This document shows, piece by piece, positions 1 to 64,000 of a stretch of 64,000 nt of DNA (within the stretch, counting starts at the first letter, position 1; each line of letters starts with the position of its first letter). Origin of the DNA: Longimicrobiaceae bacterium (lineage in GTDB: Bacteria > Gemmatimonadota > Gemmatimonadetes > Longimicrobiales > Longimicrobiaceae). Below the pieces are notes generated by a model. That model was not told where the DNA came from. It did not search any database and was given only the letters and a program-made list of their open reading frames with translations. The position numbers and the translations under genes were made by a program. The stretch is from assembly GCA_036375715.1 (NCBI GenBank), contig DASVBS010000065.1, forward strand, positions 186,001 to 250,000. The letters run 5' to 3'.

Positions 1-1440
1 GACGGCCACCGTCACGAGCAGCGACACGTGCGCCGGGATGGTACCGCCACGCTGTGCCGCGATGAAGAAGCCCACAGACACGACGAAGGAGCTGGCCATC
101 GCGGCCACCTCGGTCCAGGCATTGATCCGCCACCAGTACCACCGCAGCAGGTAGATCAGGCCGGTGCCGGCGCCGATGGACATCAGCAGCTCGAAGGCCT
201 GACGGGCTGAATCGAGGACCAGCGTGACCCCGGCGGCGACCAGCATCAGTAGTCCGGTGACCACGCGTCCCACGAAGACGTAGTGGCGTTCGGTCGCATC
301 CGGCCGGATGAATCGCCGGTAGAGGTCGTGCACCAGGTATGAAGTACCCCAGTTCAGGTGGGTTGAGATGGTGGAGACGTAGGCGGCCAGCATCCCCGCG
401 ATCATCAGGCCCAGCAACCCTGCGGGGAGGAAGGTCAGCATGGCGGGATAGGCCATGTCGTGACCGATCAGGCTGCGGTCGACGTAGGGGAAGGCGGCGG
501 CGATGTCGTCCAGCGTAGGAAAGACGAGGATGGACGCGAGCGCCACCAGGATCCACGGCCATGGGCGTAGAGCATAGTGCGCCGCGTTGAAGAAGAGCGT
601 CCCGGAAAGGGCGTCCCGCTCGCTCCGGGCGGCCAACATCCGCTGCGCGATGTAGCTACCTCCGCCCGGCTCCGCCCCCGGGTACCAGACCGACCACCAC
701 TGCACGGTCAGCGGAATGACCAGCAGCGTGAGCGTCAGGGACCAGTCACCAAAGTCCGGCAGCAGGTGGAGCGTCTGCGCGGGAACACGCTCCAGCAGCC
801 CGGAGAGCCCGCCCACTTGCGGTTGCCGAAGTGCGAAGACCGCGGCCGCGATAGCGCCGGTCATCGCCACGACGAACTGGATGAGATCCGTCACCATCAC
901 CCCCCACAAACCGGAGATGGCGGCGAAGGCGATGCTGATGATGACGCAGTAGGTGAGCGTCTTGCCGATAGGCCAGCCCAGCAGCACGGCGGCGATCTTG
1001 GCGGCGGCCAGGTTCACCGACGCCATGATCACGCAGTTGAAGAAGAGCCCTAGGTAGACCGCGCGGAACCCGCGCACGAAGGTCGCCGCCCTGCCCGAAT
1101 AGCGGATCTCGTAGAACTCGAGGTCGGTGAGCACGCGGGAGCGGCGCCAGAGGCGGGCGTAGAAGAAGACGGTGGCCATGCCCGTGAGCAGGAACGCCCA
1201 CCAGGCCCAGTTGCCAGCCACGCCGCTCTCGCGCACGAGGTTGGTGACCAGGTTCGGGGTATCCGTGCTGAAGGTCGTGGCGACCATCGACACCCCGATC
1301 AGCCACCAGGGCGCGGCCTGTCCGGAGGTGAAGAACTCCGCCGTGCTCGACCCTGCCCTGCGGGCCAGCAGGATCGCCGGGACGAACGAGATGGCGATCG
1401 ACAGGATGATGATTGCCCAATCGATGGGAGCGAGGTGCAT
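1..1440 (-). CDS. sodium:solute symporter (SSS family), 3' end outside window
   Basis: Reading from an ATG at 1440 the frame stays open to the window edge (480 residues), so the C-terminus is missing. The translation is a polytopic membrane protein starting MHLAPIDWAIIILSIAISF, with successive hydrophobic segments and the SSS-like pattern of an early helix-breaking FFTSG/WWLIG region and a later ISTHLNWGTSYLVHDLY stretch. The family couples Na+ to uptake of sugars, amino acids or vitamins. It is the last visible gene of the galactose/fucose operon, 125 nt beyond the GH29 fucosidase gene, so a monosaccharide such as fucose is a reasonable substrate guess; this is inferred from context only. 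Confidence 0.85.
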   Translation of the reverse strand, partial: MHLAPIDWAIIILSIAISFVPAILLARRAGSSTAEFFTSGQAAPWWLIGVSMVATTFSTDTPNLVTNLVRESGVAGNWAWWAFLLTGMATVFFYARLWRRSRVLTDLEFYEIRYSGRAATFVRGFRAVYLGLFFNCVIMASVNLAAAKIAAVLLGWPIGKTLTYCVIISIAFAAISGLWGVMVTDLIQFVVAMTGAIAAAVFALRQPQVGGLSGLLERVPAQTLHLLPDFGDWSLTLTLLVIPLTVQWWSVWYPGAEPGGGSYIAQRMLAARSERDALSGTLFFNAAHYALRPWPWILVALASILVFPTLDDIAAAFPYVDRSLIGHDMAYPAMLTFLPAGLLGLMIAGMLAAYVSTISTHLNWGTSYLVHDLYRRFIRPDATERHYVFVGRVVTGLLMLVAAGVTLVLDSARQAFELLMSIGAGTGLIYLLRWYWWRINAWTEVAAMASSFVVSVGFFIAAQRGGTIPAHVSLLVTVAV

Positions 1441-1565
1441 ACGAGCGGCGGGTAGAAGGCGTCGGTCCGAGTGGACGAATCAGGAACAGCGTACCGCCCC
1501 GGCGAGCCGTTGCGGGTCCGTCGAACACTCCTGATTCGCAGGTCGTAGCTCCTGGCTGCCTCGGC

Positions 1566-3056
1566 TCACAGAACCGCCTGCCGGTACAGTCCGATCGTCG
1601 AGATGCGTGGCACGTCCAGCGCCGATTCGATGGAGAGGCGGATCCGGCGTGCGCTGATCGGCTCGGGGGTACGATCGAGCTTGCGGTTGCCGATGGTGCT
1701 TCCGCTGGAGGCGATGGTCCAGCCGTTCGGGGTCAGGGCGTGCACCTCGTAGCGCTCGACATGCTGCCCCTCGGCAATGGCCTCGCGCAGCTCCACCACA
1801 TTGAACTCCACGGGGGTGGCGAAATCCAGCTCGACGTAGCCCGAGCGCGCGCTTCCTCCGGGGCTCCAGTAGGTATCCGGGTCACCGTCGAGGACCCGCG
1901 ACGCTCCCGTTCCCCGGTTCGCCGAGGCGCGAGCCCCGCGCGCGAGATCCCGGGCAAAGACCTGCTCCCGCAGCTCGTGGAATTCCCGCAGCCGCTGCAC
2001 GTCCGTCTCATGGAACAGACCGTCGCTGGTCGGCGGAACGTTCAGCAGCAGGTTGGCGTTCCTTCCCACGGACATGAAGTACAGCTCGAGCAGGTTCTCG
2101 GCGGTGCGCACCTCGGTGTCCTGCTCCGGATGCCAGAACCACCCCGGCCGAATCGACACGTCCGCCTCGCCGGGGCGCCAGACAGTGCCGTGGGGGTGTC
2201 CGTGCTGAAGGGCATGGATGATCTCCGGCCCCGACATTCCCGGATATGGCACGACTGTCGGATCGACTGTCGACCAGTTGGGGTCTCCGGCAATGCCTCG
2301 CTCATTCCCGATCCAGCGGATGTCCGGCCCGGCGTCCGAAAACATGATCGCGTCCGGCTGGAGCGTGCGGACGGTCTGATGAAAGCGCGGCCAGTCGTAC
2401 TCCTGCCGACGTCCGTTCGGGCCTTCCCCGTTCGCCCCGTCGAACCACACCTCCGCGATCGGTCCGTACCAGGTGAGCAGCTCGGTGAGCTGGCGTACAT
2501 AGAAGTCGTTGTACGCCGGGGAGTCCCCGTACATGGGCGCGTTGCGGTCCCAGGGAGAGAGGTAGAGACCTACCTTCAGGCCCTCGGCTCGCGCGGCGTC
2601 GACGAACTCGCGGACGACGTCGCCCTGGCCATCACGCCAAGGGCTGCTCGCGACCGAATGTCTCGTCGTCTCGGTTGGCCAGAGGCAGTAGCCGTCGTGG
2701 TGTTTGGCGGTCAGGATGATCAGCTTGAAGCCACCGTCGCGCGCGGCGCGAGCCCACTGGCGGGCATCGAGTCTGGCCGGGTTGAAGAGGGCCGGGTCTT
2801 CCTTCCCGTCGCCCCACTCACGGTTGGTGAAGGTGTTGATGCCGAAGTGGACGAACATGGTCAGCTCGTCCCGCTGCCACGCGAGCTGCGCGGGCGACGG
2901 GACGGGACGCGCAGCGGCGATCCCGGTCAGCGCCGGGCCGAGCGCGCGCGCCAGGCCTGGGTTCGTGGCCGCCGCTCCGAGCGCCAGCCCGCTGGCCCGC
3001 AGAAAGGTGCGCCGATCGATCCGCTGCCGAGACGCGTGGACGGGGCGACCGTTCAT
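1566..3056 (-). CDS. secreted GH29 alpha-L-fucosidase with C-terminal F5/8-type-C-like domain
   Basis: 496 residues. A twin-arginine signal (DRRTFLRASG, about residues 14-23) implies Tat export. The GH29 barrel follows: HFGINTFTNREWG near 70-82, the TAKHHDGYCLW block near 116-126, and VWFDG with Asp206 at the usual nucleophile position. From about residue 380 a beta-rich segment (RVLDGDPDTYW, YVELDF) looks like a discoidin/CBM32 module. It hydrolyses terminal alpha-L-fucose from glycans. Its ATG overlaps the TGA of the upstream oxidoreductase gene by 4 nt (3053-3056), so the two are translationally coupled. Substrate detail is not readable from sequence. Confidence 0.9.
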   Translation of the reverse strand: MNGRPVHASRQRIDRRTFLRASGLALGAAATNPGLARALGPALTGIAAARPVPSPAQLAWQRDELTMFVHFGINTFTNREWGDGKEDPALFNPARLDARQWARAARDGGFKLIILTAKHHDGYCLWPTETTRHSVASSPWRDGQGDVVREFVDAARAEGLKVGLYLSPWDRNAPMYGDSPAYNDFYVRQLTELLTWYGPIAEVWFDGANGEGPNGRRQEYDWPRFHQTVRTLQPDAIMFSDAGPDIRWIGNERGIAGDPNWSTVDPTVVPYPGMSGPEIIHALQHGHPHGTVWRPGEADVSIRPGWFWHPEQDTEVRTAENLLELYFMSVGRNANLLLNVPPTSDGLFHETDVQRLREFHELREQVFARDLARGARASANRGTGASRVLDGDPDTYWSPGGSARSGYVELDFATPVEFNVVELREAIAEGQHVERYEVHALTPNGWTIASSGSTIGNRKLDRTPEPISARRIRLSIESALDVPRISTIGLYRQAVL

Positions 3057-4432
3057 GCCGACGTGCTCGACTCCATCTTGCCAGGATCGATGATCCCCAG
3101 CGGCGGACGCGTGCGCCAGCCACCGCGGGTGAAGTCGGGGAAGTCTACCGCGGCGCTACGATTGGTGATGGAGCGCTCGCTCAGGTCGACAATCGCGCTC
3201 CAGGCGGCGCCGTCGTACACGTCCATATCGGTGGGCTCGCCGTTCAGAAGGCACTGCACCAGCCGGTAGTCCTCGATGTAATCCATGCCGCCGTGGCCGG
3301 CGCCCGCCGATGCCGCCTCCAGCGCACGCCAGATCGGATGGTCGAACTCCGCACGATACTGGTTGAAGTCCTCCCAGGCGTCGTCCTCCGACCTTCCCTC
3401 CAGGTAGATCAGCGGCTCGGGGTACTTACGCACCAATCCACGCGTCCCCTGCAGCAGGATGTTCCGGCTGTATGGACGGGGCGAGTTGGTGTTGTGTGTG
3501 ATCAGGATCGTCTGGCCCGCGACCGTCCTGATCAGGGTATTGATCACGTCGCCCTGCGCGTACTTCTGCTTCGCCTCAGGGCTGTCCGGACCGATGTGCT
3601 CCGCGGCCCAGAGGTTCAGACCGCGACCGGGGCTCGCCATCGAGACGAGGTACTCGAACTGGTTCCCCCGGTTGATGTTCATCCACTGCGCGACCGGTCC
3701 GACGCCATGGGTGGGGTAGAGGTCCGCGTTGCGGGTGATGGAGTGCTTCACCCGCCAGCGGTTCACATAGTAGTCCGTCAGCTTCAAGCTGCGCAGGTCG
3801 TGGAGGTACCCGCACTCGGCGTGGAGCAGATCACCGAACTGGTTCTGCCGGACCATGTTGAGAATCATCATCTCGGCCCGGTCGTAGCAGCAGTTTTCCA
3901 TCATGACGCAGTGCCGCTGCGTCTGCTCCGCCGTCTCGACGAGCTCCCAGCATTCGTCGATGGTGGGAGCCATGGGGACCTCGGTCGCGGCGTGCTTCCC
4001 CGCCCGCATGGCAGCGAGCAGCACCGGGGCATGGAGCTCCCAGGGGGTCGCGGTGAAGACGAGATCGACGTTGGGTAGATCGCAGAGTCGCAGATAGTCC
4101 TCCGGCCCTCCGGCAAAACCCTGCGGCTGCGGCTGCCCTGCATCGGTGACCAGCTTCCGCGCGCGCTCCATGTGCTCGGGAAGCAGGTCGCAGATCGCGG
4201 TCACCTCGACGTTGGGGATGCGCAGGAAATTCCGGACGTGGCTGGTGCCCTGGTGGCCGACGCCAACAAAGCCGACGCGAACCTTCTCCAGCGGTTCGGC
4301 GGCGAACAGGCCGGTGGGCGCGGGGCGGCGGCTCGCCTGCGCGGCGAGGCGGTCGGAAGTCAGTGCGTATCCGGCGCCGAGCCCTGCAGCGGCGGCGCGC
4401 AGGAACTTTCGACGGTCGTAGCGATCTGCCAT
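3053..4432 (-). CDS. Tat-exported Gfo/Idh/MocA oxidoreductase, GH109-like
   Basis: 459 residues with a twin-arginine leader (DRRKFLRAAAAG). A Rossmann fold follows, with the GVGHQGTSH dinucleotide-binding loop near residue 55. The central region carries the NADLYPTHGVGPVAQ block, which I associate with GH109 alpha-N-acetylgalactosaminidases; these hydrolyse glycosidic bonds by an NAD+-dependent oxidation-elimination mechanism. The GH109 assignment is from memory of that block and is likely but not proven; other secreted Gfo/Idh/MocA proteins share the fold. It is coupled to the GH29 gene and lies 36 nt after galK, so it probably acts on the same glycans in the periplasm. Confidence 0.8.
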   Translation of the reverse strand: MADRYDRRKFLRAAAAGLGAGYALTSDRLAAQASRRPAPTGLFAAEPLEKVRVGFVGVGHQGTSHVRNFLRIPNVEVTAICDLLPEHMERARKLVTDAGQPQPQGFAGGPEDYLRLCDLPNVDLVFTATPWELHAPVLLAAMRAGKHAATEVPMAPTIDECWELVETAEQTQRHCVMMENCCYDRAEMMILNMVRQNQFGDLLHAECGYLHDLRSLKLTDYYVNRWRVKHSITRNADLYPTHGVGPVAQWMNINRGNQFEYLVSMASPGRGLNLWAAEHIGPDSPEAKQKYAQGDVINTLIRTVAGQTILITHNTNSPRPYSRNILLQGTRGLVRKYPEPLIYLEGRSEDDAWEDFNQYRAEFDHPIWRALEAASAGAGHGGMDYIEDYRLVQCLLNGEPTDMDVYDGAAWSAIVDLSERSITNRSAAVDFPDFTRGGWRTRPPLGIIDPGKMESSTSA

Positions 4433-4468
4433 GGGTATACTCCGGGAAGGGGCCTAGGAGCAGGGAGT

Positions 4469-5653
4469 TTAGCCGCGCGCCAGGGGAGGAGCAAGGTGAA
4501 ACTGGTCCACGGCGGCGCCGGCTGTCGCACGCGTCACATATACCTTGGGAACCAGTCCCGTGCGCTGGCGATAGGCCTCGACAACGGTCTCGGTAAATTC
4601 CTCGGTCGAGTCGCGACGCACGAGGGCGACCGCGCATCCCCCGAAGCCGGCGCCGGTCATACGGGCGCCGAAACAGGCGGGGTGTGCGGAAGCAATCTCC
4701 ACCATGGTGTCGAGGGCTTCGCTCGAGACCTGGAAGTCGTCGCGCAGGCTGCGGTGGCTCTCGGCCATCAGGGCGCCGAGCCGCTGAGCATCACCTGCGC
4801 GCATGGCTTCGGCCGCGGCTTCAGTCCGGGCATTTTCAAGAACGACGTGGCGGGCGCGGCGGGCGGCGACCGGGTCGAGTCCCGCCACCCCCTCTTCGAA
4901 GCGCTCAGGGGTGAGATCGCGCAGGGCCTTCACACCGAAATGCTCGGCGGCGAGCTCACATTGGGTGCGCCGTTCGTTGTACGCCGAGCCGCTGAGCTCC
5001 CGTCGGGTGGAGGTATCGAGGATCACCACCAGTGCCTCCTCGGGAAGCGGCACCGCGGTGGTGTCCAGCGTTCTGCAGTCGATCAGCACCGCGTGGCCCT
5101 CCTGTCCCACCGCGGAGATCATCTGGTCCATGATCCCGCACTGCACCCCCACCCAGGCGTTCTCGGCGCGCTGGCAGAGTCTGGCCATCTCCTTGGCGTC
5201 CCAGGGCGCCCCGGCCGCGGCGGTGATCGCCCGCGCGGTGGCGAGCTCGACCGCCGCGCTGGAGGAGAGCCCCGCGCCGATCGGCACGTCTCCGCCCAGC
5301 ACACCGTCCCATCCGGCGACAGGACGGCCTGCGTCTGCCAGCGCCCACGCGGTTCCCTTGAGATACTCGATCCAACCCCCGTCCCCGCGCTCGGGGGCGG
5401 CGGCGTCGAAGCTGCGCACGCGCTCGTAGTCGAGCGACTGGACCGAGATCACCGTATCCTCACGCGGCCTGAGCGCGATCCATACCGCCGGCTCGATCGC
5501 CATCGGCAGGACGAAGCCGTCGTTATAGTCGGTGTGCTCCCCGATGAGGTTCACCCGGCCGGGCGCTCGCACGACCAGTGACGGCTCCTCGTTCCACTTA
5601 GCCCGGAAGGCGTCGATGACCCGCGCGCGCACCGTCGGGGCCGCTTCATTCAT
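4469..5653 (-). CDS. galK: galactokinase
   Basis: GHMP kinase of 394 residues that phosphorylates galactose to galactose-1-phosphate in the Leloir pathway. The galactokinase signature (GRVNLIGEHTDYNDG) is near residues 32-46, the ATP-binding motif PIGAGLSSSAA is in the middle, and TGAGFGG is near the C-terminus. I chose the ATG at 5653 because GAGGGA lies 5 nt upstream; a TTG at 5704 would add 17 residues abutting the galT stop and has no comparable ribosome binding site. It sits directly downstream of galT in the same operon. Confidence 0.95.
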   Translation of the reverse strand: MNEAAPTVRARVIDAFRAKWNEEPSLVVRAPGRVNLIGEHTDYNDGFVLPMAIEPAVWIALRPREDTVISVQSLDYERVRSFDAAAPERGDGGWIEYLKGTAWALADAGRPVAGWDGVLGGDVPIGAGLSSSAAVELATARAITAAAGAPWDAKEMARLCQRAENAWVGVQCGIMDQMISAVGQEGHAVLIDCRTLDTTAVPLPEEALVVILDTSTRRELSGSAYNERRTQCELAAEHFGVKALRDLTPERFEEGVAGLDPVAARRARHVVLENARTEAAAEAMRAGDAQRLGALMAESHRSLRDDFQVSSEALDTMVEIASAHPACFGARMTGAGFGGCAVALVRRDSTEEFTETVVEAYRQRTGLVPKVYVTRATAGAAVDQFHLAPPLARG

Positions 5654-5704
5654 ACGATCCCTCAAAACTCCCGCCCTCTCCGCCGGCAGGCGCGCCGGCC
5701 TCAA

Positions 5705-6754
5705 TCATCGATGTACGGTTGTGGACTCAGGTACTTCGCGTAGCCGCGCGGCCGCGGCCTCGGGGGTGAGGTCGCGCTGCGGCTCCGCCATCATCTCGTA
5801 TCCGACCATGAACTTGCGCACCGTGGCGGAGCGCAGCAGCGGAGGATAGAAGTGAAAGTGTAGGTGCCATTCGGGATGATCCTTGCCGTCCGTCGGGGCC
5901 TGGTGGACTCCGGCGGAATAGGGGAAGGTCGTCCCGAACAGGTTGTCATAGCGGCTGGTGAGCCGCTTCAGGGCCACCGCCAGGTCGTCGCGCTCATTCG
6001 CCTCCATCTCCAAGAGGCTGGCCATTCGTCGTCGCGGTAGAACGATCGTCTCGAACGGCCAGATCGCCCAGTAGGGTACGATCACGAGCACCGACCCCTG
6101 TTCGAAGACGATCCGCTCCTCGCGCCGTAGCTCGAGCGCGGCGTAGTCCGCGAGCAGGGAGCGCCCGGTAAGCTCGTGGTACTCCAGCAACCGCGCCCCC
6201 TCCTTCGCCAGCTCCAGCGGAATCGACCGTTGCGCCCAGATCTGGCCGTGGGGGTGCGGATTGCTACACCCCATCATGGTACCTCGGTTCTCGAAGACCT
6301 GCACGGAGGCAATGTCGCCGCGCGCTCCCAGCGTCTCGTACTGGTCGGCCCAGAGATCGACGAGGCGGCGGAGCGCGGAGGGCTCCATCCCCGCCAGCGT
6401 GAGGTCGTGGCGGGGAGAGAAGCACACCACCCGACAGATGCCGCTCTCGGCGCGCGCAACCAGCAGCCCCTCCTCGTCGATTTCACCCTGCGGGGTGTCG
6501 GGGAGCAGCGCAGAGAAGTCGTTGTCAAAAACAAAGAGGTCCGTGTACGGTGGATTCCGGTGACCACCAGCTCGGGTGTTCCCCGGGCAGAGATAGCAGG
6601 CAGGATCGTACTCCGGTCGCACCTCGGGCTCCGGCGTCTCGATCTGCCCCTGCCAGGGGCGTCGCATACGGTGCGGAGATACCAGGACCCACTCGCCGGT
6701 GAGCGGATTGAAGCGGCGATGCGGATCCTCCTGCGGTCGGAAGGATCCGTTCAC
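5705..6754 (-). CDS. galT: galactose-1-phosphate uridylyltransferase
   Basis: 349 residues, GTG start. HIT-superfamily transferase that swaps UMP between UDP-glucose and galactose-1-phosphate. It shows the CYLCPGN zinc-type CxxC block, the active-site [10 protein letters not shown] motif (uridylylated His in HPHGQ), and the C-terminal [11 protein letters not shown] block. It lies between a small membrane protein gene and galK, forming the canonical Leloir pair. A second, divergent galT is present at 13741-14787. No convincing ribosome binding site precedes the GTG, so the exact start is less certain than the identity. Confidence 0.95.
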
Positions 6755-6788
6755 GAGCGGCCGGCGAAGCTACAGGCGGGGGAACAGG

Positions 6789-7094
6789 TCATTCCTCGGT
6801 CCCGGGCGGGCGCACGACGGGATTGCTGCTCTCCAGACCCTCGCGGTACTCTCGCTCTTCGATCTCCCGTCCTTCCGGGTCGACCTCCGCCGAGCGAGGT
6901 GCCGCGGTGCCTCTGCGGGCGAGGTAGAGAAGCCACACCCCGAAGAGCAGAACCACCAACCCCCAACCGAGGTTGACGTTCACCCCCAGCGAGCGGACAT
7001 AGATCGAGGGATCGGCGGCCAGGCCGTACACGGCCAGCAGGATGCCGATCAGCGTGAAGAAAGCCCCCATCGGGAGGCGGATGTCCATTCCCAT
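6789..7094 (-). CDS. small two-helix membrane protein next to the symporter
   Basis: 101 residues with GGAGTAG 4 nt before the ATG. Two hydrophobic segments (about residues 9-27 and 41-60) are followed by a charged tail rich in Glu, Arg and Pro. No family recognised. It sits between the sodium:solute symporter gene (stop at 7197) and galT on the same strand. A role as an accessory subunit of the transporter is possible but purely positional. Confidence 0.7.
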   Translation of the reverse strand: MGMDIRLPMGAFFTLIGILLAVYGLAADPSIYVRSLGVNVNLGWGLVVLLFGVWLLYLARRGTAAPRSAEVDPEGREIEEREYREGLESSNPVVRPPGTEE

Positions 7095-7196
7095 CGGCTA
7101 CTCCGGCGTGGAGTGCAGTTGCGTTCTTTCCGCGTGCGCCCACCCACCAGTTTACCTCGACCGAGGGGTAGGCTCCGGCGGTTGCGGGAGACGCGA

Positions 7197-8909
7197 TCAG
7201 AAGAACACGAGGTTCAGAACCAGCGTGAATGCAAGAACCACTACGCCGAGCGTTGCGGGGCGCCGGTGCCAGGGCACCCCTTCCTCGCGCGGTCGCTCCG
7301 TCAGGCTGTACACCAGACCGCGCAGCTCTTCCGCCGGGCGCGGCCGCGTCAGCAGGCTCACCACGATGGTGACCACGAAACAGGTGGTCCAGGCGTAGAT
7401 GGCCGTCCAGAAGTTCTGCGCCATCTCGCTCGGGTAGGTGCCCAGCACCGCCAGGTATCCACCCTTGATGCCCGTGGCGGAGCCGACCGGCAGGCTCAGG
7501 CCGTGGTGGATTGCGGCGGCGAGCGTGCCCGCCACCAGCCCGGTGAAGGCCCCGTGGCCGGTCGTGCGCCGCCAGAACATCCCCAGCAGGAAGGTCGCGA
7601 AGAGCGGAGCGTTCACGAACGCGAAGACGAGCTGCAGCATGTCCATGATGTTGTTGAACGCCGTCGTCGCGTACGCGGTCAGCACCGAGAGCCCGATGCC
7701 GAAGACAGTGGCGAAGCGGCCCATCCACAGATAGTGGGAGTCGGAGCCGTGCTTGTGGATGTAGGCCTGGTAGATGTCGTAGGTCCACACCGTGTTGAAG
7801 GCGGTGACGTTACCCGCCATCCCGGACATGAACGAAGCCATCAGCGCGGTCAGCCCGAGGCCGAGCAATCCCGAGGGGAAGTAGTGGACCAGCATGAGCG
7901 GGATGGCGAGATCGTAGTTGTACGTGCCATCCTCGCCCATGGGCAGGGCAAAGCCGCTCGCACCCGCCTGCGTGGTGAGCGCGATCGCGATCATCCCCGG
8001 GAGGATCACCAGGACCGGGAAGATCATCTTCGGGAACGCGGCGATGATGGGGGTGCGGCGGGCGGCGCTCATCGAGTCAGCGGCCATCGCTCGTTGGACG
8101 ACCAGAAAGTCGGTCGTCCAGTAGCCGAAGGAGAGCACGAAACCCAACCCCATCGCCAGGCCGAACCACTCTACGCCCATCGGGTTCGTGGCCGCATCGC
8201 CCATGAAGGCCCATGAATGCGTCCAGGCGCCCGGGGCGAAGCCGGCCTGGCTGGCCGTTACCTCGAGGCGCTGGGTCAGCCCGTCCCATCCGCCCACATC
8301 GCGCAGCCCGAGGTAGACCAGGGGGATGAAGCCCGTGACGATGAGGAAGAACTGCAGTACCTCGTTGTAGATGGCGGAGGTGAGCCCGCCGAGGAAGATG
8401 TAGAGCAGCACGATCACAGCTGAGACCAGCACGCTGACGTTGAAGTCCCAGCCGAGGAGCACGCCGAGCAGCAGGCCCATGGCGTACATCGAGATCCCGG
8501 AGGAGAAGACAGTCATGGCCGCGAAGCTGATCGCGTTGAAGCCGCGCGTCTTCTCGTCGAAGCGTAGCTTCAGGTACTCGGGTACCGAGCGGGCACGCGA
8601 GCCGTAGTAGAACGGCATCATGAACACGCCCACGAAAACCATCGCCGGGATAGCCCCTACCCAATAGAAGTGACTGGTGGCGATACCGTACTTCGCGCCG
8701 GAGGCGGCCATGCCGATCACTTCCTGCGCGCCGAGATTGGCGGACAGGAAGGCTAGCCCCGCGACCCATGCCGGGATCGACCGCCCCGAAAGAAAGAAAT
8801 CCGTGCTCGACCGCATGTAGTGGCGCAGCGCGAACCCGATGCCGAGCACGAACGCGAAGTAGATGATCAGGATCGCGTAGTCGATTGGTGCGAGAGCGAA
8901 GGTCTCCAA
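7197..8909 (-). CDS. sodium:solute symporter, SGLT/galactose type
   Basis: 570 residues with many transmembrane helices, close in style to vSGLT. The N-terminal LAPIDYAILIIYF helix is followed by FLSANLGAQEVIGMAASGAKYG, the helix that forms the substrate/Na+ site in SGLT-like transporters, then SVPEYLKLRFD. Heading an operon with galT and galK, it most likely imports galactose with Na+. The start is a TTG at 8909 with a poor ribosome binding site; no in-frame ATG fits better, because the first helix begins at once. Confidence 0.9.
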   Translation of the reverse strand: METFALAPIDYAILIIYFAFVLGIGFALRHYMRSSTDFFLSGRSIPAWVAGLAFLSANLGAQEVIGMAASGAKYGIATSHFYWVGAIPAMVFVGVFMMPFYYGSRARSVPEYLKLRFDEKTRGFNAISFAAMTVFSSGISMYAMGLLLGVLLGWDFNVSVLVSAVIVLLYIFLGGLTSAIYNEVLQFFLIVTGFIPLVYLGLRDVGGWDGLTQRLEVTASQAGFAPGAWTHSWAFMGDAATNPMGVEWFGLAMGLGFVLSFGYWTTDFLVVQRAMAADSMSAARRTPIIAAFPKMIFPVLVILPGMIAIALTTQAGASGFALPMGEDGTYNYDLAIPLMLVHYFPSGLLGLGLTALMASFMSGMAGNVTAFNTVWTYDIYQAYIHKHGSDSHYLWMGRFATVFGIGLSVLTAYATTAFNNIMDMLQLVFAFVNAPLFATFLLGMFWRRTTGHGAFTGLVAGTLAAAIHHGLSLPVGSATGIKGGYLAVLGTYPSEMAQNFWTAIYAWTTCFVVTIVVSLLTRPRPAEELRGLVYSLTERPREEGVPWHRRPATLGVVVLAFTLVLNLVFF

Positions 8910-8956
8910 AGGCCGATCGAGTGAGATTGTCAGCAGAGTCGGGGAAGGCCGGGCGA

Positions 8957-8986
8957 ATCGTAGGTCGCGCGGGGGGAAGGTGTCAA
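8957..8986 (-). promoter_or_regulatory. putative sigma-70-type promoter of the galactose operon
   Basis: On the minus strand a perfect TTGACA (8981-8986) is followed after 18 nt by TACGAT (8957-8962). Transcription would start near 8949, about 40 nt before the symporter start. Only box match and position support it. Confidence 0.45.
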
Positions 8987-9005
8987 CTCCCGCTTGCGGC
9001 GGGAG
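8987..9005 (-). terminator. short GC hairpin after the cytochrome gene
   Basis: CTCCCGC (8987-8993) pairs with GCGGGAG (8999-9005) across a 5-nt loop, just past the cytochrome stop and directly upstream of the putative promoter. It lacks a T-run, so terminator function is uncertain. Confidence 0.3.
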
Positions 9006-9029
9006 CGGTCGAGGCAGGCGGCATGGGAG

Positions 9030-11456
9030 TTATCGAGCCGCTTGTAGAGACCGCACCAGCTCGGCCGCTACCGGATCCTGCGGGAAGGTGGCGAGCAGCC
9101 GTTCCGCCGCCGCCAGCGCCGCGGCCCGCTCCCCCGCATCGCGGTGGAAGGTGGCCAGCGCGAACAGCAGGTCATAATCGCGGGGGTGACGCTCGAGGGC
9201 TGTTTCGAGTACCGCGATCGCTTGTCGCGCTTCGCCCCCCGAATGAAGCGCGACCGCGTAGGCGTAGGCGAAGCGCGGCTCTTCCGGAGCGAGCTCCGCG
9301 GCGCGGCGCAGGCTCTCCCGCGCCTCCGCCTCGCGGCCGGAGCGCGCCAGGGAGAGACCCAACGCATGGTGGAGGTTCGCGTCTTCAGGCAGGCGCTCCA
9401 ATCCATCGCGCAGCACCCGCTCCGCCTCCGCTTCCCTTCCCTGCGCACGGTAGAGATCGGCCAGGTTGACGTAAGCCGCCACTTCGCCAGGACGCATGCG
9501 CAGGGCGGCGCGGTACTCCGCCTCCGCCTCACCCACGCGGCCGAGCTGCGCGAAGAAGGTCCCCAGCGTGACGCGGTTCTCCGGGCGATCGGCCCGGTAG
9601 CGCTGGCTGGCGATGAACTCGTTGGCCGCCCGCGTGAACGCGCTCCGGGCGGCGGGGAGCTGTAGCGAGGCCGTCGCCGGCGCAAGCAACCAGGCAGCTT
9701 GTTGCCGGACGATCCGCACGGAATCGGATAGCAGCGGCGTCACCAGCGCTGCCCGCTGCTCAGGCGGCAACCCTTCCAGGGCGGAGAGGGCGGCGTGGCG
9801 GATCAGGGGGTCCGGGTCGGCCAGGCCGACGCGGGCTGCCTCCAGGACAACTACGGACGGGAGGTCCGCCAACCTCGCCAGCGCCGAAGCGCGCACGACG
9901 GTTGGCTGCTCGCGGCTGGTGGCGAGGGTGGCTAAGGCGGTGGCGGCGCCAGGCTCGGCAGCCTCGTGCGCGGCGAAGGCCTCTGCAAAGGTCTGGAAGC
10001 CGGAGGGATCGTGCCCATACCACTCGCGCACGGTGGTGGCTGCCCACTCGGCGCTCCGCTCCGTGTGGCAGCCGTTGCAGACGTTGGGAACGCCCAGCGA
10101 GACCGTCTGGTCCGGGCGCGGCACGCGGAGGCTGTGGTCGCGCCGCGGGTCGATCTGCATGTAGGTGGTCTCCGGCATGTGGCAGGAGACACACTGCGCC
10201 GCTTCCCCGTCCGCGGGGTGGAAGTGGTGCTCGGGCGTATCGTAGCGCTCGGGCGTGTGACAGCCGGTGCAGACCGCGTTGCCCTCCGCCCTCAGACGCT
10301 GCGAGTGGGGATCGTGGCAGTCCGAGCAGGTGACCCCCGCTGCGAACATCCGGCTCTGGAGGAACGAGGCGTGGATGTAGACCTCGTCGCGCTGCTGACC
10401 GTCCGCGTGATAGAGGCCAGGCATCAACAGCGAGGGGAGGTAGTAATCCAGGAAGGGCTTACCGGCAGTGTATCCTTCGACGATCTGCGCACGTCGCGAG
10501 TGGCACTGGGCGCAGACGGAGATCTCGCGCTGAGTCGCCCGCGGAGTGCTGCGCTGGGGCTTGCCGGTACTCGGGTTCACCCGCCAGGTCACCCCTTCCC
10601 GCTCGTCGAGGGCCACCAGGAGCCCCATCGACGCCGCGTCCAGACCGGCGTAGTCCTCCTGGGCGTCGGCGCTGGCCGCCCACTCGAGGTGCCGCGATCC
10701 GGGTCCGTGGCACGCCTCGCATCCCACGCTGATCTCGCTCCAACTGGTGGCGAAGGCGTCCGCCTCCCGATCGTAGTTCTTCTGGACGTTGGTCGAGTGG
10801 CAGTCGGCACACATGAAATTCCAGTTCTGGAGCCGTCCGGTCCAGTGGAGCTCGTCGGTGTGCTCGATCCGCTCACCCGGATACAATGTCATCCAGCGCT
10901 GCCCTCCCTCGCTGGCGGGACGCGAGTCCCAGGCCACGGTGAGCGGCTGGATGCGGCCGCCTTCCAGCTCGATCAGATACTGCTGGAGAGGGTAGACGCC
11001 GAAGGTGAAGCGAACCTGAAACTCTCCCTCCTGGCCGTCCGGGCCGATCGTGTGCACGAAAAAGAGGCTGTCGCGTCGCAGGAAGGTGGTGGTCACCCCC
11101 TGGTCCGTGAAGCGCACGCCGGAAAAGTCCCCCAGCACCGTCTTTTCGGTGGCCACCTGCATGGCCTGCTGGTGCTGGGAGCCCATCCAGCCGTCGAATT
11201 GCTCCTCGTGGCAGCTCGCGCAGCGCTGTGATCCGACGAACTCGGCGTTGGCAGCCTCGGGGGTCTGCTCGGCATGCTCCGAACCAGGCCCCGCACCACG
11301 CCGGAACAGCAACGCGGCTCCGATCGCCACCACCACGATCAGGGCCGCGCCCGCCCACACCCAGCGGCGTGCACCCACGCGACCGCTGGGCGGCGGGGGG
11401 GCGGGGCGCTCGGCCCCGGTACGGGGCCGGTTCCTGCGGGGCTTACGCCGAGCCAT
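9030..11456 (-). CDS. membrane-anchored octahaem cytochrome c with HEAT and TPR repeats
   Basis: 808 residues. A basic, Pro-rich N-terminus leads to one transmembrane anchor (about 32-51). Eight CXXCH haem-binding motifs follow, at about 79, 216, 246, 315, 377, 396, 422 and 460. Residues 490-600 look like HEAT repeats (alternating helices such as SALARLADLPS), and 610-805 are tetratricopeptide repeats (repeated A-Y-x-N-L-A and G-x-x-x-E-A-E units). The haem part resembles cytochrome c554-type multihaem proteins facing the periplasm. The electron partner is unknown; the repeats suggest docking of other proteins. Transcribed alone, upstream of and separate from the galactose operon. Confidence 0.88.
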   Translation of the reverse strand: MARRKPRRNRPRTGAERPAPPPPSGRVGARRWVWAGAALIVVVAIGAALLFRRGAGPGSEHAEQTPEAANAEFVGSQRCASCHEEQFDGWMGSQHQQAMQVATEKTVLGDFSGVRFTDQGVTTTFLRRDSLFFVHTIGPDGQEGEFQVRFTFGVYPLQQYLIELEGGRIQPLTVAWDSRPASEGGQRWMTLYPGERIEHTDELHWTGRLQNWNFMCADCHSTNVQKNYDREADAFATSWSEISVGCEACHGPGSRHLEWAASADAQEDYAGLDAASMGLLVALDEREGVTWRVNPSTGKPQRSTPRATQREISVCAQCHSRRAQIVEGYTAGKPFLDYYLPSLLMPGLYHADGQQRDEVYIHASFLQSRMFAAGVTCSDCHDPHSQRLRAEGNAVCTGCHTPERYDTPEHHFHPADGEAAQCVSCHMPETTYMQIDPRRDHSLRVPRPDQTVSLGVPNVCNGCHTERSAEWAATTVREWYGHDPSGFQTFAEAFAAHEAAEPGAATALATLATSREQPTVVRASALARLADLPSVVVLEAARVGLADPDPLIRHAALSALEGLPPEQRAALVTPLLSDSVRIVRQQAAWLLAPATASLQLPAARSAFTRAANEFIASQRYRADRPENRVTLGTFFAQLGRVGEAEAEYRAALRMRPGEVAAYVNLADLYRAQGREAEAERVLRDGLERLPEDANLHHALGLSLARSGREAEARESLRRAAELAPEEPRFAYAYAVALHSGGEARQAIAVLETALERHPRDYDLLFALATFHRDAGERAAALAAAERLLATFPQDPVAAELVRSLQAAR

Positions 11457-11839
11457 CGCGGGGGATCGTCACCGAGAGGAGGTCTGACTTCGGGACGATT
11501 GGGGCGGTGCGGGCGAAGATGATCTCGTCATCTCGCTGGTTCGTAGGGCGACTTCTCGATATCGGCCAGCTTGCGGGCATGATCTCGGCATCCACGGTTC
11601 GCGCCCATGATTCGACCATCGATGGTTGACCGGCCAGTTGGGGCACCGTTCGAGGGCTGCTGGCCTGCGGATCCTCGTGGGCTACAGGCCGCCAGGGGGC
11701 TACAACCGCCCTGTCGCCGAAGCTAGACCCCGCGCCGCCACGGTGTCAAACTGGGAACAAAGCGAGGGAACTCCACTACTAGTCGCCGCCGGCGCGACCC
11801 TGCCGCGCGCCTCACCTCAGACCCGTTGCTCGATCTGTC
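11457..11839. other. divergent intergenic region, 383 nt
   Basis: Lies between the cytochrome gene (minus) and the M1 peptidase gene (plus). No coding frame supported. The one visible feature is a perfect 12-bp palindrome ACCATCGATGGT at 11615-11626, which could be an operator for either gene. Confidence 0.5.
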
Positions 11840-13741
11840 ATGCCCTCTATCACCTCTCCAGTCCGGCTCGCGGTAGCCGTGGCGGTAGGCGTGATCAGCC
11901 TCGGCTGCTCGACCGGATCCGATGCCGGATCCGACGCGGAGCCCGCCGTCTCGGAAAGCGATATCCACTCCTTCGCCCGCCCGGACGAAGCGCGCGTCAC
12001 GCACGTAGCGCTCGACCTTGACGCCGACTTCGAGGCAAAGCAGCTCAGCGGCACCGCGACACTCGACCTGACCATTGCTCCGGGGGCCAGCGAAGTGGTG
12101 CTGGATACGCGCGACCTCGAGATCCTCGGCGTGCGAACCGCCGAGGGTCAGCCACTCGACTGGCGGCTGGGAGAGGGCGACCCGGTGCGGGGCCAGCCCC
12201 TGGTGGTTTCCCTTCCGGATGAGGGGGTGCAACGGGTCGTGGTGGAGTACCATACGCGCCCGGAAGCGGCAGCGCTCCAGTGGCTGGATCCGCGACAGAC
12301 CGCGGGCGGCGAGCATCCCTATCTCTTCTCGCAGGGACAGGCGATCCTCACCCGGACCTGGATCCCTACCCAGGATAGCCCGGGAATCCGGCAGACCTAC
12401 GAGGCCGAGATCACCGTTCCCGAGCCTCTGGTGGCGGTGATGAGCGCGGAGATGCTGACGCCGGAAGGTGAGCCCGGGGATTCCGGCCGTACCTTCCGCT
12501 TCCGCATGGAGCAGCCGATCCCACCGTACCTGATCGCGCTCGCCATCGGTGACATCGACTTCCGCCCCATAGGCCCGCGAACAGGCGTCTACGCCGAACC
12601 CGCGGTGGTCGACAGTGCCGCCCGCGAGTTCGCAGACCTGGAGAAGATGGTCAGCGCGGCCGAGACCCTCTATGGACCCTACCGGTGGGGGCGGTACGAC
12701 GTGCTGGTGCTCCCGCCCTCCTTCCCCTTCGGCGGGATGGAGAACCCGCGCCTCACCTTCGCCACGCCCACGGTCCTCGCGGGCGATCGCTCGCTGGTGT
12801 CGCTCATCGCCCACGAGCTGGCCCACTCCTGGTCCGGCAACCTGGTCACCAACGCCACCTGGTCCGACTTCTGGTTGAACGAAGGCTTCACCACCTACTT
12901 CGAGAACCGGATCATGGAGGCGCTCTACGGAGTGGAACGAGCGCGCATGCTCCAGGCGCTCGGCTGGCGCACTCTCCAGGAGGAGGTCGAGAGCCTCGGC
13001 GGCGCCGACGCACCGGATACCCGACTGCACGTCGACCTCGCCGGCCGGGATCCGGACGAGGGAATGACCGAGATCCCATACGAGAAGGGTGCCGCCTTCC
13101 TGCGCACCATCGAGGCCGCGGTCGGCCGGGAGCGCTGGGACGAGTATCTGCGCGCCTACTTCGAGCGACACGCCTTCCAGCCGATGACCACGGAAGGCTT
13201 CCTCCAGGACCTTCGCACTCACCTGATCGCCGGCGACACCGCCCTCGAGAATCGGCTGCAACTGGAGGAATGGGCGTACGGCACGGGGGTCCCGGACAAC
13301 GCGGTGGTCCCGCGCTCGGACGCCTTCGCGGCGGTGGAAGCGCAGGCGCAGGCCTTCACCTCCGGCACTCCCGCGCCCGAGCTGGAGACCGCCGAGTGGA
13401 GCACACAGGAATGGCTGCACTTCCTCGGCGTGCTCCCGCGCGAGCTCACCCGAGAGCAGCTCCAGGATCTCGATCGGACCTTCGCCCTCTCCAGCGAGGG
13501 GAACAGCGAGATCCTGTTCGCCTGGCTCCGCCTGGCGGTGGACAACCGCTACGATCCGGCGATCCCTTCGCTGGAGCGGTTCCTCACTTCCCAGGGTCGC
13601 CGCAAGTTCCTCCAACCGCTCTATCAGGCGCTGATGGACGAAGGCGATTGGGGGCAGCCGATTGCTCGCCGCATCTACCAGAAGGCGAGGCCCACCTATC
13701 ACGCCGTCTCCGTCGGGACGATCGATCAGATCGTGAACTGA
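11840..13741 (+). CDS. lipoprotein M1-family metallopeptidase, LTA4H/aminopeptidase B type
   Basis: 633 residues. A lipobox-like LGCS with Cys23 suggests a lipid-anchored exported protein. The zinc site is HELAH at 325-329 with Glu348 in LNEGF as third ligand; [10 protein letters not shown] (298-307) is the exopeptidase substrate-binding motif. The wording of both blocks and the GNLVTNATW segment are those of leukotriene-A4-hydrolase-like M1 enzymes, and the C-terminal helical region (about 490-633) fits the LTA4H C-domain. It cleaves N-terminal residues from peptides. Its TGA overlaps the galT-like ATG by one base (13741), linking it to the sugar genes downstream, which is an odd partnership. 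Confidence 0.92.
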
Positions 13742-14779
13742 TGATCGCCGGCCAGACCTGGGAGGAGCGCTGGCATCCGCTCCGGCGGGAGTGGGTGGTG
13801 GTATCAGCGCATCGGGATAATCGACCGTGGAGAGGGGAGCAGGTAGAGACCGGGCCGCGCCAGCTGCCGCGCTATGAGGACGATTGCTATCTCTGCCCGG
13901 GCAATCTGCGCATCTCGGGCCGGCGGAACCCTCGCTACGAGGGCGTCTTCGTCTTCGATAACGACCACCCCTGCGTCGGCCCGGAAGCCCCCCGTGAACT
14001 CGAGCCGGCTCCCGGCATCTACCGGAAGCGCCGAGCTGACGGGCTCTCGCGCGTGGTCTGCTATACACCCCGTCACGACCTCACCCTGGCGGAGCTCTCG
14101 GCCCAGGAGATCGTGGAGCTGCTACGGGTGCTGCAGGAGCAATACAGGGAGCTCGCCGCGCGCCCGGAGGTCGCCTGCGTGTTGATGTTCGAGAACAAGG
14201 GTGAGGTGGTGGGGGTCAGCAACCCGCACCCGCACGCGCAGATCTACGCGACCAACTTCGTCTTCCGCACCATCGAGGTGGAGGCGGAGGCCTTCGCCGA
14301 GCACCTTGCCACCCACGGCCAACCGCTCTTCGAGACGATCATCGAAACCGAGCGTGCGGACGGCCGCCGCATCGTGGTCGATCGCGGCGATGCGCTCTCC
14401 TTCGTCCCCTACTTCGCCCGCTATCCTTACGAGACCTACGTGGCGCCGGCGGCTATGCATTCCAGCCTGGCGGAGCTCTCCGAGGGCGAGCTGACCACCT
14501 TTGCCGAAGTCCTGCGCGAGACCCTGGTGCGCCTGGACAACCTGTGGGAGATGTCGCTCCCCTACGTCATGGTCTTCCACCAGAGACCTACCGACGGACG
14601 CGGCTACCCGGGGTTCCACTTCCACATCCAGATCCTGACGCCGCTGCGGCGTCCGGGATTGCTCAAGTACCTGGCCGGACCGGAGGTGGGCGCGGGCAAT
14701 TTCCTCAACGACACCTCGCCGGAGGAGAAGGCCGCGGAGCTGCGGGCCGTCTCGGCCACCCACTACCGCACCTCCGCTC

Positions 14780-14787
<8 letters not shown>
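13741..14787 (+). CDS. GalT-like sugar-1-phosphate nucleotidylyltransferase (second copy)
   Basis: 348 residues, starting at the ATG that overlaps the peptidase stop. It shows the GalT hallmarks: CYLCPGN (CxxC), [18 protein letters not shown] with the HPH active site, and GFHFHIQ near the C-terminus. The active-site motif reads HPHAQ rather than the HPHGQ of the other copy at 5705-6754. Because it is grouped with an arabinokinase-like kinase and not with galK, it may transfer UMP to a sugar-1-phosphate other than galactose-1-phosphate. This is inferred from context; ordinary galactose activity cannot be excluded. It overlaps the next gene by 8 nt. Confidence 0.88.
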
Positions 14788-15789
<1,002 letters not shown>

Positions 15790-15793
<4 letters not shown>

Positions 15794-17286
15794 CGCGGAT
15801 CGTCACCCGGCCACGCGATCTGGCAGCGCTGCGGAGCACGGGTGAGTTCCGCTGGTTCACTCCCGTCCTCGAACGTCTGACTTCCCTTCGTGGCGATCCC
15901 GACCCCCTCGTCGCACGCTTTCTCGATCCCTCGCTGCCGGTGCTGATCGGCCGGGCCCCCGGCCGGCTCGACGTCATGGGTGGGATCGCCGACTACAGCG
16001 GCTCGCTCGTCCTGGAGCTGCCCCTCGCCGTCGCGACCTTCGCCGTCCTTCAGCCGCACGACTCTCCCAGCATATCCGTTCTATCGCTACGCGAGCGGGG
16101 GACGAGCTTCGCCACGCTCGACCTCCACGAGCTCGCGCGTGCAGCGACCCATCCGGGCTCCGACCAGACCTCCGTCCAGAGCGCCACAACGGAGGACGAT
16201 GGGGACCCCTGGATCCGATATGTCGCGGGGGTGGTGGGCGCCTGCCTCTCGCGCGCGGGCAAGGACGTCTCCCGCGCCGCCGCCGGAGTTCGCCTGCTGA
16301 TCCTGAGCTGGGTCCCCGAGGGCAAGGGGGTGAGCTCCTCGGCGGCGCTGGAGGTGGCGGTCATGGGGACGGTGGCGGCGCACCTGGGTTTGGAGCTTAC
16401 CGGGCAGGAGGTAGCAAGGACTTGCCAGTGGGTGGAGAACCACGTGGTCGGCGCCCCGTGCGGGATCATGGACCAGCTCACCAGCGCGCTGGGTGAGCGC
16501 GATCGTCTTCTTCGCATCCGCTGTCAACCGGACCAGCTGGAAGACACGCTCGAGGTGCCTGCCGACTACCGCTTTTTCGGCATCGACTCGGGGGTCCGTC
16601 ACGCGGTTACGGGTGCCGATTACAGCACGGTGCGCTGTGCGGCGTTCATGGGGTACCGCATCATCGCGGAGGCAGCGGGGCTCCCGGTGCGCCTCGAAGA
16701 GGAGCGGGCGATCGTGGAGGACGGGCGGTGGGGCGGCTACCTCGCGAACCTCACGCCGGACGAGCTGGGGGAGTTCGAAGATCTTCTGCCCCATCGCCTG
16801 CGCGGGTACGACTTCCTCGCCCGCTACGGCGGCCACACCGACACGGCTACCCGGGTGGATCCGGAGCGCGAGTACCCGGTGCGTGCCGCGACTCTACATC
16901 CGGTACTGGAGAACGAACGGGTAGCGGCCTTTGCGCAACTCGTCCCATCGCTCTCCTCAGTGGACAAAGCCGCGCTGAGCATGGGCGAGCTGATGTACGG
17001 CTCCCACGCCAGCTACGGAGCGTGCGGCCTTGGCAGCGAGGCGACCGATCGACTGGTCGAGCTGGTGCGCGACGCGGGCCCCACCCGGGGCCTCTTCGGG
17101 GCCAAGATCACGGGCGGGGGGAGCGGGGGGACGGTTGCGGTTCTCGCCCGCTCCGACGCCGAGGAAGCCGTGCGCGACATCGCCGCGCGGCACGCGGCGG
17201 AGACAGGCCAGCGGGTAGAGCTGTTCAGCGAGTCGGGCCCGGGGCTACGGATCGGGAAGTTCTACACTCTGTCGGGATCCGGGTGA
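15790..17286 (+). CDS. GHMP sugar kinase resembling plant L-arabinokinase (ARA1 C-terminal domain)
   Basis: 498 residues, longer than galactokinase. Motifs in order: [18 protein letters not shown] (about 57-74), replacing the galactokinase GEHTDYNDG block; [15 protein letters not shown], the ATP phosphate loop; [36 protein letters not shown]; and [10 protein letters not shown] near the C-terminus. From memory these blocks match the kinase domain of Arabidopsis ARA1, which makes L-arabinose-1-phosphate, far better than they match galactokinase. With the GalT-like gene two positions upstream, the pair could convert a free sugar to a UDP-sugar. Its 3' end overlaps the convergent oxidoreductase gene by 25 nt. 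Confidence 0.82.
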
Positions 17287-18620
17287 ATCCACGGTTCGCG
17301 ATACGGTCGGGCGAGCCGAGCGTTCGCTTCGGGGTCGTCGATCACCCGCTGCTCCGCCGCGTCCCAGTGCAGGGTGCGGCCGAGATCCAGCGCGAGGTTG
17401 GCGAGGATGCAGCTGGCGGTGGAGATGTAGCCCTCTTCGATGTCCGAGATGGGCCGCCCTCGGCTCTCGATGGCGCGGAGGAAGTCGACCATGTGGGCGC
17501 GAATGGCGGGCGCCACGTGCCGCTCGAGGTCCTTCTCGGTGCGATCCTCCGGATACTCGTCCAGCTCCATCTTCACTTCGCGGTGGATCGGCTGCTCCTC
17601 CTGTGACAGGGGGATGAAGTCGTAGCCATTCACGCTCACCTTGAGCGTCCCCCGGTTCCCGTAGAAGGTCGCGCCCCAAGGATAATCCTCGTCGACGGGA
17701 TGCCCCCAGGTTCGGTGCTGCCAGACGACGGTGACATCCTCGAAGTCGAACGTCGCCGTCTGCGTGTCCGGGACGTTGGACTTGCTCTCCGCGTCCACCA
17801 GGATCCCGCCCGTCGACGCCACGCTCCGCGGCCAGCCGAGGTCCAGGAACCAGCGGGCCATATCGAGCATGTGGATGCACATGTCGCCCAGGATGCCGTT
17901 GCCGTACTCCCGGAAGGCGCGCCAACCGCGCGGATGGACCAGCCGGTTGTAGGGGCGCATCGGGGCCGGTCCGGTCCACATCTCCCAGTCGAGATACTCC
18001 GGAGGAGGTGAGTCGGGCGGGTTCTCCCGGGTACGCATGTGGTAGTAGCAGTAGGTCTCCACCAGCCCCACCTTCCCCAGCCGGCCGGAGCGCAACAGCT
18101 CGCGTGCCTCGGCGATGTGCGCCGTACTGCGCCGCTGGGTCCCCACCTGGACCACCCGTCCGTATTTGCGTGCCGCCGCGACCATCGCCTGCCCCTCGAT
18201 GACGTCCACGCTGATCGGCTTCTGCACCCAGACGTCCGCCCCGGACCGCATGGCCTCGATCGCGGCGAGCGCGTGCCAGTGATCGGGGGTGTCCACCAGC
18301 ACCACGTCCAGGTCGCGGTGCCGCAGCATCTCGCGGTAGTCCGTGTACTGCCGCGGCGTGGCGCCCGAGCGCTGTCGCTGTGCCACCATCGCAGCGGCAT
18401 CCGCCAGCATGTTGCGGTCGACGTCACAGAGCGAGACGACCTCGACGGGGGCCACCTGGATGAGACGGAACAGGTCGGTCTTCCCGTACCAGCCGCATCC
18501 GATCAGGCCCACCCGCATTCCCTGATGAGACGGCGCGGCGAACGCCGAGCGACCGTAGAAGGCGGCAGGCGCCGCCAGCGCCAGAGCGGTTCCCTTCTTG
18601 ATGAAGTTTCTGCGATCCAT
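17262..18620 (-). CDS. Tat-exported Gfo/Idh/MocA family oxidoreductase
   Basis: 452 residues with a DRRNFIKKG twin-arginine leader and AFAAPS cleavage region. The Rossmann motif GLIGCGWYGK is near residue 38, and VQKPIS is the family's (E)KP motif, which supplies the catalytic/cofactor lysine. The C-terminal half carries GDMCIHMLDMARW, typical of secreted members that oxidise or epimerise sugar derivatives with NAD(P). GGAG precedes the ATG by 8 nt. It is convergent with the arabinokinase-like gene. The substrate is not deducible; a link to 3-keto-sugar chemistry is possible given the other genes in the window. Confidence 0.85.
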   Translation of the reverse strand: MDRRNFIKKGTALALAAPAAFYGRSAFAAPSHQGMRVGLIGCGWYGKTDLFRLIQVAPVEVVSLCDVDRNMLADAAAMVAQRQRSGATPRQYTDYREMLRHRDLDVVLVDTPDHWHALAAIEAMRSGADVWVQKPISVDVIEGQAMVAAARKYGRVVQVGTQRRSTAHIAEARELLRSGRLGKVGLVETYCYYHMRTRENPPDSPPPEYLDWEMWTGPAPMRPYNRLVHPRGWRAFREYGNGILGDMCIHMLDMARWFLDLGWPRSVASTGGILVDAESKSNVPDTQTATFDFEDVTVVWQHRTWGHPVDEDYPWGATFYGNRGTLKVSVNGYDFIPLSQEEQPIHREVKMELDEYPEDRTEKDLERHVAPAIRAHMVDFLRAIESRGRPISDIEEGYISTASCILANLALDLGRTLHWDAAEQRVIDDPEANARLARPYREPWIHPDPDRV

Positions 18621-18716
18621 ACGCGGCTCCGCTGGTGAGAGTCGGGAGGATCATACGGCGTCCCGGGGGAGCGGTAAAGTCGGCTGAGACCAGCCCCCGC
18701 CGGAGATCAAGCGGCG

Positions 18717-19442
18717 CTATCGGGGTGATTCTTCGGGAGTGCCGCGGGACACCAGGCGCTGCAAGGGCGAGGGAAGGTCCACCCAGTTCACCATTCGCTC
18801 GGTCGGGGCAGCCAGGCCGAGAGCAACGGCAACCAGGACCCCGAGTCCGACGAGCGCCATCACCGCGGACCCCGGGAGGAGCTGCCCGATGGCCGCTCTA
18901 TGGACCATCTCGGAAAGCGCAGAGGTGCCGGTCGGGTGGACTTCGAGCTTGAGCAGCCACGCGAGCAGCACCAGCGCAAAGACGTATCCGTAGTTCCGTC
19001 GCAGTCGGTAGCCGACGGCCTGGCTCAGGGAGAGGTGCGGGACGAGTCGCCCCAGCTCGACCCCGATGGCCTGCAGCGCCGCCGCCTGCGCTTCGCGGTC
19101 GGGCACCGCCTGGGTGCCCAGCGCGGGCGCCACCACGTACCGGTTGAGGAGTCGAAAGCGGCGCCGCCATAGGTCGAAGATCTGATAGCGACGCGATTCC
19201 ATCAGCAGGAACATCACGTCGAAGGCGGCGGCCAGCAGGAGGGTGAAATGGGGCGACTCGGGAGCGCCGAAGGAGAAGGTCACCATACCGGCGGTGGTCG
19301 CCGCGGCCCAGTTCGTGGTGGCGTCCATCCGCTGGCGCCAGACGTCCATGTGCGCCACCACCGCTCGATAGAAATGGACGACGACGGCGCTGGAAGGGTC
19401 CACCTCCGGCAACGTCTCCCGCGGCGGGTCGGGAAGCTCCAT
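18717..19442 (-). CDS. DUF2270 family integral membrane protein
   Basis: 241 residues from the ATG at 19442; a TTG at 19493 would add 17 residues overlapping the upstream small gene and is less likely. FYRAVVAHMDVWRQRMDATTNWA, followed by SFGAPESPHF and ESRRYQIFDLWRRR, is the pattern I know from DUF2270 (COG4331). Four or so hydrophobic segments. Function unknown. It begins 4 nt after the stop of the 49-residue membrane protein, so the two are co-transcribed. Confidence 0.8.
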   Translation of the reverse strand: MELPDPPRETLPEVDPSSAVVVHFYRAVVAHMDVWRQRMDATTNWAAATTAGMVTFSFGAPESPHFTLLLAAAFDVMFLLMESRRYQIFDLWRRRFRLLNRYVVAPALGTQAVPDREAQAAALQAIGVELGRLVPHLSLSQAVGYRLRRNYGYVFALVLLAWLLKLEVHPTGTSALSEMVHRAAIGQLLPGSAVMALVGLGVLVAVALGLAAPTERMVNWVDLPSPLQRLVSRGTPEESPR

Positions 19443-19446
19443 CGGC

Positions 19447-19596
19447 TCAGAAAAGCTTCCGATACGCCCAGACAACGAGAAGAACCAGGGCAACGATCCA
19501 CAGCAGGTGCAGGAGCGCGCCGACCACCACCTTGGTCACCGCGGCGAGCAGCCACAGCACCAGCAGCACGATCGCGAACCAGAGCAGCGAGTTCAT
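19447..19596 (-). CDS. small membrane protein, Lmo0937/DUF5670 type
   Basis: 49 residues, almost entirely hydrophobic: two helices separated by VTKVVVGALLH and ending in AYRKLF. Length, the two short Trp-containing helices and the central turn match the Lmo0937-family (DUF5670) mini-proteins, often seen near stress or envelope genes. Function unknown. It ends 4 nt before the DUF2270 start. Confidence 0.7.
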   Translation of the reverse strand: MNSLLWFAIVLLVLWLLAAVTKVVVGALLHLLWIVALVLLVVWAYRKLF

Positions 19597-19960
19597 GGGA
19601 ATTCCGGGGGAAGTGGGTTGGAAAATGGGGATAGCAAGAAGGTTACCAGGGGCGTCAGGAGTTGGGAGTTGAGGAGTTAGGAGGAGAAGCTAGGAGCTAG
19701 AAGCTAGGAGCTAGAAGGACGGCCAGTTCGGCTCCCGCGACTAAAGGCCCGGAGGCAGTCTGGACTTCTGACTGTTGCCACGCGAGCTGAACCGCGGGTA
19801 CTGCCGGACTACCGAGTAGAGGCCAGAAGCCAAGAGCCAGAAGTCAGACGGGGTGCATCCGGGCTCGCAGTGAAACCGCGGAAGTACCTTCTGGCTCCTG
19901 ACTCCTGGCTCCTGGCTTCCCCTTCTAACTTCTAGCTTCTAGCTCCTAGCTTCTTCAACC
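19597..19960. other. 364-nt non-coding region filled by a nested inverted-repeat element
   Basis: Between the small membrane-protein gene and the 3' end of susD. No coding frame supported. Most of it is the repeat element described at 19686-19953, preceded by GAGGAGTTAG-like purine-rich tandem words from about 19655. Confidence 0.7.
19686..19953. repeat. nested inverted repeat built from CTAGAAG/CTAGGAG words
   Basis: Outer arms 19686-19718 and 19921-19953 are complementary at 31 of 33 positions and consist of 8-nt words (AGCTAGGA, AGCTAGAA). Inner arms 19826-19847 and 19898-19919 are complementary at 19 of 22 and are built from a related word (AGCCAGAA). The element ends 7 nt from the SusD stop. 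A close relative sits at 29122-29260. It could act as a terminator, an mRNA 3' stabiliser or a non-autonomous mobile repeat. Confidence 0.85.
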
Positions 19961-21712
19961 TCACTTCCCCTCACACGACCCCCATCCCGGATTCTGCAGG
20001 ATCTTGCACTGGCTCAGCTCCACGTCGCGGGGACGGATCGGGTAGCGCAGGCGATAGGCATTCGCCCCGGTAACGCCGTACGCGGAGGGAGAGGTGCGCG
20101 GCACCAGCCTCTTACGCTCCTCGCCGTGCTCGCTGATCACCTCTGACGCCACGCCAAAGCGCTTGAGGTCGAGCCAGCGGTGTCCCTCTCCGCCGAGCTC
20201 CCAGCTCCGCTCACGCAGGATCGCGTCGAGCAGCTCCTGTCCGGAGAGGCCGGAAAGTGGCGGCAGACCCGCGCGCTCGCGCACGGTGTTCAGGTGCTGC
20301 AGCGCTTCGGCGTCCTCGCCCAGCCGCGCGTGCGACTCCGCCCGCCGCAGCAGCGCGTCCGCGTAGCGGAAGACGATCCAGTTGTTGTTGTCCCGGCCGG
20401 GCTGCGGCATGTGCTCCACCCAGCGCCACTTGATGAAGTACGGGATGCAATTCTCCCGGACCTCTCCGGTCTGTGGATCGCGCACCCGCGGAATGTTCAG
20501 CTCGGGGTACTGGGTGTTCGGCCCACCGAGCGTGATATCCTCCGTCTCGCGCAGCCGGTCCTCGACCCCGAGCACGCCGCTGATGCCGCTGGAGGGGCAG
20601 AACATCCCGTAGCCACCCTCGTAGCGCAGATCACGCGGCTCGGCCGGCGCGTCCGGGTCCGAACCCACGAAGCTGAGGATGTGGTTCTGCGTGGGGTTAT
20701 AGGAGCCGTTCCCGGAGGCCCCGTACACGGCGATGGTCTGGGGATCTCCAGCGTTTCCGCCGGCGGCGGAGTTGAGCGGCGCCATTGCTGGCACGAGGTT
20801 CTGTCGCAGCGAGCCGTTCTCGGAGGCCACCGAGTACTGGATCTCCAGGATCGACTCGATGTTGTTCTTGTTCGCCGGGTTGAAGATTTCGCGGTAGGCG
20901 TTGTTCTCACCGCTGCCGGAGGTGATCAGCGCATACCCATCGCCCTCGAGGCTCTCGAACTCCGCCAGCGCCGCCCGCTGCGCCGCCGGATCGGGGTTGA
21001 GCTGGTAGGTCGCTCCGAGCAGGAAGGCCGCCGCGCCACGGGTAATCCGGCCACTGTTGGCGCCGGTTGCGCCGGCGGATCCGCGCACGGGAAGCGCCGC
21101 TTTCGCCTCGGTGAGGTCGGCGATGATCTGATCGTACACCTGCTGCACCGTTGCGCGCTCCAGCTCGAAGGCCTGGTTGGGGTTGGTGATCTCCTCCAGG
21201 ATGAGCGGCACGGCGAGGTTGTCCGGCTCCCAGCTCTCGGCCAGCCCGAAGAGCTGGATCGCCTGCCAGAACGCCAGCGAGCGGATGAACTTGGCCTCCG
21301 CCACAATGCGCGCCTTCTGCGCCTGATCCTCGAACTCCACATCATCGATCCGGGTCAGGATCACGTTGGCGGAGAAGATCGCGTCGAAGATGGCGGTGTA
21401 CTGTCCGGCCACCGTGGCGTCATTGGTGGCCTCCAGGAACTCGTCGAGCTGGAAGGTGAAGCCCGGCACGTTGATGTTGAACTGCAGGGTCACGTCCTCG
21501 CCCCGCAGGTCGACCAGCTCGCGCCAGTCCCAGTCATAGAGATTTGCCATCTGCGAGTACAGCCCCGAAACCGCCTGCTCCATCTGCCCGGGCGTCTGGA
21601 AATAGGTTTCCGAGCTGGCGAAGGTCGCCGGGTCGGGGGATAGGAAGTCGTCACAGGCTCCCAGAGAGACCACGATCCCGCCCGTGAACAATATGCTCAG
21701 CAATCGCCTCAT
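19961..21712 (-). CDS. SusD/RagB family outer-membrane glycan-binding lipoprotein
   Basis: 583 residues. The lipobox LGACDD puts the lipidated Cys at about 20. The TPR-rich SusD fold is recognisable from the N-terminal DDFLSPDPATF and FQTPGQMEQAVSGLYSQM, and from the C-terminal LLDAILRERSWELGGEGHRWLDLKRFG block. SusD sits as a lid on SusC and captures substrates at the cell surface. It is 98 nt downstream of susC on the same strand, the standard pair order. GAGGA lies 9 nt before the ATG. Confidence 0.95.
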   Translation of the reverse strand: MRRLLSILFTGGIVVSLGACDDFLSPDPATFASSETYFQTPGQMEQAVSGLYSQMANLYDWDWRELVDLRGEDVTLQFNINVPGFTFQLDEFLEATNDATVAGQYTAIFDAIFSANVILTRIDDVEFEDQAQKARIVAEAKFIRSLAFWQAIQLFGLAESWEPDNLAVPLILEEITNPNQAFELERATVQQVYDQIIADLTEAKAALPVRGSAGATGANSGRITRGAAAFLLGATYQLNPDPAAQRAALAEFESLEGDGYALITSGSGENNAYREIFNPANKNNIESILEIQYSVASENGSLRQNLVPAMAPLNSAAGGNAGDPQTIAVYGASGNGSYNPTQNHILSFVGSDPDAPAEPRDLRYEGGYGMFCPSSGISGVLGVEDRLRETEDITLGGPNTQYPELNIPRVRDPQTGEVRENCIPYFIKWRWVEHMPQPGRDNNNWIVFRYADALLRRAESHARLGEDAEALQHLNTVRERAGLPPLSGLSGQELLDAILRERSWELGGEGHRWLDLKRFGVASEVISEHGEERKRLVPRTSPSAYGVTGANAYRLRYPIRPRDVELSQCKILQNPGWGSCEGK

Positions 21713-21810
21713 TCTTGGATCCTCGTCTCGTAGGTCGATGGCGGCAGACGGTGGCCGTCAGGCGTTGCGTTCCCGCTCTGCCGCCGTGCTGTAGGAGAAG
21801 GCGTTCCCCG

Positions 21811-24800
21811 CTATAGCCCCAGATCGATGCCGATGGTGAAGACCCGAGGCAGCGGGTAGCTGAAGTTGTCCACGCCCGGAGTCAGGTTCGGCGCGTTGGG
21901 CGATCCCCCCGCCGAAAGCAGCTGGTTCGACTCCGTCTGCGGGTTCCCCCTGAACGAGGAGAAGATGTAGGGGTTCTGCATGCTGACGTTCAGACGCGCA
22001 CGCCGGGCGTTGAGGATCCAGTTCTCCGGCAGGTTCCAGCCCAGCGTGATGTTGCGGATCCAGACGAAATCCGCGTCCTCCACCCAGCGATTGCTCACGT
22101 CGCGGAACATGCGGCGGCCGGTGGTGGACGAGTTGCCCGCTGCCGGGGTGAAGCCGTCGCCCGTGCTGTCGGGCGAGATCCACATGTTCTCGACGTACTT
22201 CTTGGTGACGTTGAACGGACCGTCGATGTTCTCGATGGTGGCGAGGTTGCGGTTGAGCCGCTGCCCGCCGACCGCACCGTCGACGGTCACGCGCAGGTCA
22301 AACGGACCCCAGCGAGCGGTGTTGGTCATCCCCCACGTGAAGTCCGGGTAGGGGCTGCCGATGACCTCGAAATCCTCCGTCTGCCGGATGATCCCGTCGC
22401 CGTTGACGTCCTTGAACATCGGGTCGCCCTCCACCGCGCCCGCGAACTTGGCAACGTTCGGGTTCGCGATGTCCTCGGCGCTGTACACGCCGATGATGCG
22501 GTAGCCGTAGAAGAGGCCGACCGGTCCGCCCACTACGGTGATGTGGGTGTTCGCTCCCTCCATGCTGGTACCGGTGCGCAGCGTATCGCTCGCGCCCAGG
22601 TCCAGCGCCTTGTTGCGGTTCACGGAGAGGTTGAAGTTCGTCTGCCAGTTGAACCGCCCGTTGTCGACGTTGACCGTGTTCAGGCCGATCTCGAAGCCCC
22701 GGTTCTGGATCGACCCCTGGTTGGCGACCACGGAGCCGAAGCCGGAGGCGACGGGCAGCTCCAGCGACAGCAGCAGGTTGTCGGTGCGCCGCTGGTAGAC
22801 GTCGGCTACCAGACCCACGCGCCCGGAGAAAAGGGTCGCGTCGAGGCCCACGTTGACCTCGCGGGAGCGTTCCCACCCCAGATCCGGGTTCTGCAGGGTG
22901 CTCAGCACGCGCCCCGGAGCAACGTTGCCGTTGAAGACGTAGTCCGACCGGTTGACTACGCCGAGCGACGGATAGTTACCGATCTGGTTGTTTCCGGTGA
23001 GTCCGTAGGAGATGCGGAGCTTAGCAGCATCCACCCAGGTCACATCGCGCATGAACGGCTCTTCCGACAGTGTCCAGGCGAACGCCGCGGACGGGAAGGT
23101 GCCCCACCGGTTGTCCGCGCCGAAGCGGGAGGATCCATCCGCGCGGAGGGTCGCGGTCAACGCGTAGCGATCGAGCAGCGTGTAGTTCAGACGCCCGATG
23201 ACCGACGCCATCGACCACTCCGATTCGCTGGTGCTCCCGGTGATCGTCTCGGCTGCGTTCAGGGTCTGGATGTCGTCGTCGGGGAAGCGCTGACCGTTGA
23301 AGTTCGCGCCTGTGTCCGACTCCCTCTGGACGGTGAAGCCACCCAGGAGCTGAAGCCGATTCGACTCGTTGAGATCGCGATCGATGGTGATCGTGTTCTC
23401 GTTGAGCAGGCTCAGGTAGGTCCCCGTGTTGTAGCCGCCGCTGGGGATCGAGGGGCCGCTCGCGCCCCAGATGGTAGACGGCCGGAAGGTCTGGACGTCG
23501 GTGTCGGCCCAGTCGACGTTGGCGCTGGTGCGCAGCTGCACGCCGTCGAAGATCTCGTAGTTCAGGTACGTGCTGGCGAGAGTCCGCAGCGTCCTGCGGT
23601 CGTTCACCTGCTCCTTCAGCACGATGATCGGGTTCGGCTGTGTCTTGCCCGACACCCATCCCCACACCAGCGGCTGCAGGTTGCCGTTCTCGTCGTACGG
23701 CGATTCGGTGGGCCAGACGTGCTGCGTGGAGCCGAAGCCTCCAGACCGAGCGTTTCCGCCTTCCTCGGCCAGATGCCGGATGCTATAGCTGGGAGCGAGG
23801 TTGAGGCCGAGGGTCAGCCGATCGGTCAGGTTGGTCTCGAGGTTCGCACGCAGGCTGTAGCGTTGGTATCCGGAGTTCAGGAGGATGCCCGTCTGGTTGT
23901 AGTAACCGCCGGAGAAGTAGGAGCGAATGCGACCGGTGCCCCCGCTCACCGCCACGTTGAACTCCTGCGTGGGGGCGGTCTGGAGCACTTCCTTGAACCA
24001 GTTGGTCCCCTCACCCCACTGCGACGGGTTCTGCCACTCCTCGGGCATCTCGCTGAGCGGGCGCCCCGGGTTGAGCTGCCGCCACCGGCGGTTCATGAAG
24101 GTGGCGAACTCGGTAGCGTTGGCGAGCTCCGGGAACCGCTCCATGTCGGCGGTCTGCCAGCCGGTGTAGGCGTTGATATCCACCTGCAGCCCCTGGTTGG
24201 CCGCACCCTTCTTGGTGGTGATGAGCACCACCCCGTTCGCCGCGCGCGACCCGTAGATCGCCGCCGCGGAAGCGTCCTTCAGCACCGTGATCGACTCGAT
24301 GTCCTGCATCGGGATGTCGTTCAGGGGATTCCGCATGTTGAAGGAGTTCTGCCCCTGAGCGGACTCCGGGCTGATGGGCACGCCGTCGACCACGTACAAC
24401 GGGCTACCGCCAGCGCCGATGGCCGACACGCCGCGCACCTTGATGTTCGCTCCGGCCCCGGGCGCTCCGGTGTGGGTGGCCACCTGGACGCCGGGGATCT
24501 GGGCCGCCAACGCCTGCGTTGCACCGGCCACCGGCAGGTTCTCGATGTTCTCCCGCCGCACCGACGCGACCGCGCCCGTCACGTCTTCAGTGCGAGCGGT
24601 CCCGTAACCGACCGCAACCACCCCTTCGAGCTCGACCGCCGAGGCGGTGAGCTGGAAATTGGCAGTAGCGGTCTGACCGGCCGTGACGGTGACTTCCTGG
24701 GTCTGCTCGGAGTACCCGATCACGCTCACCCGAACCGTGTAAGTGCCTGCCGGAACCGCCGCGATGGTGTAGCGCCCGTCAGCGTCCGTGATGGCACCGT

Positions 24801-24960
24801 ACCCGTCCGCCGCGACCGCCGCCCCCGAGAGCGGGGCGCCGTCGCTGGCCGTCACCCTACCGGCGATCTGTCCCGTCGCTTGCCCCTGCGCCTCCCCGGC
24901 TGACCATGCCAGGAGCGCCAATGCGACCAGGCAGGTCAACAGTAATTCGATTCGTTCCAT
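21811..24960 (-). CDS. SusC/RagA family TonB-dependent outer-membrane transporter
   Basis: 1049 residues from the ATG at 24960, which has GGAGGAG 4 nt upstream; longer in-frame starts lack this. Order: signal peptide (ending near SAGEAQG), a carboxypeptidase-D regulatory-like domain (TGQIAGRVTASDGAPLSGAA), a TonB-box-like VVAVGYGTARTEDVTGAV, the plug domain with the LPVAGATQALAAQIPGVQV and DASAAAIYGSRAANGVVLITTKKG blocks, then the 22-strand barrel ending RVFTIGIDLGL. It imports oligosaccharides or glycosides using TonB energy. It precedes susD and follows the haem dehydrogenase gene on the same strand. Confidence 0.96.
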   Translation of the reverse strand: MERIELLLTCLVALALLAWSAGEAQGQATGQIAGRVTASDGAPLSGAAVAADGYGAITDADGRYTIAAVPAGTYTVRVSVIGYSEQTQEVTVTAGQTATANFQLTASAVELEGVVAVGYGTARTEDVTGAVASVRRENIENLPVAGATQALAAQIPGVQVATHTGAPGAGANIKVRGVSAIGAGGSPLYVVDGVPISPESAQGQNSFNMRNPLNDIPMQDIESITVLKDASAAAIYGSRAANGVVLITTKKGAANQGLQVDINAYTGWQTADMERFPELANATEFATFMNRRWRQLNPGRPLSEMPEEWQNPSQWGEGTNWFKEVLQTAPTQEFNVAVSGGTGRIRSYFSGGYYNQTGILLNSGYQRYSLRANLETNLTDRLTLGLNLAPSYSIRHLAEEGGNARSGGFGSTQHVWPTESPYDENGNLQPLVWGWVSGKTQPNPIIVLKEQVNDRRTLRTLASTYLNYEIFDGVQLRTSANVDWADTDVQTFRPSTIWGASGPSIPSGGYNTGTYLSLLNENTITIDRDLNESNRLQLLGGFTVQRESDTGANFNGQRFPDDDIQTLNAAETITGSTSESEWSMASVIGRLNYTLLDRYALTATLRADGSSRFGADNRWGTFPSAAFAWTLSEEPFMRDVTWVDAAKLRISYGLTGNNQIGNYPSLGVVNRSDYVFNGNVAPGRVLSTLQNPDLGWERSREVNVGLDATLFSGRVGLVADVYQRRTDNLLLSLELPVASGFGSVVANQGSIQNRGFEIGLNTVNVDNGRFNWQTNFNLSVNRNKALDLGASDTLRTGTSMEGANTHITVVGGPVGLFYGYRIIGVYSAEDIANPNVAKFAGAVEGDPMFKDVNGDGIIRQTEDFEVIGSPYPDFTWGMTNTARWGPFDLRVTVDGAVGGQRLNRNLATIENIDGPFNVTKKYVENMWISPDSTGDGFTPAAGNSSTTGRRMFRDVSNRWVEDADFVWIRNITLGWNLPENWILNARRARLNVSMQNPYIFSSFRGNPQTESNQLLSAGGSPNAPNLTPGVDNFSYPLPRVFTIGIDLGL

Positions 24961-25200
24961 GTACTCCTCCGAATCTGGACGTGAGAGAGATGCGCACCCT
25001 CGCCGCCCACCGACGCTGCCGGCGCGTGACAGCTCCGGTGAACGAGCTCGGCGGCTCCGGCACCCGTCGTTGGACGCCCCCAACAGGCGGGCTCCTGCAC
25101 TTTATGTCCGCTTACTGCTGTGTGGCGGGCATCGTGTTTGATGGACGGTGGCGGGCCCAGGATGACCCGGACCCGCCACTCGGCCGTCAGCTTCGACGCA

Positions 25201-28191
25201 TCAGCGGCTCACGCCCAGCCGCGTCAGCGCCGAGTCGGGAATGGCGGATGGCCCCGCCTCGAGCAGCAGGAACAGGTCGCGTCGCTGTGCGCCATTGAGC
25301 TGGTTGAGTAGGCCTTCAGGCATCGGCGATTTCTCCGACCGCCGACGGGACACGATCTCCGATTTCGGAATGCTGACCTGCTGGGTCGTCCCCGGAATCT
25401 GCACCACCACCGTGGTCGCGTCCTCCCGGTAGATCGTTCCGCTCACCGTCTGCCCGTTCCTCCGGGTGATCTCCTCCACCTGCCAGAGATCGGACACCGT
25501 CTCGTTCGGGAAGACCACCGCGCGCACCAGGTCGCGGCGGCTGAATCGCTGGTTGACGGTGGTGAGGTCGGGGCCGAACTCGCGCCCGATGGGACCGAAG
25601 GTGTGGCAGCTCGTGCAGAGCGCCTGCTCGAACGCTGCCACTCCACCCGCCGGGTCGCCCTCGCGAATGTTCGGGTTGTAGACCAGCTCCTCGAATAGCT
25701 CCTCCTCGGAGATGCTCACGTTGCCGAATCCCCGCGCGCTCTGCGCCGCGGCCATCTGCGGCTGTGCGGCCTCGATGCGGGCGGCGAGCTCCTCCCGCTC
25801 ATCGGGCGGTACGTAGGCGAGGAAATCGTCGCGGATGCGGTTGATGGAGCCGGCGAAGCTGGCCCCTCCGCGCCAATCCTCGCGATAGACCTTCTCCAGC
25901 CAGCTGGCCATCCGCTCGATCGACTGCGCGTCCCACCCCTCCTCGACCGCGCTCAGCATCTCCGCATAGTGGATCTGCTGCTCGCGACCATTGGCCGGGT
26001 TGTCGAGCTCCGCCGTGAGCTTCTCAATGGTTCCGGGCACCTGCCAGTAGGCCAGCACCCGCGCGATCTCGCGGTTCAGCAGGGAATCGGCGGCGGGGAA
26101 GCGCCCCAGCAGCAGGTCGCCGATCTGCATCTGCACACTTCCCTCCCCGCCTCCGCGGCGTCCACCACCGCTGGCGGCCGGTTCCACGCCGGGCGGGGGC
26201 AGCGCGCCGACCCCTGCCCTGGACGGCGCCGCGGAATAGTTGCGAACGCCGTGATCCTTCAGCGTCGTGCGCTCGATGAGCCGCACGAGGTCGAGCAGCG
26301 CGTCCTCGGCCGGGTTCTGCCGCAGCAGCTCCAGCTCGCGTCGGGCCAGACGCGTCACCTTCCAGACGTCGGCATCGTCGAGGATCTCGACGTAGGCCAG
26401 CAGCGCCTCGGTTGCCTGCGGATACTGGTCGAGCGCGAACGCCGCTTCCGCCCACTGGTTGGGATCGATCGCCTGGAGCAGCTGGCGACCTGCGTAACGG
26501 ACGAAGCGGTCCTGGCTGCCCAGGAGCGGAAAGACGTCCTGCACCGGATCCAGCGGCGCCTCTACCAGCGGGTTCACCCCGCTGCGCAGGAGCGCCTCGG
26601 CCGCGCGGCGCTGGACGAACGGGTCATTGTCACGCAACTGGGCGACGAGGAGGCGGCGCGCCGACTGGCTGCTCTTCATGCCCAGGTAGTAGGCGGCGGC
26701 AGCGCGGACCTCCCACGCGGAATCCTGCGTCAGGGGCCCCAGGGTATTCTCGTCCATCCCCGGCCCGAAGACCTGCAGGAGCTCCATGGCGCGCACCCGC
26801 CGCTCGGGCGCCGCGGAGGTGTTGCGAACTTCCGCGGTGAGCGCTTGCTGCCACTCCGCGTCGCCCATCCGCTCCTTGATTTCGCGCGCCGTCTGGCGGC
26901 TGAACGCCGAGCGCGGCTGCGGCAGGGTGAGGACGCTATCCAGCGGAGTATTCGCCGCGGGGCGCCCCATCGCTTCGTTGCCACGATAGACCACCCGGTA
27001 GATGCCGCCCGAGGTGTTCCGGCCGCCCAGCGAGAAGTAGACGTTGCCGTCCGGCCCCACTTCCACGTCGGTCACGTTGAGGGGCTCGCCGTAGACGAAG
27101 TTGCTGCTCTCGGAGCGGTAGCTTGCGCCCTCCTTGGTGATGCGGCTGCCGACGATGCGGCCGCGGGACCAGTCCGCCTGCAGGACCATGTCCCAGTATT
27201 CGGCAGGGTAGGCGTACGAGTTGTAGATGGTGACGCCGGTGGGCGAGCCGCGTCCCTGCCCTTCGACCGCCGGCGGGTGGTCGAAGAAGTACTCCGGGTG
27301 GACGTGGGAGCCCTCGCGATACCCGAAGTCGCCGCCCGGGACCACGTGGATCGTCCGAGTGGGGCGGTACCAGGGAGCATCACGATGCCACTCCATGTCG
27401 GAGTCGAAGGTGAACAGCTCCCCCATCAGATTGAAGGCCCCGTCGTACTGGTTGCGGAAGCCCATGGCGAACAGCTCCCACTGATCGCGTCGCGCACCGC
27501 CCTGCCCGAACCCGCGGCCGTCCTGGGGAGTTGGGCGCGCGTGCCGGGCCAGATCACGCCGCATGAAGTTGCCCCCGGGTCCGCCCGTGTAGGCCGAGCC
27601 GAAGCCGCGCGCGTCGTCGCGGCCGAGCAGGCTGCCATTTTCCCACTCGCGAACCGGCGACAGAGGTGACGGGGTGCCGTAGATGTACGAGAAGTTGCCC
27701 TGCGCCCAGTAGAGATAGCCGTCGGGCCCGAAGAAGACGGCGTGCGGTCCGTGCTCCTGGATGTCGCCGGTGGACAGCTCGATCAGCTGGGCGGAATCGC
27801 CCACGCCGTCCCGGTTCGCATCCGGCACCCGGAAGAGGCCGGTGCCCCGCCGCGAGCGCCCGGCCACGATGAGATCGGGTCCATCGAAGACGAGGCCCTG
27901 ACTGGCGATTACCATGGAAGAGTCGGTGAAGGCCCGCTCCGCGTCGATCACGCCGTCGCCGTTGTTGTCCAGCAGCGTGACGATCGGTCCGTTCTCGCGT
28001 GCGACGACCAGCCGACCCTCACTGTCGAAGGTGATGGCCACGACCGTGCCCGCCTTGACGGGCGCGTACACCTCCTCGACGGCAAAGCCCTCGGGAACGG
28101 TGAACTCCACCTCGTCCTGCGGCGGGAGCTGGCGGAACGCGAGGGCGGCCACGCCGAGAAGGGGTAACAGGATGATCGCGAGCCGCTTCAT
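25201..28191 (-). CDS. PVC-type secreted dehydrogenase: beta-propeller, HEAT repeats, C-terminal cytochrome c
   Basis: 996 residues from the ATG at 28191, which opens a signal peptide (MKRLAIILLPLLGVAALAF). Residues 30-370 form a sugar-dehydrogenase-like beta-propeller (VVAITFDSEGRLVVARENG, FFGPDGYLYWAQGN). Residues 430-760 contain HEAT-like repeats. The C-terminus has one haem motif, CTSCH at 859-863, followed by the planctomycete-type haem-domain pattern (EFGPDLTTVNQRFSRRDLV). The architecture suggests periplasmic oxidation of a carbohydrate with electrons passed to the attached haem. It lies between DUF1080 and SusC, all on one strand. A paralogue with a cupredoxin instead of haem is at 40591-44028. 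Confidence 0.88.
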   Translation of the reverse strand: MKRLAIILLPLLGVAALAFRQLPPQDEVEFTVPEGFAVEEVYAPVKAGTVVAITFDSEGRLVVARENGPIVTLLDNNGDGVIDAERAFTDSSMVIASQGLVFDGPDLIVAGRSRRGTGLFRVPDANRDGVGDSAQLIELSTGDIQEHGPHAVFFGPDGYLYWAQGNFSYIYGTPSPLSPVREWENGSLLGRDDARGFGSAYTGGPGGNFMRRDLARHARPTPQDGRGFGQGGARRDQWELFAMGFRNQYDGAFNLMGELFTFDSDMEWHRDAPWYRPTRTIHVVPGGDFGYREGSHVHPEYFFDHPPAVEGQGRGSPTGVTIYNSYAYPAEYWDMVLQADWSRGRIVGSRITKEGASYRSESSNFVYGEPLNVTDVEVGPDGNVYFSLGGRNTSGGIYRVVYRGNEAMGRPAANTPLDSVLTLPQPRSAFSRQTAREIKERMGDAEWQQALTAEVRNTSAAPERRVRAMELLQVFGPGMDENTLGPLTQDSAWEVRAAAAYYLGMKSSQSARRLLVAQLRDNDPFVQRRAAEALLRSGVNPLVEAPLDPVQDVFPLLGSQDRFVRYAGRQLLQAIDPNQWAEAAFALDQYPQATEALLAYVEILDDADVWKVTRLARRELELLRQNPAEDALLDLVRLIERTTLKDHGVRNYSAAPSRAGVGALPPPGVEPAASGGGRRGGGEGSVQMQIGDLLLGRFPAADSLLNREIARVLAYWQVPGTIEKLTAELDNPANGREQQIHYAEMLSAVEEGWDAQSIERMASWLEKVYREDWRGGASFAGSINRIRDDFLAYVPPDEREELAARIEAAQPQMAAAQSARGFGNVSISEEELFEELVYNPNIREGDPAGGVAAFEQALCTSCHTFGPIGREFGPDLTTVNQRFSRRDLVRAVVFPNETVSDLWQVEEITRRNGQTVSGTIYREDATTVVVQIPGTTQQVSIPKSEIVSRRRSEKSPMPEGLLNQLNGAQRRDLFLLLEAGPSAIPDSALTRLGVSR

Positions 28192-28281
28192 TTGATGATC
28201 GCTTTCCGATGGTGATGTCGGTGCCGTTCGCCCGCTCCGCACTCGACGTCGACACGCGTCGGAGCGCGGAAGCTCAGCGGA

Positions 28282-29007
28282 TTACGGCAACCGGGTGAGC
28301 GTGATGTTCTTGAACTCCACCTTCATCGGTGGCCCCGTGTGGATCTGCAGGGCGAGGACACCCGACATGCTGCGCTCCTCGACCTGGTTGTCCAGCACGT
28401 CCACGGTGACCCGACCGTTCACCTTGTGAACCAGGTGGTTGCCGATGGCGGTGATCTCGTAGGTATTCCAGTCCGACATGTCGATGGCCTTGCCGAGCGC
28501 CTCGGGATCGCCCACCGAGCCCACCACGTTGAAGCGGCCGTCCGGCTCGATCACGACCTTCTGACCACGGGTCGCGATGATGCCGCGGCCACGCTCCTCG
28601 TAGAGCATACCCGTGTAGCGATTAGCGGCGTCCATGTCGGCCTGGTAGCCGCCCGCCGACCAGCCTTCCAGGATTCGGCTACGGTACTGGATTCCGGAAT
28701 TACCGCCCGTGAGGCGGAAATCGACGCGGAGGGTGAAGTTCTCGACCGGCTCGCCGTCCCAGACGATGAAAGTATTCTGGGTGAGGGGGTTTTCGGCGGT
28801 GGTCTCTCCTACGATGGCGCCGTTCTCCACGCGCCAGTAGCGCGGATCCCCATTCCAGCCGCTCAGATCGCGGCCATTGAAAAGGGATTGTGCCAGACCA
28901 ACTGGCTGCGATCCGTCCCCGGCCGGTGCGGGGCCGCCGGCACAGCCGGCGAGGAGAGCGACGAGGAGGAGCGAGCTTCCAAACAGGGGTGCGAAACGAT
29001 GTTGCAA
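28282..29007 (-). CDS. DUF1080 lipoprotein, probable 3-keto-glycoside hydrolase
   Basis: 241 residues from a TTG at 29007 with GAGGTGA 5 nt upstream. An ATG at 29046 lies inside the putative operator and would put 13 extra residues before the signal peptide, so I reject it. Lipobox LLAGCAGG. The DUF1080 jelly roll is clear: SLFNGRDLSGWNG, GGNSGIQYRSR, GYQADMD, SDWNTYEITAIGNHLVHKVNG. Characterised DUF1080 proteins cleave 3-keto-disaccharides or 3-keto-glycosides. It is the first gene of the run DUF1080, dehydrogenase, SusC, SusD and carries a putative SorC-type operator. Confidence 0.88.
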   Translation of the reverse strand: MQHRFAPLFGSSLLLVALLAGCAGGPAPAGDGSQPVGLAQSLFNGRDLSGWNGDPRYWRVENGAIVGETTAENPLTQNTFIVWDGEPVENFTLRVDFRLTGGNSGIQYRSRILEGWSAGGYQADMDAANRYTGMLYEERGRGIIATRGQKVVIEPDGRFNVVGSVGDPEALGKAIDMSDWNTYEITAIGNHLVHKVNGRVTVDVLDNQVEERSMSGVLALQIHTGPPMKVEFKNITLTRLP

Positions 29008-29039
29008 GGCGATCACCTCAGGCTGGGGGTGAGCCAATC

Positions 29040-29071
29040 TGCACATCTGTTCATTTATCGTCGCACGTTCA
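29040..29071 (-). promoter_or_regulatory. putative SorC-family operator before DUF1080 (site A)
   Basis: Minus strand: TGAACG (29066-29071), 12 nt, then the near-palindrome TGAACA-GA-TGTGCA (29040-29053). Site B before the FAD oxidase (35165-35196) has the same order and the same 12-nt spacing. It ends 32 nt before the TTG start. Confidence 0.5.
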
Positions 29072-29121
29072 TCTATGGATGTGCGGCGAACGGGCGGCTG
29101 TCAAGCTTCTTGATGCTGAAC

Positions 29122-29260
29122 GAGAAGCTACGAGCTAGAAGCTAGAAGGACGACTGGCCTTTGTGACAATCTGGGGCCGCATTCAGCCGAGTCGCCACCG
29201 CCCCGCAGGGAAGCCCGAAGCAGAGAATTCTAGCTTCTAGCTTCCAGCTCCTAGCTTCTC
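29122..29260. repeat. inverted repeat built from CTAGAAG words, second copy
   Basis: Arms 29122-29147 and 29235-29260 are complementary at 24 of 26 positions and use the same AGCTAGAA/AGCTAGGA words as the element at 19686-19953. The sequence between the arms is unrelated to that copy. The right arm ends one base before the stop of the creatininase-family gene. Confidence 0.85.
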
Positions 29261-29261
29261 A

Positions 29262-30185
29262 TCAAAGCACCCTATCCACGAACTCCCGGTTCTTCACCTC
29301 CACCGGCACCTTCTCGAGCTCGAGGATGCCGCGGGCGCAGTGCTCGGCGAAGCGGCGGAAGGCCTCCTCGCCCTTCTCGGCCGTCGCCCGCAGGGGATTG
29401 CCGATGGTCCCGCTCTCGATGAACTCGTGGTGGTCCATCGGGAAGGTGAAGTACTTGTAGCCCTCGAACTCCACGTCCGGCATGCCGTCCTTCTTGGCGA
29501 AGGTACGCGGCAGGTAGTCGGGGATGTGCGCGCGGGTGTGCTCCGCCCGCTCCATCCGCACCAGGGCCGGGTTGTGGGCCATGTCCTGCGAGGTCTCCAG
29601 CTCGCTCGCGTGCCAGCCGGGCGTCTCGTCGGGGGGATTCTCCAGCAGCCCCTCCATAAGCCCCGTGTAGTTCTCCATGTACGGCTTCACGAAGCTGATC
29701 AGCGCCCCCGTCTCGTAGCGCAGCTTGCGCAGGATCGGATCGACCACCTTGACGTTCGAACCGTGTCCGTTGATGAAATGGATGCGGTTGAAGCCGTGGT
29801 GGATCAGACTGCGAGCCACGTCGTACATCACCGCGAGCAGGGTGCTGCTGCGGAGTGTGATCGTGCCCCGCCCCTCCCCGGGCCCGTGCATGTGCTGCGG
29901 CGAGTAGCCCGCCCAGATCGGCGGCGTGTGGAGCACCGCAATGTGCTCGGAGATCCGCGCAGCGACCTCGACCGCGGTGATCGTGTCCGTGGCGAGCGGC
30001 AGGTGCGGCCCGTGCTGCTCGGTGCTCGCCATCGGCACCAGGATCGAATCCTTCTGCTTCAGGTACTCGCGGATGTCCACGTAGGTCAGGTCGGCGAGGT
30101 TCCAGGAGATGAACTTGCTCCTGAACTCTTCGTCGCCCGTGGTCAGGGGAGGCGCCTTCGCCGACAATTCACGCTGGACTGCCAT
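29262..30185 (-). CDS. creatininase-family amidohydrolase/hydrolase
   Basis: 307 residues. Metal-binding blocks of the creatininase fold: STEQHGPHLPLATD near 54-67, HFINGHGSN near 138-146, and WHASELETS near 193-201. The family includes creatinine amidohydrolase, mycofactocin peptidase and the IolN hydrolase of Thermotoga, which opens a diketo-inositol ring. No creatinine pathway genes are nearby, whereas a TIM-barrel isomerase is two genes upstream, so a cyclic keto-sugar or cyclitol ring opening is plausible (inference). It starts directly after the Tm-1-like gene stop with no gap. Confidence 0.85.
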   Translation of the reverse strand: MAVQRELSAKAPPLTTGDEEFRSKFISWNLADLTYVDIREYLKQKDSILVPMASTEQHGPHLPLATDTITAVEVAARISEHIAVLHTPPIWAGYSPQHMHGPGEGRGTITLRSSTLLAVMYDVARSLIHHGFNRIHFINGHGSNVKVVDPILRKLRYETGALISFVKPYMENYTGLMEGLLENPPDETPGWHASELETSQDMAHNPALVRMERAEHTRAHIPDYLPRTFAKKDGMPDVEFEGYKYFTFPMDHHEFIESGTIGNPLRATAEKGEEAFRRFAEHCARGILELEKVPVEVKNREFVDRVL

Positions 30186-31421
30186 CTACTTCCGCTCCTG
30201 ATCGAGTAGTTGAACGAAGCGATCCGCCACCTTCGCGCCGAAGGCCGGATCGTTCACGTGCATGTCGATGGTCTCGATAGGGATGTTCGACGGCAGCGAC
30301 GCCCGCAGCGACTCGAGAAACGCGGCGTCTGACTCGACGTCCCAGAAGGGGCCGCCGGGCACGTTCGGGATGGACAACCCGCGAGTGGGGACCACCACTC
30401 TCACCGGTCCCTTCGCCTCTCCCAGCCTTTCGCCGAAAATCCTCCCCAGCTCGACCATCTCTTCCCGGCTGGTCCGCACCAGCGTGTACTCGGGGTTGTG
30501 ATCGTAGACCGGCCGATCCTGCAGCGCCGGCGGAATCGCCCCTGCGTGAAAGACGCTGAAATCGATGCAGCCGGGCACCACTACCTGCGGGATCCCGGCG
30601 CGGCCGATGCGCCGCAATCGATCCGGTCCCCCATCGTGAATTCCACCGACCATCGGGTCGTTGACCTCGTTGGTCGTATAGTCGATCACGCCCACGAACT
30701 GTCCGGCTTCCGCCAGCTCCTCCATGGCCGGACCGCCCACGCCATTGGAGTGGAAGATCACGGCCTCGTAACCGTGCTCGGCGAGGCGGTCCTTCAACGC
30801 CATCACTGCGCGGGTGGTGTTGCCGAGCATGGTCACGGCGACGTAGCGGCCGTTCGGATCGGGCGGAGGCAGGCCCCGCCTGCCGTCCTCCACCAGCCCC
30901 TTGAGCGCCGCCGCCGCGTTGTCGAACACGGTGCAGGCCACCGGATTCAACCCGAGGATGTCGACCACGGTGTGGACGACCATGATGTCGCTGGTGCCCA
31001 CCAGCGGGTCGAAGTAGTGCTTGCCCGAAGCGATCGGGGAGAGCAGCACCTTGGGCACCCCGACGGGGAGCGCCATCATGGCGGCGGCAGCCATCACCGC
31101 TCCTTCGGCGCCCCCCATGCCGAAGATGGCGTCCAGCTGTCCTTCCCGGTAAAGCGAGAGGACGAGCGCCCTCACGGCGTCCCGCATCCCGGCTACGGCG
31201 CGCCCGCGGCTTCCCGCCCGCTGCAGCTCCTCGATCGTGGTGTCGCCGTGGCGAGCCACCTCGGCGTGGTCGATGTCCGGCTCGATCCCCAGGGGCTCGC
31301 CCAGGATGCCGATATCCACCACGGTCGTCTCCAGGCCGAGGTCCTGGAGACGATCGCGCACGTAGGCGAATTCCCGCCCCTTGGTATCGAGCGTACCGAC
31401 CAGTACGACCCGCTTACCCAC
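30186..31421 (-). CDS. Tm-1-like ATP-binding domain protein (UPF0261)
   Basis: 411 residues. The opening VVLVGTLDTKGREFAYVRD and later GMGGAEGAVMAAAAMMALP, GTSDIMVVHTVVDILGLN and FHSNGVGGPAMEELA segments are characteristic of UPF0261/Tm-1-like proteins. In plants the homologous N-domain of Tm-1 binds ATP and a viral replicase; the bacterial function is unknown, though the genes often occur in catabolic operons. It overlaps the upstream isomerase gene by 8 nt and abuts the creatininase gene, so it belongs to this pathway. Confidence 0.88.
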   Translation of the reverse strand: MGKRVVLVGTLDTKGREFAYVRDRLQDLGLETTVVDIGILGEPLGIEPDIDHAEVARHGDTTIEELQRAGSRGRAVAGMRDAVRALVLSLYREGQLDAIFGMGGAEGAVMAAAAMMALPVGVPKVLLSPIASGKHYFDPLVGTSDIMVVHTVVDILGLNPVACTVFDNAAAALKGLVEDGRRGLPPPDPNGRYVAVTMLGNTTRAVMALKDRLAEHGYEAVIFHSNGVGGPAMEELAEAGQFVGVIDYTTNEVNDPMVGGIHDGGPDRLRRIGRAGIPQVVVPGCIDFSVFHAGAIPPALQDRPVYDHNPEYTLVRTSREEMVELGRIFGERLGEAKGPVRVVVPTRGLSIPNVPGGPFWDVESDAAFLESLRASLPSNIPIETIDMHVNDPAFGAKVADRFVQLLDQERK

Positions 31422-32349
31422 GGACGCTCGCGGCGGCAGTCGCGCTCGGCGCGGCCGCGCCGTCGCGGATCAGCGGAAGCAGCGTCTTGGCGTTCTCCTC
31501 GACGAGCCAGTCGTAGAACCGCTCGCTCAACAGGCTGCTGCCGTGCTCGCGAATGAACTTCAGCTGCTCCGGGGAGATGTTGACCGGCTCGGTCTCGATC
31601 GCGTGGGGATAGGGGTTCGCCGGGGTGCGATCGATGGGCGCCACGAACTCGGCGGTCAGGGCCCCGTCGTAGCCCACCTCGCGCAGGGTCGCGATGAGCT
31701 TCGGCCAGTCCCAGGTCCCGTGGCCGGCGGGCATCCGGTTGTTGTCGGCCACGTGGAAGGTGGTGAGTCGCTTACCGACCTGGCGGATGGCTGCGTAGGG
31801 GTCGGACTCCTCGATGTTGATGTGGAACGCGTCGAGGCAGACGCCGCACTCGGGGCCCGTAGCCTCGGCGAGGGCCAGCGCCTGGGCGCCACGGTTCAGG
31901 AAGTAGGTCTCGAAGCGGTTGAGCGGCTCGATCGCGATGCGGATTCCCTCGCGCAGCCCGTGCTCGTAGCACTCTTTCATGCTCTCGACGGCCCATTGCC
32001 ACTCCTCCTCGGGGGTGGCGTCGGGGACGATCTTGCCGACCGTACACGGCACGACGGTGATCACCTCACCACCCATCTCCTTCACCATCGTGATCGTGTC
32101 CTTCACGTACTTCACCGAGTTCGCCCGCTCCTGCTCGTCCTTGGCCAGCAGGTTTCGGCCGGCGAACATCAGCGTAACCGACCCCCAGCAACGCAGCCCG
32201 TTCTCCTGCAGCAGCCGACGCACCTCCTTCGTGTCCGTGAGATCCGGCTCACCGCTGATCTCGATGCTCTCGTAGCCGTACCTGGCCAGGCGGCGAATCG
32301 TCACGTCGACCGGCTCCGCGCGCATCCAGTTGTGCATGGACAGATGCAT
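31414..32349 (-). CDS. sugar phosphate isomerase/epimerase, xylose-isomerase-like TIM barrel
   Basis: 311 residues of the AP_endonuc_2/xylose-isomerase-like fold. Metal-ligand blocks: IAIEPLNRFETYFLN (Glu near 150), CLDAFHINIEE (Asp/His near 180-185), TTFHVADNNRMPAGHGTWDW (His near 208), and LTAEFVAP (Glu near 241). This set is shared by D-tagatose/psicose 3-epimerases, hydroxypyruvate isomerase and the IolO epimerase. It is cytosolic. Within the operon it would isomerise the keto-sugar made by the oxidases. It is separated from the Fe-S gene by 106 nt. Confidence 0.88.
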   Translation of the reverse strand: MHLSMHNWMRAEPVDVTIRRLARYGYESIEISGEPDLTDTKEVRRLLQENGLRCWGSVTLMFAGRNLLAKDEQERANSVKYVKDTITMVKEMGGEVITVVPCTVGKIVPDATPEEEWQWAVESMKECYEHGLREGIRIAIEPLNRFETYFLNRGAQALALAEATGPECGVCLDAFHINIEESDPYAAIRQVGKRLTTFHVADNNRMPAGHGTWDWPKLIATLREVGYDGALTAEFVAPIDRTPANPYPHAIETEPVNISPEQLKFIREHGSSLLSERFYDWLVEENAKTLLPLIRDGAAAPSATAAASVRG

Positions 32350-32455
32350 GGTGCAGCTCCTCCTGGGTGGTAAGCGATTGAGGTGAAGGATCCCGCCCGT
32401 TCATCCCGGGGGCGTGGTGACGACGCGTGGAGTGTGTCCCCTCCGTGCGAGAGGG

Positions 32456-33556
32456 TCAGTTTTCCAGGTGATCGACGAGGAGCTCGTACAGCCCCTTGAC
32501 CTCGATGCCATGTTCCGCCGCATGGCGCTCCAGATGGGCGAGGCTGCCGGCCCCTTCGGTGACGACTATGCGCGCGCCGACCTGCGCGGCGTCGACCAGC
32601 CGGGCCTGCGTGAGCGCGTCGGCGATCTGTGGCTGGGTGAACTGCAGAGCCAGATCGCCACAGGGATAGGCGCGGCCATCGCGCCAGAATAGCTCCCGCG
32701 CGGGCTCCGGGAGCACCGCATCGAGCAGGCGCCGCGGCGCCGGAAAGCGGGATTTCACCCGCACCGCGTGCGTAGGGTCCACATACGCGACAGGTCCGCC
32801 GTTGGCGGAAGCCCGTTTCAGCCTGAGCCGGCCCGCCTCCAGCTGGGCCGCCAGGAAGGGCACCAGCTCGAGCACCTCGACGTTCTCCGGTACGCGCAGG
32901 CCGAGCCGCTCATCGTACATCTGGGTGAAGGCGAAATACTCGCCCGGAGAGAGCACGAAGAGGCGCGAGGCGCCGCAGGCCTCCAGCTCGCCCAGGTTGG
33001 CGAGGGCATGATCATACGCGAGCGCCGGCAGCCCCAGCGAGCTGGCCAGATAGCCCGTGCTCCGGCCGCGCCCGATGAGCACCGGATCGATCCCCACCGC
33101 CCTCAACAACTCGACCGCGGCGGTGACCAGCGCCGGTTTCAGCAGGTGCGCTTCGTCGCCGACGAAGAGCGCGACGTCGCCGCTGCCCGTCGGCTTTTCC
33201 GGGCGCCGCGGCAGATAGGGATTCTCCCACTTGCCCAGGATCTCCGCCATCTCGTAGACGATGGCCGGCGCCAGGCCCCGCTCGACCACCTGGGCCCGCG
33301 CCGCAGCAATCCCTTCAGGCAAGGGGTTCGAGTAGACGCAATGGGAACGGCAGTTCCCACAATCGGCACATTTGTACAGCGCGTCAACCGTCTCCGCGTT
33401 CCAGGTGGAGAGGTCGCGACGCTCCAGCGCCACGAGCTGCGCCCAACCGTGCGGCGTCAGCGTCTCCACGCGGGTCAGGTTCCCCACCGGGCATACGTGC
33501 CGGCACATCAGGCAGTGGCGGCAGCGCTCGGTGACGTCGATGGCGTTCTCCAGCAT
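32456..33556 (-). CDS. (Fe-S)-binding oxidoreductase subunit, GlcF-like, degenerate C-terminal half
   Basis: 366 residues; ATG at 33556 with AAGGAG 5 nt upstream. The N-terminus has two cysteine clusters, CRHCLMCRHVCP (about 12-23) and CADCGNCRSHC (about 64-74), for two [4Fe-4S] clusters as in glycolate oxidase iron-sulfur subunits. The C-terminal half has the general fold of a CCG domain pair, but the expected cysteines are absent: DPTHAVR stands where DPCH is usual, and SPGEYF where a Cys is usual. It follows the FAD oxidase gene by 53 nt, so it probably carries electrons from it to the membrane. Confidence 0.85.
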   Translation of the reverse strand: MLENAIDVTERCRHCLMCRHVCPVGNLTRVETLTPHGWAQLVALERRDLSTWNAETVDALYKCADCGNCRSHCVYSNPLPEGIAAARAQVVERGLAPAIVYEMAEILGKWENPYLPRRPEKPTGSGDVALFVGDEAHLLKPALVTAAVELLRAVGIDPVLIGRGRSTGYLASSLGLPALAYDHALANLGELEACGASRLFVLSPGEYFAFTQMYDERLGLRVPENVEVLELVPFLAAQLEAGRLRLKRASANGGPVAYVDPTHAVRVKSRFPAPRRLLDAVLPEPARELFWRDGRAYPCGDLALQFTQPQIADALTQARLVDAAQVGARIVVTEGAGSLAHLERHAAEHGIEVKGLYELLVDHLEN

Positions 33557-33609
33557 CCAGGCTCCTTGTTCGTTACCGCGCCGAGGCGCAGGGACGGAGG
33601 CGGGTCCGT

Positions 33610-35136
33610 TCACCGCCCGAAGCCGACCTTCCCCGGGTTCATGATTCCCAGGGGATCGATGGCGTTTTTGAGCTGCTGCAAGAACGGCCAGGCATCGCCA
33701 TACTGCCGCCGCATGAAGCGCGAGAGTTTCAGCCCGACCCCGTGGTGCTCGTTGATCATCCCGCCGTGCTCGAGCGCGGCGCCGACCGCCACGTTCCACA
33801 CGCGGTTGTGGAGGCGGATGGCGGCCTCCGCGTCCTCGGGTGGCGACTCGATAATGAAGCGCGAGTACATCGACGCGCCCCACTTCCACCAGTGGGAGAA
33901 GTGGGCGATGTAGCGCACCCCCCAATCGGCAAATCCCTCCTCCACCGCCTGCTTCTGCGCCCTCCAGATCCTCTCCAACCGGTCGAAGGTGCAGACGGTC
34001 TCGGTGGTGCCGTACATCCAGGGGAAGGCCAGCGTCTTGGGCGGATAGTAGAAGTCGTAGCGATGCTCCCACCACCGCTCCCCCGGCTCCCTCCCGAGAT
34101 CCCGCGCCCCGAGCTCGAGGCAGATGTCCATCGCCTTCTGCTCCTGGAGGGCGGCGATGTCGGGATCGCCGTCGAAGCCGATCACCATGTACCCGCCCTC
34201 GAGATCCAGCTCCAGCGTCTCCTTGACCAGCGACGCCGTGGAATTCGGGTCGTAGAGCCGGATCACCATCGGCTGCAACCGCCGGGTCATCATCAGGCGC
34301 CCCGCCTCCAATGCGTTACGGATGTCGTCGAAGAGGACGGCGCGGAGAAGGCGGGCCTGCGGCAGGTAGTCCACCTGCATGGTGGCCTCGGTGATGATCC
34401 CCAGCGTGCCTTCCGTCCCCAGGAAGAGCCGCATGAAATCCGGTCCGGAGGCGTGGTTGGGCACCGGAGGGGTGCGGATGACGCGCCCGTCGGGCAGCAC
34501 CACCTGCAGGCTCATCACCAGGTCTTCGGCTTTGCCGTACTTGGTGCTGATCGTGCCCGAGCCGCGGGGGGCCAGGTACCCGCCCAGCGTGGCGCAGTTG
34601 GCCGAAGCCGGGTAATGCGGCAGGGTGAGTCCGCGCTCGTTCAGCGCCCATTCCAACCGGGTTCCGTTGATCCCCGCCTCGGCGGTGACGGTGAGCGAGC
34701 TCTCGTCGATCTCCAGAATGCGGTCGAGCCGCTTCAGGTCGACGATGATCCCGCCGTAGAGCGCTAGCGCGCCTCCCTGCGTCCCCGATCCACCCCCCCA
34801 GGGGATCACCGGGATGCGGTAGCCGTTGGCGATCTGGAGGATGGCGGAGACCTCCTCCACCGAGCCCGGGTGGACAATGTAGTCCGGGCGCGACAGCGAC
34901 TGGCCCCGGTCGAGCCACATCTGCGAGCCCCAGAACCAGTCGCACGAGTAGATCAGGCGGTCGGCGTCGGTCGTGGAGACGTACGCCTCTCCCACGACCT
35001 CCTCCAACTCGCTGCGAATCATCTCATAGTGGAACTTGCCCGGGCTGTAGCGAGTGGACTCGGTCGTTCCGTCCGCGGACGGCGCGTCGAGCGAGGGGGT
35101 GGCCTTTCCTGCGTGGTCATCGCTTGCTGGTCGCAT
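33610..35136 (-). CDS. FAD-binding oxidase (GlcD/VAO type)
   Basis: 508 residues. The PCMH-type FAD domain is shown by VEEVSAILQIANGYRIPVIPWGGGSGTQGGA (about 93-124), ASANCATLGGYLAPRGSGT and FLGTEGTLGIITEATMQV. The C-terminal FAD-oxidase domain ends EHHGVGLKLSRFM and LKNAIDPLGIMNPGKVGFG, as in glycolate/D-lactate dehydrogenases and alkylglycerone-phosphate synthase. It would oxidise a hydroxy acid or sugar acid, with the adjacent Fe-S protein as acceptor. First gene of a five-gene operon, with putative operator site B 28 nt upstream of its ATG. Confidence 0.9.
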   Translation of the reverse strand: MRPASDDHAGKATPSLDAPSADGTTESTRYSPGKFHYEMIRSELEEVVGEAYVSTTDADRLIYSCDWFWGSQMWLDRGQSLSRPDYIVHPGSVEEVSAILQIANGYRIPVIPWGGGSGTQGGALALYGGIIVDLKRLDRILEIDESSLTVTAEAGINGTRLEWALNERGLTLPHYPASANCATLGGYLAPRGSGTISTKYGKAEDLVMSLQVVLPDGRVIRTPPVPNHASGPDFMRLFLGTEGTLGIITEATMQVDYLPQARLLRAVLFDDIRNALEAGRLMMTRRLQPMVIRLYDPNSTASLVKETLELDLEGGYMVIGFDGDPDIAALQEQKAMDICLELGARDLGREPGERWWEHRYDFYYPPKTLAFPWMYGTTETVCTFDRLERIWRAQKQAVEEGFADWGVRYIAHFSHWWKWGASMYSRFIIESPPEDAEAAIRLHNRVWNVAVGAALEHGGMINEHHGVGLKLSRFMRRQYGDAWPFLQQLKNAIDPLGIMNPGKVGFGR

Positions 35137-35164
35137 GTGCTGGCCTTCGGGGGGTCGGCTTAAG

Positions 35165-35196
35165 CGAACGTTTGTTCACTAATGGTCATGCGTTCA
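35165..35196 (-). promoter_or_regulatory. putative SorC-family operator before the FAD oxidase operon (site B)
   Basis: Minus strand: TGAACG (35191-35196), 12 nt, then TGAACA-AA-CGTTCG (35165-35178). Same arrangement and spacing as site A at 29040-29071, and at a similar distance (28 nt) from the start codon. Confidence 0.5.
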
Positions 35197-35271
35197 GGTA
35201 TATTGGGGCGGCGTCGCGGGGGTGTCAAGGTTGTTGGGCGGCGGCCGCCGCGCGCCGCCGGGGGGAACGAA

Positions 35272-35316
35272 GCGCGCCCGCGAGCCCGAGCTGTGGAGCT
35301 CGAGTCGCGGGCGCGC
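35272..35316. terminator. strong GC hairpin between MFS 3' end and FAD oxidase promoter
   Basis: A 12-bp perfect stem (35272-35283 with 35305-35316) encloses a smaller GAGCT/AGCTC pairing. It lies about 50 nt past the MFS stop. No clear T-run on either strand, so it may block read-through or protect the mRNA end rather than act as a classical terminator. Confidence 0.5.
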
Positions 35317-35367
35317 AATGCCGGTCGAAGGAAGCGCCCGCCCGGAGGCAGGCCCTCCGCGCGCCCG

Positions 35368-36918
35368 CTAGGCCTGGGTAGCCGCTTGTCGGACGGATAC
35401 CTCGCGCTCTCTCGAGGCGGCGTCCTCGATGGCCACCGGATGGTATCCGCCGCGGGCGCGGAAGTAGAGGATCAGGCAGATGTAGACGATCAGCATCAAC
35501 ACGGGGAGCAGGGCGATCGTCTGCAGCGCGTCCTTCTGTGACTGCTCCTGCACCTGGGCGATCACCTCCTGATCCGCCGGCGGCAGGGTGGCTGCCAGCT
35601 CCGGGTTCACCGCCTGGTAGTCCCCGAAGATGCTGTTCCGCTGGATCATGACCTGCGAGTGCAGGGCCGGCGCCTCGATGGCGAGGTTCTCGTCCATGTT
35701 CCGGTCCTGCAGCAGCCCCATGAAGGGGGCGCCGATGACGCCCACCGCGAGCATGCCCACGCCGCCGACCACATTCAGGGTCAGCGCGCCGCCGCGCGGA
35801 AACTGCTCGGCCACCACCCCCAGCGAGGTCGGCCAGAAGAAGCTCTTGCCTATGCCGTACAGGGTGGCGGCGATCAGGATCATCGCACCGGCAGCGTTCG
35901 AAAGGGCGAACAGGCCGATGGCGGCGATGGTGGCGGAGACGGCGAGCAGCCCCAGAGGCGAGATGCGGTGCACGATGGAGCCGGCGAAGAACCGCAGCAC
36001 CATCATGATCGCAGAGGTGTAGATCAGCACCCACCCGGCGTTGATGCCGATGCGGGTCATCTCGCCGCTCATCAGCGTGGTGATCCAGCTGTCCACACCC
36101 AGCTCGGTGGTTGCGAGCGGGATCATGACCAGAAGCATAAGGATGAACAGCGGACGACCGAGCGACCGGGTGTAGAAGGCGTAGACGCCCGTGGTCGCCG
36201 CGATCAACGCCAGGTTCACCCCCAGCGACCAGCCGAAGATCTGCCCGATCTGCATGATCACCATCGCCGAGGCGATCAACGCGCCCAGCGCACCCACCTC
36301 GCGCAGCATGTCGCGGTAGGAAACGCCGGCCGCTACGCGCTCGTGGATGGGGAAGCGCTGCGCCGCCAACATCAGCGCATAGATCACCGTCGGGATGAGA
36401 ATGATGGCGATCTTGTACTTCCAGTAGAGATCGCCCAGCGCGATGGCCAGGATGCCGCCGAACACCAGACCGCCAGGCCACCCGGCGTGCAGGTAATTCA
36501 GCCAGCGCGTCTTCTCCCTGCTGAAGACCGTTGCCACCACCGGGTTGGCGTAGGCCTCCACCGTGCCGCTCCCGAGGGCCAGCACAAAAGTGCCCAGGTA
36601 CATCATGGAGTAGTCCTGGGCCATCAAGATGATCACGGTGGAGAGCGTGTGGCAGAGGAGACCGAACCACATCGCGGCCTTGTAACCGATCTTGTCGATC
36701 ACCAGGCTGAACAGCACGATGCTGATCGCGAACGGCCACAGCCCGGCGCCCAGGATCTCTCCGACCTGCGTTTCCGTCAGGTTGAACTGGGCCCCCCACT
36801 CTGGCGCCGTCAGCACTCGGGCGATAAAGCCGAAGGAGGTCGATACCAGCGCGATGAAACACCCCCAGAAGAGCCTCTTGTCGTGCTCCACCGTTTGCGC
36901 TGCCGATGCTTGCGCCAT
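35368..36918 (-). CDS. MFS transporter
   Basis: 516 residues from the ATG at 36918 with AGGAGA 7 nt upstream. About 12 hydrophobic segments; the loop VIDKIGYKAAMW after the second helix is the MFS G-x-x-x-D-R-x-G-like motif. A long hydrophilic stretch (about 415-465) precedes the last helix. Divergent from the SorC-family regulator gene across a 363-nt region with two operator-like repeats. Likely the inner-membrane importer for the product of the SusCD/DUF1080 steps (inference). Confidence 0.88.
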   Translation of the reverse strand: MAQASAAQTVEHDKRLFWGCFIALVSTSFGFIARVLTAPEWGAQFNLTETQVGEILGAGLWPFAISIVLFSLVIDKIGYKAAMWFGLLCHTLSTVIILMAQDYSMMYLGTFVLALGSGTVEAYANPVVATVFSREKTRWLNYLHAGWPGGLVFGGILAIALGDLYWKYKIAIILIPTVIYALMLAAQRFPIHERVAAGVSYRDMLREVGALGALIASAMVIMQIGQIFGWSLGVNLALIAATTGVYAFYTRSLGRPLFILMLLVMIPLATTELGVDSWITTLMSGEMTRIGINAGWVLIYTSAIMMVLRFFAGSIVHRISPLGLLAVSATIAAIGLFALSNAAGAMILIAATLYGIGKSFFWPTSLGVVAEQFPRGGALTLNVVGGVGMLAVGVIGAPFMGLLQDRNMDENLAIEAPALHSQVMIQRNSIFGDYQAVNPELAATLPPADQEVIAQVQEQSQKDALQTIALLPVLMLIVYICLILYFRARGGYHPVAIEDAASREREVSVRQAATQA

Positions 36919-37281
36919 GATCCGGTCTCCTACGTGGGTGGTTGAGTGATTGCGGAGCCTCGCCGAACGCAACGGGTTCGACGTGCCGTTACCGCCAGCA
37001 GCACGGCCGACTTCGCCCCGACGGCCGCCGCTGTCTGGTGGAAAATCGCTCAGGAGTAGGTGAGAATATGCCTGAACGATGAACAGATGCTCATACCGGA
37101 GGATTAATGTTGCGCAGCGTAAGCATCTGCACAAAGCTTGTCAAGCGCGCGGGCGCATCTCCGGAGTGTACCGGGTGGCGGTGAGCTTACCCGACCCGCT
37201 AGCTTCCGGTCGGCTTCGCCATTGTCTGCGGCCTCGAGTCGCCACCGCGTGCGTTCGTCGCTCACCCCGAACCGATTTGCC
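36919..37281. other. divergent promoter region, 363 nt
   Basis: Between the MFS gene (minus) and the regulator gene (plus). No coding frame supported. Contains the operator-like sites at 37073-37133; the rest shows nothing I can interpret. Confidence 0.6.
37073..37133. promoter_or_regulatory. pair of inverted SorC-type operator sites (site C)
   Basis: TGAACG (37073-37078) is followed by TGAACA-GA-TGCTCA (37080-37093). A second copy lies inverted at 37120-37133; its reverse complement TGTGCAGATGCTTA matches the first at 11 of 14 positions. Site A matches at 12 of 14 and site B at 10 of 14. Two inverted sites about 40 nt apart suit a tetrameric SorC-family repressor that autoregulates and controls the divergent MFS gene. 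Confidence 0.5.
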
Positions 37282-38292
37282 ATGCCGCGTCCCCGGTCCC
37301 GCCCGGATTATTATCTGCTGAGCAAGGTCAGCACTCTGTACTACACCCGCGGCCTCACGCAACAGGAGATCGCGGACCGACTGCACATCTCGCGTCCCAA
37401 AGTCTCGCGCCTGCTTCAGGAGGCGCTCAACCACAATATCGTGCGCATCAGCATTGCTGCCCCGAGGGGGCTGCACCTCGAGCTGGAGGCGGAGCTGGAG
37501 GCGGTATTCGACCTCTCCGAGGCGCTGGTCATCGACGTGGAGCCAGGGCCGCGGGAATCGATCTACCGGCAGATCGGCACGGGCGCCGCCAGCTACTTCG
37601 CGCGCACGCTTCAGCCGGGGGAGACGATCGGGCTGGGTTGGGGAACGACACTCGACGCCATGGTACAGGCGACGTCGCCCATCGCCACCGAGGGCATCCG
37701 GATCGTGCAGACGCTGGGAGGTGTGGGGCCGCCCGAGTCCGGAGCCTACGCGGCCGACCTCGTGCGCCGGCTGGCGGATCTGCTGGGCGCCTCGGCCGTG
37801 CTGCTTCCCGCACCGGGGATCGTAGGTACGGTGAGCGCCCGGAACGTACTGCGCAAGGACCCTCACGTACAGATGGCGCTGCAGCAGTACAATCACCTCG
37901 ACGCCGTCTTCATCGGCATCGGCTCGCTGCAGGCGAGCCCGATCCTGAGGGACAGCCACTATCTGCCGCCCGAAGCCTACGCCGAGCTCCAGGCGGCGGG
38001 AGCGATCGGGCACATTGGCCTGCGCTTCTTCGACGCGCAGGGGAACCTGGTCCACACCTCCCTCGACGATCGAACGCTCAGCATCACGCCGGAGCAGCTC
38101 TACAAGACCCCGCGCGTGGTCGGGGTGGCGGGCGGACCCGACAAGGTGCAAGCCCTGCTGGGGGCACTGCGCGCCGGCTTCCTCAACGTGCTGATCACCG
38201 ACCAGTTCACCGCCGCGGCGCTCTTGGAGGCCGAGAAGCGGGCGCCCGCGCCCAGCCTGGAGGTCAGCCGAGCAGGTTCAAAAAAATCGTGA
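37282..38292 (+). CDS. SorC/DeoR-type sugar-binding transcriptional regulator
   Basis: 336 residues from the ATG at 37282. N-terminal helix-turn-helix at about 26-48 (TQQEIADRLHISRPKVSRLL), then the SorC sugar-binding domain: QTLGGVGPPESGAYAADLVRRLA, the LPAPGIVG ligand-loop block, VFIGIGSLQASPILRDSHYLPPE, and the C-terminal VVGVAGGPDKVQALLGALRAGFLNVLITD. SorC proteins are homotetramers whose effectors are phosphosugars. Divergent from the MFS gene. Operator-like repeats in its promoter and before two nearby operons suggest it governs them. Its 3' end overlaps the convergent symporter gene by 29 nt. Confidence 0.92.
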   Translation: MPRPRSRPDYYLLSKVSTLYYTRGLTQQEIADRLHISRPKVSRLLQEALNHNIVRISIAAPRGLHLELEAELEAVFDLSEALVIDVEPGPRESIYRQIGTGAASYFARTLQPGETIGLGWGTTLDAMVQATSPIATEGIRIVQTLGGVGPPESGAYAADLVRRLADLLGASAVLLPAPGIVGTVSARNVLRKDPHVQMALQQYNHLDAVFIGIGSLQASPILRDSHYLPPEAYAELQAAGAIGHIGLRFFDAQGNLVHTSLDDRTLSITPEQLYKTPRVVGVAGGPDKVQALLGALRAGFLNVLITDQFTAAALLEAEKRAPAPSLEVSRAGSKKS

Positions 38293-39541
38293 TGATCACC
38301 GCGTTGGTGAAGTCGATGAAGAAGGCCCCCACGATCGGCACCACCAGGAATGCCCTCGGCGCGGGGCCGTATCGCTCCACCAGCGACTCCATGTTGGCCA
38401 TGGCATTCGCGGTGGTCCCCAGCATGAAGCCGCAGAACCCGGCGCTCATCACCGCCGACTCGTAGTCGCGCCCCATCAGCCGAAAGATCGGCCAGCGGCA
38501 GATGAGCGCAATCAACCCCACCTGCGCCACGAGAATGACGATGAGCGGTAGGGCGAGGGCGGCGATCTCCCAGAGCTGCAGCGTCATCAGCGCCAGCACG
38601 ATGAAGAGCGACAGGGAGGCGCTGCCCAGGTCGTCGATCACCTGCTGCGATAGCCCGAGCATGCGCGTGCGGTCGTCCAGGTTGCGGATGGCCGCCGCCA
38701 CCAGCATGGCCCCGATGTAGCTGGGCAGTGTCAACCCCAACGCGCCGAAGCCCCTACTCACCCATCCTCCGATCCACATCGCCACCAGAATAGCCACCCC
38801 GTTCTTGAGCAGCAGGTACGAGCCGCGGTCCTCCCCGGGAGGCGGCTCCGTACTCCCCCCGGGAAGCTGACTCTCGACGACGTCCGTGGCCGCGAGGTGC
38901 GAGTGGCGGACGAGCTGCCCCGTCTCTGCGCGCAGGTGGTAGCGCTCAATGAGCCAGGTGCCGATCGGCCCCCCGATCACCCCTCCCATCACGATCCCCA
39001 TCATCGCTGCGGCCACTGCCACGGTGGCGGCCCCGGGCACCCCCGCCTCCTCGAAGAAGGGCGCGAAGGCGAGGCCGGTCGCGGGGCCTCCCGTCAGGGT
39101 GGTCGAGCCCGCGAGCACGCCGAAGAGCGGGTCGAGCCCGAACGCCAGCGCCAGACCTCCCCCGAGGAGGTTCTGCGTCACGGCGAAGGCGGTGGCCGCC
39201 GTGAAGAAGAGAAGAACCTGCGGGCCGCCCCGCCGGAGGAGCGAGAGGCTGGCCGCGAATCCCACCGAGGTGAAGAACGCCACCATCAGCGGGGTCTGGA
39301 GCGTGCTATCCAGCACGAGGAGCGGCTCTTCCGTCCCACGGGTGACGAGGGTCGCCAGCGAGACCAGGAGGCCGCCGATGACGGGCGCCGGCACGTTGTA
39401 GCGGGAGAGCGGCGGCAGCAGCCGACGCAGGCCATACCCCACGAAGAGCATGACCCCCGCCAGCGCGACGGTCTGGATCAGATCGAACTTCAGCAACGAA
39501 CCCCGGCGGCCGGTGTGTGGAGGATGGTTGGCGCCGGTCAT
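38264..39541 (-). CDS. GltS-type sodium/glutamate symporter family protein
   Basis: 425 residues from the ATG at 39541, whose ATGA overlaps the ThuA-gene stop. Polytopic membrane protein with the GltS halves: RYNVPAPVIGGLLVSL near the N-terminus, the re-entrant-loop-like GSTTLTGGPATGLAFA, and the second-half FCGFMLGTTANAMANM. The family couples Na+ to glutamate uptake. Its place at the end of a carbohydrate-type operon (SGNH, dehydrogenase, ThuA) suggests another acidic substrate may be moved, which is only context. It overlaps the convergent regulator gene by 29 nt. Confidence 0.85.
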   Translation of the reverse strand: MTGANHPPHTGRRGSLLKFDLIQTVALAGVMLFVGYGLRRLLPPLSRYNVPAPVIGGLLVSLATLVTRGTEEPLLVLDSTLQTPLMVAFFTSVGFAASLSLLRRGGPQVLLFFTAATAFAVTQNLLGGGLALAFGLDPLFGVLAGSTTLTGGPATGLAFAPFFEEAGVPGAATVAVAAAMMGIVMGGVIGGPIGTWLIERYHLRAETGQLVRHSHLAATDVVESQLPGGSTEPPPGEDRGSYLLLKNGVAILVAMWIGGWVSRGFGALGLTLPSYIGAMLVAAAIRNLDDRTRMLGLSQQVIDDLGSASLSLFIVLALMTLQLWEIAALALPLIVILVAQVGLIALICRWPIFRLMGRDYESAVMSAGFCGFMLGTTANAMANMESLVERYGPAPRAFLVVPIVGAFFIDFTNAVIITIFLNLLG

Positions 39542-40482
39542 AGGGGCGGCGGCCGCATTCCCTGCTTGTAAACTGAGCCGAAGCCGGAGTTGGTGGGCGT
39601 GTACTCGCCGACAGGGTCGGCCCGCGCGCCATCCGGCGGGATGCGGTCTTCCAGGCCGAGGGCCCAGAGGATCCCATTCAATGCCAGCTTCCGCATCGAC
39701 TCCTCGCGGAAGTCGTAGGGGTGGCCCAGGGTGGTGAAGAAGACCCGGGCGGTGCGCCCGCTGCGGCCGGTGTAGGTCTTGGTCCAGGCGACCGGGTTTG
39801 TGAGTGGATATCGATCTGTTCGTCCTTCTTCGGCGTGGGTGGAGCGAAGGGCTTCCCCGATCAGTAGCGGCCGGCTGTCCCCGTAGAGCTGATCTCCGCC
39901 GCCGTCCACGTGATACAGCCAGGAGTAGGCCTGGAAAGGCTTCACCCCGCGCAGGATGGGGTGAGCCGTGCGCCACTCGATCGGTCGCACCGCCGTGAGC
40001 GGTTGGTTCCCGTCCTCGAAGTGGCCGTGGTGGACGATCCAGTGCTGACCGAAGACCCGGGTGGGCCACTCCTCGTTGAGGTCGGCGTGCGGCGAATCCT
40101 CCGGGTAGCGGAAGGCGTGTGTGGCGGTACGGAAGCCGACCACCGGTCGACCGGATTCCACGTAGTCGAGGATGTGGACGAGCTGTGAGTCGGGCAGGGC
40201 GCGGAAACGCATGAACATCACCATCAGATCGGCGGAATCCAGCGCCGCCAGTCCCGGAATATTGGTGAGCTCGTTCGGGTCGATGAACCCCCGCTCATCG
40301 AGCGCGTACAGCACGGTGACCCGGAAGCCGTAGTCACGCTTCAGGATGCGAGCGAGCATCGGCATCGACTCCTCGGACCGGTACTCCTCGTCCCCGGTCA
40401 CGAACACCACGTGCTGCGCCGCCGCCGGGGTGCCCAGCAGCAGCGAGAATCCGAGATAACCTAACGAGAATATCCGCTTCAT
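39538..40482 (-). CDS. secreted ThuA-domain protein
   Basis: 314 residues with a signal peptide (ending GTPAAAQ). The ThuA/glutamine-amidotransferase-like fold is indicated by VVFVTGDEEYRSEESMPML, YVESGRPVVGFRTATHAF, GRTARVFFTTLGHPYDF and LALNGILWALG. ThuA is linked to disaccharide use in rhizobia, and secreted versions accompany 3-keto-sugar and PVC-type gene sets; the reaction is unknown. It starts 108 nt after the dehydrogenase stop, across a word-repeat region, and is coupled to the GltS-like gene by a 4-nt overlap. Confidence 0.85.
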   Translation of the reverse strand: MKRIFSLGYLGFSLLLGTPAAAQHVVFVTGDEEYRSEESMPMLARILKRDYGFRVTVLYALDERGFIDPNELTNIPGLAALDSADLMVMFMRFRALPDSQLVHILDYVESGRPVVGFRTATHAFRYPEDSPHADLNEEWPTRVFGQHWIVHHGHFEDGNQPLTAVRPIEWRTAHPILRGVKPFQAYSWLYHVDGGGDQLYGDSRPLLIGEALRSTHAEEGRTDRYPLTNPVAWTKTYTGRSGRTARVFFTTLGHPYDFREESMRKLALNGILWALGLEDRIPPDGARADPVGEYTPTNSGFGSVYKQGMRPPPL

Positions 40483-40496
40483 CAGCGATACAAGAA

Positions 40497-40590
40497 GACA
40501 AGGAGACCCCTTGTCACCTTCATTTTGCTACCCATTCACCTTGTCACCTCGTCACCCTGTCACCTTGTCACTCCTTGTCTCCCTCTCCGC
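40497..40590. repeat. imperfect tandem TTGTCACC words with small hairpin
   Basis: GACAAGG (40497-40503) and CCTTGTC (40509-40515) form a 7-bp hairpin. Then come irregular copies of T(T/C)GTCACC, ending in CTCCTTGTCTCC and a C/T-rich run. Fills the gap between the dehydrogenase stop and the ThuA start. A single related string occurs near 45237-45255. Confidence 0.7.
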
Positions 40591-43500
40591 CTACTCCCCG
40601 CTCCCCCCGCTCTCCCCGCTCACCCGCATCACGCCGCGCATGCTCAGCCAGTGCCCGGGGAAGCTACAGATGTACGGGTACTCACCGGGCGTATCGGGCG
40701 CACGGAAGGTGAGGGTCACGCGCTCCGCGGTGCCGATGAGATCGGTCGAATAGAGCACCTCGGGCACGTCGGGGACGAAGTTGCGCTCGTAGGCGTCAGG
40801 TGCCGAGGCCATGGCGTCCGCCGCGCGACCGACCTTCTCGACGGCTCCGGGCGCGGTGACCACCAGGTTGTGCGGCATGACGTCCGGGTTGCGGAAGACG
40901 ATCTCGACCTCGCGGCCGGGCTCGACGGTGAACTCCTCCACGTCGAACCGCATCGCGCCTTCGACCGCGGCGATCTCCAGCCGCATCGGCTGCAACATCT
41001 CGAAACCTTTGAGCACTCGGGCGCGCTCGCCTTCCGGTAGAGCGGCTGCCAGCGCACGCCCCAGCGTGTCGGCCAGGGCGAAGGTGCGGCCGGTCCGATC
41101 CACCCCTTCGACCCCGCGCGCATACTCGAGCAGGGCCGTGGCGAGGAGAGCCTGCTGCGGACCGGGGATGAGGCTCGTGAGCACGGTGTCGATTCCGGCG
41201 ATTGCCAGGTCCGTCTCGACGCCGCTCCGGAGCAGGTCACCGAAAAGGGCAAGCCGCGCCTCCTCCTCTCCCTGCATCGCGATGAGCGCCCTCACGGCTG
41301 CACGACGGACCTCCGTCGCGGGGTCGGGGTCGAGATCCACGGTGACCGGCTGGTCGGAAGCGTCGACCCCCTCGATCGCCCGGACCGTGTCCCGGTTCGC
41401 GTCCAGCAAGAAGAGGTTGAAGCCGCCGATGTCGGCGGTCACGGTCTCGTCGGTGCGCTTCCACACCCGCACCGCGCTGATCGAGCGCTGCTCACCCAGG
41501 TCGACCTCCCACCAGGGATCGGCTTCCATCGCGGTTGACTGCGAAACCGAGCCGAGGCGGAAGTCGCCGGCGGTATTACCGTCGATCGCTCGCTCGGCCT
41601 CGCCGCCGGAGGCGGTGCTCTTCTGGCTCGCCTCGCCGAGGGGCGCCAGGTTGAACCGCCCATCCAGGACCTCCACTTCGGCGAAGCTCTGCGTCTCGCA
41701 ACAGCCCGGCTGCTCGAGCCGCACGTAGCGAGCGCGCACCCCGTTCCCCGGCCCATCCCCGGTCGAGCTCCTCACCAGCTCCTCCACCCGGGGGAGCAAT
41801 TGGCTCTGCAGCGCCGGGTCGTCGAGGAGCGGCACACCGGCGAGCAGGTCGACCATCCTTTGCGGCTGCCCGCCGGCCAGCTTCCAGGCCGGCTCCACGC
41901 TACCGTGCGCCCGCATCAACGCCGCGTACGCGGCTTCACGGAAGGGGGAGTGGCGCGCGCCTCCCGCCAGCGTTTCGAGCCGCGCGAGCACCGGCCGGAG
42001 CTCGTCCGCCGGCAGGCTCGCCAGCACCGCAGACAGCTCTTCCTCGGCGTCACCCTCTCCGGAGCGCTGCTCGAGCTCCTCGATCGCACCCAGCACGACC
42101 TCGGCGCGGGAGACGCCCCGCGTTTTCGCCAGGTCTTCGACCGCCTCGAGACGGACCTCCCGCGGGATGCCCGCGCGCGTGAGCAGGACCTCGTTCACCG
42201 CCTCGCTTCGCGGCACCCGCGCCACCTCGGCAGGCTCCAGGCGATCCAGGAGGAAGACAATCCCCTCGGGATTGCCTTTCGCAAAGGGCTCTCCGCTGAA
42301 GAGAGCGGGCTTCCACTGCTCCTCCAGCGTCGAGATGGTCTCTCCCAACGCGTAATCCAGGTAGTAGTCGACAGGGTGCTTCAGCGCCTCCAGGGCTAGC
42401 TCCGCCGCTTCCGCGCGCGGGATGAAGCTGAGCGCCACCACCCCCTCGAGACGGACCAGCGGATGGGGATCGTTCACCACCGGGCGCAGCAGGGCGAGGG
42501 GGTCTTCCACCCGATGGAGGGCGTACCGGAGGACCCGGGTCGCCGCCGCGCGGGCGCGGTAGTCCTTCGCCTCGAGCAACCGGCGAAGCAACGCGGGATC
42601 GACCCGGTCGAGCGACTGCTGGACCCAGAGGGCCTCCAGGAGGTGGTGCTCGTACTCGGGATCGCTCCGGTCTAGCCGTTCGGTCCACCGCTCGACCTCG
42701 CGCAGCACCTCCTCCCGATTGCGCTCCCGCAGCTCCCGCCGCGCCCGGTACCGCGTGCGGTCCTCGTATACTTTGAGCTGGTCGAGCAGCTCCGGAACCG
42801 AAAGCTCCTCGAGGTTCACCGGCCTCAGCAGCGGCTTGCCCTTGTAGGTGATCCGCCAGATGCGGCCGTGCTCCCTGTCCCTGCGCGGGTCGCGCAGCGA
42901 GTACTGCATATGGCCGATGAGCGGATTGAACCAGTCGGTGACGTACAGTGCGCCGTCCGGTCCGAACTCCATCTCGATCGGCCGGAAGTTGATGTCGCGC
43001 GAATACAGGAGGGGTTCCACTTCGCGCGAGGTGAAGCCGGAGCCCTCCGGTTCCGGTTTGTGGTTCTTGATCCCCTGGAAGCCGATTGTGTTGGTGACGA
43101 GGAAGTTCCCCTGCATCGAGTCGGGGAACTGGCGGCTGCTCACGAACTCGGCACCCGCCGTCGGACGGACGACCGAAGTGAAGACCCGCATCTGCGGATG
43201 CTTGTCGGGGTACTCAACGTGCCCGGAAATTGGCAGGCCGAAGTAGTTGCGGCCGCTGGAGGCGTCGGCGATGAAGTTCTGCCCCCAGCGATCGAATGCG
43301 TGTCCCCACGGGTTGGCGAACGAATAGGAGGTGAGAACGCTCAGCTTCTGCGTGTGGGGCTCGTACCTCCAGACTCCGGCGTTCTCCAGCCGGACGGGCC
43401 CGAACGGCGTCTCCACCTGCGAGTGCAGGAAGGTCCCCTCCTGGAAATAGAGCGCTCCGTCCGGCCCCCAGGTGAAGGCGCTGATCGCGTGGTGGCTGTC

Positions 43501-44028
43501 CTCGGTGCCGAAGCCGTGGAGGAGGATGCGCTTCTCGTCGGCGCGGTCGTCGCCGTCCGTGTCCTTCAGAAAGACCAGGTTCGGCTCCTGGGACACGTAC
43601 ACCCCGCCGTCGCCCAGCTCGAAGCCCAGGGCGAGGTAGAGACTATCGGCGAACACCGTGTGCTTGTCCGCCCGCCCGTCGCCGTCCGTGTCCTCCAGGA
43701 TGATCAGCTTGTCCCTCGGTTGCTCACCGGGCAGGTAGTGCGGGTAGCTCGGCATGGTGGACACCCAGAGCCGCCCGCGACTGTCGAAGGCGAGAGCAAC
43801 CGGTTTGCCGATCGGGAAATCGCGCTCCGACGCGAAGAGGGTCACCTCGAAGCCATCGGTCGGTACCAGGCGCTCGAGCGCAACCTGAGGGTCGCTCGCC
43901 GAGAGATCGATCGTGCCGCCCCGGTTCGGCTCGGCCCCCTCCACCTCCTGGGCCGACAGCAGCGCGGGGTGGCCTGCGAGGCACGCGGTGAACAGAATCG
44001 CGAGGATTCCGGAGGAAGGTCGCTTCAT
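40591..44028 (-). CDS. PVC-type secreted dehydrogenase: beta-propeller, HEAT, discoidin-like and cupredoxin domains
   Basis: 1145 residues from the ATG at 44028, which starts a signal peptide ending LLSAQ. Order: beta-propeller (about 45-390; PVALAFDSRGRLWVST, FTWGPDGALYFQEGT, MEFGPDGALYVTDWFNP), HEAT-like repeats (about 400-750), a F5/8-type-C-like domain (about 755-890; RYVRLEQPG, RAIDGNTAGDF, WWEVDLGEQR), a helical linker, and a C-terminal cupredoxin (1026-1140). The azurin-like copper ligands are visible: His1053 in MPHNLVV, and Cys1121, His1126 and Met1130 in CSFPGHWLSM. Probably a periplasmic carbohydrate oxidase that passes electrons to its own copper domain. Between the SGNH gene (71 nt) and ThuA. 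Confidence 0.9.
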   Translation of the reverse strand: MKRPSSGILAILFTACLAGHPALLSAQEVEGAEPNRGGTIDLSASDPQVALERLVPTDGFEVTLFASERDFPIGKPVALAFDSRGRLWVSTMPSYPHYLPGEQPRDKLIILEDTDGDGRADKHTVFADSLYLALGFELGDGGVYVSQEPNLVFLKDTDGDDRADEKRILLHGFGTEDSHHAISAFTWGPDGALYFQEGTFLHSQVETPFGPVRLENAGVWRYEPHTQKLSVLTSYSFANPWGHAFDRWGQNFIADASSGRNYFGLPISGHVEYPDKHPQMRVFTSVVRPTAGAEFVSSRQFPDSMQGNFLVTNTIGFQGIKNHKPEPEGSGFTSREVEPLLYSRDINFRPIEMEFGPDGALYVTDWFNPLIGHMQYSLRDPRRDREHGRIWRITYKGKPLLRPVNLEELSVPELLDQLKVYEDRTRYRARRELRERNREEVLREVERWTERLDRSDPEYEHHLLEALWVQQSLDRVDPALLRRLLEAKDYRARAAATRVLRYALHRVEDPLALLRPVVNDPHPLVRLEGVVALSFIPRAEAAELALEALKHPVDYYLDYALGETISTLEEQWKPALFSGEPFAKGNPEGIVFLLDRLEPAEVARVPRSEAVNEVLLTRAGIPREVRLEAVEDLAKTRGVSRAEVVLGAIEELEQRSGEGDAEEELSAVLASLPADELRPVLARLETLAGGARHSPFREAAYAALMRAHGSVEPAWKLAGGQPQRMVDLLAGVPLLDDPALQSQLLPRVEELVRSSTGDGPGNGVRARYVRLEQPGCCETQSFAEVEVLDGRFNLAPLGEASQKSTASGGEAERAIDGNTAGDFRLGSVSQSTAMEADPWWEVDLGEQRSISAVRVWKRTDETVTADIGGFNLFLLDANRDTVRAIEGVDASDQPVTVDLDPDPATEVRRAAVRALIAMQGEEEARLALFGDLLRSGVETDLAIAGIDTVLTSLIPGPQQALLATALLEYARGVEGVDRTGRTFALADTLGRALAAALPEGERARVLKGFEMLQPMRLEIAAVEGAMRFDVEEFTVEPGREVEIVFRNPDVMPHNLVVTAPGAVEKVGRAADAMASAPDAYERNFVPDVPEVLYSTDLIGTAERVTLTFRAPDTPGEYPYICSFPGHWLSMRGVMRVSGESGGSGE

Positions 44029-44099
44029 GGCCGAAGGACGTTGGAGAGTCGGGGCAGCGGCCCCCAGAGATCGAAGCTGCATCGGCTCCCGGCGTTCGA

Positions 44100-45041
44100 T
44101 TACCGGTCTGCCGGACCAGCGGCGAGATCCCAGATCTCCCGTTCCGCTTCGGCGACCATCTCGTCGAGCCGGGCCATTTCGCCGGGGAAGTTGACCACCC
44201 CGAAGGGCTCCTTCCTCCGCCCGACGATGTATTCGGCGTTCACGGGTCGCCAGCGGTAGAAGAACAGCTGGTTCTTGTCGCGAATCGCCTCGGCGAGTCG
44301 CAGCTGCTCGGGAGTAGGCGGCTCCAGCAGATCCGCGGTCGCGGGGAGCAGTCCCAGCTCACGCGCGATCGCGCGCCCGGCCACCTGATAGCCCCGGTCG
44401 TCGAGATGAATGCCGTTGATGGTCAGGTCGCCCAGCTGCGGATCGCGCACCAGCGGAAGCAGGGGATGGTAGAGGTCGACGAAGTAGACGCCACGTTCCG
44501 CGGCCACCTCCCGCATGACCTCCGTGTAGCGCTCGAGATCGCGGTTGTGCTGCGCCGGATCAAGTGGGACATGGTCGACCTGTTCGTGCGGGATGGGTGA
44601 GATGAGGACCACCCGCGCAGGGGTGCGACCGTTGTAACGCTCGGTTCGCAGGGTGTCGAGGAATACACCCAGGCGCGCGCGGAACTCCGGCAACCCCGCC
44701 TCGCCGCGATAGGACTCGTTCATCCCGAAAGCGGCGAAGATGACATCCGCCCGCTGGTTCTTCAGATGGGTGTGGATGTCCCCGAAGTTGAGCGGACGCG
44801 GCCGGAGGCCGACCTCGTCCCCACTCCAGGCAAGGTAGCGGAAGCTCAGCCGCAGCTCGGGCCGCATCGACGTCAGCAGCGCCTCGAAATGCGGGAAGAT
44901 CTGCAGCCGCTCGGCGAAGGTGTTGCCGATGAAGACGAGACGCTCGCCCGGGCGGAGGTCCAGGGCCGCCTGCTGGGCGGCGGCCGGCGAGCGTCCCGTG
45001 GCCACGATGCCGAGGAGGAGCGGCAGAAGGATTCGGCGCAT
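44100..45041 (-). CDS. secreted SGNH-fold protein lacking key catalytic residues
   Basis: 313 residues with a signal peptide (ending PAAAQQ). The overall SGNH/GDSL layout is visible: block I FIGNTFAERL (about 37-46), block III FGMNESYRG and block V NGIHLDDRGY. The nucleophile block reads GNT instead of GDS, and the usual D-x-x-H reads N-x-x-H, so the Ser-Asp-His machinery is incomplete. This variant may be a binding protein or use another mechanism. First gene of the operon with the cupredoxin dehydrogenase, ThuA and the GltS-like symporter. Confidence 0.8.
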   Translation of the reverse strand: MRRILLPLLLGIVATGRSPAAAQQAALDLRPGERLVFIGNTFAERLQIFPHFEALLTSMRPELRLSFRYLAWSGDEVGLRPRPLNFGDIHTHLKNQRADVIFAAFGMNESYRGEAGLPEFRARLGVFLDTLRTERYNGRTPARVVLISPIPHEQVDHVPLDPAQHNRDLERYTEVMREVAAERGVYFVDLYHPLLPLVRDPQLGDLTINGIHLDDRGYQVAGRAIARELGLLPATADLLEPPTPEQLRLAEAIRDKNQLFFYRWRPVNAEYIVGRRKEPFGVVNFPGEMARLDEMVAEAEREIWDLAAGPADR

Positions 45042-45400
45042 GTTCCGAGCGCGTGCGTGTCTCGGCGCCAGTCGCCCGCCGGCGGGCGGGGCCGGTGCGG
45101 AGATCGGTTCGGGGGGATCGTGTCGGGGCGAACGGGGCGCCCCGCCCCCTCGCTCGATGGGTCAGACCGTGTAACCGACGCGGTGGATCAATAACCCGAC
45201 GATCCCCGAAGCCGCAAGCGGCCCATCCGCTCCCCCCCTTGTCTCCTTGTCCCGCGCCCGACCCGCTGTGCTCGGCGAATCGTCCGCGGGTGGAAACAGT
45301 ACCCGCGCTTCCACCCGAGGCGTCTGCAGCATGGCTTCTGCACCGACCCTTTGGCGGAGCTCAGCGCGCGGAACGCCAGGAGGATGAAAGGTGAGGCGAC
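45042..45400. other. divergent intergenic region, 359 nt
   Basis: Between the SGNH gene (minus) and DUF72 gene (plus). It holds a CTTGTCTCCTTGTCCC string near 45237-45255 related to the words at 40497-40590. Otherwise I see no gene or clear promoter. Confidence 0.5.
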
Positions 45401-46321
45401 ATGGCCCGCAAAGCCGGAATAACTGGAAAACGGAGAGCCTCCTCCGCGCCGATTCGTGTGGGGGTCGCGGGCTGGGACTATGCGGACTGGAAGGGGATAC
45501 TGTATCCCAACCCCCTGCCGCGCGGCTTTGACCGCCTCGGCTTCCTCGCTCGGCTTGTCCCCGTGATCGAGGTGAACTCGTCCTTCTACGGTCCTCCCAC
45601 CGCAAAGACGGCGCGTCGTTGGCTGAAGCGGGTCGAGGAGGTAGAGGACTTCCGGTTTGCGGCGAAGCTCTGGCAGCGCTTCTCGCATCAGCGCAGAACC
45701 CCCTGGACGCGGGAGGAGGTGGCCGAGACCAAGCGAGGCCTGCGTGTGCTGCTGCGCGCGGGGCGCCTCGACGCGCTGGTAGCCCAATTCCCCTGGTCAT
45801 TCCGCAACGTGGACGAGAACCGCGAGTGGCTCGATGACGTGCGACGTGCCTTCGAGGAATTTCCGCTAGTCGTGGAGGTGCGGCACGCCAGCTGGAACGA
45901 GCCGGACGTGTTTGGCTGGCTACAGGAGCGCGGGGTCGGCTTCGTCAACGTCGATCAGCCCCGGTTCAAGCGCTCGATCGGCCCGTCTGCACATGCCACC
46001 TCCCACGTCGGATACATCCGGGTGCACGGGCGCAACTACTCCGACTGGTTCCGCAAGAACGCGGGTCGCGACGCTCGCTACGACTACCTGTACTCGGTCG
46101 AGGAGCTACACCCCTGGGTGGCGAGGGCCAAGGAGATCGCCAGCGAACCCGACATCGAGTCGGTCGATGTCGTCTTCAACAACCACTACCACGCGCAGGC
46201 AGTGGTGAATGCCCTCCAATTTCAGAAGCTACTCGGCCAGGAGGAGGTTTCCGCGCCGCCTCTACTGGCTGAGCACTTTGGCGAGGCGCTGAGCGAGGCG
46301 GGGATTCCGGTGCAGGGATAG
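45401..46321 (+). CDS. DUF72 family protein (YecE-like)
   Basis: 306 residues; AGGTGAGG lies 4 nt before the ATG. DUF72 TIM-barrel blocks: VGVAGWDYADWKGILYP, FYGPPTAKTARRW, FRFAAKLWQRFSHQR, VEVRHASWNEP, and YIRVHGRNYSDWF. Function of the family is not established. It is convergent with ung 10 nt away; no operon partner. Confidence 0.92.
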   Translation: MARKAGITGKRRASSAPIRVGVAGWDYADWKGILYPNPLPRGFDRLGFLARLVPVIEVNSSFYGPPTAKTARRWLKRVEEVEDFRFAAKLWQRFSHQRRTPWTREEVAETKRGLRVLLRAGRLDALVAQFPWSFRNVDENREWLDDVRRAFEEFPLVVEVRHASWNEPDVFGWLQERGVGFVNVDQPRFKRSIGPSAHATSHVGYIRVHGRNYSDWFRKNAGRDARYDYLYSVEELHPWVARAKEIASEPDIESVDVVFNNHYHAQAVVNALQFQKLLGQEEVSAPPLLAEHFGEALSEAGIPVQG

Positions 46322-46331
46322 CCGCCGGCGC

Positions 46332-47012
46332 TCAGGTGATGCGCCAGTCGATCGGATCCTGCCCCACCTCGACCAGTGCCTGGTTAATGCGCGAAAAGGG
46401 GCGGCTGCCAAGGAAGCCCCTGCTGGCGGACAGCGGGGACGGATGGGCCGCGGTGACGATCGCATGGCGGTCGCCATCGACCAGCGGGATCTTCTTCTGC
46501 GCGTGCGACCCCCAGAGGGCAAATACCACGCGGTTCCGCTTCTCCGCCACCCGTCGAATGATCGCGTCGGTGAAAGACTCCCAACCTTTACCACGATGTG
46601 AGTTCGGTTGGCCGGCACGAACGGTGAGTACGGCGTTCAGGAGCAGGACCCCTCGCTCGGCCCACTGGACCAGCGAGCCGTGCGGCGGCGGCGGCACCTG
46701 GAGATCCGACTCCAGCTCGCGAAAGATGTTGCGTAGAGAGGCGGGTAGCGGAATCCCCTTGCGGACCGAGAAGCAGAGTCCCTCCGCCTGTCCCGGACCA
46801 TGGTAGGGGTCCTGGCCGAGGAGAAGCACCCGCACCCGGCGGAGCGGCGTCAGCTCCAGCGCGCGGAAGACATCCTCCGCCGGCGGGTAGATCGTGTGCT
46901 GCTGCGCGTCTTTGGAAAGGAAGCGGCGCAGAGCGTCGAAGGAGGGCGTTTGCGTGTCCGGCTCGAGGAAGCTCCACGCTGGCGGTAGCGGCGGTAGAGG
47001 GTAGCCGTCCAT
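46332..47012 (-). CDS. ung: uracil-DNA glycosylase, family 1
   Basis: 226 residues. It removes uracil from DNA in base excision repair. Motif A GQDPYH (66-71) holds the water-activating Asp68, motif B is HPSPLSA with His190, and LLLNAVLTVRAG supplies the uracil pocket (Asn near 126). Length and motifs are those of a complete, active UNG. Stands alone between DUF72 (convergent) and copCD (divergent). Confidence 0.97.
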   Translation of the reverse strand: MDGYPLPPLPPAWSFLEPDTQTPSFDALRRFLSKDAQQHTIYPPAEDVFRALELTPLRRVRVLLLGQDPYHGPGQAEGLCFSVRKGIPLPASLRNIFRELESDLQVPPPPHGSLVQWAERGVLLLNAVLTVRAGQPNSHRGKGWESFTDAIIRRVAEKRNRVVFALWGSHAQKKIPLVDGDRHAIVTAAHPSPLSASRGFLGSRPFSRINQALVEVGQDPIDWRIT

Positions 47013-47283
47013 GCGGAACTCAGTCTCCGATCGCCGCTGCCGCGGCTCGCTCTAGTCTTTCGTCCATGCTCTTCGATGACGCTGCCATGGCCCCCCTGCC
47101 TGACGCTTCCTCGACCTCGCAGCTGGAGCGCCTCTCTCTCACTGTGTGATAGACGCGCGATCGACACGGCAGGCGTTGTGGTCACTGCTTCCCCGAGCAC
47201 GCAGCGGGGGGCGCCGCTTTCTCAGCCCGACGCGTAACCGTAAGTTGCGAGCGACCGCATCGACGCCCCTCATATGGAGGTTC

Positions 47284-48816
47284 ATGACCGACCCGGGGGA
47301 TAGTCTCGCTCGGATCGAACCCACCCGCCAGCCCATGTTCTTACGTCGCCTTCTTCTGCTGGTCGCCATCGTCCTGACGCACGCACTGCTTCCGGAAGTG
47401 GCGTGGGCACACCAGGAGCTCCTCGGCTCCACTCCGGCAAGTGGCGACTCGCTCTCCACAGTCCCGCAAGAGATCCGGCTGAGCTTCAGCCAGGCGGTGG
47501 AGCCGTCGCTCGCTGCGTTGCGGCTAATCGGTCCGGCGGGCGAGGTCCGGCTCGGCGATCTCTCCGTCCCTGCGGACAGCGCAACGGTGCTCACCGCGAC
47601 CATCGTGGGACCTCTGGTGCCGGGCGATTATACGATCGAGTGGCTCGCGACCGGCGATGACGGACATTCGGTGCGCGGCGAGATTCCATTCCATCTGCGG
47701 GAAGGGGCAGCCGGCCTCGCCGTCAGCCGGCCCACTGCCCCGGACGCCACCCTCGGCGGCAATGCCGAGCGCGAGCCCGCCACGGGTGCGCAGGAGGTGC
47801 CGGCCGGCTCAACATTTACACTGACCCCTGGCCATCCGCTCTACGTCGCGGTGCGCTGGCTCAACTTCGCGGGGATCGTGATCGTGATCGGTGCGGTTGT
47901 CCTGGCAACGGTGGTGCTGGGCAGGATGCAGCGGCGCGATGCGGTGACCCCCGAAGGGATGATCCCACAAGTCCGCCAGAGGGCGGCGGCGGTCGGCTTC
48001 GCGGGGGCAGTCTGTCTGCTGATTGCCCTGCCGCTGAGGCTGTTTGCCCAGCTCGCGACGCTGGAGGGAGCGGGTGGGGGGTCCCGAGGAGAGGTGGTCG
48101 CCAGCATCCTGAGTCGCAGCACCTGGGGTCGCGGCTGGTGGCTGCAGGCGGTCGCCGTGGCGCTGGCGCTGGTCGGGTTCTCCCTGGCGCGTCGGGGCCG
48201 CAGCTCGGGCTGGGGAATTGCCGCGCTCGCGGCCGTTGCGCTGGCGGTCACCCCAGCCCTCTCGGGGCACGCGGTCGCCGCTTCGCCGCTGGCGGTCGTC
48301 AGCGACACGGTGCACGTGCTCTCGGCAGGGGGATGGGTGGGGACCGTCTTCGTGATGACGGTGGCGGCACTGCCCCCCCTCCTGGGGAGCGCCACCACAC
48401 GGCGGGCCGCGGCAGGAGGCCTGCTCGCCGCGTTCTCACCCGTGGCACTCAGCTTTGCCGCGGCGCTGGCGCTCACCGGCGTCTATGCGGCCGTGCTGCA
48501 CCTGCCGGATCCGTCCTCCCTCTGGGCCAGCAGCTACGGCCGCACGCTGCTGATCAAGCTGGTCGCCCTGGCTTTCGTCTTCGCCGCCGGTTTCTACAAC
48601 TGGCGGCGTGCTCGGCCGGTTCTGGAGCAGCGTGGTGATTCCCGGCCGCTGCGCCGATCTGCCGCGATCGAGCTGACCTTCGGTGCTCTGGTACTGGCGA
48701 TCACCGCCGCGCTGGTGGCTACGCCACCGCCCGCGGAGCATGCCGCGCACGCCAGCGTGGGTGGAGCGCCGGCGGCGGACGTGTCGGTAGGGAGCCCGGA
48801 TGTTGCAACGCCATGA
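47284..48816 (+). CDS. CopC-CopD fusion, copper resistance/uptake protein
   Basis: 510 residues from the ATG at 47284, which has GGAGG 3 nt upstream. A signal peptide (MFLRRLLLLVAIVL region, cleaved near AWA/HQ) leaves an N-terminal His typical of CopC. The CopC domain (about 40-140) includes STPASGDSLSTVPQEIRLSFSQ and IEWLATGDDGHSVRGEIPFHL, with the second copper-site His. The membrane CopD domain (about 185-490) has eight or so helices, including SGHAVAASPLAVVSDTVHVLSAGGWVG. It moves copper across the inner membrane. It overlaps the cytochrome c gene by ATGA. Confidence 0.92.
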   Translation: MTDPGDSLARIEPTRQPMFLRRLLLLVAIVLTHALLPEVAWAHQELLGSTPASGDSLSTVPQEIRLSFSQAVEPSLAALRLIGPAGEVRLGDLSVPADSATVLTATIVGPLVPGDYTIEWLATGDDGHSVRGEIPFHLREGAAGLAVSRPTAPDATLGGNAEREPATGAQEVPAGSTFTLTPGHPLYVAVRWLNFAGIVIVIGAVVLATVVLGRMQRRDAVTPEGMIPQVRQRAAAVGFAGAVCLLIALPLRLFAQLATLEGAGGGSRGEVVASILSRSTWGRGWWLQAVAVALALVGFSLARRGRSSGWGIAALAAVALAVTPALSGHAVAASPLAVVSDTVHVLSAGGWVGTVFVMTVAALPPLLGSATTRRAAAGGLLAAFSPVALSFAAALALTGVYAAVLHLPDPSSLWASSYGRTLLIKLVALAFVFAAGFYNWRRARPVLEQRGDSRPLRRSAAIELTFGALVLAITAALVATPPPAEHAAHASVGGAPAADVSVGSPDVATP

Positions 48817-49250
48817 GGCGCCGTCCCGTCCTCCTCCTGCTCCTGACGGTGGTCGCGTGCGAGCCCTCCTCCGGGGGAGAGCGGTCAGGGGTTGACGGGA
48901 TGGCATCCGCCCATGCCGGCGCCGCGGAAACCGCGATCGACACGACCGGTCTGGCCCTTCTTCCCGTTCCGGATCAGCATCAGCGCGGGGAGGCGATCTA
49001 CCGCGCGAACTGCTCGAGCTGCCACGGAGAGGCCGCGCTGGGGACGCCCCGGGGACCGCCACTGATCCACCGGATCTACGAGCCGAGCCATCACGCCGAC
49101 ATCTCTTTCGTCCTGGCGGCGGAGCGCGGCGTACGCGCACATCACTGGCAGTTCGGTGACATGCCCCCGCAGCCGGGGGTCACGCGCGACGAGGTGGAGG
49201 AGGTGGTGGGATATATCCGCTGGCTACAGCGGGAAGCCGGGGTCTACTGA
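48813..49250 (+). CDS. monohaem cytochrome c lipoprotein
   Basis: 145 residues. Signal with lipobox-like VVACEP. One haem motif CSSCH at about 67-71 (ANCSSCHGEAALGTPRGPPL) and the distal ligand Met in DMPPQPGV. Class I cytochrome c fold, probably anchored to the outer face of the inner membrane. Its start overlaps the CopCD stop, so it is co-translated; it may deliver electrons or act with CopCD in copper redox handling. Convergent with csoR 22 nt away. Confidence 0.9.
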   Translation: MRRRPVLLLLLTVVACEPSSGGERSGVDGMASAHAGAAETAIDTTGLALLPVPDQHQRGEAIYRANCSSCHGEAALGTPRGPPLIHRIYEPSHHADISFVLAAERGVRAHHWQFGDMPPQPGVTRDEVEEVVGYIRWLQREAGVY

Positions 49251-49272
49251 CCCCACCCGCGACCGCAACCGG

Positions 49273-49641
49273 TCAGCGGGCGTGGCGATACATCATCTCG
49301 ACGATCTCGTCGTACATGGCTTCCGCATCTGCCTCGTCTCCGTTACGGATCGCCTCGGTGGCGCAGTACTTCAGGTGGTTGCGCATGAGCTCCCGGCCCA
49401 CGCCGCGCAGGGCCTCATGCACTGAGGAAATCTGCGTGAGGATGTCGGCACAGTAGCGATCCTCTTCCACCATCCTCTGTAGCCCGCGCACCTGCCCCTC
49501 GATGCGCCGGAGCCGCTTCAGGTTGCGCTCCTTCACACCGGGATCGACCCCGACCGCCTTGCGCCCACCTTCCTCCCCCGCGTGCGCGCCGCAGCCACAG
49601 ACCGCGGACATCACCGCCGCCTCTCCCCGTTCGGTTACCAT
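49273..49641 (-). CDS. csoR: CsoR-type copper-sensing repressor
   Basis: 122 residues, all-helical DUF156 family. The Cu(I) ligand set C-x24-H-x3-C is present as Cys64, His89 and Cys93 (RYCADIL; RNHLKYC). The N-terminal extension has an extra Cys-rich CGCGAH. GAGGTGA lies 4 nt before the ATG. It is downstream of copA on the same strand, and a CsoR-like operator stands in the copA promoter at 52291-52307, so it likely represses copA when copper is low. Confidence 0.92.
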   Translation of the reverse strand: MVTERGEAAVMSAVCGCGAHAGEEGGRKAVGVDPGVKERNLKRLRRIEGQVRGLQRMVEEDRYCADILTQISSVHEALRGVGRELMRNHLKYCATEAIRNGDEADAEAMYDEIVEMMYRHAR

Positions 49642-49840
49642 GATCTCACCTCTATTCTGAGTCGTTCGCGCTCCCAGCGAGCCAGCCCGGCCGCGGGGAT
49701 CAATCTTCCGCCGCCAAGACCCGGGTGGTGTGGCTCTCGGTCCGTGCTCGCCCAGCTGTAGCGCCGCCGTAGACGGAGCTCAGTTCAAGCCAGAGAGGCT
49801 GAGCAGGGCGCTGAACCTTCTCCGAAGTCCCGGCTTGCGT

Positions 49841-52210
49841 CTACACCGCCGCCAGCGAGGCTCGGCGCAGACGCAGGCTGTTGGTTACCACGCTCACCGA
49901 GCTGAAGGCCATGGCGGCGCTCGCCAGGATCGGCGAGAGCAACAGCCCGAACGCGGGATAGAGCACACCGGCCGCGACGGGAATCCCGATGACGTTGTAG
50001 ATGAAGGCCCAGAAGAGATTCTGCTTCATCGTCCGCATCGTCCGCCGGGAGAGGGCGATGGCACCGGAGACACCGTCCAGCTCCGGCCGCATGAGCACCA
50101 CGTCTCCCGCTTCCGCGGCGATGTCGGTGCCCGTGCCGATGGCGATCCCGAGATCCGCCTGCGCCAGCGCCGGGGCGTCATTGATCCCGTCACCCACCAT
50201 CGCCACCACCTTCCCCTCGGCCTGCAGCCGCTTCACCTCCTCCACCTTCCCCTCCGGCAACACCTCCGCGACGAAGCGATCGATGCCAGCCTGTCGCGCG
50301 ATTGCTTCCGCCGTGCGACGGTTGTCACCGGTCAGAAGCACCACGCTCAGACCCATCCGCTTCAGACCGGCGATGGCCTCGCGGGCACCCGCCCGAAGCG
50401 GATCCGCGACGCCGATCAACCCGGCCAGGCGTCCATCTACCGCCACGTACACCGGCGTGCGGCCAAGGGCCGCGAGCGCCTCGGCGCGGTCCCGCAATGG
50501 CATCACGTCAATCGCCCACTCCTTCATGAGGCGGGCGCTGCCCACGGCCACCGCCGAGCCGTCCACCACCCCGGTCGCCCCCCGTCCGGTCTGGGAGGCG
50601 AATCCCTCGACCTCCGCGAGGCGCACCCCGCGTCGCCGTGCATGCTCGACGATCGCGTCGGCAAGCGGGTGCTCGCTGCCGCGCTCGAGCGAAGCCACCA
50701 ACCCGAGGACGCGCAGCTCGTCGTCGCCCTCGACCACCTCCAGCTCCGTCACGGTCGGCCGCCCCTCGGTGACCGTTCCGGTCTTGTCCAGCACGACCAC
50801 GTCCACATCGCCGGCCCGCTGCAGTGCCTCTCCACCCTTGATCAGGATCCCCTGCCCCGCTCCGCGGCCGGTCGCGACCATGACCGCTGTCGGGACCGCG
50901 AGGCCCATGGCGCACGGGCAGGCGATGATGAGCACCGTGACGGCGGCCGCGAACGCCCGAATCAGCGGGGCAGTCGGCGTCAAGAGATACCAGGTGGCGA
51001 AGGTGACCAGCGCAATCGCGATCACCACCGGCACGAACACCGCGCTGATCCGGTCGGCGAGGTTCTGGATCGGCGCACGCGACCCCTGGGCGTCCCGCAT
51101 CAGCCGAACGATGCGCGCCAGCACGCTGTCGGCCCCGAGCGTGGTGGCTCGATAGCGGAAGCTACCGGTGCGGTTGATGGTTCCACCGATCACCTTCGCA
51201 CCGGGTCCCTTCTCGACCGGCAGCGACTCGCCGGTCAACATCGACTCGTCCACCGCGCTGGCGCCCGACAGAACCTCGCCGTCCACCGGGATGCGCTCCC
51301 CCGGTCGCACGATCACCACGTCCCCGGCGCGCACCTCCTCCACCGGAACATCGACCTCCTGCTCATCCCGCAGGACTCGCGCGGTCGGCGGCTGCAGGTC
51401 GGCGAGGGCCCGGAGTGCGGTGGAGGTCTGTCGCTTCGCCCGCGCCTCCAGAGCGTTGCCCAGCAGGATCAAGGCGATGATGAAGAGCACCGCCTCATAG
51501 TAGACGTCAGGCGCCAGCCCGTGGCGGCTGAAGAGCTCCGGGACGAAGGTCGCAACCAGTGAGTATACGAACGCCGCTCCAGTGCCCACCGCCACCAGGG
51601 TGTTCATGTCCGCGGAGCGGTGCCGGAACGCAGCCCACGCCCGGGTATAGAAGTGACGCCCCGCCCAGCCCATCACCGCCACCGTCAGCGTGAGGAGCAC
51701 GGCCAGCCACACCCGGTGGTCCACCGCGTAGATCCAGGGCACGACCCCGCGCAGCCAGGGGTCGATCACCCGCATGCTCCAGCGCATGAAGGGGTCGGCG
51801 AGCCCCGCGTGACCTCCGTGTACGCCGCTGGCGGTGGCCGCCATCACGGGCATGGAGAGCACCATGCCCAGAGCCGCAGCCACCAGGCTGAAGGCCGCCT
51901 TGCGGGCCAGGGTCCTGAACTCCTCGGCCTGGACGCGATCCTGCGCCTCCTGCTCGTCGAAGGCGCTGCGCTCCTCCAGCACCAGCTCCGCACCATACCC
52001 GGTGCTGCGGATCCGCTCGACCAACGCTTCAGGGCTGACGCGCTCCGGATCGAAGACGACGGTAGCGTTCTTCAGCATCAGGTTCACGTTGGCGCTGCCG
52101 ACCCCCTCCATCGTCTCCAGCGCGCGCTGAACACGCCCGGAGCAGGCCGCACACGTCATCCCCTCTACGGGAATGGTGACCTTCGCTTCGGGCGCTTTTG
52201 TCGTACTCAT
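49841..52210 (-). CDS. copA: P1B-type Cu(I)-exporting ATPase
   Basis: 789 residues from the ATG at 52210. One N-terminal heavy-metal domain with GMTCAAC (Cys20, Cys23), a His-rich second loop region, the transport CPC motif in [15 protein letters not shown] (about 430), the phosphorylation site DKTGTVTEG (about 475), the SEHPLADAI nucleotide motif and the [10 protein letters not shown] hinge. It pumps Cu(I) out of the cytosol. The promoter contains a CsoR-like palindrome and csoR follows 199 nt downstream. Confidence 0.96.
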
Positions 52211-52290
52211 GGGATTTTCTCGCTGACCTTCAGCCGGCACCGACGAACACCTCCCCCTTCCGGGAGGAATATTTCTGTGCTGAAGGATAT

Positions 52291-52307
52291 ATACCCCCGG
52301 GGGCTAT
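52291..52307 (-). promoter_or_regulatory. CsoR-type operator in the copA promoter
   Basis: ATA-CCCCC-GGGGG-CTAT is a near-perfect palindrome with the G/C tract flanked by A/T ends typical of CsoR boxes. It lies 80 nt upstream of the copA start and right after the epimerase stop. Confidence 0.65.
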
Positions 52308-52308
52308 G

Positions 52309-53820
52309 TCAAGCTCGCTGGTCTGCCTCCTCTCTCTGGCGTCTCATCACCAGACCTTCGACCCAGCGCTCGACGTGCTCGGCTTCGTCCTCGGAGAGAC
52401 GGCCGTGGGAGGTTTGGACTCCCTCCACCGCCTCGCCGCCGCTACGCTGCACGACCGCTTCCACCAGCGATCGCCAGGTGGTCTCCTGCAGCGGGCGGCC
52501 CACGGTGGCCATCACCGCCCGGTCGGCCACGTTCGAGCCCCGGAAATAGGACCGCACCTCGAAGCGAAGCGGCTGTGGTCCACCATCGTGCGCGGTGAGC
52601 TCTCGGACGAGGAAGCGGATCATCCCCGATAGTGGGTGCCCGGCCAGCGTAACCGAGGTGGCCGCGCGGTCGCGGACCTCTTCGACGCGCACCTGGATGG
52701 TCCCGCGCAGGGGGACGGACAGGGTAAGCGTCGCCCCCGGTCGGAGCGCTACCTCTCCCCTCCCCTCCGCGTCGACCTCCAGCAACGGCTCCGGCGCGAG
52801 CTCACCGAAGTGATCACAGACAAGGGTGAAGAGGGCATCCGCGTCGAGCCGGCCACCGCGGATGTCGGCCCAGTAGCGGTGCCGGTAGAGGGGACCCACA
52901 CCTTCGGAGGGAAGTCGCTCGGGCAGCTCATCCGCCAGGCGGCGCAGGCCGTCCCGGAGTGGCGTCGGGGACACGTTGAAGACCGTCACCAGGGCGTTCT
53001 CCTCCCCTTCGATGACATTCTCTTCCGCCAGCATGGTGAGGACGTCATCGTTGATCCCGGGCTGGAAGCCGAGCGACTCTGCCAGAGAGGATCCCGCTCC
53101 GATCACCGAGGCGGGCAGGGGCAGGCGCGGCGGAGAGCGTCCGGTAATCTCTCCCAGGATCTCCAGTACTTCGGCGGTAGTGGTGACCTCGCTCCCGGCG
53201 AGCTCTAGCGTCACGCCCGCTGGCTCCTCGGCCTCGGCCGCGGCAACCAGGCACTGCGCCAGATCGTCCATCCAGATGGGCTGGAACGGCTGTTTCCCCC
53301 AACCGACGGTCGGTATGGCTGGAAGCGTCCGAACCATTGCGAGCAGGGTGGAGATCACATCGTCACCGGGACCGTAGACCTTACCCGGCCGCAGGACCAG
53401 CCAGCTGCCCTGGAAGCCGCGGACGAGTTCCTCCGCCTCCCGCTTCGAGCAGTGGTAGTCCGAGGCGCCATGGCTTGCCCCCAGCGACGACACGTAAACG
53501 AAGCGCGCCGCCCCCGCGCGCTGCGCCTCCTCCAGCAGACGCCGGGTTCCTTCGACGTTGACCTCCTGGAAGGTCACCGCCGGTGGCTCCTCGGCCACGA
53601 TGCCGGCGATGTGGAGCACCGCATCGCATCCTTCCGCCGCGCCGCGCACGAGCCCTGCATCCGAGACTGACCCGGAGTACGGCTCCACCCTCTCCGGCCA
53701 CAATCCCGCGTCTCGCTCGGCGTTGCGCGAGAGCAGCCGGACGCTGTGTCCGCGCTGGATCAGGCGGTCGATGACGGGCTTGCCGATCACGCCCGTGCCG
53801 CCGGTCACAAGAATCCGCAT
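52309..53820 (-). CDS. NAD(P)-dependent epimerase/dehydratase with extra C-terminal domain
   Basis: 503 residues; ATG at 53820 with GGAGG 5 nt upstream. The extended-SDR N-half shows TGGTGVIGKPVIDRLIQRG (Gly-rich NAD(P) loop), VLHIAGIV, YVSSLGASHGASDYHCSKREAEE (Tyr/Lys region) and LRPGKVYGPGDDVI; it resembles the NDUFA9-like atypical SDRs. The last 170 residues form a separate beta-rich domain with GHPLSGMIRFLVREL and FEVRSYFRG, tentatively DUF1990/SRPBCC-like. Substrate unknown. Divergent from fbp. Confidence 0.85.
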   Translation of the reverse strand: MRILVTGGTGVIGKPVIDRLIQRGHSVRLLSRNAERDAGLWPERVEPYSGSVSDAGLVRGAAEGCDAVLHIAGIVAEEPPAVTFQEVNVEGTRRLLEEAQRAGAARFVYVSSLGASHGASDYHCSKREAEELVRGFQGSWLVLRPGKVYGPGDDVISTLLAMVRTLPAIPTVGWGKQPFQPIWMDDLAQCLVAAAEAEEPAGVTLELAGSEVTTTAEVLEILGEITGRSPPRLPLPASVIGAGSSLAESLGFQPGINDDVLTMLAEENVIEGEENALVTVFNVSPTPLRDGLRRLADELPERLPSEGVGPLYRHRYWADIRGGRLDADALFTLVCDHFGELAPEPLLEVDAEGRGEVALRPGATLTLSVPLRGTIQVRVEEVRDRAATSVTLAGHPLSGMIRFLVRELTAHDGGPQPLRFEVRSYFRGSNVADRAVMATVGRPLQETTWRSLVEAVVQRSGGEAVEGVQTSHGRLSEDEAEHVERWVEGLVMRRQREEADQRA

Positions 53821-54023
53821 CGTTCCTCCGGGGGATTTGATGTGGGGGGTCCAGAACGCAGAAGGGGTGCCATCCCCGGTCTTGCGACGAGGGCGATTGA
53901 CAGCGGGTTCGCGCGCGGTTATCACCCCGCGGTCTCGTCCCCGGGGCAGATCGAGCACCGGCCAGCGAAGTCGAGCCCGGCGGCAACACACCCCGGGCCC
54001 GGCGGCGATAATCTCTAACCAGG

Positions 54024-55064
54024 ATGACCGTGAACGGAGAAAGTGTGCGGGAGATCAGTTCCCCGGCCCGATTTCAGACCATAGAGCAGTTCATCCTGGA
54101 GCAGCAGAGCCGCTTTCCCGAGGCCACGGGGGCGTTCTCCAGGCTGATTCGGGACATCAGCCTCGCGGCCAAGATCGTGAGCCGGGACATTCGGCGTGCG
54201 GGGCTGCTGGACGTGACCGGCAGTACCGGGACGGTCAACGTGCAGGGGGAGGTACAACAGAAGCTCGACGCGATCGCGCACCAAGCGTTCGAGCGGGCGT
54301 TGCGGCTGGGAGGGGAGGTCTCCCTCCTGGTCTCGGAGGAAGCGGACGACCTGATCCCGCTCCAGCGCTCAGGTGACCGGAGCCCCTACGTCGTGCTGTT
54401 GGACCCGCTCGATGGCTCGTCCAACATCGACGTCAACATCTCGGTCGGCACCATCTTCAGCGTCTTCCGGCTTCCCGAGGGGGTGGGCGAGCCGGGAGAG
54501 CAGCACGCGCTACGACCCGGGCGGGAGCAGGTGGCTGCCGGCTACGTGGCCTACGGCTCGTCGACGATGCTCGTCTTCACCACCGGCGACGGAGTACACG
54601 GCTTCACCCTCGACCCTACGCTGGGGGAGTTTCTGCTGTCCCACCCGAACCTGCGCATCCCCGAGGAGGGACGGTACTACTCTATCGACGAGGGGAACTC
54701 GGAGTCTTTCAGCCCCGAGCTGAAGCGCCACGTAGCCTGGTTGCACAGCCCCGATCCCGACTCGGGTCAGCCCCACAAGACGCGCTACACCGGATCGTTC
54801 ATCGCCGACTTTCATCGCAACCTGCTCGCCGGCGGACTCTACATGTACCCGGCCACGAAGCTTTACCCCGAGGGGAAGCTGAGGCTGATGTACGAGGCCA
54901 ATCCGATGGCCATGATCGTCGAGCAGGCGGGGGGGAAGGCCTCCGACGGGCACCGTCGCATCCTGGACATCCAGCCGGAGTCCCTGCACCAGCGGACCCC
55001 GCTCTACATCGGGAGCCGCCAGATGGTCGAGCGGGTGGAAGAGGCGCTCCGCGGCGATCGCTGA
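54024..55064 (+). CDS. fbp: fructose-1,6-bisphosphatase class I
   Basis: 346 residues. It hydrolyses fructose-1,6-bisphosphate in gluconeogenesis. Metal-binding SEE (104-106) and DPLDGSSNID (127-136), the substrate block RYTGSFIADFHRNLLAGG, and the C-terminal KLRLMYEANPMAMIVEQAGG are all intact. Consistent with an organism using varied sugars and acids as carbon source. Convergent with ada 15 nt downstream. Confidence 0.96.
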   Translation: MTVNGESVREISSPARFQTIEQFILEQQSRFPEATGAFSRLIRDISLAAKIVSRDIRRAGLLDVTGSTGTVNVQGEVQQKLDAIAHQAFERALRLGGEVSLLVSEEADDLIPLQRSGDRSPYVVLLDPLDGSSNIDVNISVGTIFSVFRLPEGVGEPGEQHALRPGREQVAAGYVAYGSSTMLVFTTGDGVHGFTLDPTLGEFLLSHPNLRIPEEGRYYSIDEGNSESFSPELKRHVAWLHSPDPDSGQPHKTRYTGSFIADFHRNLLAGGLYMYPATKLYPEGKLRLMYEANPMAMIVEQAGGKASDGHRRILDIQPESLHQRTPLYIGSRQMVERVEEALRGDR

Positions 55065-55079
55065 GCGCCGCACCCAGCG

Positions 55080-56162
55080 CTAGGCGGACCCGCGCTTCTC
55101 CGACTCCGCCCTCAGCAGGCGCTCTTTGCGACTGCGGCCCCAGCGATAATCACCGGGAGAACCGTCCGCCCGCACGACCCGGTGACAGGGGACGAGCAGC
55201 GCCACCGGGTTCAGCGCGCAGGCGCTGCCCACCGCGCGCGCAGCCCCCGGGCTCCCCACGGCTTCGGCAACCTCGGCATAGGTCCGGGTTTCTCCCGCGG
55301 GAATCCTGCGCAACGCATCCCAGACGCGGAGCTGGAAGACCGTTCCGCGCAGGTCTACGGGGACGGCCAACCCGGGGTCCTCGCCGACGACGCGCCGTGC
55401 GACGGCTTCCGCCCACGCGCGCAACGATTCCTCGTCCCGTAGCAATCGGGCGCCGGGGAACTCATCGCGCAGCGCTCGCTCGAGCGCGTCATCCTCCTCG
55501 CCGAGCGACACCGCGCACACCCCTCGATCGGTCGCGCCGACGAGCAGCCGCCCGAGCGGCGAGTCGATCACGGTGAACCGGATCTCCAGCCCCACGCCGC
55601 CGCGGCGATAGCGGCCCGGCGTCATCCCCATACCCGCGATGGCGCTCTCGTAGAGGCAGCGGCTCGAGTTGAACCCGGCTTCGTAGGTGGCGCGTCCGAC
55701 CCCGTATCCGCTGCGAGCCACCTCCTTGAAGCGCTCCAGCCGACGGGCCTTCTGGTAGGCGTGCGGCGTCAGACCCAGGCGGTTCTTGAAAATCCGCTGC
55801 AGGTGATAGGGGCTGATGCCTACCTCCCGGGCCAGGCGCTCCAGCGTGACATGCTCGTCGAGGTGCGACTCGATGAACTCGATCGCCCGGCGCACTGCCT
55901 CGTCGGTGGGCGCTCCCTCGGGACGAAGCGGGCGACAGCGGCGGCAGGGCCGGAAACCGGCACGAATCGCGTCTGCGGGCGTGAAGAAGCGCACGCTGCC
56001 GCGCTTCGGACGCCGCGCCGGGCACGAGGGACGGCAGAAGATCCCCGTCGTCCGCACCGCGTAGACAAACTTCCCGTCGTAGGCCCGATCCCGCTCCAGC
56101 ACCGCCTGCCAGCAGACGGCCTCGTCGGGAAGGCTCGGTGATTGTGCAATAGCTTGCTGCAT
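55080..56162 (-). CDS. ada: Ada: methylphosphotriester/O6-methylguanine-DNA methyltransferase and AraC-type regulator
   Basis: 360 residues; ATG at 56162 with AGGAGA 6 nt upstream. The N-terminal Ada zinc domain has Cys43, Cys47, Cys73 and Cys76 (FCRPSCPAR; PCRRC), Cys43 being the phosphotriester acceptor. The AraC helix-turn-helix follows (about 90-185; LAREVGISPYHLQRIFK). The C-terminal methyltransferase has the PCHRV active site with Cys at about 326. It repairs alkylated DNA and activates its own regulon when methylated. Confidence 0.95.
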   Translation of the reverse strand: MQQAIAQSPSLPDEAVCWQAVLERDRAYDGKFVYAVRTTGIFCRPSCPARRPKRGSVRFFTPADAIRAGFRPCRRCRPLRPEGAPTDEAVRRAIEFIESHLDEHVTLERLAREVGISPYHLQRIFKNRLGLTPHAYQKARRLERFKEVARSGYGVGRATYEAGFNSSRCLYESAIAGMGMTPGRYRRGGVGLEIRFTVIDSPLGRLLVGATDRGVCAVSLGEEDDALERALRDEFPGARLLRDEESLRAWAEAVARRVVGEDPGLAVPVDLRGTVFQLRVWDALRRIPAGETRTYAEVAEAVGSPGAARAVGSACALNPVALLVPCHRVVRADGSPGDYRWGRSRKERLLRAESEKRGSA

Positions 56163-56317
56163 TCTCGGTCTCCTATGCGCGTCGGCTCGCTGACCACTTC
56201 GGGCCCGAAGATACCGGCCGCGCAATGGGCACGGCCATCCGAAGCTTGCGGTCAAAGTGCGATTGTCGGCCACCGGCGTATGCGGCGGCTCGCAGGAGGC
56301 GGCCCTCGGCCGATGCT

Positions 56318-56758
56318 TCAGTTGGACGCGCGCTGCGGTGGGCGCGTCCAGACGGAGACCACCTCCAGCACGTGGCGACGCTCGATGGGCCGCGAGATGT
56401 AGTCGACGAACCCGGCGCTCCGCGCCCGCCGATAGGTCCCGGCGGGCTGCGGTGCCAGCGACACGGCCAGCAGCGGAATCAAGTAGGTGTCGGCATTCGA
56501 TTTGAAGTTCCGCACAGCGTCCCACCCGCAAGCTCCCGCCATGCCGATGTCCACCATCACGAGATCGGGATCGAGCTGGCGGGCTAGCGGCAGGGCCTCG
56601 CGGGGGCCTGACGCGTCGAAGATCTCATACCCACGCCCGCTCAGGATCGATCGGAAGATGGCCCGGCAGTGTGCCTCCCCGACCAGCAGAACCGTGGGAG
56701 AGTCGTCTCCCCGACGGGACGGACGGTTGGCGTGATCCCAGGCGGACGCGAAGAGCAT
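56318..56758 (-). CDS. stand-alone receiver-domain protein with altered acidic pocket
   Basis: 146 residues; ATG at 56758 with GGAGGTG 3 nt upstream. It is a CheY-like receiver with Asp70 in LVMVDIGMAG at the phosphoacceptor position and the switch Ser in AVSLAP. The usual DD pair after strand 1 reads G-E (VLLVGEAH), and the conserved Lys before Pro reads Arg (ISRPIE). It may be weakly phosphorylated or phosphorylation-independent. No output domain and no adjacent kinase. Confidence 0.85.
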   Translation of the reverse strand: MLFASAWDHANRPSRRGDDSPTVLLVGEAHCRAIFRSILSGRGYEIFDASGPREALPLARQLDPDLVMVDIGMAGACGWDAVRNFKSNADTYLIPLLAVSLAPQPAGTYRRARSAGFVDYISRPIERRHVLEVVSVWTRPPQRASN

Positions 56759-57044
56759 CAACACCTCCGAAGCGGCAACACTGAACGAGGATACAAACCG
56801 GGAACGAAGACGGGAGCACTCTGATCCTGCTCGTCGGCCGTCGCGGGCGCGGCTGAGCACCGCCGAGCGAGTGCATCTCATCTTGGTCCCCAGGGTCGTT
56901 GCGGAACCCGTGCCGCACGGCGCCCGTAGTCACGGCAGACCCGGACGCAATTCAAGCATGCCCGCTCTTTGCTCGCCCAGGCCTGCCCGGTCGGCGCAGA
57001 CGTCCGATCGAATCCACTTCTTCCGCCTTCAGCCCGGAGCCCCG

Positions 57045-58988
57045 ATGCGCGTCGCGACCCTGCTTCTCCTGTGGCTCACCCTCAGCGTTCCGGCGTCCGC
57101 CCAGCAGGAGGAGGCGAACCTGCACTGGAACGAGCTGTCGGTGCAGGCGCACCTGGACGCTGAAGGCCGGCTCCACCTGCGCGAAGTCCAGGCAATCGAA
57201 TTCGACGGCGCGTGGAACGGGGGGCAGCGTCGCTTCGACATCCGCCGTGGGCAGAAGCTCGTTCTCGACGGCATCACCCGTGTGGACCGGGCGAGCGGAG
57301 AGCGGTTCGAGCTGGTGGAAGTGGATGATGAGCCGGCGGAGATCGACCAGTTCGAATGGAGCGACAAAGAAATCGTGCGGTGGCGGAGTCGGCTGGAGAC
57401 CGATCCGCCTTTCGACAACCAGGAACTCGTCTACGAGCTCCGCTACGTCCTCTGGCCGGTGTTGATGCGGGCCGAGGACGGTGGCTACCGCCTGGCCCAC
57501 GACTTCGCGTTTCCTGACCGCAATGGCGTGATCGAGCGATTCCAGGTCGACCTCACCCTGGATCCGGCGTGGGAGAGTCCGTTCGGATCGCACATCCGGG
57601 AGACCGCGTCGGACCTTCCTCCGGACCGCGGCTACAGCCTGGTGGTGCCGCTCCGGAACACGGCAGCGGACGCACCGCTGGCGGCGCCACCACCGGCGCC
57701 GGCATGGACGCGAACCGCGGTCATCGCCGGCGCCTTGCTCATACCCCTTCTGGTGCTGTTGGCGCTGCTTCGCCGAGGCCGCGATCTCGCGCGAGCCGCA
57801 CCGCTGACCCCTCCCGAGGAGATCGACGCGGAGTGGCTGGAGCGGCACATCTTCGTCCATCCCCCTGAGATCGTGGGCACCGCCTGGGACCGGGCGGTGA
57901 GCGAAGCGGAGGTGGCCGCCCTGCTCGCCCGGCTGGTGGAAGAGGGGAAGCTTTCGAGCCGGGTGGAGCCGGACGAGAAGGGAGAACCGGTGCTGCACCT
58001 CCGCCGAATTGCACCCCTCGACGCCTTCGCGCCGCACGAACGTGACCTGCTGGAGGCTCTGTTCGTCGATGATAGCGAGGAGACGAGCACCACCGCCGTC
58101 CGCGAGCATTACCAGGACAAGGGGTTCGACCCGGCGGCAAAGATCAGGAAAGCGCTGGAAGAGCGCCTGGAGGGGCTCCCGGGACCCGGCAGAGTTCCCA
58201 GACGGGTGCTAGGCGGTGCTGGTTTGTTCCTGGCGGGGATTGCCCTGACCCTGGTGGTGCCCGATCGGCCCGGTCGTTGGCCAGTGGTGGTTGTGTGCCT
58301 CGCCGCGGCGGTGCTCTCCGCCGCATTGGCCACTCTGCTGGCCGGCCAGCTCGCCCGCCGGGTCACACACCGGGGAGGGGTAATGGTGGGGACGGTTCTG
58401 GCGCTCGGGGCGCCGGCCGCCCTGCTGGTCCTGCTCGCGAACGGACCGCTGGCGCGGGAGGAGGTAGCCGCGTTCTACCGTCCGGGGGCCGGACTCCTGC
58501 TTGCTCTCCTCGTCGTACTTGCGGGGGTGGGAATGCTCGCGAGTGCCTTCGCGCAGCCGACCGAAACGGTCGAGCGGCTCGGATTTCGCCGGCGGCTCGT
58601 CTCGGCCCGCAGGTTCTTTCTGGCGGAGCTCGAGCGACCGGAGCCGCGTCTGCGCGACGCGTGGTTCCCGTACCTGCTGGCCTTCGGGTTGGGTGAGCAG
58701 GTGGACCGGTGGGTCCGCGCCTTCGGGAAAGAGGGTGGAAAGGGGACGACGGCTGCCCTCGCAGGGGCGGCGGGCGCGGCTTCCGGGGGTCGCCCGGCTA
58801 GCTCGAGCTCCGGATGGACCGGCGGAGGGCCACAGTTCGGGGGCGGTAGCTTTGCCGGGGGTGGGGCCGGCGGTGGGTGGGGTGTGGCGGCCGCCGGAAT
58901 GGCGGCGGGCGTCTCGGCGCCCGGGTCGACGGGCGGAGGGGGGACGGGGGTCTCCGTCTCCGGCGGAGGTGGGGGTGGAGGTTGGTGA
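57045..58988 (+). CDS. DUF2207 membrane protein with glycine-rich tail
   Basis: 647 residues from the ATG at 57045 (GGAG 5 nt upstream). Signal peptide ending ASAQ, then the extracytoplasmic DUF2207 domain (about 25-215; LHLREVQAIEFDGAWNGGQRRF, WPVLMRAEDGGYRLAHDFAF), one helix (about 224-245), a cytoplasmic helical part, more hydrophobic segments (about 385-515) and a Gly/Ser-rich tail ending GGGGGGGW. This layout is common for DUF2207 proteins, whose role is unknown. Its last codons lie in a 25-bp perfect inverted repeat. Confidence 0.88.
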   Translation: MRVATLLLLWLTLSVPASAQQEEANLHWNELSVQAHLDAEGRLHLREVQAIEFDGAWNGGQRRFDIRRGQKLVLDGITRVDRASGERFELVEVDDEPAEIDQFEWSDKEIVRWRSRLETDPPFDNQELVYELRYVLWPVLMRAEDGGYRLAHDFAFPDRNGVIERFQVDLTLDPAWESPFGSHIRETASDLPPDRGYSLVVPLRNTAADAPLAAPPPAPAWTRTAVIAGALLIPLLVLLALLRRGRDLARAAPLTPPEEIDAEWLERHIFVHPPEIVGTAWDRAVSEAEVAALLARLVEEGKLSSRVEPDEKGEPVLHLRRIAPLDAFAPHERDLLEALFVDDSEETSTTAVREHYQDKGFDPAAKIRKALEERLEGLPGPGRVPRRVLGGAGLFLAGIALTLVVPDRPGRWPVVVVCLAAAVLSAALATLLAGQLARRVTHRGGVMVGTVLALGAPAALLVLLANGPLAREEVAAFYRPGAGLLLALLVVLAGVGMLASAFAQPTETVERLGFRRRLVSARRFFLAELERPEPRLRDAWFPYLLAFGLGEQVDRWVRAFGKEGGKGTTAALAGAAGAASGGRPASSSSGWTGGGPQFGGGSFAGGGAGGGWGVAAAGMAAGVSAPGSTGGGGTGVSVSGGGGGGGW

Positions 58989-59023
58989 GGATGGGCATCT
59001 CCGCCGGAGACGGAGACCCCCGT
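58944..59023. repeat. 25-bp perfect inverted repeat over the DUF2207 stop codon
   Basis: 58944-58968 and 58999-59023 are exact reverse complements separated by 30 nt, and the stop codon (58986-58988) is in the loop. A very stable hairpin at the mRNA 3' end; there is no T-run, so it may act as an RNase barrier or factor-dependent terminator. It also separates this gene from the riboswitch downstream. Confidence 0.85.
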
Positions 59024-59107
59024 GGGCATCGACAGACTTGCGAGATGGTCGATTGCCCTTGATCTTTCGGCGTACATAGCCGCCGCAATCGCGGAGGCGC
59101 GGAATCA

Positions 59108-59194
59108 ATGCTGCTCAGAGCAAACCCGTCGAAAGGCGGGGACGCAGAGCTACGGGGCTACCGCGGCATCAGCCGTCACGCTCGCCGGGCCGCC
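59108..59194 (+). promoter_or_regulatory. cyclic di-GMP-I (GEMM-I) riboswitch aptamer
   Basis: The conserved GEMM-I strings occur in order and spacing: GCAAACC, then CGAAAG in a short hairpin loop, GGGACGCAGAGC, ACGGGGCTACCG and a closing GCCGGGCCGCC. These form the P2 and P3 helices with the GAAA tetraloop and the c-di-GMP pocket. The 3' strand of the closing helix (from 59188) is also the first strand of the terminator at 59188-59230, the usual expression platform. No coding frame competes for the region. Confidence 0.88.
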
Positions 59195-59230
59195 AGCAAC
59201 GGATGCCATCCGTGCTGGCGGCCTTTTTTT
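59188..59230 (+). terminator. riboswitch-controlled intrinsic terminator
   Basis: GGCCGCCAGC pairs with GCTGGCGGCC and ACGGAT with ATCCGT around a GCC loop, followed by seven T residues (59224-59230). It ends 24 nt before the lipoprotein start and shares its first strand with the aptamer, so ligand binding should change termination. Confidence 0.92.
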
Positions 59231-59254
59231 CCACCAGTACGAGGAGTGTGGAAG

Positions 59255-59914
59255 ATGCAACGTCTCGTCTCGGTCGGAGCTGCCATACTGCTGACCGCTG
59301 GGCTCACCAGCGCGTGCGCTACCAAGGGGCAGCTACGCCGCCTCCAGGCGGAGCAGCAGGCGGCGCTTCAGCAGGAGCGGGAAGAGCGGCTCGCCGCTGA
59401 AGAGGAGTTGCGGGCGACGCTCAATGCCCTCGACAGCGATGTCGAGGCGCTACGAGCAGACATCGAGCAGCTTCGCACTGAGTTCGGTGCCCAGATCACC
59501 GCGCTCGAGGGGAAGCTCCGGTTCGCAATGCCGATCCACTTCGGCTTCGATGAGGCGGAGGTCGCGGCGGAAGACCAGGAGATGCTCAACCGCTTCGCGA
59601 GCGTCGTGCGCGAGCACTACGGGGCCTCGTACCTCACCATCGAAGGCTTCGCCGACCCCGCCGGCCCGGAGGAGTACAACAAGCGGCTCTCCGAGCGCCG
59701 CGCCGAGGCGGTCCAGGAGTATCTCGTACAGCAGGGGCTGCCGGAGGATCGTCTGCGCACCGTGGGCTACGGTGAGTCGCGGCCGGTGGTGCCGGGCGCT
59801 GCCGCCTCGACCCCGGGCGCCGAACTCAACCGCCGCGTGGTCTTCGTGATCGAAGGTCCGGTGAACGACGTGCTGCCGGAGGCTGGGCAGCCCGTCGGCG
59901 CCGAATCGACCTGA
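59255..59914 (+). CDS. OmpA/Pal-family peptidoglycan-binding lipoprotein
   Basis: 219 residues; ATG at 59255 with GAGGAG upstream, after the riboswitch terminator. Lipobox LTSACAT with Cys at about 21. A Gln/Glu/Leu-rich coiled coil (about 25-92; heptad-like EERLAAEEELRATLNALDSDVEAL) leads to the OmpA domain (about 95-200): IHFGFDEAEVA, TIEGFADPAGPEEYNKRLSERRAEAV and VGYGESRP. The NKRLSERRA region binds peptidoglycan. Expression should respond to c-di-GMP, suggesting an envelope or surface-attachment role. A strong terminator follows. Confidence 0.93.
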   Translation: MQRLVSVGAAILLTAGLTSACATKGQLRRLQAEQQAALQQEREERLAAEEELRATLNALDSDVEALRADIEQLRTEFGAQITALEGKLRFAMPIHFGFDEAEVAAEDQEMLNRFASVVREHYGASYLTIEGFADPAGPEEYNKRLSERRAEAVQEYLVQQGLPEDRLRTVGYGESRPVVPGAAASTPGAELNRRVVFVIEGPVNDVLPEAGQPVGAEST

Positions 59915-59945
59915 TCTGCCAGACCGCTCTGGCGCGCGAAGTCGA

Positions 59946-59982
59946 ATCCCCGGGGCGCAATCCGGCGCCCCGGGGATCTTTT
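59946..59982 (+). terminator. intrinsic terminator after the OmpA-family gene
   Basis: A 13-bp perfect stem (59946-59958 with 59965-59977), 6-nt loop, then CTTTT. It lies 32 nt past the stop codon. Confidence 0.92.
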
Positions 59983-60112
59983 GATGCGGGCGCTTCCCCT
60001 GCCTCGCTTCTCACGCGTCCCACGGCACGCTTGGTGCACGCTCCACCCCCCTCGAAGTCGCGCCGGGCCAGGAGCTTATGGCGCGATTCGCCCCTCCGGA
60101 AAGGAGACCGCC

Positions 60113-60505
60113 ATGTGCACCGCAACTCGCTCCTGGGGCCGCGGACTTCGTGTCGCGGCTATCGTAGTCGTCGTCGTGCTCACCGCGGCGTGCGCCTCGG
60201 CGCGGCGCGGCGAGGGCGGAGAGCCCTCCGTCGAAGTCCGGGTCAGTAACAACATGGTGCCAGCGCTGACCGTCTCCATCCTGGCCGCGACCGAGGGAAC
60301 CACGCCGGTGCGGCTCGGCACCCTGGTATCCGGAGCCGAACAGACCTTCACCTATAGACCCACAGTGACCACCGGTACCTTCCGCCTCGTCGCTGACCGG
60401 CCCGGCCCGGGAGGCGCCCTCGTCTCCGAGCCGATCCCGCTACCGCAATCGGGGACGATGACGGTGGAGTGGGAGTTACAGAACAACAATGTCGTGGTGC
60501 GGTGA
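60113..60505 (+). CDS. small lipoprotein of unknown function
   Basis: 130 residues; ATG at 60113 with AAGGAG 6 nt upstream. Signal with lipobox LTAACAS (Cys near 27). The mature part is a small beta-rich domain (VEVRVSNNMVPALTVSILA, VEWELQNNNVVVR) that looks like an immunoglobulin-like or transthyretin-like sandwich. No family recognised. It has its own transcription unit after the OmpA-gene terminator, and the TTATCCG repeat begins 11 nt after its stop. Confidence 0.8.
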   Translation: MCTATRSWGRGLRVAAIVVVVVLTAACASARRGEGGEPSVEVRVSNNMVPALTVSILAATEGTTPVRLGTLVSGAEQTFTYRPTVTTGTFRLVADRPGPGGALVSEPIPLPQSGTMTVEWELQNNNVVVR

Positions 60506-60515
60506 GGGAGGGAGG

Positions 60516-60746
60516 TTATCCGTTATCCGTTATCCGTTATCCGTTGTCCGTTGTCCGTTGTCCGTTGTCCGTTGTCCGTTGTCCGTTGTCCGTTGCGAGC
60601 GGATAAAACGATAGGGCTTGAATGCCAGGACATCTTGACCGTAGTGCTTCCCGCGCTTGTTGTGCTCTCGGAACGAAAACAGACGGACGGAGTGTCGACG
60701 AAGTCCTGGCACTCAACGGATAACGGATAACGTACAACGGATAACC
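60516..60746. repeat. 7-nt tandem repeat (TTATCCG/TTGTCCG) with inverted distal arm
   Basis: Four TTATCCG units then seven TTGTCCG units run head to tail at 60516-60592. At 60714-60746 the same words return inverted (CAACGGATAACGGATAACG...). Between them a further inverted repeat pairs 60620-60634 with 60700-60714 at 13 of 15 positions. The element fills the gap between two convergent genes, ending 2 nt from the kinase stop. Confidence 0.9.
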
Positions 60747-60748
60747 AC

Positions 60749-61885
60749 TCAGCTTGCACCTGGCTTCGGAATCCGCACATAGAACGTCGTCCCCTTTCCG
60801 GGGGCGCTGTCCACGTCGATCCTCCCACCCAGTTGCTGCACGACCTCCCGGGCGTGTGCCAGGCCGAGCCCCGTGCCGCCCCGCTTTCCGGCGGTGAATC
60901 CGCGCTCGAAGAGCTTCCCCAGGTGCTCCGGCGGAATTCCGCTGCCCGTGTCGCTGACACTGAACACCACCTGTGCGCTGTCCTCCGCGGCCGCCACAGC
61001 GACTTCCCCTCCCTGTTCCGGCAGCGCCTCGACGGCGTTCTTCACCAGATTGGACAGCACGGAGAGGAACTCGCGGCGGTCGACGTGCACCATCCCCTGG
61101 TATCCCCCACGGTGGTCCCGGTAGCGCACCGACTCCTCGCGAAAGTGGCCTGCGGTCAGCTCGCGCAGCTCATCCAGCAGCCGATCGACCCCGACCAGTT
61201 CCCTTGCCTCGAGCGCCTCACCGCGCAGCCTCGCCATCAGCTGCTCGATTTGCGCGAGGCCGTTCTCCGCGGTGTCGTGGATGATGTCGATGAAGCGCAG
61301 GGTGCGCTGTGGATCCCTGCCTTCGGTGGTCATCCAGGTGCGCAGGAGCTGGGCGGCGTTGCGGATGGTCGCCAGCGGGCTGCGCAGGTTGTGCGAGAGT
61401 GTCCCCAGCTCGTGCCCCATCTGGCTCAGTCGGCCGGCCAGCCCCACCTCCGATACCAGCAACACGTTCGTCTGCCGCATTCGCTCGATCCCCGCTTCCG
61501 CAATGGTCGAAGCCATCTCCAGCGGGGCGATGCGACGCAGATAGTCGAACGAATCCTGGTCCAGGAGCCCGAGCCGGGTGGGTTCGGAGGCCGTTGCCCG
61601 CGCCGAGCGCCGATTGGCGTCGTAGAGCGCCAGCTCTCCGAAGAAGTCCCCCGGCTGGATGACCGCCAGCAGCTCCTCGTGTCCGTCGGGGAGCGCCTTG
61701 GTGATCCGGACCGAGCCGCTGGCGACGAGATAGCAATAGTCCGGATCGTCGCCCTCGTCGAAGATGATGTCGCCGGTCTGATAGGAGCGGCGCTTCCGCA
61801 CCAGGCGCTCGATGTCTAGCAGATCGCGTGGAATTCCTCGGAAGAGCCGGTTGCGAACGTACGGGACCTGGCGTGGTCGACTCAT
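60749..61885 (-). CDS. sensor histidine kinase with N-terminal cyclic-nucleotide-binding domain
   Basis: 378 residues from the ATG at 61885; a TTG at 61942 would add 19 residues. No membrane helix, so cytosolic. The Crp-like cNMP domain (about 15-130) has the phosphate cassette GDFFGELALYDANRRSARATA. The kinase core has the H-box LSHNLRSPLATI (His165), N-box SNLVKNAVEAL, G1 DTGSGIPPEHLGKLFERGF and G2 GGTGLGLAHA. It could link cyclic nucleotides to a two-component output. No response regulator is adjacent. Confidence 0.92.
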   Translation of the reverse strand: MSRPRQVPYVRNRLFRGIPRDLLDIERLVRKRRSYQTGDIIFDEGDDPDYCYLVASGSVRITKALPDGHEELLAVIQPGDFFGELALYDANRRSARATASEPTRLGLLDQDSFDYLRRIAPLEMASTIAEAGIERMRQTNVLLVSEVGLAGRLSQMGHELGTLSHNLRSPLATIRNAAQLLRTWMTTEGRDPQRTLRFIDIIHDTAENGLAQIEQLMARLRGEALEARELVGVDRLLDELRELTAGHFREESVRYRDHRGGYQGMVHVDRREFLSVLSNLVKNAVEALPEQGGEVAVAAAEDSAQVVFSVSDTGSGIPPEHLGKLFERGFTAGKRGGTGLGLAHAREVVQQLGGRIDVDSAPGKGTTFYVRIPKPGAS

Positions 61886-62198
61886 TTCGGCTGCGGTGGG
61901 AGGTGTGTGCTCAGGGTGAGGTGCGGGTGCGTTTCGTGTCAATGGCGGAGGATAGCGTACGCTCGCGCATGCGCTGTCAGCCGGCGATCAGGTAGAACCC
62001 GCCGCGCCCCTTCGCGGCCTGCACTCGCGGTACCGCCGCTCTCGTGCACACGAATCCGTAGCGGCGGTGCGGCGCCGGTCCGAGAAACGTTTGCGCGGCT
62101 TCGGGGACACGAGGTACGATGGAGCTGTCCGCGCCCGACGGTGCGGCGATCTTCCGCCTCCCGCCGGTTGGCGCGCACCACCCTCAGCCAGGACGATC
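61886..62198. other. divergent intergenic region, 313 nt
   Basis: Between the histidine kinase gene (minus) and the hydrolase-like gene (plus). No coding frame or clear regulatory element recognised. Confidence 0.5.
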
Positions 62199-64000
62199 GT
62201 GCCGCCAGCAACCCTTCTCACGGTTCAGGTGATCTTCCGCGCGATCCCCACGGCGCTACTTGCCGCCGCGGCGCTCATCACACCGGCAAGCGCTCAGAGC
62301 CCGCCGCGCCTTCCGGAACCCGAGATCCGGTACCCCTTCGTCTGCACCACTGCCCGGAACGGCCTCGGGCAACCGATCGTGGACAACCAGAGTGGCCACG
62401 GCATCCCGGTGGCGCGCGAAGACTCCGCCGGACGATACCCGATGGACGACCGCGGATATCCGACCGACGAGGCGGACATCGTCGGATGGAGCCGCGACTG
62501 CGAGGCCAAAACCCGAGTCGACTACCTCTACCGGACCCGCGACGGGTGGGAGTGGGTGGAATCGCCGGAGGCCGTTCCCTCCGAAGGGGTGGTGACCACT
62601 GTCACCACGGAGGGAGACACAGTTCCGCTCATCGTGCGCCTGGAGCGTGGAACGATCGATCGCTTCATGCACTCGGTCGCCATGCTCGCGCCCCGCTCCG
62701 AGCATGCGTCCTCCGCGCCCGACCTGTCCCTCTGGAACAAGCGCCTGCTCTTCAGCCTGCAGGGGGGCGTGGGGATCGGACACAGCCAGGGGGTCTGGTC
62801 GCAGAACGCGGCACTCTACGAACCCGCGCTGCGCGTCGGTTACGCGGTGGTCAGCTCGACGGGACTGCGCACCAACACACACTACAATCTGATCCGGGGT
62901 GGACACACCGCCGTCCTGCTCAAGCGGCATTTCATCCGAAAATACGGGGAGCCGCTCTACACGGTGGCGCTAGGGGGGTCGGGAGGGGCCATCCAGCAGT
63001 ACATCTACCAGCAGAATCACCCCGGACTCTTCGACGGAGGTGTGCCTCAGTACTCGTATCCCGACATGATCACGCAGACGATCCACATCGGGGATTGCGA
63101 GCTGCTGGAGCACTTCTTCGAGCGCACCGATGCGGCGAATCCGCGCTGGCGTGACGTGGAGGAGCGCGAGAAGGTCATCGGCCTGAACGCGGAGAGAGAT
63201 CCGGTTCTGGATAGTGGTGAGCGCGAGCAGTTCGATGGCCTCTACCGGATGTACGCCCGTGTCGGCGTACCGACCCCGAACGGCTGGGATGGCGCCGAAG
63301 CGCTTCCGCTCACCGAGTGCCGACCGGGATGGTTCGGCCTCACGCCTCTGGCGATGAACGCCCGCGCGACCAACGTGGAGGACATCGATAAGCTGGCGGA
63401 AGGGGCCGACTCGGTGCACTGGACACACTGGGACGACGCGCGGGAGGTGTATGGCGTCGACGCACAGGGCTGGGCGCGCCAGACGTGGGACAACGAAGGC
63501 GTTCAATACGGGCTGGAGGCGCTCAAGGAAGGCAGCATCACCCCGGACGAGTTCCTGCGCCTGAACGCGCTGGTCGGAGGCTGGAAGCACGCTTCCGAGA
63601 TGGTCCCGGAGGGATGCCCCCACGACCTCTCCCACTGCGACGATCCGGCGGAGTTCGACCCCTGGAGTGCACGGCAGATGAACCTGAGCCCCGACCGCGA
63701 GAGGCCCGCGCCGCGCACCCGCGGTGACACGATCGCGATCCGGAACGCCTTCGAGCGCGGTCACGTGTTCCTCGGTCGGGTGAACATCCCGCTGATCGAC
63801 TGGCGTCACTATCTCGAGCACCAGCTGGACATGCACAATGCCGTGCAGTCGTTCGTGTCGCGGCAGCGCATCATCGAGGCGATGGGGCACCACCATAACC
63901 AGCTGATCTGGTTCACCGACGCTCGGCCCGGGGAGCCGCGAGTCGACCATACCATGGAGGCGCTGGACGTTCTGCACGAATGGATCATGAACATTCGCGC
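62199..64000 (+). CDS. secreted DUF6351-like alpha/beta-hydrolase, 3' end outside window
   Basis: The frame is open from a GTG at 62199 (AGGA 6 nt upstream) to the window edge, giving 600 residues without a stop; a GTG at 62229 is an alternative start. Signal peptide ending TPASAQ. The mature N-terminus (FVCTTARNGLGQPIVDNQ) and the GGSGGAIQQYIYQQNHPGLFDG block near residue 260, with a G-x-S-x-G-like elbow, resemble from memory the DUF6351 family of secreted hydrolases related to tannase/depolymerase folds. Substrate unknown. The family name is less certain than the hydrolase-like nature. Confidence 0.75.
   Translation, partial: MPPATLLTVQVIFRAIPTALLAAAALITPASAQSPPRLPEPEIRYPFVCTTARNGLGQPIVDNQSGHGIPVAREDSAGRYPMDDRGYPTDEADIVGWSRDCEAKTRVDYLYRTRDGWEWVESPEAVPSEGVVTTVTTEGDTVPLIVRLERGTIDRFMHSVAMLAPRSEHASSAPDLSLWNKRLLFSLQGGVGIGHSQGVWSQNAALYEPALRVGYAVVSSTGLRTNTHYNLIRGGHTAVLLKRHFIRKYGEPLYTVALGGSGGAIQQYIYQQNHPGLFDGGVPQYSYPDMITQTIHIGDCELLEHFFERTDAANPRWRDVEEREKVIGLNAERDPVLDSGEREQFDGLYRMYARVGVPTPNGWDGAEALPLTECRPGWFGLTPLAMNARATNVEDIDKLAEGADSVHWTHWDDAREVYGVDAQGWARQTWDNEGVQYGLEALKEGSITPDEFLRLNALVGGWKHASEMVPEGCPHDLSHCDDPAEFDPWSARQMNLSPDRERPAPRTRGDTIAIRNAFERGHVFLGRVNIPLIDWRHYLEHQLDMHNAVQSFVSRQRIIEAMGHHHNQLIWFTDARPGEPRVDHTMEALDVLHEWIMNIR

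Follow-up and report, generated by a model that had tools for sequence, protein, structure and literature searches.

The aptamer, its terminator and the lipoprotein gene

The stretch of DNA analysed here, called the window (64,000 nt), carries on its forward strand a riboswitch aptamer, an intrinsic terminator and the gene of an OmpA-domain lipoprotein in close succession. The first-pass annotation had described a well-conserved GEMM-I aptamer at this place and had proposed an Rfam covariance search as a check, and the cmscan run over all 64,000 nt bore the description out: RF01051 (GEMM-I, c-di-GMP-I) was the sole gathering-level match of the window, located at 59109-59197 (+) and covering model positions 1-87 of 87 with 58.6 bits (E 7e-9), in comparison to a gathering cut-off of 35 bits. 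With P1 included, the aptamer spans 59109-59198 (+), the last P1 partner, A59198, being read from the sequence. The P1 helix, formed by UGCUG at 59109-59113 (+) and its complement CAGCA at 59194-59198 (+), is not among the pairs that the Rfam model covers and was likewise seen in the sequence, while the cmscan alignment placed P2 with its GNRA tetraloop (GAAA) and P3. Among 52 related switches P1 is conserved, with its pairs kept in 43 to 52 of them; position 1-88 covaries, at a level reached by 3 of 10000 shuffles, and position 2-87 shows changes from G-C to A-T. The same alignment makes C59193 (+) the equivalent of Vc2 C92 and pilM C75, and we take it to be the ligand-pairing base. The GEMM-I class riboswitch at this locus is real, and chance origin is excluded because the unit of aptamer plus hairpin recurs nine times in the genome; binding of a 3',3'-cyclic dinucleotide is predicted from membership in the class.

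The terminator hairpin at 59188-59223 (+) has perfect 11-nt arms (59188-59198 and 59213-59223), a fold energy of -31.7 kcal/mol with a z of -7.1 relative to dinucleotide shuffles, and a tract of seven T at 59224-59230 (+). From this tract to the ATG at 59255 there are 24 nt, the same spacing as annotated before. The gene itself (59255-59914, +) encodes 219 aa. A lipobox (Cys21) is followed by a coiled coil and, at residues 96-182, by an OmpA domain, which matched Pfam PF00691 with 73.8 bits (1.4e-20) against a gathering cut-off of 27.2; the lipoprotein was found as described before. The start at 59255 is backed by the Shine-Dalgarno sequence GAGGAG at 59241-59246 (+), 8 nt ahead of the ATG, by the lipobox and by the orthologue alignment. 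The interval annotated for the whole unit, 59108-59914, ends at the gene's end and begins at the ATG of a mechanically called reading frame; this start codon at 59108, an ATG at the aptamer edge, was rejected. A terminator-like hairpin behind the gene (59946-59977, +) suggests a one-gene unit, and no sigma-70-like promoter was recognised upstream.

The first-pass name of an OmpA/Pal-type protein was right as to the OmpA-domain lipoprotein and loose as to Pal, since the protein scored 79.2 bits with the Pal lipoprotein model TIGR02802, whose equivalog cut-off is 125.35; its scores lie under the NCBIfam cut-offs of Pal, YiaD and YfiB alike. Orthologues in the order are 37-52% identical over the full alignment, and Asp134 and Arg149 are invariant in 14 orthologue sequences. 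The 15-residue spacing of this pair is that of diaminopimelate-binding OmpA domains, and the protein presumably anchors the outer membrane to peptidoglycan.

Two other features of the window were observed. At 58944-59023, a 28-nt inverted repeat (96% complementary) spans the end of a DUF2207-like gene whose stop is at about 58988; it has no T tract and is possibly the terminator of that gene or an RNA stabiliser. Heptamer tandem repeats, GTTGTCC x11.6 (60515-60595) and AACGGAT x4.4 (60715-60745), both lie behind the gene of a histidine kinase with a cNMP-binding domain at 60749-61942 (-).

Competition for a shared strand

The aptamer and the terminator have 59188-59198 in common, the 3' strand of the aptamer being the 5' arm of the terminator, which is the arrangement that had been claimed for the locus. 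The terminator arm takes in both the P1 nucleotides and the ligand-pairing nucleotide, the layout by which a transcriptional ON switch is recognised. Inside the terminator C59193 pairs with G59218. The ON switch of Geobacter pilM is built alike, its ligand-pairing base C75 being taken up by the terminator (PMC9262584). Since P1 (59109-59113/59194-59198) cannot coexist with the terminator, an ON switch is the best reading. Folding of the growing RNA showed that P1 is possible when the transcript has reached about 59199-59214, and that the terminator replaces it from 59217 on with P=0.96-1.0. At equilibrium the unliganded RNA folded wholly into the terminator form, as expected for a kinetic ON switch.

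In this mechanism, a ligand binding to the freshly transcribed aptamer would lock P1 together with the ligand-pairing C59193, the 3' strand of the locked aptamer would be unavailable as the 5' arm of the terminator at 59188-59223, and the polymerase would continue into the lipoprotein gene, while without ligand the terminator would form within about 20 nt and transcription would end ahead of the gene. Ligand-driven antitermination is thus probably the direction of control in vivo, and the ON logic of the first-pass annotation is supported by the competition of aptamer and terminator for the same nucleotides. The segment 59230-59254, which holds the Shine-Dalgarno site, can form a small hairpin after the terminator, with a possible added effect on translation.

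Sister switches and the riboswitch-OmpA pairing

The window's genome (87 contigs, 95% complete) gave nine GEMM-I matches, including two tandem pairs (C24, C74). All nine share the arm-sharing layout, four of them with a weak T tract, and most of the genes they precede encode large secreted lipoproteins with Big_2, fn3 or beta-helix domains. The signal would increase envelope anchoring along with several large surface lipoproteins under the sister switches. GEMM-I was present in 20 of the 21 family genomes and in 102 of 200 sampled genomes of the phylum; the assignment to this phylum, Gemmatimonadota, rests on the named closest relatives of the lipoprotein. The 107 family aptamers were sorted by our own sequence rules into type T (n=36), with a terminator and the motif [T/C]GCTGCTCAGAGCAAA...GGCCGCCAGC, type S (n=37), without a terminator and adjacent to the Shine-Dalgarno site, with the start codon mostly 7-17 nt after the aptamer, and a third, shorter type which is mixed. 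At least 8 of the 9 nt at the aptamer 3' end pair downstream in 30 of 36 type T switches, the proportion being 7 of 71 for aptamers outside type T and 5-6% for shuffles.

The pairing of a riboswitch with this OmpA gene is not shared by relatives. No GEMM-I was found, even at E 2, at the 14 orthologue loci, some of which lie on contigs that are short upstream (about 160 nt at L051, 480 nt at L053 and 950 nt at L054), and a conserved pairing was rejected on this count (0 of 14). Of the 107 family aptamers, 1 has this gene downstream of it. The simplest reading is that the link is lineage-specific and that the gene came under switch control in the window's lineage.

Some other arrangements of type T switches were observed. 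A row of three with A at the selectivity position stands ahead of one gene at L264 (G062:C36 1983-2385). Type T switches, in tandem in G004, also stand ahead of a MAEIAIDLGTANTLIHVRG gene (G003:C11 and G004:C607; L112 and L105), which we take to be MreB-like; this suggests that a cell-shape protein is under dinucleotide control in these two genomes.

The selectivity base, the candidate synthases and the ligand

The base at the ligand-selectivity position is A59119 (+), at Rfam model position 11 in the cmscan alignment, which we equate with Vc2 G20 by way of the G21-C46 pair (model 12-37). The window's aptamer thus carries the mark of the GEMM-Ib or cGAMP riboswitches, an A at Vc2 position 20, and so do all nine GEMM-I switches of the genome. 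A second base, G59147 (+) at Vc2 position 48 (model position 39), co-varies with A20. In the family, A20 was found in 35 of 36 type T switches and G20 in 35 of 37 type S switches, the latter with A48 in 35 of 37; when type T switches from other families were added (36 from the family and 16 from the others), the combination A20/G48 was found in 50 of 52 across Gemmatimonadota.

Published work gives weight to this base. The Geobacter A20 riboswitch is cGAMP-selective and the change A20G flips its preference to c-di-GMP (PMC6456294); the Gs1761 A20 aptamer prefers cGAMP about 1200-fold (PMC6456294), and the G/A rule is also valid in a Desulfobacca aptamer (PMC9481103). The base has been described as a selectivity factor and not a hard filter (PMC9262584). 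In tested RNAs A20 favours cGAMP, but context matters (PMC9262584), so the sequence alone does not decide the ligand. Searches of plasmid and viral collections yielded no A20 aptamers that could usefully be set beside those of Geobacter.

We then consider which enzymes might supply the ligand. In Hypr GGDEF domains a Ser or Thr replaces the canonical Asp344/348, 9 residues after a conserved Asn, and such domains make up about 0.17% of GGDEFs (PMC9140294, PMC6456294). The window's genome (G000) has several GGDEF cyclases of the canonical form (Asp at 344/348, GG[D/E]EF); nine aligned domains have the Asp, and a distant tenth has it as judged by eye. For nine family genomes, position 348 was Asp in 78 and Asn in 2 of 80 domains, and 21 further matches had Asp. 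No Hypr Ser348 GGDEF was found in the window's genome or family among about 100 domains from the PF00990 and f4 MASE1-GGDEF searches, so that a Hypr enzyme with Ser or Thr at 348, which is expected alongside GEMM-Ib and does not strictly define it, was rejected for this genome. Among the loci read in families f2 and f3 there was no intact Hypr domain and one degenerate GGAEF domain. No SMODS or DncV-like cyclase was found in G000; in the CD-NTase search, DncV-like matches came from G017 alone, apart from a weak one in G019.

The picture in family f4 is different from that in the window's family. In each of the six genomes chosen for type T switches, a single one of the GGDEF domains read had Ser348; it belongs to a MASE1-GGDEF, and a wider search gave 13 orthologues, 12 from f4 and 1 from f6, all with the Ser and with GGDEF. 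The Ser348 MASE1-GGDEF was present in 9 of 9 f4 genomes that had been selected at the outset for their type T switches, and six f4 genomes without it had no type T (one or two GEMM-I matches were sampled in each). Type T without this cyclase occurs in the f5 genome G069 and in the window's own order. Given partial sampling and related genomes, this is an association and not proof; by sequence, the Ser348 MASE1-GGDEF proteins (L304:1480-2853 -, and L405-L417) are candidates for the cGAMP synthase of Gemmatimonadota. Each of the six f4 genomes chosen for type T switches also has one GGDEF of another variant, in which the Hypr position is Asn (GHEAGN...GGDEF; L305, L298, L310, L303, L312, L321).

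Tandems of mixed type were seen at four sites, L268 (G141:C77 48131 to 47856), L269 (G091:C176 43639 to 43909), L272 (G080:C17 53449 to 53698) and G002:C231 15843 to 15598, in each of which one gene is preceded first by a type T switch with A20/G48 and its terminator and then, no more than about 70-100 nt further on, by a type S switch with G20/A48. Such a mixed tandem is possibly a two-dinucleotide gate.

Taken together, we lean towards the reading that the locus is a transcriptional ON GEMM-I riboswitch with an A20 pocket of GEMM-Ib-like, cGAMP type, whose cognate ligand is more likely to be 3',3'-cGAMP than c-di-GMP; the pocket sequence slightly favours cGAMP. The earlier interpretation is therefore kept for the GEMM-I class, the terminator, the ON logic and the OmpA lipoprotein, while A59119 leaves its c-di-GMP ligand unsecured. 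The strongest competitor is the same ON switch with c-di-GMP as its physiological ligand, in which A20/G48 would bind c-di-GMP adequately and A20 would be only a lineage mark of the terminator type. It is favoured by the several canonical cyclases of the genome and by the search there, which found neither a Hypr nor a DncV-like enzyme; A20 (cGAMP) riboswitches can bind c-di-GMP via a protonated adenine, as PMC9262584 cites from Keller et al. 2018, and affinity for c-di-GMP could be regained through the change at position 48 that accompanies A20. However, the natural A20 aptamers that were tested favour cGAMP (Gs1761, PMC6456294; Desulfobacca, PMC9481103), relatives use G20 aptamers alongside and even A20-then-G20 tandems, which suggests two inputs, and in f4 the A20/G48 switch travels with the Ser348 cyclase. 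We regard c-di-GMP as a serious possibility of the lower probability.

The other two explanations concern the switching itself. The terminator is very stable, the unliganded RNA at equilibrium is all terminator and orthologous genes manage without any switch, all of which would fit a plain constitutive attenuator, or a switch so decayed that the aptamer no longer governs it, but neither P1 nor any other conserved aptamer position is damaged, and the nine copies of the genome, like those of other families, retain the shared strand, which makes such a loss very improbable. An OFF switch, in which the ligand favours termination or masks the ribosome site, has precedent in other GEMM-I riboswitches such as Cd1 (PMC9262584) and in the Shine-Dalgarno-adjacent type of the same family, which may act on translation, but can hardly be credited here, where the two structures of this copy compete for one set of nucleotides, the ligand-pairing C59193 among them, and no further strand that could serve as an antiterminator partner was seen.

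Going back to the ON switch with an A20 pocket, we tentatively propose, with more doubt than confidence, that Gemmatimonadota have a cGAMP branch with dozens of A20/G48 switches for surface proteins, which in some families would be fed by MASE1-type Hypr GGDEF enzymes; in the window's order there would be either a cyclase recognisable neither as Hypr nor as DncV or an A20/G48 pocket turned back to c-di-GMP by position 48. Under such a branch, a gene behind a tandem of A20 and G20 switches would respond to two dinucleotides. Should cGAMP be what the A20 switches sense, its signalling would extend to Gemmatimonadota, with envelope anchoring and surface lipoproteins among its outputs, and the window's order would need a cyclase that has so far escaped recognition; should they sense c-di-GMP, the accepted one-base rule of ligand choice would fall short, and position 48 would be where to seek the remainder. 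GEMM-I matches are routinely labelled "c-di-GMP riboswitch", and the label can conceal the likely ligand, as in this genome.

In comparison to known systems, the lipoprotein is similar to Pal, YiaD and YfiB in having a lipobox and a C-terminal OmpA domain with the Asp134/Arg149 pair, and differs from them in its N-terminal coiled coil and in belonging to an orthologue group of its own in Gemmatimonadota. The aptamer shares with the c-di-GMP-I riboswitches of the Vc2/Cd1 type (RF01051) the covariance model, P2 and P3, the GAAA tetraloop and the junction, while its selectivity base is A and not G. From the Geobacter GEMM-Ib riboswitches (pgcA/GSU1761, pilM) the window's switch is set apart by its phylum, by targets that are surface lipoproteins and an OmpA lipoprotein instead of cytochromes and pili, and by a genome in which no Hypr cyclase was found; it resembles them in the GEMM-I fold, the A at Vc2 position 20, the ON logic, the occurrence of several copies or tandems per genome, the envelope and surface targets, and a terminator in which both P1 and the ligand-pairing C are taken up (PMC6456294, PMC9262584).
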